A stretch of 36,722 bases of DNA from an uncultured Oscillatoriales cyanobacterium (GTDB taxonomy: Bacteria > Cyanobacteriota > Cyanobacteriia > Cyanobacteriales > Microcoleaceae). Both the position numbers and the translations under genes were made by a program. The notes beneath the pieces were generated by a model. The model was not told the DNA's origin, did no database searches, and saw only the letters and a list, made by a program, of their open reading frames with translations. Shown here one piece after another: positions 1 to 36,722 of this stretch (its first letter is position 1; each line of letters begins with the position of its first letter). The stretch lies in the NCBI GenBank assembly GCA_903893625.1, contig CAITND010000148.1:1-36722 (forward strand). The letters run 5' to 3'.

Positions 1-909
1 CAGCAACCTGACACAAAAGCGAACTGGATGGCAATTAAAACAGGAATCTTAAACGGATTACCTGAATGGGCTAAACCCGTCCCTTATCAAATTAAATCAA
101 TAGCCATCAAAGACGCTTGTTTAGCAGTTAAAGCTGCGAAAAAAGGGTTTAAGGTAGATAGTAAGATTCGTCGATGCAAATTTCGGAGTCGCAAGGATGT
201 AAAGCAATCGATTTATATCCCTAAATCTGCAATTAAAGATTGTGGAATTTACCACAGTATATTAGGAGAGTGTAAATTCAAAGAATCACTTCCTGACAAT
301 TTTAGCGATGGTCGATTAACACTAATTTATGGTGAATATTACTTGACCATCTCCACAGAAGTGCAACAACTAAATTCCGAAAACCAAGGGAGAGTTGTTG
401 CCTTAGATCCCGGTGTTCGTACATTCATGACCTTCCTTTCTGAAACATCTTTTGGGTGGCTAGGTAAAGACTCTAACTTACATATTCAGAAATTATGTTT
501 CCAGTTAGATAAGTTAGTTTCCAAGCTATCAAAAGCTAAGTGTAAACAGAAAAGAAATCTCAAAAAAGTAGCTAGTAGACTTCGTTTGGTTTCCAAGTCA
601 AGACGTAAACTTAGAAATAAATCTGTTAGACAAATGTTAACTCTAAGTCATTATGAGTTTAAGCAATTTCTGAAGTGGAAGGCTTGGGAAAACCATAAAA
701 TTGTGATTGATTGTAACGAAGCATATACTTCTAAAACAGTGTCATGGACAGGTGAAATTATCAATAATTTGGGTGGAGCGAAAACGATTAAATCAAATTC
801 TACCCAATTAAAGATGGACAGGGATCTAAATGGTGCGCGAGGGATTTTCCTTCGTGCATTGGTTGATACGCCTTGGTTGAGAGAATATCTTAACTTATGT
901 ATTTGTTAG
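1..909 (+). pseudogene. tnpB: TnpB-family transposon nuclease, 5'-cut by window edge and internally deleted
   Basis: The frame is already open at base 1 and runs into the first ATG at 28, so the gene begins outside the window. The protein has the TnpB RuvC-I aspartate (VALDPGVRTFM, about residue 127 counting from the ATG at 28), the EAYTSKTVSWTG block and the RuvC-III block MDRDLNGARGI near the C-terminus. Between the arginine-rich helix and the KLRNKSVRQML segment, relatives normally carry about 40-50 residues including the ...PTFETS... strand with the RuvC-II glutamate. Here KKVASRLRL runs straight into VSKSRRKLRNKS, so that part is missing in frame. The zinc-ribbon cysteines are replaced (TSKTVSWTG rather than TSKTCSWCG), which as I recall is common in this cyanobacterial branch. 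No tnpA is visible. It is probably an inactive relic, since a catalytic residue is gone. The family call is secure; loss of activity is inferred. Confidence 0.8.
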
Positions 910-1014
910 CAAACGTTAGCAAAAAAGTATCGGTTCGATTCCACTAAAGCCACTTAACCCTCGCCGATCAGAGTTTTTGAGTTCTCTATTCTTCACCCCA
1001 ACTATCCCCTTCCC

Positions 1015-3579
1015 ATGACTTTTTCTAATGCTGGTAGCATCTTAGCTACGCTCACACAAGTGGATCGTATGGGCCTATTGGCAGCGCGTGTCAAAAATCT
1101 GCCAATTGGGGAATTTATTTGCATTTTAGATTTTATTACCGCAGAATTTCAGCAATTTCTACGGGCAATTGATCTGATTAATAATGAAGCGATCGAAACC
1201 CTGTTAGAACAGTTGCTTGATGCTTTTACCCTCAAAATTGGGCAACTTCTGCAAGCTGATTGTACAACCATTTTTTTAATTAATCGGGGAAAAAGCCAAC
1301 TCTGGTATACCAAAGTTCAAGAGGAAACGGGACAAGCAAAAGAAATCCGTTTACCAATGGATTCGGGAATTTTAGGATATGTCGCCCGCACAGGGAAAGC
1401 GATGAATGTGGCGGATGCTCACAACTGTCCGTTATTTGATGTGGAAGTTGATGAACCTGCCGGATATTATACCCGGACAATTCTGTGTATGCCGATTTTT
1501 AGCAGCCAAAAACCAGAGGAAGCGGTGGCGGTGGTGCGGCTGCTGAATAAAGCGGAAGATTTAGCGTTTACAGAAGAAGATGAACAACAATTTCGCGCCT
1601 TTGCTGATTCTATTGGGATTATTTTAGAAAGTTGTCAATCGTTTTTTGTTGCCGCCCGAAATCAACGGGGAGTCGCTGCATTATTAAAAGCAACAACAAC
1701 CTTAGGACAAAGTTTGGATTTAGAAACCACTTTAAAAGCGGTGATGGAACAGGCACGGGATTTAATGCAAGCCGATCGCAGCACGTTATTTTTATTAAAA
1801 AAAGAGACCCAGGAATTGTGGACAAAAGTGGCAACTGCTGATGGTTCAACCATGATGGAAATTCGGATTCCCGCTAATCGAGGTATTGCGGGTTATGTGG
1901 CTTCCACGGGTCAAGTTTTGAATATTCCTGATGCCTATTGCGATCCGCGTTTTGACCCCACAACGGACAAAAGAACAGGCTATCAAACTCGAAATATTTT
2001 ATGTATGCCTGTGTATAATGCGGCGGGAGAATTAATTGGGGTGACTCAGTTAATTAATAAGCATAAAGGCAGTTTTACGAATTCCGATGAGGAATTTTTA
2101 AGGGCGTTTAATGCTCAGGCGGGAATTGCCTTGCAAAATGCTCAGTTATTTGAAAATGTGATGGTTGAAAAACAATATCAAAAGGATATTCTACAAAGTC
2201 TTTCTGATGTGGTGATTTCAACGGATTTACAAGGAAGAATTGTCACGATTAATGATGCAGCTTTGGAATTATTAGGCTGTCCCAAGCCGCAAACGGGTGA
2301 TCGCTCTATTCGTCAATATTGGGAAGAAAAATTAACTGGACGTTATGTGTGGGAAGTCGTACCGATTGAAAATTTAAGATTCCGTTTAGAAGATAGTTTA
2401 CGCCATGCCGCCCGTCATTATGTTCCTGAACAAAGTTTAACTGTCGGTTTAATTAAACAGGAAGAAAGCCAAGAAAATATTACCTGGATGGTTCCGATTT
2501 TAGTGATTCCTGATCGCTATCATGCTGAACTCTATTATCCTTGGGGAGAATCAACTCCTTTACAACAAAATGGGGAGATTATTTCTAAACAGCAAGTTCG
2601 AGAAATTGAACGCAGTATTAATTTAACTGTTAATCCCCTAACGAACCCAGAGGGAGGGGTTAGAGGGGGGTTAGTGGTATTAGAAGATATTAGCCGCGAA
2701 AAACGGATGAAAACCACAATGTATCGGTATATGACCCCAGGAGTTGCTGAACAGGTAATGGCATTAGGAGAAGATGCTTTAATGGTGGGAGAACGCAAGG
2801 AAGTTACTATTTTATTTTCCGATATTCGCGGTTATACAACGTTAACAGAAAATTTAGAAGCATCAGATGTTGTGGCTTTATTAAACCAATATTTTGAAAC
2901 TATGGTAGAAGCGGTTTTTTCCCATGAAGGCACCCTGGATAAATTTATTGGGGATGCGTTAATGGCGGTATTTGGTGCGCCCTTACCTTTGCGAGATAAT
3001 CATGCTTGGATGGCTGTAAAATCGGCATTAGATATGCGCCGACGCTTAAAGGAATTTAACCAAATGCGACCCGATGAACCCCAAATTAGAATCGGTATTG
3101 GAATGAGTTCGGGGGAAGTGGTATCAGGGAATATTGGATCACAGAAACGGATGGACTATACTGTAATTGGGGATGGGGTAAATTTAAGTTCCCGTCTGGA
3201 ACAAATTACCAAACAATATGGCTGTGATATTATTATTAGTGAAATGACTTATCATTTATGCCAAGATAAAATTTGGGTGCGGGAGTTAGATCGAGTCCGG
3301 GTAAAAGGAAAGAATCAAGCGGTGAGTATTTATGAGTTAATTAGTAATCGTTCCATCCCCTTAGATTCAGCAACAAAAGAGTTTTTAGATTGTTTCAATC
3401 AAGGCAGAATTGCTTATTTAGCGAGGGAGTTTAAACAAGCCGTTCATATTTTTGAAGAAGCCAGAAAAATGCGGACTGATGATCGGGCGGTACAAATTCA
3501 TATTGCGCGATCGCAACAATATTTACAGACTTCTGTTCCTGAAGAATGGGATGGAGTATATACAATGACCACAAAATAA
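1015..3579 (+). CDS. cyaB: GAF-GAF-PAS class III adenylate cyclase (CyaB1/CyaB2-like)
   Basis: Predicted to make cAMP from ATP in the cytoplasm. At 854 residues it matches the size and domain order I recall for Anabaena CyaB1 and CyaB2. A helical N-terminus is followed by two GAF domains (about 55-205 and 225-375). Each carries the NK...F...DE signature of cyclic-nucleotide-binding GAFs (LLNKAEDLAFTEEDE; LINKHKGSFTNSDEE). A PAS-like region follows (about 390-560), then a cyclase domain from about 585. The two metal aspartates are in FSDIRGYT and FIGDALMAVFGAP. The adenine-selecting Lys is in LDKFIGD and the Thr in DYTVIGD, with Asn and Arg of the transition-state pair in GDGVNLSSRLE. The tail after about 780 looks helical, TPR-like. 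The ATG at 1015 is the first plausible start, but its ribosome site is weak. A palindromic repeat interrupts the PAS-cyclase linker in frame. The gene stands alone, facing the AAA+ gene. cAMP feedback through the GAFs is known for relatives, not shown here. Confidence 0.92.
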   Translation: MTFSNAGSILATLTQVDRMGLLAARVKNLPIGEFICILDFITAEFQQFLRAIDLINNEAIETLLEQLLDAFTLKIGQLLQADCTTIFLINRGKSQLWYTKVQEETGQAKEIRLPMDSGILGYVARTGKAMNVADAHNCPLFDVEVDEPAGYYTRTILCMPIFSSQKPEEAVAVVRLLNKAEDLAFTEEDEQQFRAFADSIGIILESCQSFFVAARNQRGVAALLKATTTLGQSLDLETTLKAVMEQARDLMQADRSTLFLLKKETQELWTKVATADGSTMMEIRIPANRGIAGYVASTGQVLNIPDAYCDPRFDPTTDKRTGYQTRNILCMPVYNAAGELIGVTQLINKHKGSFTNSDEEFLRAFNAQAGIALQNAQLFENVMVEKQYQKDILQSLSDVVISTDLQGRIVTINDAALELLGCPKPQTGDRSIRQYWEEKLTGRYVWEVVPIENLRFRLEDSLRHAARHYVPEQSLTVGLIKQEESQENITWMVPILVIPDRYHAELYYPWGESTPLQQNGEIISKQQVREIERSINLTVNPLTNPEGGVRGGLVVLEDISREKRMKTTMYRYMTPGVAEQVMALGEDALMVGERKEVTILFSDIRGYTTLTENLEASDVVALLNQYFETMVEAVFSHEGTLDKFIGDALMAVFGAPLPLRDNHAWMAVKSALDMRRRLKEFNQMRPDEPQIRIGIGMSSGEVVSGNIGSQKRMDYTVIGDGVNLSSRLEQITKQYGCDIIISEMTYHLCQDKIWVRELDRVRVKGKNQAVSIYELISNRSIPLDSATKEFLDCFNQGRIAYLAREFKQAVHIFEEARKMRTDDRAVQIHIARSQQYLQTSVPEEWDGVYTMTTK
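2631..2685. repeat. Palindromic GC-rich repeat inserted in frame in the cyclase gene
   Basis: Left arm TAATCCCCTAAC and right arm GTTAGAGGGGGGTTA fold back imperfectly around a GAACCCAGAGGGAGGG core. It is translated as a Pro/Gly-rich stretch (NPLTNPEGGVRGG) between the PAS region and the cyclase domain. The base composition differs sharply from the AT-rich gene around it. It resembles the small palindromic repeats that litter cyanobacterial genomes, and it keeps the reading frame. Confidence 0.55.
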
Positions 3580-3599
3580 GTAAAACATTTGAATTACTA

Positions 3600-3643
3600 A
3601 TTACGAATTGAGAATTACGAATTATTAATTCTCAATTCGTAAT
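3600..3643. terminator. Perfect 18-bp inverted repeat between convergent genes (likely bidirectional terminator or mobile palindrome)
   Basis: Arms 3600-3617 and 3626-3643 are perfect reverse complements with an 8-base loop. The arms are built from the AATTACG/AATTGAG words that recur as a tandem repeat at 21507-21569. It lies 20 bases past the cyclase stop and about 50 bases past the AAA+ gene stop on the other strand. There is no clean T-run, so the terminator role is inferred from position and stem strength. Confidence 0.6.
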
Positions 3644-3696
3644 TCTCAAGCATAATCTCCCACTATTTTATCGGTTAATAACTGAGGCTTTCAAAA

Positions 3697-5544
3697 TCAA
3701 GCCGGACGCTGTTCAACTAACACTTGGTAAGCATCATTAAAATCATCGGTTGTAATCCGAATATCGGCTGGATCAGTCATTCCCTGATGTCGATAACGGC
3801 GAATTGCCATCACTGCGGCTTGGTTAGATAACAAAGCCAAATCTGCCCCATTCCAGCCTTCCGTTGCTTCCGCCCAAGAGCCTAAATCCACATCTTGTAA
3901 AGGACGTTCCTGATTATGGACTTGTAGAATGGCTAAACGACTGGAACTATTGGGTAAATCAACTTTTAACTGCAAATCCAAGCGTCCAGCGCGTAATAGG
4001 GCAGGGTCTAAGGCATCAGGGCGATTTGTTGCCCCAATCACCAAAATTGTCGCTCCAGTCTGTAACCCATCTAACTCGGTTAATATTTGTCCGACAACCC
4101 GGTCACTAACGCCAGAATCCCCACTATAACGACCTCTTGCCGGGGCTAAGGTATCAATTTCATCAATAAACACCACACAAGGGGCAGCTTGACGGGCTTT
4201 GGCAAATAGCTCGCGCACCGCTTGTTCACTCGCACCGACCCACTTACTCAGGAGTTCCGGGCCATTAATACCAATAAAATTCGCTCGCGCCTGAGATGCA
4301 ACTGCTTTTGCCAATAAGGTTTTTCCGGTTCCCGGTGGCCCCCAAAGCAAAATTCCTTTCGGGGCTTGGGCTTTAGTTTGCAAATATAATTGGGGATGGA
4401 GCAAAGCCCCTTCCACGGACTCCTGTAAGGTTTGTTTAATTTGTTCCAATCCGCCAATATCGTCCCAAGCAATCTGGGGAGATTCCACTTCCACAGAACG
4501 CAACACCGCCGGTTTAACTTCTTTGAGGGCTTGCAAAAAGTCGGTCTGAATCACCGTCATTGTTTCTGGAATTTTTGATTCAATCGTCGGAACCTGACGG
4601 CGCAAAGCACTATAGGCAGCTTTTTGACAAACAGCTTTTAAATCCGACCCCACAAATCCCACCGCATTATCCGCAATTAAATCTAAGGAAACCGATTGAT
4701 CTAAGGGCATGGAACGGCTGAGAATCTGGAGGATTTCCAAACGTCCATTGCGATCAGGTACCCGAAACTGCACTTCTCGGTCAAACCGTCCGGGGCGGCG
4801 TAAGGCGGGGTCAAGATGGTCGGGGCGGTTAGTCGCGGCCAGAAGAATTACCCCTTGAGTTTGGGCAAAACCATCCATTAAACTGAGCAGTTGGGCAACC
4901 AGTCGTTTTTCCACTTCCCCTTCAACTTTGCTGCGGTCGGGGGCAATGCTATCAATTTCGTCAATAAAAACAATACAAGGAGCATTTTTAGCAGCTTTCT
5001 CAAAAATCCCCCGCAGTCGTTGTTCGGCTTCCCCATAATATTTGCTCATCACTTCTGGCCCAACCAAGGCAATATAGTTGACGTCGAGTTCTTTTGCGAG
5101 AGCGCGGGCCGTCAGGGTTTTGCCCGTTCCAGGAGGGCCAACTAAAAGAACACCGCGAGTGGGTTCGAGTCCTAATTTCGCTAATAAGTCGGGGCGTTTT
5201 AAGGGAATGACAATTAGTTCTTTGAGTTCTTTAAGAACTTCAGTCAATCCACCAACATCTTTAAGGGAGGCGATTGTGGGTTCCTCTAGGGGTGTCATGG
5301 TGTCTCCAAATCCTGAATCTGAGGGGGAAGATGTGCGACTGCGATTAATCTCAAAATCATCGCCACCGGAATTGGTCGGACGGGAAATGCCGCCGGGACG
5401 GGGAATGCCGCCGGAACGGGGAATACCACTCAAGGGACGAGAACTAAACTGCACGTCAGTTTTAATTTCTCCTTTTTCAAGTTTTTCTTCTAAGGTCTTC
5501 GCCAGTTCGACTAATTGCTCAAAACCTTTGAATAAGTCTGTCAT
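3697..5544 (-). CDS. CDC48-like double AAA+ ATPase, last gene of the gas-vesicle region
   Basis: 615 residues with two AAA+ modules and no CDC48 N domain. D1: Walker A GPPGTGKT at 136-143, Walker B IVFIDEID at 191-198, pore loop KYYG at 168-171, arginine fingers R250/R253. D2: Walker A at 402-409, Walker B at about 457-464, pore loop KWVG at 434-437, fingers R518/R521. Both rings look competent for ATP hydrolysis and substrate threading. In place of the N domain is a short helical segment (residues 1-30), then a flexible stretch with repeated IPR.GG units (about 38-60). It starts 84 bases after the ArsA-like gene on the same strand, so co-transcription is plausible. The inferred role is unfolding or remodelling a client during gas-vesicle assembly or turnover. 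A general CDC48/VCP-like quality-control role is equally possible on sequence alone. ATG start at 5544. Confidence 0.9.
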
Positions 5545-5628
5545 AAAATTTCTCCTGAATTAATTGAATGATATAGGCTGGGGGATGAGATTCGGTTTAG
5601 GAATCTAAGGTTGAAGACGTAGATGCCC

Positions 5629-7530
5629 TTAAAACAGAAGATCGGCTGCCCCTTTAACTCGCGCCAGAGGTTCTACTGACCGAGGTAAACTGGGTAAGCG
5701 AATCAGAGTTTGATCGGGAAATAAATCCCGATCAATTTCTTCATCAGTGTGATAGCGGTTCTGCACCACATAGCGCTGATAGACTCCCATTTTTTTCAAA
5801 GATGCTGTTAATCGAACTTGTTCGGCGATAATCGCTTCTTGGGCTTGTAGGACACCAATAAATTCTGTGTGTTGGGAATTTTTTAATTTTTTCTGGGATT
5901 GCACGACTTGTTGCCTTAAATTTCGCAATCGTCCCATTAAATCCAAGCGACCTAAGACATTTTGATACTTCATCCACAGCTTAAAAATCCAAGCTAACCA
6001 ATCCCCTAAAGCGGTTGGCATTTCTAAAAAACGCAGGAGATGCCCGGTAGGGGCTGTATCTAAAATAATTAAGTCTTGTTGTTTCTTGTCTAATAAATCC
6101 ATGACGGTTACTAGGGATAACATTTCATCAATTCCAGGTAAAGATTGAGCCACAATTTGTCGCCAAGCTTCAGGAGTATAAGCAAGTTTGACCGATCCTT
6201 CCTCCCTCCCTTCTCCACTAATCATTTCTGCCAGTTCCCACAGATAATCATTGCGAAATTGTTCTAAAACAACATCAGCATCGACTTCTTGACCACTTAA
6301 ATTTGCTGTTACTTGTGTGGGTTGATGCCCTAATTTCTCCCCAAACGCATCTCCTAAAGAATGGGCGGGATCAATGGAAATGATCCGAATTTTTTTCTCA
6401 GGATAACGATGCGCTAAACCCCATCCAATGGCGGCAGCAACGGTTGTTTTACCCACTCCTCCCTTTCCGCCAATGATAATCAGTTGGCGTTTTTCTGCGA
6501 TAAAATCACTAAAACTAGGGAGGATTTTTTGTGGCCATTCGATCTTCGGTGGCGGAACTAATACAACACTCTTGATTTCTTGAATTTGGTTCATGATCTG
6601 ATCTAAGGCAGCATTCCCCAGGGGTTCTATGGCTTGTTGGGGAATGGTAAAAATCGATTCCTGACCGGGGAGTTTTAGGAATTTATTGAGGAGTTGTTGT
6701 TGTTCGCTATAGCAATCTAAGTTTAGGTCTGACTGGGTTAGAATTCGATTGATAAATAGGCTACCGCAGGGAATATTTAAGCCATGCAAACTATAGATTA
6801 ATCGTTCTGTTTCTAATAAACTCATTGGTTCAGCAATTGCCACGACTAAACAACTCGTGAAGTTGGCATCTTGCAGCAGTTGTTTTCCTTCTGTTAATTC
6901 TGATTTCATTTTCACCAAGAAATCATCCACTTCATCTACATTATAGGTTCCGGCAAAAGTTCGGGAGATGACTTGATGTTTCTCTTGAAATAATTCCAAA
7001 GAATTTAAAATAATTTCTAAAAAGTCTTTAATTCCTAATAAATTTAAGGTGTGGCCAGAAGGAGCCATATCAACGACAATTCGATCTACAATTTTTTCAG
7101 TTAGCAATCGTTGAATTTCTAATAAACCCATAATTTCATCTAAACCAGGCCAGTCTAAATCCCAAACTGGGGTTAAATCTTCCCCTTCAACAAAGCTTCC
7201 ACGTTCGACTAAGAGTTCTAAAAATTTCCCGTATTTTGCTTTAAATTCTAAGAGTAATTTTCCGGCATCTAACGCCCTTACTTTTAAGTTCGGCAAGTCT
7301 TCTAAGGGTAATGCTTGATCTAAAACTTGAATTTGTAAGACATCCCCTAAAGAATGGGCGGGATCTGTTGAAATTAATAGGATTTGTTCATCGGGAAATA
7401 ATTTAGCCCAACGACGAGCGAACCCACAGGAAAGGGTTGTTTTTCCGACTCCACCTTTGCCACTAAACATGACTAAGTGGCGAGAGTCATAAGGGTTAAG
7501 AAGGTTGTTGACCGAGTGAAAATTTTTCAT
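5629..7530 (-). CDS. Tandem ArsA/Get3-family ATPase in the gas-vesicle region
   Basis: About 633 residues in two homologous halves. Each half has a deviant P-loop (FSGKGGVGKTT at about 22-32; GGKGGVGKTT at about 354-363), a switch I DPAHSLGD motif and a switch II block (DMAPSGHTLN; DTAPTGHLLRF). The duplicated layout resembles the arsenite-pump ATPase ArsA. However, the C-terminal half contains no cysteine at all, so the classical three-cysteine arsenite site cannot form, and no arsB or arsR lies nearby. Single-domain relatives (Get3/TRC40) carry hydrophobic tail-anchored proteins. I chose the ATG at 7530; a longer reading from a TTG at 7611 overlaps the upstream gene and adds 27 unconvincing residues. 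It begins 11 bases after the GvpL/F-family gene. The gvp link is positional. Shielding a hydrophobic Gvp subunit is a hypothesis. Confidence 0.88.
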   Translation of the reverse strand: MKNFHSVNNLLNPYDSRHLVMFSGKGGVGKTTLSCGFARRWAKLFPDEQILLISTDPAHSLGDVLQIQVLDQALPLEDLPNLKVRALDAGKLLLEFKAKYGKFLELLVERGSFVEGEDLTPVWDLDWPGLDEIMGLLEIQRLLTEKIVDRIVVDMAPSGHTLNLLGIKDFLEIILNSLELFQEKHQVISRTFAGTYNVDEVDDFLVKMKSELTEGKQLLQDANFTSCLVVAIAEPMSLLETERLIYSLHGLNIPCGSLFINRILTQSDLNLDCYSEQQQLLNKFLKLPGQESIFTIPQQAIEPLGNAALDQIMNQIQEIKSVVLVPPPKIEWPQKILPSFSDFIAEKRQLIIIGGKGGVGKTTVAAAIGWGLAHRYPEKKIRIISIDPAHSLGDAFGEKLGHQPTQVTANLSGQEVDADVVLEQFRNDYLWELAEMISGEGREEGSVKLAYTPEAWRQIVAQSLPGIDEMLSLVTVMDLLDKKQQDLIILDTAPTGHLLRFLEMPTALGDWLAWIFKLWMKYQNVLGRLDLMGRLRNLRQQVVQSQKKLKNSQHTEFIGVLQAQEAIIAEQVRLTASLKKMGVYQRYVVQNRYHTDEEIDRDLFPDQTLIRLPSLPRSVEPLARVKGAADLLF

Positions 7531-7541
7531 AGAGAAACCCG

Positions 7542-8225
7542 TTAAATAAAGTGATAGGGGGGAGAAATTTTTCCCAATTGCAATTGCCAACGGGGACAAG
7601 CTTTCTGCCAATTTAAGAAATGATTAGTTAGTAAAGGTTCATCTTGATAATAAACTAAAAGGTAAATTCGTGATTCTGCCCCTGGAGAAGCAATAATAAT
7701 CGTTGATTGATAGCTCTCGGTGACTAAATGAACAACATTTTGCCATTCTGTCGCTTGCAGAATATAAAAGTCTTGCTGGGTTTGATAGTGCTGTTTTTTA
7801 GCTAAAAAATATTGTCTTCCCCCGCTCTCCGCAGATAGAACAGGTTCCTCTAACTTCCGAGGAATACATTTTAAAAGATATTCCCCTTTTCCTTGGAGTT
7901 GTTGGAGCTTTTCTTGATATTCTTGGGTATTAGCACGGAGATGGGCGAGTAAATTTTCTGCCTCTAAAAAAGATGTGCCAAAACGCAAAGGTAAAACAGT
8001 CATTTGCTGAAACAATTCGCAGATGACGCGATCATGGCAGACAACTGCTTTAATCAAGCGTTCATCATCATTTTGTATGGTATCTAAACAAACTTCAGGT
8101 TCTACTAGAGCCGAGATTTCACCTGAACTCATCAGTAAGACTTGGTGGGCAATCCCAACAGGTAATTTCAGTTTTTCTGTTGGGGTTTTTAAAAAAGCGT
8201 AAGCATGTAGATTATACAATTTCAT
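7542..8225 (-). CDS. GvpL/GvpF-family gas vesicle protein (GvpW-type position)
   Basis: About 227 residues from the ATG at 8225 (MKLYNLHAYAFL). A longer TTG reading from 8252 is less likely. The hallmark GvpF/L features are an N-terminal strand with YAFL, a conserved VICELF..MTVLPLRFGT block near residues 74-90 and a C-terminal GPxPPYHF-like ending (LGKISPPYHFI). The second copy of this family, at 8844-9578, shares LLPLRFG and a C-terminal APYTFAQL. GvpF/L proteins are accessory proteins needed for gas-vesicle assembly, thought to bind GvpA before or during growth. In Anabaena-type clusters a GvpF/L relative called GvpW follows gvpV, so this may be its equivalent. The gene heads the GvpL-ArsA-CDC48 group. 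It is separated from gvpF by the oppositely oriented gvpV, so it must have its own promoter or rely on readthrough. Confidence 0.82.
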   Translation of the reverse strand: MKLYNLHAYAFLKTPTEKLKLPVGIAHQVLLMSSGEISALVEPEVCLDTIQNDDERLIKAVVCHDRVICELFQQMTVLPLRFGTSFLEAENLLAHLRANTQEYQEKLQQLQGKGEYLLKCIPRKLEEPVLSAESGGRQYFLAKKQHYQTQQDFYILQATEWQNVVHLVTESYQSTIIIASPGAESRIYLLVYYQDEPLLTNHFLNWQKACPRWQLQLGKISPPYHFI

Positions 8226-8337
8226 GGGCTTTGCCAAGGTAAAATTTTTCAAAATTTTACAAATCTTTGTATGGGGATGTTTAATTCCAATTAAAGGAAT
8301 TTTTTAAGAAAACCATGTATAACGTAAAGTTCCCCGC

Positions 8338-8343
8338 TATAAT
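8338..8343 (+). promoter_or_regulatory. Candidate -10 box for gvpV
   Basis: TATAAT lies 25 bases before the gvpV ATG, in the divergent gap with the GvpL/F-family gene. No good -35 box is seen at the right distance, and the implied leader is short (about 18 bases). An AGGA ribosome site precedes the ATG at 8368. Confidence 0.4.
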
Positions 8344-8367
8344 ATTATAAACTATCCAGGAATTATT

Positions 8368-8688
8368 ATGGCACACGTTCGTATTCAAGGCCCTATTAAA
8401 CCCAAAATTAGCACAATGCCTCGGAATAAATCTGAAGCATCCCAGCAACTTGAGCTTTATAAGTTGATTACCGAACAACAACGCATCCAAAAAGAATTAA
8501 AATTCATGGAACAGCGAACTCAGCAGTTAAAAAATCGACTAATGGTTCTGGGTCATCAAATCGAGAGTACAGAACAGAATATTCAAGATTTACGTCAAGC
8601 TAATCCCGGTTTCCCTAAAATGATTTATCATTCTAAACCTGCTGCTGTTCAATCTTCTAATTTTCAAGCCTTTGACCTGGAATATTAA
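8368..8688 (+). CDS. gvpV: Gas vesicle protein GvpV-like, opposite strand to the rest of the cluster
   Basis: 106 residues, basic N-terminus (RIQGPIKPKISTMPRNKS) followed by a long charged helix with coiled-coil character (about 25-75: QLELYKLITEQQRIQKELKFM) and a short tail. This matches my memory of cyanobacterial GvpV, a small protein of unknown biochemical role encoded after gvpF/gvpG in Anabaena and Microcystis clusters. Here the gene is inverted relative to its neighbours and divides the minus-strand gvp genes into an A-C-N-J-K-F unit and a GvpL/F-ArsA-CDC48 unit. It has its own ribosome site (AGGA), a TATAAT box and a terminator hairpin, so it is a monocistronic unit. The name rests on length, composition and position, not on a strong motif. 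Confidence 0.7.
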   Translation: MAHVRIQGPIKPKISTMPRNKSEASQQLELYKLITEQQRIQKELKFMEQRTQQLKNRLMVLGHQIESTEQNIQDLRQANPGFPKMIYHSKPAAVQSSNFQAFDLEY

Positions 8689-8699
8689 GACTTAAGAAC

Positions 8700-8756
8700 A
8701 GGCGGGTTAAGTGCGAGGATGCTTTAATTATTCCCCTGATAAAACCCGCCTTTACA
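8700..8756 (+). terminator. Terminator hairpin after gvpV
   Basis: Arms AGGCGGGTT (8700-8708) and AACCCGCCT (8743-8751) pair perfectly and are followed by a weak TT tail, 12 bases after the gvpV stop. The loop is long (34 bases). The same hairpin may stop minus-strand transcription coming from gvpF. Confidence 0.6.
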
Positions 8757-8843
8757 AAGGTCATGAGATCAAAAATTTATCCAACTGATTTAGATTAGTT
8801 CTCTACAGATTCTAAAGATCAAGAAACATAACTTACACTCTCC

Positions 8844-9578
8844 TTAAATGAGTTGAGCAAAGGTATAAGGTGCTGTTAAATTATTATAGCGAATTCGCAA
8901 GCGATCGCCAAATTCTTGGTCGATCGCTTCAACTTTTTGACTAAATTCAGGCTCTCTGTCCCATGGAATTAAATAAGCTGCGTTGTAAATCATTTCAGCC
9001 GTCATCGGATCATTTTCCGAAACCTCTTGAGCGAAACCATTTAATTGATCTCTAAACACTTGAATAATCGCTTGTTTACGTTGGGATAAAGTGTTTTCAA
9101 TCAGTTGACCAATATGAATAATTTCTTCCATACTTAACTTTTTCCCGATCATTTCATCCCGTTGCTGTTTTAAATTATGATTTAACTCCAAAACCGTTTT
9201 TAATTCAGAACTGCTATCCCAAAAAATTTTAATGCTAACTTCTCGCTTTCCTGCCAATTTAGCAAATAAATCTTGGAGTTGATCATGATAGGGGACAATC
9301 AATTGTTCAGTCACCGTTTCCCAGGTTTTCACAACCATTCCAAAACGCAACGGCAGAAGAGTACGAAACCCAGCTTCCATAACCTTTTCTAAGACTTTTT
9401 CATGACAAATTAAATAACGGCGGGAAGCTAAATACTTTTCTTTGTGAGCAGCAGAGTAGAGAAAACTAAATCCTGCAATTACTTCACTATGAACAGGCTC
9501 CTGATCAATGCCTTCTAAAGCAAGTTGGTCAGGAATCTGATCAGGAAAAATCCCATATAAATAAAGACCAATAGCCAT
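8844..9578 (-). CDS. gvpF: Gas vesicle protein GvpF (GvpF/GvpL family)
   Basis: 244 residues, ATG at 9578, beginning with the family's MAIGLYLYGIFPDQ strand. It carries a conserved VLEKVMEAGFRTLLPLRFG region near 64-82 and a C-terminal LRIRYNNLTAPYTFAQLI. GvpF is a two-domain accessory protein required for gas-vesicle formation, known to contact GvpA in other systems. It follows gvpK by 15 bases, so both are surely on one mRNA, and it is the last gene of the promoter-proximal gvp unit. It is longer and closer to canonical GvpF than the paralogue at 7542-8225. No gvpG, the usual next gene in cyanobacterial clusters, follows it. Confidence 0.92.
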   Translation of the reverse strand: MAIGLYLYGIFPDQIPDQLALEGIDQEPVHSEVIAGFSFLYSAAHKEKYLASRRYLICHEKVLEKVMEAGFRTLLPLRFGMVVKTWETVTEQLIVPYHDQLQDLFAKLAGKREVSIKIFWDSSSELKTVLELNHNLKQQRDEMIGKKLSMEEIIHIGQLIENTLSQRKQAIIQVFRDQLNGFAQEVSENDPMTAEMIYNAAYLIPWDREPEFSQKVEAIDQEFGDRLRIRYNNLTAPYTFAQLI

Positions 9579-9593
9579 AAGTTATCTCCAAAA

Positions 9594-10067
9594 TCAAATC
9601 GGCTTAGAGGTTAGCACTAAACGCAGCTTTAGATGAATTAAATCAAGTTCTGCCAATCCTAAATCTACATTTCCTTCTACAACAACTCCAGTATTTAAAA
9701 GTCGGTCAACTAATTCCACAATTGAAGGGCTGGTGCTATTTTCTCCGGGATAGTAACTTCCCTGCTCAGGTAAAAGTGTACCAAATTCTCCAAGATTGAT
9801 ATTCAACTCTTGGGGATCGATTTCAAAAATTGCACACAAATTGAGAATTTGTTCTTGTAATTTTTGCAGACTTTCTGCGGCTCTATCTAAATCAGACTCG
9901 CTGAGAATTCCTCCTTCCATACGTCGAATGATTTGAGCTTCTAGCAGTTGGCGTACCAGTTCCACAACAGTTAACAGTAAAGGAGCTAAACCCGCTTTAC
10001 TATTGTTTTTTTCAGAAGTTGGCAAGACCTCATTGGCAGAATCACAAGGTGTGCAAACAAGTGTCAT
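9594..10067 (-). CDS. gvpK: Gas vesicle protein GvpK
   Basis: 157 residues, ATG at 10067. The central part carries the GvpK pattern: PLLLTVVELVRQLLEAQIIRRMEGG, then LSESDLDRAAESLQKLQEQI, then a C-terminal VELVDRLLNTGVVVEGNVDLGLAELDLIHLKLRLVL. The last part echoes the GvpA/J shell-like motif (DRxLxxGVV...xLA.xxLI.xxLR). GvpK is an accessory protein in nearly all gvp clusters and is needed for normal vesicle formation; its exact job is not known. The first 25 residues are low-similarity. The gene lies between gvpJ (105-base gap) and gvpF (15-base gap). Confidence 0.92.
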   Translation of the reverse strand: MTLVCTPCDSANEVLPTSEKNNSKAGLAPLLLTVVELVRQLLEAQIIRRMEGGILSESDLDRAAESLQKLQEQILNLCAIFEIDPQELNINLGEFGTLLPEQGSYYPGENSTSPSIVELVDRLLNTGVVVEGNVDLGLAELDLIHLKLRLVLTSKPI

Positions 10068-10172
10068 GATCGAATTTAGTGAATAAGTTTTCGACGATAA
10101 AGCTCAAGACTTGAACTTCGCAAACTTGAAATTTTATCTAAGCTTAAACGATGCCATCCACCCTCCAACTTG

Positions 10173-10616
10173 TTAGGATTCAAGCAGAGAATTTTCTGAC
10201 AAGTTGGAATATTCTTCATGGTTTTGATTGGAATCATGGCTTGCTATTGGACTCGACTGAGTTAACAATTTCAAAGCTTGAAGTTCAGTTTCTAAGTTTT
10301 GGAGTCGGCGTGAAAGTTCTTTATTTTCTGTTAATAAAGCTTGAGATTGACTATTAAGATAGGGGTCACTTTCCCACCAATTAATTCCTATCTCCCGCGC
10401 TTTATCAACAGACGCAATCAAGAGACGAATGCGGATATGAAGGAGTTCAGTAGAGGCGATCGACACAGAAATATCGCCAGCAATTACAATTCCTTTATCT
10501 AAAACTCGTTCGAGAATATCCGCTAAAGTAGAACCTTGAGTAGAAGTTGTTATTGTGTGATTGGAGGGGGTTTTGGTGGGGGTTATAAAAGTAGAGGAAG
10601 TCACAGTTGGTTTCAC
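10173..10616 (-). CDS. gvpJ: Gas vesicle protein GvpJ, minor shell-like protein
   Basis: 147 residues with a GvpA-like core at about 30-90 ([18 protein letters not shown], then [21 protein letters not shown]). It has a Thr/Ser-rich N-terminal extension and a polar C-terminal extension with a heptad-like [23 protein letters not shown]. GvpJ is a GvpA paralogue thought to sit at the vesicle tips or in the nucleus of growth. The start is GTG at 10616, overlapping the gvpN stop in a GTGA arrangement, so the two are translationally coupled. The final 25 residues are Asn/Ser/Glu-rich and probably disordered. Confidence 0.92.
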
Positions 10617-11758
10617 TCAAAAATGATATAAAACTGGTCTTGTTTTTTCAGCAATTGCTTTTGTTGCAAAGAACGAAGTGCTTTTTCTACTTGATTTTGC
10701 TTGATTTTTAAGGTTTCATAAATTTCATGAAATCCCGCTCTTTTTTTCCGCTGCAAATAATGATAAATTTGTTGTTCATTTTCCGTTAAAGGTTCTGAAG
10801 GCAAGACGATCTGTGTCGGACTATCAGTTGACTCTACAACGGGTAAGGATTCGGTTTGGTTTTCGTTAAGAATTTCCCATAAAATGGGTGTAGATTGACT
10901 GATGGATAAATCCGTGCGTGACAAGAGAACATCTGCACAAATATCACGGAAATCTGCTTGATCGGGGGTGACAACAATATCATGTTCGGCGCAGACTTTG
11001 GAAATCATTAAACAAGATCGCAAACCCGAAGTTTTTTCAGCAGCAGTTTTCAGACGAAATGTTTTGACGACGTGAACAATGAATAAAGCATCTTCTCGAC
11101 TAATTCCTGTTTTTTGTGTCAAGATTTCAGTTTGAGTTAACTCATCCGGTTCTGGCATATTAATCGTTACCAACCGATCCATTAAAGCGTCTTGGGTGGC
11201 GTGAACCCCACAATATTCTTCAGGATTGGAGGTAAAAATTGCCCGAAATTGAGAATGGACTTGAAGATAGTCGGGTTGATTACTGCTTGGTGGCAGAGTG
11301 AGAATTTTTTCTTCTAAGGCAGAGAGTAAAACGTTATTAACTTCGGGTCGAGAACGGTTGAATTCGTCATAAACTAAGGTAAACCCTTCTCGACAAGCCA
11401 TTGTCAATCGAGAATCAACCCAATTATGTTTGAGTTCGTCCTCAACTTTGAGAACGCTGTGGATATAGTTATCCATCAGTTTTTTGTGGGTGTAACCCGA
11501 CTGACTCCCAATTAAATCGGAACTGGTAAAGTCATCATCTCCGAAAATTAGCATCACGGGTCTGGCTAAACAGTTGGCTAGGTGCATTGCCAATGTGGTT
11601 TTACCTGTTCCCGCCGGGCCACGCAGATGAATGGAAAAGCCAGATTTTAGGTAACGCAAAGCCCGGGTTGTAACCTGGTGGATAGAGGGTGTAACGACAA
11701 ATTGACCAGGGCGGACGCGGAGAACTGATCTTTTTGTTTGAGGTTCAGCAACTGTCAT
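10613..11758 (-). CDS. gvpN: Gas vesicle AAA+ ATPase GvpN with a C-terminal winged-helix-like extension
   Basis: 381 residues. It is a MoxR-type AAA+ domain: Walker A GPAGTGKT at 47-54, a Walker B with [14 protein letters not shown] near 130-143, sensor-1 region [15 protein letters not shown], and an arginine-bearing [17 protein letters not shown]. GvpN is required for growth of gas vesicles beyond small bicones in some systems; with GvpJ and others it is thought to act at assembly sites. After the AAA core (to about 285) come a linker and a C-terminal module (about 320-381: [20 protein letters not shown]..., then [18 protein letters not shown]) that looks like a winged helix. The ATG at 11758 is clear. 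It is the first gene after the structured RNA region that follows gvpC and is coupled to gvpJ by a 4-base overlap. Confidence 0.92.
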
Positions 11759-11813
11759 AGTTGAAATTTAGTAAACGTAAATAAAATTAAATTGAGGCGT
11801 TTGAGCAAGAAAG

Positions 11814-11843
11814 TTGACAAATTGCAAAAAAATGTGTTATGTT
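11814..11843 (+). promoter_or_regulatory. Sigma-70-type promoter pointing toward gvpC, against the gvp operon
   Basis: TTGACA at 11814-11819, an 18-base spacer and TATGTT at 11838-11843. The layout (TTGACAAAT start, 18-base spacer, TATG-T -10) closely resembles the gvpA promoter at 13041-13070, but it points the other way. It lies 55 bases upstream of the gvpN start on the opposite strand. Implied transcript start is near 11850. Confidence 0.55.
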
Positions 11844-11849
11844 CCTGAA

Positions 11850-12119
11850 AACAGTTATATAGTTACCTAAATACATACTTTTTGCATATCTGTTGGCGGT
11901 GAGACTAGCCGTTATCGCCTGCTAAGGGAAAAGGGTAACTATCCCTTAGTTTGCAGGAAGCCTGTATCCGCAAGGACAGGAACTCTGCTTCCAAGTTGAG
12001 TTTAGGATCTCAAAAAAGCAGAAGAGGTCATAGTTTAAAACCTAAAAACTCATTGTTGTATTCTAACCACAACCCTCTAATTGAACTAGCCTTTTGGCTA
12101 GTTACTAGAGGGTTTTTTA
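11850..12119 (+). ncRNA. Candidate structured RNA between gvpC and gvpN (possibly HEARO/omega-RNA-like)
   Basis: No convincing gene is present on either strand of the 385-base gap between gvpN and gvpC. On the plus strand a promoter-like element and a strong terminator bracket about 270 bases with a row of hairpins. These are GGCGGU/AUCGCC (11895-11919), CTGC-TAAGGGA/TCCCTTA-GCAG (about 11920-11965), GGAAGC/GCTTCC enclosing CCTGT/ACAGG (about 11957-11993) and TTGAG/CTCAA (about 11998-12018). A 72-codon open frame (11951-12169) runs past the terminator into gvpC antisense and is not protein-like. The nested stem set recalls the HEARO (IscB omega-RNA) class, which can occur without its nuclease; that comparison is from memory and untested. 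Alternatives are an IS relic, a gvp-specific regulatory RNA, or processing hairpins of the minus-strand gvp mRNA. Confidence 0.5.
12073..12118 (+). terminator. Rho-independent terminator of the plus-strand RNA unit
   Basis: Outer stem CCCTCTA/TAGAGGG (12073-12079, 12106-12112), inner stem AACTAGCC/GGCTAGTT (12084-12091, 12096-12103), TTTT loop, then six Ts. The T-run is only on the plus strand, so the hairpin serves plus-strand transcripts and stops them 25 bases before they would become antisense to gvpC. Confidence 0.8.
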
Positions 12120-12143
12120 CTTTAGGCTTAAGCGCGGTCAGAA

Positions 12144-12539
12144 CTAAGCCGGAGAAGTCCCAAAAATAGAGACGAACAACTCTTGGCGAAATTGACGCAA
12201 ATGTTGTTTTTGCTCCTTGGCTTGAGCCAGGCGTTCTTTTTGGGCCACTGTCAAAAACTGACGACTATCTTGCTGCAATTTTTTGTGAAATTGGCGCAGA
12301 ACAATCGCTTGTTTTTTAGCTTGAGACAGACGTTCTTTTTGAGTTGCCGCTAAAAACTGACGACTATCTTGCTGCAATTCCTTGTGAAATTGGCGCAGAA
12401 CAATCGCTTGCTCTTTAGCTTGCTTGTGTCTTTTTACTTTGATGTCAGACAGAGAAGCTTGAGTCTCTTGAAAGAGTTCAGCAACTTCTTCTGCTATTGA
12501 CAAACGCTCCTGTCGGAATTTTTCCATGAGAGCAGCCAT
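12144..12539 (-). CDS. gvpC: Gas vesicle outer strengthening protein GvpC (short form)
   Basis: 131 residues, highly charged and fully helical in appearance. It contains 33-residue repeats built on [29 protein letters not shown]: two nearly complete units plus shorter flanking ones. GvpC lies on the outside of the GvpA ribs and stiffens the vesicle; its repeat number and length set vesicle width and collapse pressure. The predicted mass is near 15-16 kDa, similar to the smallest Planktothrix form (GvpC16), which as I recall goes with narrow, pressure-resistant vesicles. At DNA level the repeats are exactly 99 bases apart and almost identical (12253 versus 12352). It lies 211 bases after gvpA. 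The ATG at 12539 is clear; the C-terminus ends [10 protein letters not shown]. Confidence 0.92.
12257..12430. repeat. Tandem 99-bp repeat inside gvpC
   Basis: The segment AACTGACGACTATCTTGCTG recurs at exactly 99-base spacing, with the following bases (GAAATTGGCGCAGAACAATC) also conserved. Such near-identity invites unequal recombination, a plausible source of GvpC length variants. Confidence 0.85.
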
Positions 12540-12572
12540 CAGCTTCTCCTCAATAATACTAAATCATTTGCC

Positions 12573-12613
12573 AACCCCACTCACTATTCAAAAAGTTGGT
12601 AGCAACTGGGGTT
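12573..12613 (-). promoter_or_regulatory. Hairpin in the gvpA-gvpC spacer
   Basis: AACCCCA (12573-12579) pairs with TGGGGTT (12607-12613), with a small inner GTTG/CAAC stem. A second weak palindrome (TCTTCAG/CTGAAGA, about 12723-12737) lies just after the gvpA stop. No T-run follows on the minus strand. They may act as partial attenuators or RNA-stability elements that make gvpA mRNA more abundant than gvpC mRNA. That pattern is known in other cyanobacteria; here it is inferred. Confidence 0.45.
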
Positions 12614-12750
12614 AAGCAGTGGAAATAGCTGCCTTTCCCGTTCCCTCACCGCCTGAAGTCTTTACGAAGGTTAGGGCTCTAAAGAAAAGCAGATACTTTT
12701 TGAGAACTCTAAGATCCCTCAATCTTCAGACTGAAGAATCTATTTAATTC

Positions 12751-12966
12751 TTAGGCGGGAACCGCAGCAGATTGAGTCAAGCCTACGGCTTCGGCATATT
12801 TCAGATAGGTTTCAACAGAAGCGATAACAATACGGGCTTCAATTGCTAATAATTCGATACCCACCAGGGAGACACGAACCCAAGCATCAATAACGATACC
12901 TTTATCAAGGATCCGATCAATAACTTCAGCTAAACTAGAGGAAGAATTTGTTTTTTCGACAGCCAT
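12751..12966 (-). CDS. gvpA: Gas vesicle main structural protein GvpA
   Basis: 71 residues, the standard GvpA length. Core: [20 protein letters not shown] (about 11-30), [20 protein letters not shown] (about 31-50), then [13 protein letters not shown]. This is the amphipathic shell protein that forms the ribs of the gas vesicle by self-assembly. Only one copy occurs in this window, whereas many cyanobacteria have two or more; further copies may lie elsewhere. ATG at 12966 with AAGG upstream. It is the first gene after a consensus promoter (13041-13070) with a leader of about 70 bases, consistent with very high expression. Confidence 0.98.
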
Positions 12967-13040
12967 GGTTTTAACCTTGATTACTCATTGTTGTTTATTT
13001 TGTCGAGGAGTAAGAAGTTTTTCTTTTCCTGACACTCCGA

Positions 13041-13070
13041 ATCATATCAATTGTTCTTGTGATTTGTCAA
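13041..13070 (-). promoter_or_regulatory. gvpA: gvpA operon promoter
   Basis: On the minus strand, TTGACA (13065-13070), 18-base spacer, TATGAT (13041-13046). It is the best sigma-70-type promoter in the window. Transcription would begin near 13034, giving a leader of about 70 bases before gvpA. Confidence 0.75.
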
Positions 13071-13611
13071 CACTTTTTTCATTTTTTTTTGTTAACTAAT
13101 GTAAAGAGTTTTCATAAGTATTCACACAGTGGGTTGAGGAAAAGGATGATGTCCAAGTATGTATATTTACTGCTATCAAGATGTCCAATTTATAGTGGAT
13201 AAGTTTACATCAGGTGCAAAAGCCAAGAAATATAGGGATCTTGAGCCGTAAACTTATTGTATAGTTTGGTTATCTTCTCCGTAAATTTACAGAGGGCCAG
13301 CCAAAGGAACACGGAGAGATAATAGCCTGAAACAACTTCTTCTATTGATGTAATTTTAATCAGAGTCAACAATAACTTAAACATTCAAAAAGCCCGTACA
13401 CAAGTAGAATTTTCCATCTGTCCCAGGTTTCAGGGCAGGAGTGTCGGGGATTTCTGATTATATAATTTAGATAGGTGAACAGCTTAGGACATCAACAAGA
13501 CCGTCAAACCCCTTCCGATTCAGACTTTCCCTCAAAAACCCCTATTGCCAGAGTGCCTGTTGGCTGTTGGCTGTTGCTATAACTGTTGAGTGTTGAGCGT
13601 TGGCTACTCTA
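13071..13611. other. Non-coding upstream region of the gvp operon with inverted repeats
   Basis: No gene is supported here. Two inverted repeats stand out. ATAAGTTTAC (13199-13208) is the perfect complement of GTAAACTTAT (13248-13257). TTATCTTCTCCGT (13270-13282) pairs with ACGGAGAGATAA (13311-13322) with one bulge; a 10-base palindrome GTAAATTTAC (13281-13290) lies in its loop. They lie 130-290 bases upstream of the gvpA promoter and could be regulator sites, cruciforms or a relic of a mobile element. About three copies of the heptamer CTGTTGG occur at 13557-13577. Confidence 0.5.
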
Positions 13612-14256
13612 TCATAAATTGACTTGTCGCTTAACTTCCTGTTTAATCTGCTTTGGAATAGTAGCGATCTCTGTTGAGAGTTGTTGTAGCGATTGCTCAA
13701 CTTTTTGATGAAGTTCGTTCATTTGATGTTGTTGTAAATTTCCCCATTGGGGCAATTGATTAATAAATTGTTGCAGATCCACAATAACGTGAGTTAAGCT
13801 ATTGATTTGTTCTAATTCTGGACGTTTTTGGAAAGTTTGGACAATAATTTCTAACTCTGATTGCATCATATTTAAGGTTTTTTCTAACAAATTTTGACGT
13901 TCTAAAAGATTTTGAATCACGATCATTAAAGACTGTAATTCCTGAGCCAATTGAGGATTAGGAGTAAAAGCAAGCCCTGAAGAAATATTTAAAGTATTGA
14001 TTGTGGTCTGTAACTGAGTCATTAATTGATCTAAATCCGCTTGATGTTGCTGAACTAAACTTTTTGTGTTTGTGGCACTTTTACGAGTTTGTTGAGCTAA
14101 TAATTGGCGATTTAACCAATTTAATCCTAAGGCCAAAGATCCCGGAATCAAAGCATAGGTTACGGCTTGTCCAGTGAGAACACTAAAGGAACCGATAATT
14201 GCAGCAATAATCAAAATTAATTCAACTATTTCAGGCCATCGTTTCGGACTTAACAT
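13612..14256 (-). CDS. Small membrane protein with long coiled coil, unknown function
   Basis: 214 residues. Two hydrophobic segments form an N-terminal hairpin (about 11-30 IVELILIIAAIIGSFSVLTG and 31-47 VTYALIPGSLALGLNWL). A long Gln/Leu-rich helical region follows (about 60-214; e.g. QQHQADLDQLMTQLQTTINT, LEQINSLTHVIVDLQQFINQ), predicted to be a coiled coil facing the cytoplasm. I do not recognise a named family; similar two-TM plus coiled-coil proteins are common hypotheticals in cyanobacteria. ATG at 14256. It stands alone, upstream of the long gvp leader region and in the same direction, but a link to gas vesicles is not supported by the sequence. Confidence 0.75.
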   Translation of the reverse strand: MLSPKRWPEIVELILIIAAIIGSFSVLTGQAVTYALIPGSLALGLNWLNRQLLAQQTRKSATNTKSLVQQHQADLDQLMTQLQTTINTLNISSGLAFTPNPQLAQELQSLMIVIQNLLERQNLLEKTLNMMQSELEIIVQTFQKRPELEQINSLTHVIVDLQQFINQLPQWGNLQQHQMNELHQKVEQSLQQLSTEIATIPKQIKQEVKRQVNL

Positions 14257-14508
14257 ATTAGTAATCTCAATTTAAGTTAAATAGCATTTTCAGTTTGATG
14301 AGGGGAATCAACCAGAGCAATTTCGATGATAACCTTCCCTCTGTTGTAACAGATCTTGCTGACTTTTCAAAATTGATTGGCTTCAGTCAAAGGCATCCCT
14401 CCTAAAACAGTTCTCCATTCAGTCTAAAGGCTTAGGGTTAACGGGTGATTGTCCTTTTGTCCAGAGGACAAAAAATTCAAAAATTCCAGGGATTAAAACC
14501 CTGTCAAC
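14257..14508. other. Intergenic gap without a gene
   Basis: No gene is seen. It contains a small TTGTCCT/AGGACAA stem (about 14452-14472) and, at its right side, the terminator of the HD-domain gene. Confidence 0.6.
14471..14503 (-). terminator. Terminator of the HD-domain gene
   Basis: CAGGG (14487-14491) pairs with CCCTG (14499-14503). Reading the minus strand, the stem is followed by GAATTTTTGAATTTTTT. It lies 5 bases after the stop codon of the HD gene. Confidence 0.6.
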
Positions 14509-15048
14509 CTACCATTTCATCATCGGTAAAGGATTTCGCCGATAGGTCAATAATTCTGTCTTTGCTAGATTCATTAGATTTTGATGAAATCCTAGATTTG
14601 GAAATGTATTTAATACCTTCTGAATATCATTTTTTGATAGGCTAAATGCCCTAATTCCCATTGACACATCAACCCAGTCTGCTTTTCTAAATACTTCAAC
14701 CAAAGGATACTGACTATCTCGATATCTTCTAATTTTATGGTGTTGATCGATCATTAACTCAATTTCCTTTGACCACTGTTCTTTGCCCTGATCCTGCAAA
14801 TATTTTTTAGCGATCTCTATAGAGGGTTCTAAATAATCGACTGTATTATCCGTCCATATTCCAATATCATGAAAACAACCCGCAATAATGAACTTTTCTC
14901 GATCATCTTGTGTACATTCATGGAGTATCAGGCAGAAATTAACCACTCGATAGACATGGTTTTTATAGGGTTGGTATTGACTTCCCATTGTTACCTTCCA
15001 CTGATCAAGGATATTTTCTAACAAAGGGATGTGTTCTTCAATTTTCAT
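14509..15048 (-). CDS. HD-domain metal-dependent phosphohydrolase
   Basis: 179 residues with the HD signature spread over the domain: first His in YKNHVYRV (about 29), HD pair in GCFHDIGIWT (about 59-60), a third His in MIDQHHKIRR (about 104) and the last Asp in FRKADWVDVS (about 129). Such proteins bind one or two metal ions and hydrolyse phosphate esters, often of nucleotides. The substrate cannot be told from the sequence. There is no attached GAF, REC or RelA synthetase part, and the length is that of small stand-alone HD proteins. ATG at 15048. It is transcribed away from the SbcD-like gene, with about 170 bases between them including a GCGATCGC octamer. Confidence 0.85.
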   Translation of the reverse strand: MKIEEHIPLLENILDQWKVTMGSQYQPYKNHVYRVVNFCLILHECTQDDREKFIIAGCFHDIGIWTDNTVDYLEPSIEIAKKYLQDQGKEQWSKEIELMIDQHHKIRRYRDSQYPLVEVFRKADWVDVSMGIRAFSLSKNDIQKVLNTFPNLGFHQNLMNLAKTELLTYRRNPLPMMKW

Positions 15049-15185
15049 CTGGTTTCCTCATTTTTTTGCCAACCTACTCATTGTACCTTAGATGATAATC
15101 GTTGTTGAGTACGAGGGCTTTTGTTATTAAGGGCGATCGCGGTGTAATCCCTAATATTTTAAAACATAATTATGCTTTTGAGGAT

Positions 15186-15191
15186 TATACT
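15186..15191 (+). promoter_or_regulatory. Candidate -10 box for the SbcD-like gene
   Basis: TATACT lies 30 bases before the ATG at 15221, with no clear -35 match. A short TGAGT/ACTCA stem sits next to the start codon, and no Shine-Dalgarno sequence is evident. Confidence 0.35.
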
Positions 15192-15220
15192 AGAATTAAT
15201 TAAATTGAGTAAACTCAGCA

Positions 15221-16444
15221 ATGGTTAAAATATTGCATCTTTCGGATATTCATTTAGGGAGTAGTTTTTCCCATGGACGAATTAATCCTGAAACGGGGTT
15301 AAATACTCGTTTAGAGGATTTTAAGGCGACCTTGGGACGTTGTATTGATCGGGCGATCTCAGAACCTGTTGATTTAGTATTATTTGGGGGAGATGCTTTT
15401 CCTGATGCGACTCCTGCTCCTTATGTTAAACAAGCTTTTGCGGCTCAATTTCGGCGGTTAGTAGATGCAGAAATTCCGACGGTTTTATTAGTCGGAAATC
15501 ATGATCAACATTCTCAAGGACAGGGAGGCGCTAGTTTAGGAATTTATCGGACTTTAGGGGTTCCGGGGTTTGTGGTGGGTGATGGTTTAGAAACTCATAC
15601 CATTCACACTCGAAATGGAGCCATTCAAGTAATTACTTTGCCCTGGTTAACTCGTTCAACTCTATTAACTCGTCCTGAAACAGAAGGACTGTCTTTAGAA
15701 GCCGTGAATCAACTGTTAATTGACCGTTTAACCGTTGCTTTGGAGGGAGAAATCCGACGTTTAAATCCTGAATTACCAACGGTTTTATTAGGGCATTTAA
15801 TGGCAGATAAAGCGAATTTAGGCGCGGAACGATTTTTAGCTGTTGGTAAAGGATTTAATATTCCCCTTTCGTTATTAACGCGATCGTGTTTTGAGTATGT
15901 AGCATTAGGTCATGTTCACAAACATCAAAATCTCAACCGGACAAATGATCCACCCGTGATTTATCCAGGGAGTATTGAACGAGTTGATTTCAGTGAAGAG
16001 AAAGAGGATAAAGGATTTGTATTAATTGAACTCGAAAAAGGTCAAGTTAAATGGGAGTTTTGTGCTTTACCCGTCCGGGCTTTCTGCACGATTAAAGTTG
16101 ATCTTTCTAAAACCGATGATCCGCAACAGATCTTAATTAAGGCGATTCAAAAACATCAAATTGAAGAAGCTGTCGTCCGCTTAATTTATCAACTGCGTTC
16201 CGATCAATTAGATTTGATTAATACCGCCGAATTGCATCATCTTTTAAGTAGCGCACACACCTATACAATTCAACCGGAATTAGTGAGTCAATTAGCTAGA
16301 CCGCGTTTACCCGAATTGGATGGGGGAAGTAGTATTGATCCTTTAGAAGCTTTAAAAACCTATTTAACCAGTCGAGAAGATTTGCGCTTGATTCAATCTG
16401 AAATGATGGAAGCTGCTCAAATGTTGTTAGCGGGAGAAAAATAG
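15221..16444 (+). CDS. SbcD/Mre11-type metallophosphatase DNA exonuclease
   Basis: 407 residues. The calcineurin-like phosphoesterase motifs appear in order: HLSDIHLGSSF (about 6-16), FGGDAFPD (about 61-68), VGNHDQHS (about 94-101), LLGHLMADKAN and ALGHVHKHQNL (about 227-237). They coordinate two manganese ions for nuclease activity. SbcD and Mre11 form a complex with an SMC-like ATPase (SbcC/Rad50) that trims hairpins and double-strand ends. No sbcC is adjacent, which is common in cyanobacteria. The C-terminal part (about 290-407) is the usual capping and coiled-coil-binding region. It converges on the CBS gene with only 2 bases between their ends. The name SbcD is by motif and length; a more general DNA-repair exonuclease annotation is safe. 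Confidence 0.85.
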   Translation: MVKILHLSDIHLGSSFSHGRINPETGLNTRLEDFKATLGRCIDRAISEPVDLVLFGGDAFPDATPAPYVKQAFAAQFRRLVDAEIPTVLLVGNHDQHSQGQGGASLGIYRTLGVPGFVVGDGLETHTIHTRNGAIQVITLPWLTRSTLLTRPETEGLSLEAVNQLLIDRLTVALEGEIRRLNPELPTVLLGHLMADKANLGAERFLAVGKGFNIPLSLLTRSCFEYVALGHVHKHQNLNRTNDPPVIYPGSIERVDFSEEKEDKGFVLIELEKGQVKWEFCALPVRAFCTIKVDLSKTDDPQQILIKAIQKHQIEEAVVRLIYQLRSDQLDLINTAELHHLLSSAHTYTIQPELVSQLARPRLPELDGGSSIDPLEALKTYLTSREDLRLIQSEMMEAAQMLLAGEK

Positions 16445-16446
16445 AA

Positions 16447-17745
16447 TCATTCTTGAGAAGGAGAAGAATGATTCCGTTGTTTCAAAGTTCGTTCAATTAA
16501 CCCAATTAAATGTTGGTGATTTGAGTCTGAAGTTAGGTTTTCTTCGGGAGAAAGTTCTAATTTTTCTATTTTAGGAGCGAAGGCGGGAATCAATTCAGGA
16601 CTGATATTTTTAGCTTGTTCTACGATTAAAACAATTAAATTAGGGTCATAATTATCAATCAGATGTTCTAATTCCTTAACCACCATTTCTGCTCGTTCTA
16701 TCTTCAGAAGAATAGAGCGAGCGATACTGGTTTCACTTTCAGAAATATCTTGAAGCTTTTGAACATGGAATCTAAAATGATTAGCAACTTTATTCATCTG
16801 CTGATTCACATTTAAAATTTGATTGAGCATTTGATTAATTTCTACATTAATTCTATTGAATCCTTCGGGGGCTGATTGAGATTGATAGGCGATAATAGAC
16901 GCTTGTACAGCCAGATGACGAATTTGTTGAAGAATCTTACCACTTAAATTACAAGCTGAGTCAATCGATTCTAAATCTTTAGAAATCAATTCGCTAATTT
17001 CTTTAATTTGATTGGTATTAGCATTGATCGAATTGGTATTTAAAAAAATTGAATGAAAAGATTTGCTGGTTTCTGTAATCACTAACTGACTAATTTGTAA
17101 AAAGTCTTCATTGATTTCAGTAATTTTTTGGGCGGTTTCAAAAATTTCTTGCTGCTTAACTTTTAAAAAATCTTCATAATTCTTTTTGATAAATTCCTGT
17201 TTAGCTTTATAATATTTACTATACTCTTTGAGTTTGTTTTTTTCGTTTTCAATCCCTTGAAAAGATTTTTCAATTTGAGATTGTTGTTGTTGAATTACAT
17301 TCTGGGCATAATTTAAGAGTTGATTTTGAGCTAACAACAAAGCTTGAACATCAAGAATCCGAAATATATTATTTTCATAGACCACAACAATCGGCTCATA
17401 AATTAATTCTTTAGCTCGATTCAATGCACTGTTAACAGCATTGGTAATCTTACAATTTTGATCCAGCATCAAAGCGGGAATTCTGAGATAATCCAGAAGC
17501 ACCTGAATCGGGCGATTCAAATAAACATTTTCTCGCTGCGGGGTATTCATCTGTTCTCGAAACTTTGTCCGTGAAATCATCCCTAAAAAGTGAGTCCCAT
17601 CCATGACAATCACTCCGGGTAAATCAGGGTTTTGTGCAAAGTTCTTAGCAACAATCTGTCCTAAAGTGGTAGAACTGACTCGAAAATCATGAGACAGGAC
17701 ATAAGCTAAGGTAGAATCGAAAGTTATGGAAGATTGGCTGCTCAT
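16447..17745 (-). CDS. CBS-domain protein with a long MCP-like coiled coil
   Basis: 432 residues, soluble. Residues 1-135 look like a pair of CBS domains (VIVMDGTHFLGMISRTKFRE; then IYEPIVVVYENNIFRILDVQ), which usually sense adenosine ligands. A long helical region follows (about 140-365) with heptads, including a segment whose layout (ISELISKDLESIDSACNLSG..., LAVQASIIAYQSQSAPEGFN) resembles the signalling tip of methyl-accepting chemotaxis proteins: helix, QASIIAYQSQ..., then helix. In MCPs the matching motif is LALNAAIEAARAGE; here it is diverged. The C-terminal 60 residues are polar. No histidine kinase or cyclase part is attached. It might be a soluble scaffold or partner of a chemotaxis-like array; the function is unknown. 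It converges with the SbcD-like gene and is divergent from the response-regulator fossil/nanE. Confidence 0.75.
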   Translation of the reverse strand: MSSQSSITFDSTLAYVLSHDFRVSSTTLGQIVAKNFAQNPDLPGVIVMDGTHFLGMISRTKFREQMNTPQRENVYLNRPIQVLLDYLRIPALMLDQNCKITNAVNSALNRAKELIYEPIVVVYENNIFRILDVQALLLAQNQLLNYAQNVIQQQQSQIEKSFQGIENEKNKLKEYSKYYKAKQEFIKKNYEDFLKVKQQEIFETAQKITEINEDFLQISQLVITETSKSFHSIFLNTNSINANTNQIKEISELISKDLESIDSACNLSGKILQQIRHLAVQASIIAYQSQSAPEGFNRINVEINQMLNQILNVNQQMNKVANHFRFHVQKLQDISESETSIARSILLKIERAEMVVKELEHLIDNYDPNLIVLIVEQAKNISPELIPAFAPKIEKLELSPEENLTSDSNHQHLIGLIERTLKQRNHSSPSQE

Positions 17746-17821
17746 TCATTTTGGCGGTTCAACGCAAACAGAGGTTATTCCAAGATCATACTGATGAGGT
17801 AAGACTGTTCTGTCAATTTTA

Positions 17822-17962
17822 ATGGAAGGGTTTACAGCCGTCAAACAAATTGAATTATTACAACCGGATGCTGTGATTATTGACCTCCATTTACCGGGAC
17901 AAGTTAGCTATGAAATTCTAAAGCAACTCCATCATCAACTCCTTTACGGTTTATTTTTAACT
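17822..17962 (+). pseudogene. Response-regulator receiver-domain fragment running into nanE
   Basis: About 47 codons from ATG 17822 read EGFTAVKQIELLQPDAVIID, then LHLPGQVSYEILKQL. This is the middle of a CheY-like receiver domain, including its phospho-acceptor Asp strand (VIIDLHLPG). The beginning (the DD pair) and the end (the Thr and Lys strands) are absent. The frame is open into nanE with no stop, so a 276-residue fusion could in principle be made. It is most likely a decayed 3'-truncated regulator left in front of nanE. Confidence 0.6.
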
Positions 17963-18652
17963 ATGAAATCGGATCTTTTGTTAACATTAACTCACGGATT
18001 AATTGTGTCCTGTCAAGCTCCTGTTGATTCCCCTTTGCATGATCCTATTGTGATTGCAGCCATGGCTAAAGCTGCTATTAACCAGGGTGCTGTAGGGGTG
18101 AGAATTGATACTCCTGAGCATATTGAAGCGGTGCGTCAACGGGTTTCTCAACCGATTATTGGACTCTGGAAACAACAAATTTCCGGGTTTGATGTATATA
18201 TTACACCTCGATTTGAAGATGCCGTAGCGATCGCAAAATCCGGGGCTGATATAATTGCCATTGATGCCACCCTCCGCGAACGTCCCCAAGGAGAAACGGT
18301 CAAGAATTTAATTGCCAAAATCCATCAAGAATTAGGCAAATTGGTGATGGCGGATGTGGATAGTTTAGAGGCTGCTATAGAAGCAGAATTAGCGGGTGCA
18401 GATTGTGTTGGAACGACATTATATGGTTATACAAAAGCCACCCAACATCAATCTCCTCCCGGTTTTGATTTATTAACCCAAATGGTTAATCAGTTGCAGG
18501 TTCCTATTATTTGTGAAGGAGGAATTTCCTCACCAGAAATGGCTAAAAAAGCCTTAGATTTAGGAGCCCATGCGGTTGTTGTTGGAACTGCGATCACAGG
18601 AATTGATCTCTTCGTTCAAGCCTATCAAAAAGCCATTTATAGCAGGGAATAA
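17963..18652 (+). CDS. nanE: N-acylglucosamine-6-phosphate 2-epimerase NanE
   Basis: About 230 residues from the ATG at 17963 (MKSDLLLTLTHGLIVSCQAP), the usual NanE length. TIM-barrel features: HDPIVIAAMAKAAINQGAVG, RIDTPEHIEAVRQRV, the catalytic-Lys strand PIIGLWKQQ, GADIIAIDATLRERP, VMADVDSLEAAIEAELAGAD, VGTTLYGYT and the phosphate-binding IICEGGISSPEMAKKALDLG followed by AVVVGTAITG. The enzyme converts N-acetylmannosamine-6-phosphate to N-acetylglucosamine-6-phosphate. No other sialic-acid or amino-sugar genes lie nearby, so the substrate role is by family. In-frame extension to 17822 adds a receiver-domain fragment and gives 276 residues; I prefer the internal start because it restores the normal N-terminus. 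The stop codon overlaps the first arm of the 18652-18717 inverted repeat. Confidence 0.88.
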   Translation: MKSDLLLTLTHGLIVSCQAPVDSPLHDPIVIAAMAKAAINQGAVGVRIDTPEHIEAVRQRVSQPIIGLWKQQISGFDVYITPRFEDAVAIAKSGADIIAIDATLRERPQGETVKNLIAKIHQELGKLVMADVDSLEAAIEAELAGADCVGTTLYGYTKATQHQSPPGFDLLTQMVNQLQVPIICEGGISSPEMAKKALDLGAHAVVVGTAITGIDLFVQAYQKAIYSRE

Positions 18653-18717
18653 GAAACCGGGTTTCTGTCTTAATCTTTGCTGCATAACAGAAATCTCGTT
18701 GAAGAAACCCGGTTTCT
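18652..18717. repeat. Perfect 15-bp inverted repeat, likely bidirectional terminator
   Basis: AGAAACCGGGTTTCT (18652-18666) and its exact complement AGAAACCCGGTTTCT (18703-18717), separated by 36 bases. Each arm is itself nearly palindromic. It fills the gap between the convergent nanE and YbhN-type genes. The word GAAACCGGGTTTCT is, as I recall, a dispersed repeat in several filamentous cyanobacteria. Confidence 0.7.
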
Positions 18718-18726
18718 GATATCACC

Positions 18727-19737
18727 TTATTGAATGGGGTGAGAATTATCGAAGAATTTTTGATCTAATTGAGCTAATAATGCACCCACGGTTTCAGAGA
18801 TAATACTAACTAAACGATAAAAAGCGATCGCACTTAATAAAATAGGAGGAGAAAATTGATGACTCAATAAGGCTAAAGCCGTGGCTTCAAAAACCCCTAA
18901 TCCCCCCGGTGCGCCCGGAACTAATAACCCCAATAACCACGCTAAACTATAAGCGCCTAATAATAGGGGAATCTGATCAAAACGCAGGGGATGTAATGCC
19001 AATAGTGTTAATATAAACCCTAACCATCTTAATCCAATAAATCCAACTTCTCCGAGGAGAGGTTTAATCGGATAAGACTCTAATTGACAGAAAGGAGGTT
19101 CTGGGAGATTAGGCGGTTTCTTTTTTAATTTTGACTTTTCTAAATATTTAAGAATAGGGTTTAAAATTCGAGGATGAATCCCAATTCCCAGAGCAATTAA
19201 ACCGATAATTTGCAACATCCAAAAGGGGCTACGATAGCTAATTAAAGCCACTCCTAATGCTGCTGTTGCCATCATTAACGGTTCGAGTAATACACTCAAA
19301 GTTGCGACTCCAATGGCAACACCAGTATCCTTCATCGCCACAATTCGCCCATAAAAATGCCAAATATTTCCGGGTAGATATTTAGCAATATTTGTGATTA
19401 AATAAACTTGTAATCCCCAACGGGTTCTAACGGGTTGTTTGAACATCCGAATAATAATTAACCAAACCCATCCTGACCAAAGGTGAGCCGAAAGCGTCAC
19501 CAAGAAGGCTAAGGAAAGATACATCCATCCCGTTGAAGTGATTTCAATTTCTGAAATGGCTTGCCAATGCTTTCTGAAATTAGCAGCCAAGAAAAATAAT
19601 GTTCCGCCTAAAATCATCCATTTTAAGTAAGGTTTCACGAAACCGAGGATAATTTTAACGGGTTTCAATAAACCTCCAGAGGATTGAGGTTCTAAGGAGG
19701 GCTTGGAGGGCTGAATTTTAAGTTTTGTGGGTTGCAT
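18727..19737 (-). CDS. YbhN/LPG_synthase_TM-family integral membrane protein
   Basis: 336 residues with about eight hydrophobic segments (for example 36-51, 69-87, 124-175 region, 225-300 region). It has the family signatures: YLITNIAKYLPGNIWHFYGR (about 112-131) and LAWLLGLLVPGAPGGLGVFE (about 262-281), then ALALLSHQF. This is the transmembrane part shared with MprF-type lysylphosphatidylglycerol synthases and the UPF0104 (YbhN) group, here without the soluble aminoacyl-transferase domain. It may move or flip a lipid-linked substrate; nothing more specific is visible. The soluble N-terminus (about 1-34) is Pro/Lys-rich. It starts 13 bases after the NlpC/P60 gene, so the two probably form an operon, hinting at an envelope role. 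Confidence 0.85.
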   Translation of the reverse strand: MQPTKLKIQPSKPSLEPQSSGGLLKPVKIILGFVKPYLKWMILGGTLFFLAANFRKHWQAISEIEITSTGWMYLSLAFLVTLSAHLWSGWVWLIIIRMFKQPVRTRWGLQVYLITNIAKYLPGNIWHFYGRIVAMKDTGVAIGVATLSVLLEPLMMATAALGVALISYRSPFWMLQIIGLIALGIGIHPRILNPILKYLEKSKLKKKPPNLPEPPFCQLESYPIKPLLGEVGFIGLRWLGFILTLLALHPLRFDQIPLLLGAYSLAWLLGLLVPGAPGGLGVFEATALALLSHQFSPPILLSAIAFYRLVSIISETVGALLAQLDQKFFDNSHPIQ

Positions 19738-19750
19738 TTTAGAGTCCTAA

Positions 19751-20482
19751 TTAATGAAATATAGAAGCAGGTTGATAACTACAAATGACTCGTCCTGCCC
19801 CCCGCAACTGTTGAAAATAATATTGAATACAGGCATCCCCTTCGGGTGATAAGATATCAATTTTAATTCCATTCCGACCGTGTTCTCTTCCTGAACTGTG
19901 GATATATTGTTCTTCTCCGAGATACAATCCAACATGAGTGGCTTTTTGGGCTGTTCCAAAAAATATCAAATCTCCGGGTAAAAGACAAGAGAAATCCAAT
20001 TGTTCACGATTAAAAGCCATTGGTTTTGTAAAGGCTTCCTGTTGATAGGCATCTCTGGGTATCCAAATCCCGACCGCAGCAAACGCAGCTTGGATTAAAC
20101 CCGAACAGTCATAATTAGGGCCGAGTGTTCCTCCCCAAAGGTAATAATTGGGGATTACCATTGCGGCTTGAGTAAACTGAATAATTTGGGGAATTGTAGC
20201 TTGAATTTGATCCTCTGACCAAACTTGGGCTTGATAGGGTTGAGTCGCAATCTCTAAGTGAGTGCGATCTGAAGTGGCTAACCAAGCAGTATAATCATCT
20301 TCGCATAATTGTACTAAAATACTGGGTGAATTACTAATATGATTTTGGGGTTCAGGAAATAGACGTAAATGACGACCTTTTCCCGCTTGCGTTGCTAAAG
20401 TTTGGCACTCGGTCGAATCATAGAGATCTAAATTCTCTCTACAAAAATACTCAATCGAATCTGATAAACATTCAACCATCAT
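19751..20482 (-). CDS. NlpC/P60 cell-wall peptidase with SH3-like N-terminus
   Basis: About 243 residues from the ATG at 20482 (a second ATG follows at 20479); a TTG reading from 20518 runs into the heptamer repeat and is unlikely. Catalytic Cys is in NYDCSGLIQAAF, the His in THVGLYLGEEQ and a third polar residue His in YIHSSGREHG. The N-terminal 110 residues are SH3-like (LRLFPEPQNHISN, VQLCEDDYTAWLA). This is the architecture of the cyanobacterial gamma-D-glutamyl-diamino-acid endopeptidases solved from Anabaena and Nostoc, which cut murein stem peptides. No signal peptide is visible, so it may act on recycled muropeptides in the cytoplasm or be exported another way. It is divergent from the beta-lactamase-like gene and upstream of the YbhN-type gene. 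Confidence 0.9.
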   Translation of the reverse strand: MMVECLSDSIEYFCRENLDLYDSTECQTLATQAGKGRHLRLFPEPQNHISNSPSILVQLCEDDYTAWLATSDRTHLEIATQPYQAQVWSEDQIQATIPQIIQFTQAAMVIPNYYLWGGTLGPNYDCSGLIQAAFAAVGIWIPRDAYQQEAFTKPMAFNREQLDFSCLLPGDLIFFGTAQKATHVGLYLGEEQYIHSSGREHGRNGIKIDILSPEGDACIQYYFQQLRGAGRVICSYQPASIFH

Positions 20483-20506
20483 AGATAAGCCGATAGAGGA
20501 ATAGGT

Positions 20507-20555
20507 GTCAACTGTCAACCGTCAACCGTCAACTGTCAACCGTCAACCGTCAACC
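20507..20555. repeat. Heptamer tandem repeat (seven GTCAACY units)
   Basis: Seven uninterrupted units of GTCAACT or GTCAACC fill the divergent gap between the two envelope genes. Being 7 bases long, the repeat lets false start codons extend both flanking frames into it. The same heptamer appears in the opposite orientation at 23290-23322. Confidence 0.92.
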
Positions 20556-20558
20556 GAA

Positions 20559-21494
20559 ATGACTTTTTTCCATTCCGATGAACAATTAGAAACCCTTGGC
20601 AAAGGCATTATAGATGCAACGCGCACACAATTTCCAGGTTTAGCCGCAAATCAACTGGCGATGACCTGGTTAGTTTATGACCCCCCGATTTCTGTCAATA
20701 CCGGAGGTGCTTTAACTCCTGAAGAATTTTGGAAATATCCGGTTCGAGGATTTAACTATCGGGGAATTGAACGAATTTATCCCGCCAGTATTGTGAAATT
20801 GTTTTATTTGGTGGCTGTTTTTGAATGGAAAGAAAAGGGGATGTTACGGACAACCCCAGAATTGGAACGAGCTACTAGAGATATGATTATTGACTCTAGT
20901 AATGATGCCACCAGTTTAGTTGTAGATGTGTTAACGGGAAGCACAAGCGGGCCAGAATTATCTACAGGGCCGTTTGAAACCTGGAAAAGTCAACGCAATT
21001 TAGTTAATCGTTATTTGCAAACCCTGAACTGGCCGGAATTTGAATCGATTAATGTTAATCAAAAAACCTGGTGTGATGGCGCTTATGGTCGAGAACGAAT
21101 TTTTTTAGGGGAATTAATGGAAAATCGCAATATGTTAACGACTAATGCAACGGCTCGATTATTGCATAGTATTATCGGCGGTGTTGCAGTTTCTTCTATT
21201 GCTTCTAGTCAAATGATGAAATTAATCAAACGCAGTCTTGACCCCACCGATTTAGCAGAAAATCCAGAGAATCAAGTCAATGGTTTTCTAGGAGATGGAT
21301 TGCCTAAAACTGCAAAACTCTGGTCAAAAGCAGGACATACCAGTCAAGTTCGTCATGATGCGGCTTATATTGAACTTCCTGCTACTCGACCTTATGTATT
21401 AGTCGTATTTACAGAAGGAAAAGCTCAAAGTAAAAATCAAGAACTGTTGCCTTTTATTTCACAAAAGGTTGCGGAAGCGATGAAAACTTTATAG
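20559..21494 (+). CDS. Class-A beta-lactamase-like serine hydrolase
   Basis: About 311 residues from the ATG at 20559 (MTFFHSDEQLETLGKGI). Reading from a GTG at 20505 adds 18 residues encoded by the heptamer repeat (STVNRQP twice), so that start is rejected. Active-site motifs: SxxK as PASIVKLF (about 86-93), an SDN-like SSND in IIDSSNDATS (about 124-133), and a KTG-like KAG in LWSKAGHTSQ (about 260). A classical omega-loop ExxxN is not evident. These proteins belong to the penicillin-binding/beta-lactamase fold; cyanobacterial members are often of unknown substrate and may be esterases or peptidases rather than antibiotic-degrading enzymes. No signal peptide is seen. It is divergent from an NlpC/P60 peptidase, suggesting a shared role in cell-wall metabolism. 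Confidence 0.85.
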   Translation: MTFFHSDEQLETLGKGIIDATRTQFPGLAANQLAMTWLVYDPPISVNTGGALTPEEFWKYPVRGFNYRGIERIYPASIVKLFYLVAVFEWKEKGMLRTTPELERATRDMIIDSSNDATSLVVDVLTGSTSGPELSTGPFETWKSQRNLVNRYLQTLNWPEFESINVNQKTWCDGAYGRERIFLGELMENRNMLTTNATARLLHSIIGGVAVSSIASSQMMKLIKRSLDPTDLAENPENQVNGFLGDGLPKTAKLWSKAGHTSQVRHDAAYIELPATRPYVLVVFTEGKAQSKNQELLPFISQKVAEAMKTL

Positions 21495-21506
21495 TAGGGA
21501 ATGGGG

Positions 21507-21569
21507 AATTACGAATTACGAATTGGGAATTACGAATTACGAATTACGAATTACGAATTACGAATTGGG
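21507..21569. repeat. Heptamer tandem repeat (nine AATTACG/AATTGGG units)
   Basis: Nine in-register 7-base units: AATTACG seven times with two AATTGGG variants (third and ninth). It lies between the 3' ends of the beta-lactamase-like gene and the ammonium transporter. A C-rich stretch with CCCCTTGT and TTCCCTG repeats follows to about 21625. Words of this repeat also form the palindrome at 3600-3643. Confidence 0.92.
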
Positions 21570-21638
21570 AATAGTTATTTCCCCTTGTCCCCTTGTCCCC
21601 TCATCCCCCTGTTCCCTGTTCCCTGCTATAGCTAGGAA

Positions 21639-23045
21639 CTAACCTTCTTTTCGGGCGTAAGTTTCAGTCGCAAAACTTAAACCAGAAGCAAAGTCTTCAC
21701 CATACCCTTCTTCACCGTGTTGATCAACATCTAAACCTTGTTCTTCGACCATCGATTTAACTCGTAGTTCCATCAAGGAACCGAGAATTTTCATGATCAC
21801 AAAGGTTCCAGCCGCCGCAAAAATATAAGTAGCAATCACCCCAATAGTTTGAGGAATTAATTGCCCTGGATTTCCATACAGAAGTCCATCAAATCCAGCC
21901 GGGTTAACAGTTTTGGTGGCAAAAACTCCGGTTAAAATAGCCCCAATGGTTCCACCGACACCATGAACAGAATAGGTATCTAAAGAATCATCAAATTGTA
22001 ATTTCACCCGCCAACTTACTGCATAGAAACAACCAACAGCTGTGATAGAACCGATTAAAATTGCACCGACGGGGGTAACAAATCCGGCTGCGGGAGTCAC
22101 ACCCACTAATCCCGCTAAGAAACCACTAGCAGTACCAACGGCCGTGGGTTTACCGCGTAAAATCCATTCCACAATTGCCCAAGTCAACCCTCCGGCTGCG
22201 GTTGAGACCATCGTGGCAACAAAGGCAACGGTCGCTAAAGAACCTGCACCTAAAGCACTACCAGCATTAAAGCCAAACCAGCCAAACCATAACATCCCAA
22301 TCCCTAACAGCACAAAAGGAACATTATGGGGGACATGGGGAATCACCATAAAATGCTTACGAGAGCCAATCATCCAAGCGATAACCACCGCCGAGACCCC
22401 AGAACTGATATGAACCACAGTTCCCCCCGCAAAGTCTAACGCACCAATGGCTTGTAACCAACCCCGACCCCAAACCCAATGGGCTAAGGGAGAATAAACG
22501 AACGTAGACCACAATAAGACAAACCAAAAATAGGCTTTAAAACTCATCCGTTCTACAATCGCCCCAGAAATTAGGGCCGGGGTGATGATGGCGAACATCA
22601 TCTGATACACCATAAATAACTGGTGGGGAATGGTGCCAGCGTAGCCAATGGGGTCAGGCGCATCGGCTGTAACTTTATTTAAAAATACCCAATCTAATCC
22701 GCCAATGAACTGTTCAATGCCTTTGCCAAAGCCTTCTGAGACGGGAGTAGAGACATTAAAGGCGAGGCTATATCCCCAGAATACCCAGGTCACACCCACG
22801 ATTCCCATCAAGATGAAACTCATCATCATCGTGTTGAGAACGTTGCGCGATCGCACTAATCCACCATAAAAGAAAGCTAACCCTGGTGTCATAAACAACA
22901 CTAAGGCAGAAGAAACTAGCATAAATGCTGTATCCCCTGTATTAATGGGGTTTTCTACTGCGTCTTGCGCCCAGGCTGTTCCCGTCAAAGGGCCAGCCAA
23001 GAGAGCTAATGCGACTAATCCAACGATCAATAATTTTTTCAGCAC
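21639..23045 (-). CDS. amt: Ammonium transporter Amt
   Basis: 468 residues from a GTG at 23045 with a GGGAAAG-like ribosome site. An N-terminal signal-type segment (KKLLIVGLVALALL...AWAQ, cleavable after about 26) precedes the eleven-helix Amt core. Signatures: MTPGLAFFYGGLVRSRNVLN (about 53-72), DFAGGTVVHISSGVSAV with the first pore His, and the second pore His in DTYSVHGVGGTIGA. The C-terminal tail (about 425-468) is the region bound by PII-type regulators in homologues. It carries ammonium or ammonia across the inner membrane at low supply. A possible NtcA box lies upstream at 23119-23132, consistent with nitrogen control. No glnB/glnK gene is adjacent in the window, as is usual in cyanobacteria. 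Confidence 0.95.
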   Translation of the reverse strand: MLKKLLIVGLVALALLAGPLTGTAWAQDAVENPINTGDTAFMLVSSALVLFMTPGLAFFYGGLVRSRNVLNTMMMSFILMGIVGVTWVFWGYSLAFNVSTPVSEGFGKGIEQFIGGLDWVFLNKVTADAPDPIGYAGTIPHQLFMVYQMMFAIITPALISGAIVERMSFKAYFWFVLLWSTFVYSPLAHWVWGRGWLQAIGALDFAGGTVVHISSGVSAVVIAWMIGSRKHFMVIPHVPHNVPFVLLGIGMLWFGWFGFNAGSALGAGSLATVAFVATMVSTAAGGLTWAIVEWILRGKPTAVGTASGFLAGLVGVTPAAGFVTPVGAILIGSITAVGCFYAVSWRVKLQFDDSLDTYSVHGVGGTIGAILTGVFATKTVNPAGFDGLLYGNPGQLIPQTIGVIATYIFAAAGTFVIMKILGSLMELRVKSMVEEQGLDVDQHGEEGYGEDFASGLSFATETYARKEG

Positions 23046-23118
23046 GTTAGTCTTTCCCTATAACCCATTACTGAACGGATGAATTAGTATTTTGCCCATT
23101 GACTCTTGTAATCATTCT

Positions 23119-23132
23119 GTATTCTAAAACAC
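23119..23132 (-). promoter_or_regulatory. Possible NtcA-type site upstream of amt
   Basis: On the minus strand GTG-N8-TAC, one base off the NtcA consensus GTA-N8-TAC, about 75 bases before the amt start. A weak -10 (AATACT) lies about 27 bases downstream, slightly further than the usual 22. Cyanobacterial amt genes are commonly NtcA-controlled; this particular match is only suggestive. Confidence 0.35.
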
Positions 23133-23253
23133 AAAATGCCGGGAATCACAATCCTTTAACTGTTGCTTAAGACCGTCAAGAGTAGCTTTTGACAAAATGC
23201 CCGGATTATTTTCCAATTTAGAGAATAAACAGATCAGATGCACCCTGATAGTT

Positions 23254-23282
23254 AACCCCCAGCTAAATGCCGGGGGTTTTTT
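23254..23282 (+). terminator. Orphan rho-independent terminator on the plus strand
   Basis: AACCCCC (23254-23260) pairs with GGGGGTT (23272-23278), followed by TTTTTTG. No plus-strand gene ends here, and the two neighbouring genes are both on the minus strand. It could end a small RNA starting somewhere in 23100-23240, antisense to the amt leader. Confidence 0.5.
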
Positions 23283-23289
23283 GTTAATG

Positions 23290-23383
23290 GGTTGACGGTT
23301 GACGGTTGGCGGTTGACGGTTAGCTCTTAGGGAGCGAGGACGCTCCCCCTGCTCCCCCTGCCTCCCCTGCCTCCCCTGCTCCC
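23290..23383. repeat. Heptamer repeat GGTTGAC and C-rich short repeats
   Basis: At 23290-23322 there are four GGTTGAC/GGTTGGC units plus a partial one, the reverse complement of the heptamer at 20507-20555. At 23338-23383 there are repeated CTCCCCCTG/CTCCCCTGC words, directly before the PRC-barrel gene's 3' end. Confidence 0.85.
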
Positions 23384-23389
23384 TATCAC

Positions 23390-24388
23390 CTACTCCTCAT
23401 ATTCCGGCATTTTCTTCTTCTCTGGAATATTAATTCGGGGGGGTTGATAGGGTTGAGGAGTTTCGTCATCATTCCAAGCGTCAGCATCTACTTCATTTTC
23501 GTATTCATAGTTTAATTCTCTGGCGTAGAGCTTTTGATCTTGACGGGGCGGTTCAATGGGAACTAATTCTCGTTCTCGATAGCGATCATCCTCATCCCGT
23601 TCAACATCGCCCCAGTTATCTTCTTCTTCATAGTCATTGTAAATCGGTTGGGGTTGACGCAAGGGTTGAACCGGGGCGGGATGTTCTTCCCAGGCGTCGT
23701 TTTCATCCCAAGCTGCTTCCTTGGCTGGGGCTGAGGCGCGACCCGCCCGTTGGGTCGGGGTTTGGGGAAGTCCGGTTCCTAACTGGTTGGCTGGTTTAAC
23801 CGTTGGCGGATAATACATTCCCTCTTCTTCTTTTTCCCAAGGTGCTTCCCCTAAACCTAAGCGTTCTAACAGACCGACAGAAAGCTGTTGCAAGCGATCT
23901 TCTGATCCTTCAAATACAATTAAGCGATTGGGGCCACTACTGACAATTTCCTCAATGGACAATTCGTAGGTGCTAATCACTTGTTCAGGAATTTGAGGCA
24001 GACCAATGGAGGCGATAATTAAAGATTCTAATTTGCCATCACGGGTATCGAATTTGAACCCTCGAACTCGCCCTAACGGTTCTCCCGTTTCAGTAATTAC
24101 TTCACTATTGATCAGCGTACTGTAGCCTTCTACATCCACGTCTTCTTCGAGGACGGTATCATCATCCACCAAAATTACGTCACCGATTTCGCGGACACTA
24201 CTCAGGTACATAAATTTTGGCATTCCAGCGAACGCCAGAATATTATCGCGGATTCCGATCGCTACAATTTCACGCTGATCTACGTCTACCCATAATTGAC
24301 TGACGATCCCAAGTCGTCTACCTCTGTCACGGGTGATTACTTGAGTGCCGAGAATTTCGGAGCGTTGGCGGATATGTTCAGATGTCAT
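23390..24388 (-). CDS. PRC-barrel domain protein with acidic, disordered C-terminus
   Basis: About 332 residues from the ATG at 24388 (MTSEHIRQRSEIL); a TTG at 24415 would add 9 residues but is unlikely. Two PRC-barrel-like repeats are visible: GTQVITRDRGRRLGIVSQLW with VDVDQREIVAIGIRD (about 14-50), and STLINSEVITETGEPLGRVRGFKFDTRDGKLESLI (about 91-125). A charged, Pro/Asp/Glu-rich tail (about 200-332) has DDEDRYRERE-like runs. PRC barrels are small beta-folds found in photosynthetic reaction-centre H subunits and RimM. Stand-alone cyanobacterial copies are mostly of unknown function, possibly RNA- or membrane-associated. Its upstream region is IS debris. Confidence 0.82.
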   Translation of the reverse strand: MTSEHIRQRSEILGTQVITRDRGRRLGIVSQLWVDVDQREIVAIGIRDNILAFAGMPKFMYLSSVREIGDVILVDDDTVLEEDVDVEGYSTLINSEVITETGEPLGRVRGFKFDTRDGKLESLIIASIGLPQIPEQVISTYELSIEEIVSSGPNRLIVFEGSEDRLQQLSVGLLERLGLGEAPWEKEEEGMYYPPTVKPANQLGTGLPQTPTQRAGRASAPAKEAAWDENDAWEEHPAPVQPLRQPQPIYNDYEEEDNWGDVERDEDDRYRERELVPIEPPRQDQKLYARELNYEYENEVDADAWNDDETPQPYQPPRINIPEKKKMPEYEE

Positions 24389-24430
24389 GCTAATAGCGAA
24401 TTTCAGTTTTAACAAATCGGAGCAAGAAGT

Positions 24431-24459
24431 CCCACACCATAATATACGTTGGTGTTGGG
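24431..24459 (+). mobile_element. IS end hairpin, first copy
   Basis: CCCACACCA pairs with TGGTGTTGGG around AATATACG. The AGAAGTCCCACACCA...TGGTGTTGGG arrangement matches a second copy at about 24680-24716 (AGAAGCCTACATCA...TTGGTGTTGGGTAGTTCA). Both have the look of the right end of an IS200/IS605-type element. Confidence 0.5.
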
Positions 24460-24559
24460 CTTGTCCTCGCGGATACGGAGAATGAATTATGACCCCAAAA
24501 TATGAATTGTGTGCAAGACTAAAATAGTCTTGGCATCACATCATCTATAGCGAAAACCA

Positions 24560-24725
24560 AGCTAAACAGACTGCGTTGCAAGAAAGTATTGGGTCTTGGG
24601 AACCCGGACTCCTGCTGATTGAGGGAGTATAAGACCAAAAAAACTACGGAGTTTTGGAGGCGATTCCCCACGAAATCAGAAGCCTACATCATAAGCATAG
24701 CGTTGGTGTTGGGTAGTTCACATAT
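24560..24725 (+). pseudogene. TnpB C-terminal remnant with IS right end
   Basis: One frame reads ALQESIGSWEPGLLLIEGV then stop, followed by the hairpin AGAAGCCTACATCA...TTGGTGTTGGGTAGTTCA. This is the layout of the last codons of a tnpB and its IS right end on the plus strand. The rest of the gene is absent upstream. Confidence 0.4.
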
Positions 24726-24896
24726 ACAGATTACTCTACAAATTCTAATGGTGTGGATGCGTATCCATGCCATTAGTTTTTCGGGTTTCCTCTACGGGAT
24801 GGATAGTCCACCGATGATCCATTAGCTTTGATGCTATCAGAATATTTTGTTTTTGGTTTCTATCAGGGGGTAGAGCATCGTTAATCTGCTCTCTTA

Positions 24897-25300
24897 ATTT
24901 TGACGCTCCACGCGAGTCAAGCAGCGTGGATTCTTGGTTCACCGAGTCCGCTTACATTAGGTTCCTTGCGTTGCCTAATGCAGAGGTGGTTCTCTCCCCA
25001 AGCGTTAACTTTGGGTGCGCCCCACCCTAGTTGGATTTCTCCAAAATTTGTGGGAATTGAAGTGTTTTTGACTTCAAATACTGCTTTGTCTAGTTCCTGC
25101 AAAGATTTTACCTACCCACAGGCAAAAAAACTAGAACAACTGGATAGAACCCCAGATCTTTGATTGTCAAGGTACAGCGTAGTGCCTTTCAGCTACTGGG
25201 TTTTTAGGCAGGTTTCTTACCCTTTCCTGCGAAAATCTAATTATACACTAAACCCCTGAAAAAGCCGTCCTTCTAGGACGGGGTTTTCAACCCCAAAATT
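24897..25300 (-). mobile_element. Decayed IS200/IS605-type element, about 400 bp, with tnpB 3' remnant
   Basis: Right-end hairpin TCCACGC/GCGTGGA at 24907-24930 followed by the GCGTCAA end word. Left-side hairpin CCGTCCT/AGGACGG at 25265-25281. Between them, on the minus strand, lies a tnpB C-terminal frame (about 24917-25135) reading ...LQELDKAVFEVKNT... to GLGEPRIHAA. The interior (25140-25250) has further stems, such as CAGGAAAGGGTAAGAAACCTG-type words, that may be guide-RNA scaffold. This looks like a non-autonomous relic of a longer element. The right edge of the window carries a related sequence. Confidence 0.6.
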
Positions 25301-25852
25301 TTCGATAAATTAGCGTCGGGTTGCTTTTTGGGCGAGAGGTTGTTTCAAGCTCTGCTGAACAGGGTTTTCTACATTCAGCTTAGACTCACCAATGGTGCTA
25401 CAGATCAAGGTTGTCTCAACTGAATACCGTCCTCCGCCTATTCTCGTTCCCTAACTCTGGAGTCGAATCTAGGATATTAAGATTTAATCAATAGCTTAAA
25501 TCCGTCACAGCTTATAGCTTGAGATAGATGTTTTTTGGAGAAATAAGACACAACAACCTCTACATATTTCTATTAATTAAACTTGCTTTTTAAGCTAAGA
25601 GAATAAAAATGAAGAAATTAATTGAAGCCCCGCGCTCAATCTCCTGAAAAAGTATTATCGGTATAGGAATGGATTATAAGCTTGCGTTATCACCCTAAGT
25701 ACGGGAGAGCTTAAATTGGCCTAAAAATCAACTCTGTTGCCATATCTATCTAAAGGTAGATGTGTCAGCAAATCTTGTCCGGTTAGATTAAAAATACTAT
25801 CGCACGTTCTCAATTCGCGCTTTCCCCAGTCAACCAAAAGCTGGGGATTTTT

Positions 25853-26005
25853 CATAAGAAAAGGATGGGAGTGTGGAAAAGTATCGGGAAGATTGGGCAT
25901 ACCGCTTAATCAACTCAGTAGACGATCTTTGGCAGTCGTAGCGAGAATTAAATTAATTGAATTCTGTCCGCAGAATCTCAGCGTCTTCAGACCTGAGAGT
26001 GTCAA
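25853..26005 (+). mobile_element. IS fragment: tnpB 3' end plus right end, copy of the IS at 31600
   Basis: Bases 25878-26005 match the reverse complement of 31600-31727 with only a handful of differences, covering the last codons of tnpB (SRRSLAVVARIKLI in both) and the right-end hairpin CTCAG/CTGAG ending GTGTCAA. The 25 bases before it (CATAAGAAAAGGATGGGAGT...) recur in the scrambled copy at 33074-33128. Confidence 0.85.
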
Positions 26006-26130
26006 AAACAATGACTTACCCTTTCTGAAGTTGACACGGTTGATAGATTTCATCACTTTTTTTCCCATAGTTTTTGTATTTTAATTTTTACACCCGTGTT
26101 ATCAAGTGCCAACGTTCAGTCCCCAAAATT

Positions 26131-29100
26131 TTAATTGATTGGGATGAGGATAATAAATTCCGCGCCTTCCCCGGGCGTAGAATTGCAAGTCATCTCACCC
26201 TGATGACGCTCAACAATAATTGAGTAACTAATTGATAGACCTAAGCCCGTCCCACTACCGACGGGCTTTGTGGTGAAAAAGGGATCAAAAATTCGTTGTA
26301 AAATATCTGAATTCATGCCGGAACCATTATCTGAAATGGAAATTTGAACTTTACTATTCTCAATTAAGTCAGTGGAAATAATAATAGTTGGTGGAAAATC
26401 AGCCTGATTCATCAGATGGCGACGATGTTCTAAAGCATCAATTCCATTACTAATAATATTCATAAAAACTTGATTCAATTGAGACACATAACAGTTGACT
26501 TTGGGCAGTTGACCATAGTTTTTGATGATTTCAATTTCTGCACTATGGGTAGAAGCCCGGAGTCGAGGTTGTAAGATCATTAAGGTGCTATCAATGCCTT
26601 CATGAATATCTACAGGTTTCATCTCGGCTTCATCCAAACGAGAGAAGTTTCGCAAACTTAAAACAATATTACGAATACGTTCTGCCCCCACTTTCATCGA
26701 TACTAATAGTTTTTGTAAATCTACAACTAAAAAATCTAAATCAATCTCGGAAATTGTGGCTTCAACTAAGGGTTTGGGTTGAGGATATTCCTGTTGATAG
26801 ACTTGAATTAATCGCAGTAAATCTTGAACATATTCACTGGCAGGGGTCAGGTTTCCGTAAATAAAACTAACAGGATTATTAATTTCATGGGCAACTCCCG
26901 CTACCATTTGTCCTAAAGAGGACATTTTTTCACTTTGAATTAATTGAGCTTGGGTATGTTGCAGTTGGTTTAAAGTTTGTTCTAAACGTAAATTTTTCTC
27001 GTTGAGTTCTTGGGTACGGTCTTGAACTTTATTTTCAACGGAGGCATATAACAAAGCATTTTCTAAGGAAACAGCAGCTTGAGAAGAAAGTAAGTTTAAA
27101 ACTTCAATTCGTTCTGAAGTAAAGGCTCCGGCTGTTAAGTTATTTTCTAAATATAAAATTCCTAAGAGTTTGCCTTGACTAATAATCGGTGTACATAGAA
27201 TCGATTTAACTTGATGGGTATTAATATAAATATCATGGGTAAACTGTCCTTCCAGTGTAGCATTCATTAACACCACATCTTGACCTGTTCGTTCCACATA
27301 ATAAATTACAGTCAAGGGTAAATAGTTGCAGGTTTCAACCGGAATTTTGGGATGTACAATCACGTCTTCTAAATTCGTTGAAGCTTCCGCTTCAATTACC
27401 AATTGTTCTCCCTGATATAAAATTAAAAATCCTTTTTGCGCCCCGGCATTTTCAATCACAATTTTCATTAAGCTGGCTAACAATCGTTCTAAAACAATTT
27501 CACGCGAGATGGCTTGGGATGCTTTAATGACAGTGCTTAAATCTAACAAAGCTAAACGGCTACCGTGAGAGGTATTGAGGGTAATGGATTGCGCTTCAAA
27601 TAAGGAGGGTTTGAGGGGGGATAAATGTTTGAGTTGAGCATATTGAGTTTCTAACTGTTCGACTTTACAAATTGCACCCCAACGTTGATAGCTATAATAG
27701 GCTTCTCGCAGGTGAATATTGGCATATTTAAGTTTATTATGATTCATCCAAAATTTAGCTGTGAGTTCATGACTTAAGGCAACATTTTGAATAAATCCGG
27801 CTTCTTGGGCTGTAGAAATGGCTTGTTCATATAAATCAATTGCTTCAAAAGAACGTTGAGAAATTCGAGCAATTTCAGCTTCTACTAAAAGATATTTATG
27901 CAAGAAATTTGCTGGACAGTTATCTGACCAAGTTTTGAATTTTTCTTGATTAGTTTTAACTTTTTCTAAAAATTGTTCTTGTTCCGATGCCGAAAATCTA
28001 TCTAAATTCGCAATTAAAACTAAAGAAGAATAAAAATAATATTCAGTGACGGAAATTAACCCTTGAATAAATTGCAGAGATTTTTCAATTTCTAAGGTTA
28101 ATTCTAAGGCGGCTTCCACTTCTCCGTATAAATATAACACTTGCAGTTTAAAAATTTGATAAAGACAGAGAGAATAGAATTTTTGATTTTGTTGGCTATT
28201 ATTGATATAATCCTTTTCCGAAATTTCTGGACTATCAAAGGATAATAAATCAGCAGTTTCACCGATTAAATTGAGCAGAATTCCTCGGAGTCCCGTTAAG
28301 CTATCAATTACTAAATGATTTTCGGTTTTATAGCCAAATTTCAAATAATTTTTAACTTCAACTAAGAATTTAGGAAGGTTAACCCCTTGCGCCATTAAAT
28401 TCAGGGATTGATTATTTAATAAATAACCTGCATATTGTAAATCTCCTGATTCTAAAGCTGATTGATAGCCGTCATGACCCAAGACATTTGAATTTTTAAG
28501 GGGTTCTAACCAATAGTTGAGACAACTAATTAAGGATGCAGATACTTTATAGATGGGATAATTCCACTTTTTATTTAATTTTAATCCCAGTTGACCTAAC
28601 TCATAAGCAGTTTGATATTGACCAAATAGTGCAGCGAGTAAAATTCCATAGGTAGCATAGAAAAATCCGGCTTCTGAAGTGTAACCTGATTCAAGAGAAA
28701 CTTTTACGCCTTTAAGAATTATAACTGTCCATAAACTAGGATTACTTACATAGGCGGGGGGTGCTAAATTATTGAGTAATTTTAAAATAATTTTTTCATC
28801 GGGTTCTACAATTGAATTTTGATCCATTAAAGTAGATAAATTATTAATATTTAGGGACTTTTGTAAAGACTCTAATTCCTGGGAAATTACCGTTTGTAGA
28901 TTTTGGGTGGGTAACTCTAACCCAAATAAAGCCAAGGCTTTTATTCCGGCATTGATGGCAGCTTCATCCTTTAATTGTAAGGTATATTGAATTAGGAGAA
29001 GATTATAAACTTCGGCTTTTTCCAAAATTGATTGAGACTGTTCTAAAATTAATTGAATTAGCGTTTCACTTTCAGTAAAATTCCCATTCAAGTATTCCAC

Positions 29101-31521
29101 CTCTGCCTGTTCTCGATACAACGAAAAGGCTAAAGGATAATGTGCAATCCAAATTTCACCGGGTAAAATTTCAATTCCTGCCATTAAATATTCCCGTGCG
29201 GCACTATAAGCTGTGGCATCTTTAGCTTTTTTTCCTGCTTCTAAATTTAAACTTGCCAGTTGCAATTTTTCTTGTTCATCTGTAATTAAAGACCGACCGA
29301 CATTGAGATGATCAACTAAATCAAATACCCGTTCTAACCAATATTGAGGCGGTGTATTCGCCAGTAATAGCCGACCGATGCTGAGGTGAACAAATTGTTT
29401 TTGAGAGTCAGCAATTAAGGAATAGGCAGCCTGTTGTACTCGATCATGGAGAAATTTATAATTTAAGACTAAATAGGGATTAATTTGTTCGGGTTCTAAA
29501 TTATCAGCATCGAACAATGGTTTAATTAAACCTTCTTTTAAAGCGGGTAATAAATCTTGAAAAGTATCGAGGGATTCTTTGCCATAAATTAACGATAGGG
29601 TGTTTAAATCAAATTGATTACCAACACAGGCAACTAATTGTAAAACTTGTTGACTTTCCGGCGGAAGTTTTTGCAGCTTTCCAATCATTAATTCAACCAC
29701 GTTATCCGTAATATCGAGGGCTTGAATTTCCGCCAAAGTCCATTGCCAAGCAATGCGTTCCGAGTTGAAATGGAGGAGTTTTTCTTGATACAGGGTTTTG
29801 AGAAATTCATTCACAAAAAATGGATTTCCTTCGGTTTTTCCTGTGACTAATTCTGCCAAGGGTAGAACGGTGCTGCGATCGCTATGTAAGGTATCTGCCA
29901 CCAGTTCAGTTACTTGCTCTAAATTTAAAGCGGTTAAATGAATTTCATGAATTAAGTAATGAGCTTGTTGTTCTGTTTCTGAGGTAAAGGACTCGGATTT
30001 TAGCCCCTCTAACATCATCATTAACGGATGAGTGGGACTGACTTCATTGTCTCGATAGGCTCCAATTAAAAATAAATAGGAGGTTGAATCATCGGTTAAC
30101 ATTAATTTGATTAATTTCAGAGTTGCAGAGTCTGCCCACTGTAAATCATCCAAGAAAATTACTAAGGGATGTTCGGGTTGACAAAACAGACGAATAAAGT
30201 TTTGAAAGACTAAATTAAAACGGTTTTGAGATTCCGCAGGGCCTAATTCTAATACCATTGGTTGGGGGCCGATAATCAGTTCAATTTCGGGAATCACGTC
30301 AATAATAATTTGTCCGTTTGGCCCCAAAACTCCTAATAGTTTTTCCCGCCAGTGATCTAAACGTTGTTGACTTTCACTTAAGATTAATCTGGCTAGTTCA
30401 GAAAAGGCAGTAACTAAGGCAGAATAGGGAATACTGCGTTGAAATTGATCGAATTTTCCACTAATAAAATAGCCTTGTTTTTCAACAATTGATTTAGAGA
30501 TTTCTTGGACTAAAACTGATTTTCCAATCCCCGAATATCCAGCAATTAACATCAGTTCAGTTTTTTCTTGACTCACTCGATCAAAGGCTTGGATTAGGCT
30601 ATCAATCTCGGTTTCTCGACCATAGAGTTTTTTGGGAATTTTAAATTGATCGGAAATATCCTGCATTCCTAATGGAAAATTGCTGACAGTTCCTGTGGTT
30701 TGAACTTGTTTTAAACTCTGTTCTAAATCTGAAATTAATCCCCAGGCACTCTGATAGCGTTCTTCGGCAGTTTTCGATAGTAATTTTAGGACAATCTCAG
30801 ATATAATTGGGGGAATTTCGGGGTTAATTTCATGGGGAGGAACAGGTTGTTTAGCGAGGTGTGCGTGAACCACTTCCATCGCATCACCAGTAGGAAAAGG
30901 AACCTGTTGAGTTAATAGTTCATAGAAGGTTGCTCCCAAGGAATAAAAATCTGTCCGATAATCTACAGAACGATTCATCCTCCCTGTTTGTTCTGGTGAA
31001 ATATAGGCGAGAGTTCCTTCTAAATGTTGAGGTGGATGCAGGCGTAAAGATTCTTGAGTTAATCCACTGGAAATGCTAAAATCAATTAATTTAACTTGTC
31101 CGGTGGCAGGATTAAAAACAATATTAGAGGGATTAATATCTTTATGAATTAAGTTGGCTGCATGAATTTCTCGTAATCCTTGAGCAATTTTAATAGCAAT
31201 CGTTAAAAAACCTAAAAGGGTAAATTTTTGGGTAGCCAGCAAGATTTTTAACGATTCTCCACCAAAATCTTCTAAGGTCATGACTAAGGTATTTTGATAG
31301 GTTTGAAGTTCATAAACTTTAATCACACTGTCTAAATTAAACTGGCGCAGGATTTTATATTCTCGCTCATATTTCTGGAGATCGGATTGAGGAGGAAATT
31401 CCCCTTGCAGCACTTTCAAAATCACGGGTAAGTTATCTTTTTCTCGAATCGCTCGATAAACAATAGAGTTAATACTTTCATAGATTTGTGCTAAAATTTG
31501 ATATCCGGGCAAGGCAATCAT
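26131..31521 (-). CDS. Giant hybrid sensor kinase: Ser/Thr kinase-AAA ATPase-repeats-GAF-histidine kinase
   Basis: About 1796 residues. I start at the ATG at 31521 ([12 protein letters not shown]) because AAGGA precedes it; a TTG at 31539 adds only six residues. Domains: Ser/Thr kinase (about 1-270) with the ATP Lys in VILKVLQ, a catalytic loop [13 protein letters not shown] and LIDFSISSG in place of DFG, then [16 protein letters not shown]. An AAA/NACHT-like ATPase follows (about 295-600) with Walker A GYSGIGKS and [13 protein letters not shown] long helical TPR-like region spans about 720-1300. A GAF domain (about 1325-1480) is followed by a short coiled coil. The histidine kinase has phospho-His in [12 protein letters not shown] (about 1540), N box [11 protein letters not shown] and G boxes ISDNGSGM and [11 protein letters not shown]. 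It matches the HstK-type two-kinase proteins of Nostoc. HKD and DFS in the Ser/Thr kinase are family-like variants. The signal and cognate response regulator are not visible; no regulator is adjacent. An IS lies just upstream. Confidence 0.92.
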
Positions 31522-31643
31522 ATTTGTTTCCTTATGCAATGATTTAGGTTGAGTTTGTTAAATTTTAGTGATAAACAAAAAGAGCCATATAACCAAGAGT
31601 TGACACTCTCAGGTCTGAAGACGCTGAGATTCTGCGGACAGAA

Positions 31644-32939
31644 TTAAATTAATTTAATTCTCGCTACGACTGCCAAAGATCGTCTACTGAGTTGATCAAG
31701 CCGTATACCCAATCTTCCCGATACTTTGCTTAAAATATTGGCTGCGCCATTAAGGTCAGCATTAACAACAAAACCATCAGCAGTCCGATAAAGACCACGC
31801 TTAATTCTGTTTCCAGATGCTTTCCACCCTATCGGTTTTTCACCGTATTTGGGTAGGGAGTCGACCTCTAAGAAACTAGCTTTTGAAGTGTAGGCTTCCT
31901 CGGTTTCAATAAATAAAATCCCGTGGAAATCACAAAGTTGTTTTACACGGGATTTTAGTTTACCTAAAGGCATTTGAACAAATTTTTGGTTGTTCAAATT
32001 GCCCAAATTAGCATTGATTTTAAACCCTTCATTCCAACCCATTACCAAGGTTCCAATCCCAAATTTTAAGCAGTGATTAACAATTAGTTTGGCTGCTTTA
32101 TTAATCCCGTCACGCATTTGGTGATTGCGTTTACGGGTTGCACGGTCTAACCAATTATCCCAATATTCTTGGGATTTACCTTCTTTGCGTGTTGATACTT
32201 TTTTGTTCCAAAGTTGATTTTTAGCTTTCAAATCTCTGGCATCAATCAAAAAGGAATTTCCCAAAGTATCAACACAAGCTGCTAAGTTATCGGCAGTTCC
32301 AAGGTCAATAGATAAGGCTTGACTGATATCTAAATCATGTTTTTGCCTTTCTACTTCGTAGGACATTTCCAAATAAAAAGCACCATTCTTGGGCAGAATT
32401 GTAAACTCTTTGATCTTGGAATATTCAAGATTTGATGGCAGGGGTAGAAAAAATTCAGATAACCCAAACCATCTTTTAACCGTTGTTCCGAGAGCAAATC
32501 TAAGTTGACCATTAATCAGTGTTGGTCTTTGTCCTCCCGAATTGGGATAGGCAACTTTGAATAGTTTAGAACCTTTTAGATAACCAGGAGGTTTAGGTCG
32601 AAAATGTAATTGACCTTTGGTATACAAATCCCTTAGATTCTTAAAAGATTTGAATGATTCTGTTACCGACATTAGGGTCTGCTGCATCGGTGTTGATGGC
32701 ATTGATTGTGCCAATAAAGATTTAGCTACCGATGGTTCAGATGCCAAATCAAACTTTCCGGTTAATAATTTACCTGTCTTGAAAAACGTTTGACGGGCAA
32801 AATAAACTCCTGTATTGTATAATTTTCCTGATTGTTGACAGAGATATTCTATCAACATAAGGGTTTCGGGGTCGGCACAGAGTAAAACTTGCTGTACTCC
32901 CATCATTATATTTGTTTTAGTCATTGATTCGACTATCAC
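31644..32939 (-). CDS. tnpB: TnpB-family RNA-guided nuclease of an IS1341-like element
   Basis: 431 residues. RuvC-I is ALSIDLGTADNLA (about 233-245), RuvC-III is VVNADLNGAANIL (about 393-405). Between them the usual RuvC-II Glu position reads TLVMGWNEGFKI, and a further Glu pair occurs in IETEEAYTSKASFLEVD; this resembles the TnpB branch in which the catalytic Glu is rearranged. There are no paired CxxC motifs, so the zinc ribbon is absent, as in its relatives. TnpB proteins cut DNA next to a short motif, guided by an RNA from the element's right end. The C-terminus (LSRRSLAVVARIKLI) overlaps that end, as expected. ATG at 32939, though MTKTNIMMGVQQ at codon 6 is an alternative. It appears full length, so activity is possible. 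Confidence 0.88.
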   Translation of the reverse strand: MIVESMTKTNIMMGVQQVLLCADPETLMLIEYLCQQSGKLYNTGVYFARQTFFKTGKLLTGKFDLASEPSVAKSLLAQSMPSTPMQQTLMSVTESFKSFKNLRDLYTKGQLHFRPKPPGYLKGSKLFKVAYPNSGGQRPTLINGQLRFALGTTVKRWFGLSEFFLPLPSNLEYSKIKEFTILPKNGAFYLEMSYEVERQKHDLDISQALSIDLGTADNLAACVDTLGNSFLIDARDLKAKNQLWNKKVSTRKEGKSQEYWDNWLDRATRKRNHQMRDGINKAAKLIVNHCLKFGIGTLVMGWNEGFKINANLGNLNNQKFVQMPLGKLKSRVKQLCDFHGILFIETEEAYTSKASFLEVDSLPKYGEKPIGWKASGNRIKRGLYRTADGFVVNADLNGAANILSKVSGRLGIRLDQLSRRSLAVVARIKLI

Positions 32940-32950
32940 GACTTTGTTGA

Positions 32951-33037
32951 CCTCTTTATGCTAATCAACTATATGGTAATATCAGCAGTGAAACTGTCAA
33001 AAAGTATATTGAAGATCCACACCATTTGGTAAACTAA
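32951..33037 (+). pseudogene. Possible TnpA (Y1 transposase) C-terminal scrap
   Basis: One plus-strand frame reads PLYANQLYGNISSETVKKYI then EDPHHLVN and stop, similar in pattern to the last helix of IS200-type TnpA (GNVSEETVKKYIE...). A stop codon precedes it at 32948, so nothing upstream continues the gene. Short, hence low confidence. Confidence 0.3.
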
Positions 33038-33073
33038 TATTTCAAGGGGAATAAATTCCCCTGCGTCGTTTTT

Positions 33074-33128
33074 CCTCTCAGGTCTGAAGACACTAAGTTT
33101 CCACACTCCCATCCTTTTCTTATGAGAG
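33074..33128 (-). mobile_element. Scrambled IS scrap joining two distant IS pieces
   Basis: On the minus strand, CTCATAAGAAAAGGATGGGA (also at 25853) is joined directly to the right-end hairpin (GTCTTCAGACCTGAGAG). The tnpB 3' part that separates them at 25878-25980 is missing. Either this is an internally deleted copy, or the other one has gained the tnpB end. Confidence 0.65.
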
Positions 33129-33464
33129 GTTTAACACCTTGAAAGATTAGGTGCTGTGAGTTATTTTAGGGACAGAACTTATATCGACCTGATAGTTTCA
33201 CAGGTGATCTGAGGAAGAATGTGAATCATAGCGGAGTGGTTCTATTCTAGCGTGATTTGAGGACAGGAACAAATTCACCACTCGCAGAGAATAAAAAAGA
33301 ATAATAAGAATAATTAATTAAATTTAAGATTGATAACAAGTTCTCTGGGTTTTAGGATTCTAGGACTTACGCATTGACAAAATAGAAGATAACCGCTTTC
33401 ATTAGCTATAAATTGAGGAAATTTTAACTCAATTTTGAAGGATTTTAAGCTAAACTATTAACAG

Positions 33465-33511
33465 AAAAAGCATCTGGGAGTCTGGCCGAGTTTCGACCCC
33501 AGATGCTTTTT
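33465..33511 (-). terminator. Strong terminator downstream of secA, symmetric
   Basis: A perfect 14-bp stem (33465-33478 with 33498-33511) built on AAAAAGCATCTGGG, loop of 19 bases. T-runs follow on both strands, so it can stop transcription in either direction. It lies about 110 bases after the secA stop. Confidence 0.8.
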
Positions 33512-33621
33512 CTTTTCAGACTTCACTCCTCACACTCCTCAAATATACACGATTATTTGGGGATGTCAAGAAAAAAGTTAGGAATCCAAATCTTAATAAA
33601 TTCTAAAAACGACTCAAAACC

Positions 33622-36405
33622 TTAAGCCGTCATGGGTTGAGGCTGAAATTGGAACATGGAATAGATGACATTTCGGCGAATATCCGTCATCATATCCAAG
33701 AACAATTCATAGCCCTCGCTCTTGTATTCGATTAAGGGGTCTTTTTGTCCATAACTCCGTAAGCCAACGGACTCGCGTAGAGCATCCATTTGTTGTAAAT
33801 GTTCCCGCCACAGAGTATCAATTTGTTGCAGAATAAAAAAGCGTTCTGCTTCCCGCATTAACCCAGCGCGAATTTGATTGACTTGACTTTCTTTCATATC
33901 ATAAGCATTGCGTAATTGTTCATGGAGAAAGGTTTTAATTTCATCCACTGATAAATCCACAAATTGATCGGAGGTTAAATCGGCTAAAAGATAAACAAAT
34001 TCCTTGGCTTTAGTAACAAGACTTTCTAAATCCCATTCTTCTGAAGGTAAATCAGGATTAATATAGGCTTCTACGATATCATCCATCGTTTGTTCCCCAT
34101 ATTTAATCACTTGTTCTTTCAAATCTTGCCCTTCTAAAACCCGACGACGTTCGGCATAAATTGCCCGACGTTGGTTGTTCATTACCTCGTCATATTCAAA
34201 CACTTGTTTACGGATATCGTAATAGTAAGTTTCGACTTTCCGTTGGGCATTTTCGAGCGATCGCGTTAATAATCGAGACTCAATCGGCATATCTTCATCA
34301 ACATTAAAGGCATCCATTAATCCTGCTACGCGATCGCCTCCAAAAATTCGTAATAAATTATCCTGTAAACTCAGGAAAAATCGCGTTGAACCGGGGTCGC
34401 CCTGTCGTCCAGCCCGTCCTCGCAGTTGGTTATCAATGCGTCGAGACTCATGGCGTTCTGTTCCAATAACATGAAGTCCACCTAATTCTACGACTTCATT
34501 ATGTTCCCGTTTACTGAAGTTTTCGTACTCTTTAACAATCAGGTTATAGACTTCGCGTAATTTCTGAATTACCGGATCAGACGTGGGTGCTTTTTCCGAC
34601 GCAACGGCTAATAAATCCTCTGCTTGTAATTCCGGTAAGCTGCGTTCTCCATGCACCACAACGGCAAAATCAACCGCTTCTTTGAGTTTTTGTTCGGTTG
34701 ATTTCGATAATTCTGTGGGGAATAATTGGGTTGCTATTTTCCAAGTTTTGGGTCTTTTATTCATATCAAACCCTTGGGCGGCAGGGCGACGACTACCGGG
34801 TACCGATGCGATCGCTAATTCTCGTTCATCATCAGGTTTAACAATTTTTGGCATCAAATACTCGCGCATTTTTAGCCGTCCCATAAATTCCGCATTCCCA
34901 CCTAAAATAATATCTGTTCCCCGTCCGGCCATATTAGTAGAAATTGTTACCGCCCCTTTCCGTCCGGCTTGGGCAATAATTTCCGATTCCCGTTCTACGT
35001 TTTCCGGTTTAGCGTTTAATAAATTATGGGGAATTTTGCGTTGTTGTAATAAATTAGAGAGAATTTCTGACTTTTCAACGCTGGTGGTTCCCACTAATAC
35101 CGGACGACCTTCTTTATGTAAATCCGCACATTCTTCAGCAATCGAAATCCATTTTCCTTCTTCGGTTTTATAGACGACATCGGATAAATCTTCACGTCCG
35201 GTGATCCGGTTTGTCGGAATAATCGTAACTTGCAGATTATAGATGCGTTCAAATTCGGCTTCTTCGGTTTTTGCCGTTCCCGTCATCCCCGATAATTTGG
35301 GATATAACAGGAAGAAATTCTGATAAGTAATAGTCGCTAAAGTTTGGGTTTCCGGTTGAATCTCGACCCGTTCTTTTGCTTCTATAGCTTGGTGTAACCC
35401 ATCACTCCAACGACGACCGGGCATCACCCGTCCGGTAAATTCATCAACGATGATCACTTCCTCATTACCAATAATATAGTTGACGTCTTTAATAAATAAT
35501 TCTTTGGCTTTTAAAGCATTAAAAACAAAGTGTGCCCAAGGATCATTAGGATCATATAAATCTTGAACGCCAAATAGTTCTTCTGCTCTGGCAAAACCTT
35601 CATCGGTCATCAGAACATTACGGCCTTTTTCATCCACTTCATAATGTTCTTCTTTTTCCATCATTTCAGCAACTTCCGCCGCCCGCATATATTTTTGACT
35701 GGGACGTTCTACTTGACCAGAAATAATTAAAGGTGTCCGAGCTTCATCCACTAAAACTGAGTCTACTTCGTCAATAATGCAATAGTTAAACACCCTCTGC
35801 ACGACTTCATCCATTGAGGTCGCCATGTTGTCGCGTAGGTAGTCAAACCCCATTTCACTGTTTGTCCCGTAGGTAACATCACAGTTGTAGTTTTTCTTCC
35901 GTTGGTCAGGACTCATATCTTGCTGAATCAGTCCCACACTCAACCCCAGGAAACGATGGATTTGTCCCATCCATTCCGCGTCCCGTCGGGCGAGATAATC
36001 GTTAACGGTAATAACGTGAACCCCTCTTCCAGCCAAGGCGTTGAGATAAGCGGGAAGGGTGGAAACCAGGGTTTTTCCTTCCCCCGTTTTCATCTCGGCA
36101 ATTTGCCCCGTGTGTAGAATTATACCGCCGAGGAGTTGGACATCAAAGTGTCGCATCCCCAGGACTCGCTTTCCGGCTTCCCGGACAACTGCAAAGGCTT
36201 CGGGGAGAATTTCATCGAGGATTTGGTTTTCGTCGTCTCGATTTCTAGCTTTAGCCAGTTTTTCCTTAAATTCTCCTGTCTTCGCCCGCAACTGATCATC
36301 CGAGAGGCTTTGAATTTCTTCCTCTAAAATGCTGATATCCGTGACAAGAGGCTGATATTTTTTAAGTTTACGCGCATTCGGATCACCTAACAGAGCTTTT
36401 AACAT
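33622..36405 (-). CDS. secA: Preprotein translocase ATPase SecA
   Basis: 927 residues, full length for a cyanobacterial SecA. NBD1 has Walker [13 protein letters not shown] (about 102-113) and Walker [20 protein letters not shown] (about 204-222). The peptide-crosslinking domain lies in between, and NBD2 has [15 protein letters not shown] and the finger [20 protein letters not shown]...[12 protein letters not shown] roughly 100-residue insert between ILGGNAEFM and GLHVIGTE ([15 protein letters not shown]...) is, as I recall, typical of cyanobacterial and plastid SecA. The helical scaffold and wing domains follow, and the C-terminus ends [10 protein letters not shown] without the zinc-binding CxC tail of E. 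coli SecA, as in other cyanobacteria. It drives protein export through SecYEG at the inner and probably thylakoid membranes. It is a single gene with its own candidate promoter and a strong terminator. Confidence 0.98.
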
Positions 36406-36432
36406 GGCAAGAACAGGATATGGTTACGAAAA

Positions 36433-36461
36433 TTTATAGAGTTTGAATAAATCATTGTTGA
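36433..36461 (-). promoter_or_regulatory. secA: Candidate secA promoter
   Basis: On the minus strand TCAACA (36456-36461), 17-base spacer, TATAAA (36433-36438), about 28 bases before the secA ATG. The -35 matches four of six consensus positions. Confidence 0.4.
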
Positions 36462-36507
36462 TTCTAGCATTTCCTGACTGCATCTGGTTCACCCGACACC
36501 TGATGCT

Positions 36508-36585
36508 CTAATTTAAGCCCGACTGCACCCGCCATAAACCCGCATAAATACCGGGTGCTTCTAATAGGTTTTCGTGGGTTCCCCA
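36508..36585 (-). pseudogene. 3' stump of an ABC exporter gene
   Basis: The minus strand reads WGTHENLLEAPGIYAGLWRV, then QSGLN and a TAG at 36508. This is the characteristic end of ATP-binding/permease exporters (G-T-H-x-x-L-L ... G-x-Y-x-x-L-W-x-x-Q). The reading frame loses similarity upstream of GTHENLL at about 36582, exactly where IS-like sequence begins. The gene was presumably cut there by an insertion; the rest is not in the window. Confidence 0.7.
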
Positions 36586-36722
36586 GCAGTGGGTAAAAGA
36601 TTTGTGGGAACTAGACGAACAGTTTTTGAAACGATTAGTTTCAAGCCAAAAAAATAACTCGCAGTCATGCGAATAGGGTAGGGCATACCCGCTCTTTAGC
36701 TTGGGGAGAATCCCACCTCTGG
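36585..36722 (+). mobile_element. IS fragment with tnpB 3' remnant at the right window edge
   Basis: One frame (36590-36676) reads WVKDLWELDEQFLKRLVSSQ ... SCE and stop, similar in bases and residues to the tnpB 3' remnant at 24917-25150 (VKSLQELDKAVFEV...). Near the edge, CTTGGGGAGAATCCCACCTC resembles CTTGGGGAGAGAACCACCTC of that relic. The element continues beyond the window. Confidence 0.55.

Follow-up and report, generated by a model that had tools for sequence, protein, structure and literature searches.

Gas vesicles give bloom-forming cyanobacteria their buoyancy and also serve as acoustic reporters. To our knowledge, how cyanobacteria match the output of GvpA to that of the other Gvp proteins is poorly understood. 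Known regulatory RNAs include base-pairing small RNAs (sRNAs) whose seed targets a ribosome-binding site, such as Yfr1, which has an unpaired motif. RNAs antisense to regulated operons form a further group. Within the account given in PMC6202907, the cis-antisense RNAs IsrR, As1_flv4, and PilR are transcribed against regulated cyanobacterial operons and overlap their targets. An antisense RNA has also been described for a gvp operon, that of Calothrix sp. PCC 7601 (Csiszar et al. 1987, Gene 60:29-37, as cited in PMC6202907). As summarized there, the Calothrix RNA is ~420 nt long and complementary to three overlapping gvpABC transcripts; it is proposed to pair with gvp mRNA as a duplex and is located 56 bp upstream of the gvpA start codon.

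The locus examined here lies in the window, a stretch of 36,722 nucleotides from an uncultured Oscillatoriales cyanobacterium. The gap between gvpC and gvpN carries on the plus strand, antisense to the operon, a TTGACA-N18-TATGTT promoter, conserved hairpins, and a terminator. Similar to the Calothrix RNA of PMC6202907, the predicted product is antisense to a gvp operon in a cyanobacterium. In contrast to that RNA, it is predicted to be ~269 nt long, is encoded downstream of gvpC (or of gvpA), and would reach the gvpA leader through a short box; the attributes reported for the Calothrix RNA in that source (~420 nt, all three transcripts, gvpA 5' region) are not those of the predicted RNA. Similar to IsrR, As1_flv4, and PilR, the RNA is predicted to be antisense to the operon that it would regulate, but unlike these RNAs as described in PMC6202907, its proposed target is ~0.9 kb away at the operon 5' end. 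With the sRNAs that carry a seed against a ribosome-binding site it shares its own promoter and terminator, a conserved box, and complementarity to the Shine-Dalgarno region; it differs from them in being encoded opposite to and inside its target operon, with a 12-nt complement at one genome site.

Antisense and base-pairing sRNAs are therefore already known as a kind, including the 1987 Calothrix gvp antisense RNA. What appears to be new, judged from sequence, is the conserved box before the terminator that is complementary to the gvpA leader. No description of a gvpC-gvpN small RNA or of an RNA directed at the gvpA leader was found in the titles, abstract openings, and text passages covered; the RNA may already stand in Table S3 of PMC4734099, which comprises 327 predicted sRNAs of Nostoc 7120. 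No mention of gvp or gas vesicle was found in PMC10287535.

The predicted RNA gene and its strand

The gvp operon of the window is located on the minus strand and consists of gvpA, gvpC, a 385-nt gap, gvpN, gvpJ, and further genes. The gvpC gene contains a 99-bp tandem repeat (12210-12422), which fits 33-residue repeats. In what follows, genomes are labeled G (G000 being the source genome) and loci L; the contig of the window is C148, and L128 is the window again. The features of the locus are as follows.

10613..11758, minus strand: gvpN
11814..11819, plus strand: -35 element TTGACA of the predicted antisense promoter; TTGACA is kept in L006, L007, L133, and L140
11838..11843, plus strand: -10 element TATGTT, TG-extended; TAnnnT stands at one aligned place in 27 rows (by eye)
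about 11850..12118, plus strand: predicted sRNA of ~269 nt, its ends deduced from promoter and terminator
11895..11919, plus strand: hairpin 1 (GGCGGUGA...UUAUCGCC), helix 1, with 91.7% of cells paired and 0 double changes
11918..11957, plus strand: hairpin 2 (CCUGC...GCAGG), helices 2-3
11960..11980, plus strand: hairpin 3, helices 4-5
11984..12023, plus strand: hairpin 4 with an inner stem, helices 6-8, with the most double changes
12026..12043, plus strand: predicted pairing stretch, from duplex prediction, facing the gvpA start codon at 12026-12031 and the Shine-Dalgarno sequence at 12039-12043
12048..12059, plus strand: core of the conserved box, ACTCATTGTTGT, a perfect complement of the gvpA leader
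12071..12118, plus strand: predicted intrinsic terminator, stem ~12071-12114, T6 at 12113-12118
12144..12539, minus strand: gvpC
12751..12966, minus strand: gvpA, 71 codons
12975..12978, minus strand: Shine-Dalgarno-like AAGG of gvpA, read from the leader sequence
12983..12994, minus strand: predicted target site ACAACAATGAGT in the gvpA leader

The initial annotation had proposed the promoter, four successive hairpins, a strong terminator with a six-T tail, and the lack of a protein-like frame, and these observations hold. The promoter is TG-extended with a -10 element that is conserved in relatives, the hairpins fit the consensus structure, and the T-rich side of the terminator is the plus strand in most relatives. 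Taken alone, scans for either signal were weak (2 promoter-like sites vs 1.7 expected; 3 terminator-like sites vs 1.3 expected). The conservation of both signals in relatives points to an intrinsically terminated small RNA gene with its own promoter and a predicted transcript, for which lengths of roughly 190-390 nt were estimated in relatives from the -10 offsets. The gap in the window contains no complete plus-strand frame of at least 25 codons, and plus-strand frames of at least this length in the gaps of nine relatives were common only to close pairs. A 72-codon frame with a TTG start (11951-12169) crosses the terminator into gvpC. A small protein on the plus strand found no support, as no reading frame is conserved. 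Searches with Rfam 15 gave no gathering-score match to any family in the gap.

The strand of the element has been probed by several comparisons. The plus strand of 11814-12125 folds with -91.5 kcal/mol (z = -4.2) and the minus strand just as well (z = -4.9), so the two strands are not distinguished by fold stability on its own. Of 60 upstream regions, each of 330 nt, 55 contain the extended -10 pattern TGnTAnnnT, vs 25 expected from shuffles, a count in which the pattern is accepted anywhere within the 330 nt. Ten of the 55 matches belong to Microcystis and mostly lie 17 nt before the box, so that they are not the box promoter; without the 12 Microcystis rows, the pattern is present in 45 of 48 regions. 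A better case for the promoter comes from the alignment, in which TA and the last T hold the same position around three variable bases (by eye). No clear antisense promoter was found in L122, L125, L131, or Microcystis, where the extended -10 is missing at the expected place. The consensus fold is more favorable on the plus strand than on the minus strand both in the alignment of the window with nine relatives (A2; -33.4 vs -25.3) and in that of the terminator helix (A1; -9.8 vs -4.5). Among 45 distinct hairpins, T-richness after the stem is greater on the plus strand in 37, equal in 3, and less in 5. Furthermore, the hairpin is stabler on the sRNA strand in 34 of 46 cases, a rough count as a few stems were drawn too wide. 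The promoter, the T tail, and the consensus energies consequently favor the plus strand. The differences between box and leader amount to G.U pairs in 7 instances and A.C mismatches in 8, so box substitutions do not show the strand.

Compensatory changes suggest that the secondary structure has been kept. In A2, 93.8% of the cells of 44 consensus pairs are paired and 12 of the pairs are changed on both sides; the covariation score was reached in 0 of 500 shuffles and lies above all slid versions. A1 comprises 30 of the 35 element rows, the near-duplicates L015, L017, L019, L031, and L041 being excluded. Here 93.3% of cells are paired and both sides have changed in 4 of 9 pairs; 20 of 500 shuffles reach this number of double changes and 0 of 500 the score. 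As the rows are related and RNAalifold picked the structure on the same alignments, these covariation counts lean towards structure. Covariation, which the initial annotation had named as a check on its structured RNA, is thus seen in both alignments. The structured and independently bracketed plus-strand unit proposed there is likewise borne out, its position and structure being conserved in relatives with this type of gvp cluster.

Distribution of the element

The alignment of 27 gvpC-gvpN gaps, from the window, two genomes of the same genus, Phormidium LEGE 05292, and Nostocales, reveals three conserved blocks on the plus strand: the extended -10, the box around AAACTCATTGTTGAAT, and the terminator hairpin near the gvpC stop codon. 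In Microcystis, the box and terminator are kept and the 5' part is different. A covariance model of the 3' module of the element (box and hairpin, 30 rows), hereafter R1, matches 51 places in 44 of the 388 genomes of the order. All 51 places adjoin gvp genes in antisense orientation; for 49 of them, 322 gvp matches are antisense and 0 are on the element strand, L006 and L007 having been looked at separately. Among 80 named gvpN loci, R1 scores at least 44 bits in 35.

The gvpN gene was found in 105 of the 388 genomes, and the 44 R1-positive genomes coincide exactly with those in which GvpN scores above 490 bits. R1 was not found in the other 61 gvpN genomes at E<=0.01, a search in which stricter filters may lose weak matches. 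From this agreement, the RNA seems to be a constant component of a single gvp operon lineage. In the genus of the window, the cluster of this type is present in 3 of 10 genomes and may have been horizontally acquired. The initial annotation had tied its proposal to retention of the segment in close relatives, which holds for two of them, where it is kept at 80-82% identity; seven of the ten genomes lack this whole gvp cluster.

The element is also kept in six loci without gvpN in the fetched stretch (L113, L142, L143, L148, L139, and L141), in two of which (L139, L141) it sits behind gvpA alone. Five distinct loci have the hairpin without the box: L048, L050 (the same as L147, on the same contig), L058, L146, and L151.

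Several observations on gvp cluster content were made alongside. G000 contains a second gvp cluster, on contig C29, which is unlike that of the window and whose GvpN is 58% identical. Two unlike gvp clusters per genome are found in G000 (C29 and the window) and also in G002, G003, G092, and G179. In G140 (L139/L169) and G108 (L141), a second cluster consists of gvpA without nearby gvpC or gvpN, followed by the antisense RNA; the next long frame after the gvpA-only cluster of G140 has 398 codons. G167 has three element copies (L142, L143, and L144); for two of these, the fetched stretch shows a gvpA-gvpC cluster and no gvpN. The gvpN match in G312 and G368 contains two in-frame stops. G312 has its element on the minus strand at 1574743-1574840, in a lineage without the box. 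Nostoc punctiforme NIES-2108 (L026) also has the element; hormogonium RNA-seq exists for this species (PMC6495340), as does a transcription start-site map for N. spumigena CCY9414 (PMC3610870).

Complementarity to the gvpA leader

The putative target was found because the 10 remaining weak R1 matches around the 80 named gvpN loci pointed at gvpA. All 10 lie antisense to gvpA and have their ends no more than 1 nt from its start codon; the gvpA leaders at these places hold, for example, TCAACAATGAGTTAAGG, in which the Shine-Dalgarno sequence follows the reverse complement of the box. In the window, ACAACAATGAGTAATCAAGG lies upstream of gvpA. The 12-nt sequence ACAACAATGAGT occurs twice in the 5.83-Mb genome, once opposite the box and once 16 nt before the gvpA start codon. 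The predicted duplex in the window has an energy of -29.2 kcal/mol and is composed of 12 bp in the box, 5 bp at the Shine-Dalgarno sequence, and 6 bp at the start codon. In its predicted fold, the window RNA leaves the box half paired (unpaired probability 0.47).

Perfect complementarity of at least 10 nt is present in 25 of 43 gvpA leaders, vs 0 of 42 for gvpC, 0 of 32 for gvpN, and 0 of 7 for gvpJ, these being the usable starts in the 46 loci given. The duplex energy beats that of shuffled leaders at p<=0.05 in 40 of 50 distinct box windows, where p is the value for the leader with the longest run; by run length, p<0.05 is reached in only 26 of the 50. When a longer piece of the sRNA was compared with 60-nt leaders by duplex energy, gvpA was best in only 26 of 40 clusters, and the length of perfect complementarity discriminated leaders better than did this energy. 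L146, L147, and L151, in which the box was not found, were excluded from the duplex, complementarity, hairpin-stability, promoter, and T-tail counts, as was L128, except from the duplex test with shuffled leaders. Rows were skipped if their box deviated by more than 23% from each of the five patterns, and gvpA copies if they lay about 50-62 nt or less from where a fetched stretch ends.

In 11 of 15 multi-copy gvpA arrays, the duplex energy is best for the first copy (in G330, 16 nt vs 6 and 6), as expected if the leader at the operon 5' end is the target; the first copy here is the first within the fetched stretch. Twenty stretches yielded 17 first gvpA leaders, 12 of which had p<=0.05; G346 and G378 gave no leader, and the first copy in G275 was too near the end.

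The pairing has also been compared between groups. In the Dolichospermum type, box and leader both carry a CAACAACAACAAG-like sequence in sense. On Dolichospermum-type leaders, their own boxes give runs of 12.5 vs 6.2 for Nostocaceae boxes, a case that is compatible with co-change of box and leader, but Dolichospermum-type boxes fit Nostocaceae leaders as well (12.8 vs 12.5 on their own). In the two gvpA-only clusters, the box has 14-nt complementarity to its own leader, including GAGTTC; as L033 has the GAGTTC box variant without a leader change, the variant does not prove that box and leader changed together. In Microcystis, pairing is weak, with runs of 6-9 nt and p<=0.05 for 5 of 8 first gvpA copies. 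Microcystis boxes do better on foreign leaders (11.1) than on their own (7.1), which looks like loss of the leader site in Microcystis. Pairing is also weak in G257 and G180. Taken together, the comparisons argue for a conserved and target-specific seed that is predicted to be complementary to the gvpA ribosome-binding site, one that fails in the five box-less loci and is weak in Microcystis.

Proposed mechanism and alternatives

The best explanation of the element, and one that we regard as probable on these sequence comparisons, is an operon-embedded sRNA that blocks gvpA translation. The sRNA would be transcribed from its own promoter against the operon, and its box and flanking bases would then anneal to the ribosome-binding site of gvpA; in the window, this would involve the 12-bp core and the short Shine-Dalgarno and AUG helices. 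This pairing would block translation initiation and/or expose the mRNA to RNase, and synthesis of GvpA, the main shell protein, would fall.

The chief alternatives concern which strand acts and on what. If the element acts on the sense strand, the mRNA would carry a hairpin after gvpC together with a repeated gvpA leader box. These would shield the 3' end of gvpAC or serve as a decoy for whichever factor binds the gvpA leader, and the plus-strand RNA would not be made. The box is identical in sense to the gvpA leader and could be a repeat of shared origin, the hairpin forms on both strands, and the box substitutions leave the strand undecided. We nevertheless consider this explanation unlikely, as the antisense extended -10 recurs far more often than expected, the sequence after the stem is richer in T on the antisense strand, the consensus fold is better on that strand, and, by the rough count, so is the stability of the hairpin. 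The RNA might instead be made and act in cis only, on the gvpC-gvpN junction that it overlaps, where cleavage, termination, or interference would uncouple the structural genes from the assembly genes. The RNA is perfectly complementary to this junction and lies between gvpC and gvpN in most loci. However, the element persists behind gvpA alone and in clusters without gvpN in the fetched stretch, and its most conserved block matches the gvpA leader rather than the gvpC or gvpN leaders; an exclusive action on the junction is thus distinctly improbable. The same two observations bear on the control of readthrough suggested in the initial annotation, which may survive as a side effect and is not where the box points.

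It had also been suggested that the RNA is a HEARO (omega) RNA left by an IscB-type mobile element. HEARO (RF02033) is a structured RNA of similar length and is common in this genome, but the Rfam model gives no match in the gap even at E<=10. As a control, the same model finds 35 matches elsewhere in the genome (E<=1; 21 over the cut-off) on many contigs, none of them on C148. The element is moreover fixed beside gvp genes in 44 genomes, and a mobile repeat was rejected since there is no second copy of the gap in the genome, other matches to it being 36 nt or shorter. An origin from HEARO can consequently be set aside with near certainty.

For the sRNA directed at the gvpA leader, the position of its gene has a further consequence. 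Operon transcripts that extend past gvpC are perfectly complementary to the sRNA, so readthrough should titrate it. The operon could on this basis be self-licensing, with the sRNA repressing gvpA unless transcription passes gvpC and the readthrough mRNA serving as a perfect 269-nt sponge. Translation of the shell protein would then require that the distal assembly genes be transcribed, and a bistable switch could result from convergent transcription. This extension is rather doubtful, and the element clusters without gvpN nearby speak against it as a general role. Should the predicted RNA act at the gvpA ribosome-binding site, its one-to-one occurrence with one gvp operon lineage in the sampled genomes would make it a simple control point. 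Additionally, constructs that take gvpA-gvpN in one piece from such clusters may carry the RNA unnoticed.

Two observations were made elsewhere in the window. Heptamer tandem repeats of GTCAACC, GAATTAC, and GGTTGAC are present at 20507-20556, 21499-21572, and 23290-23321. A Cyano-1 RNA (RF01701) is matched by Rfam at 33462-33539 on the minus strand with 49 bits, vs a gathering score of 41.
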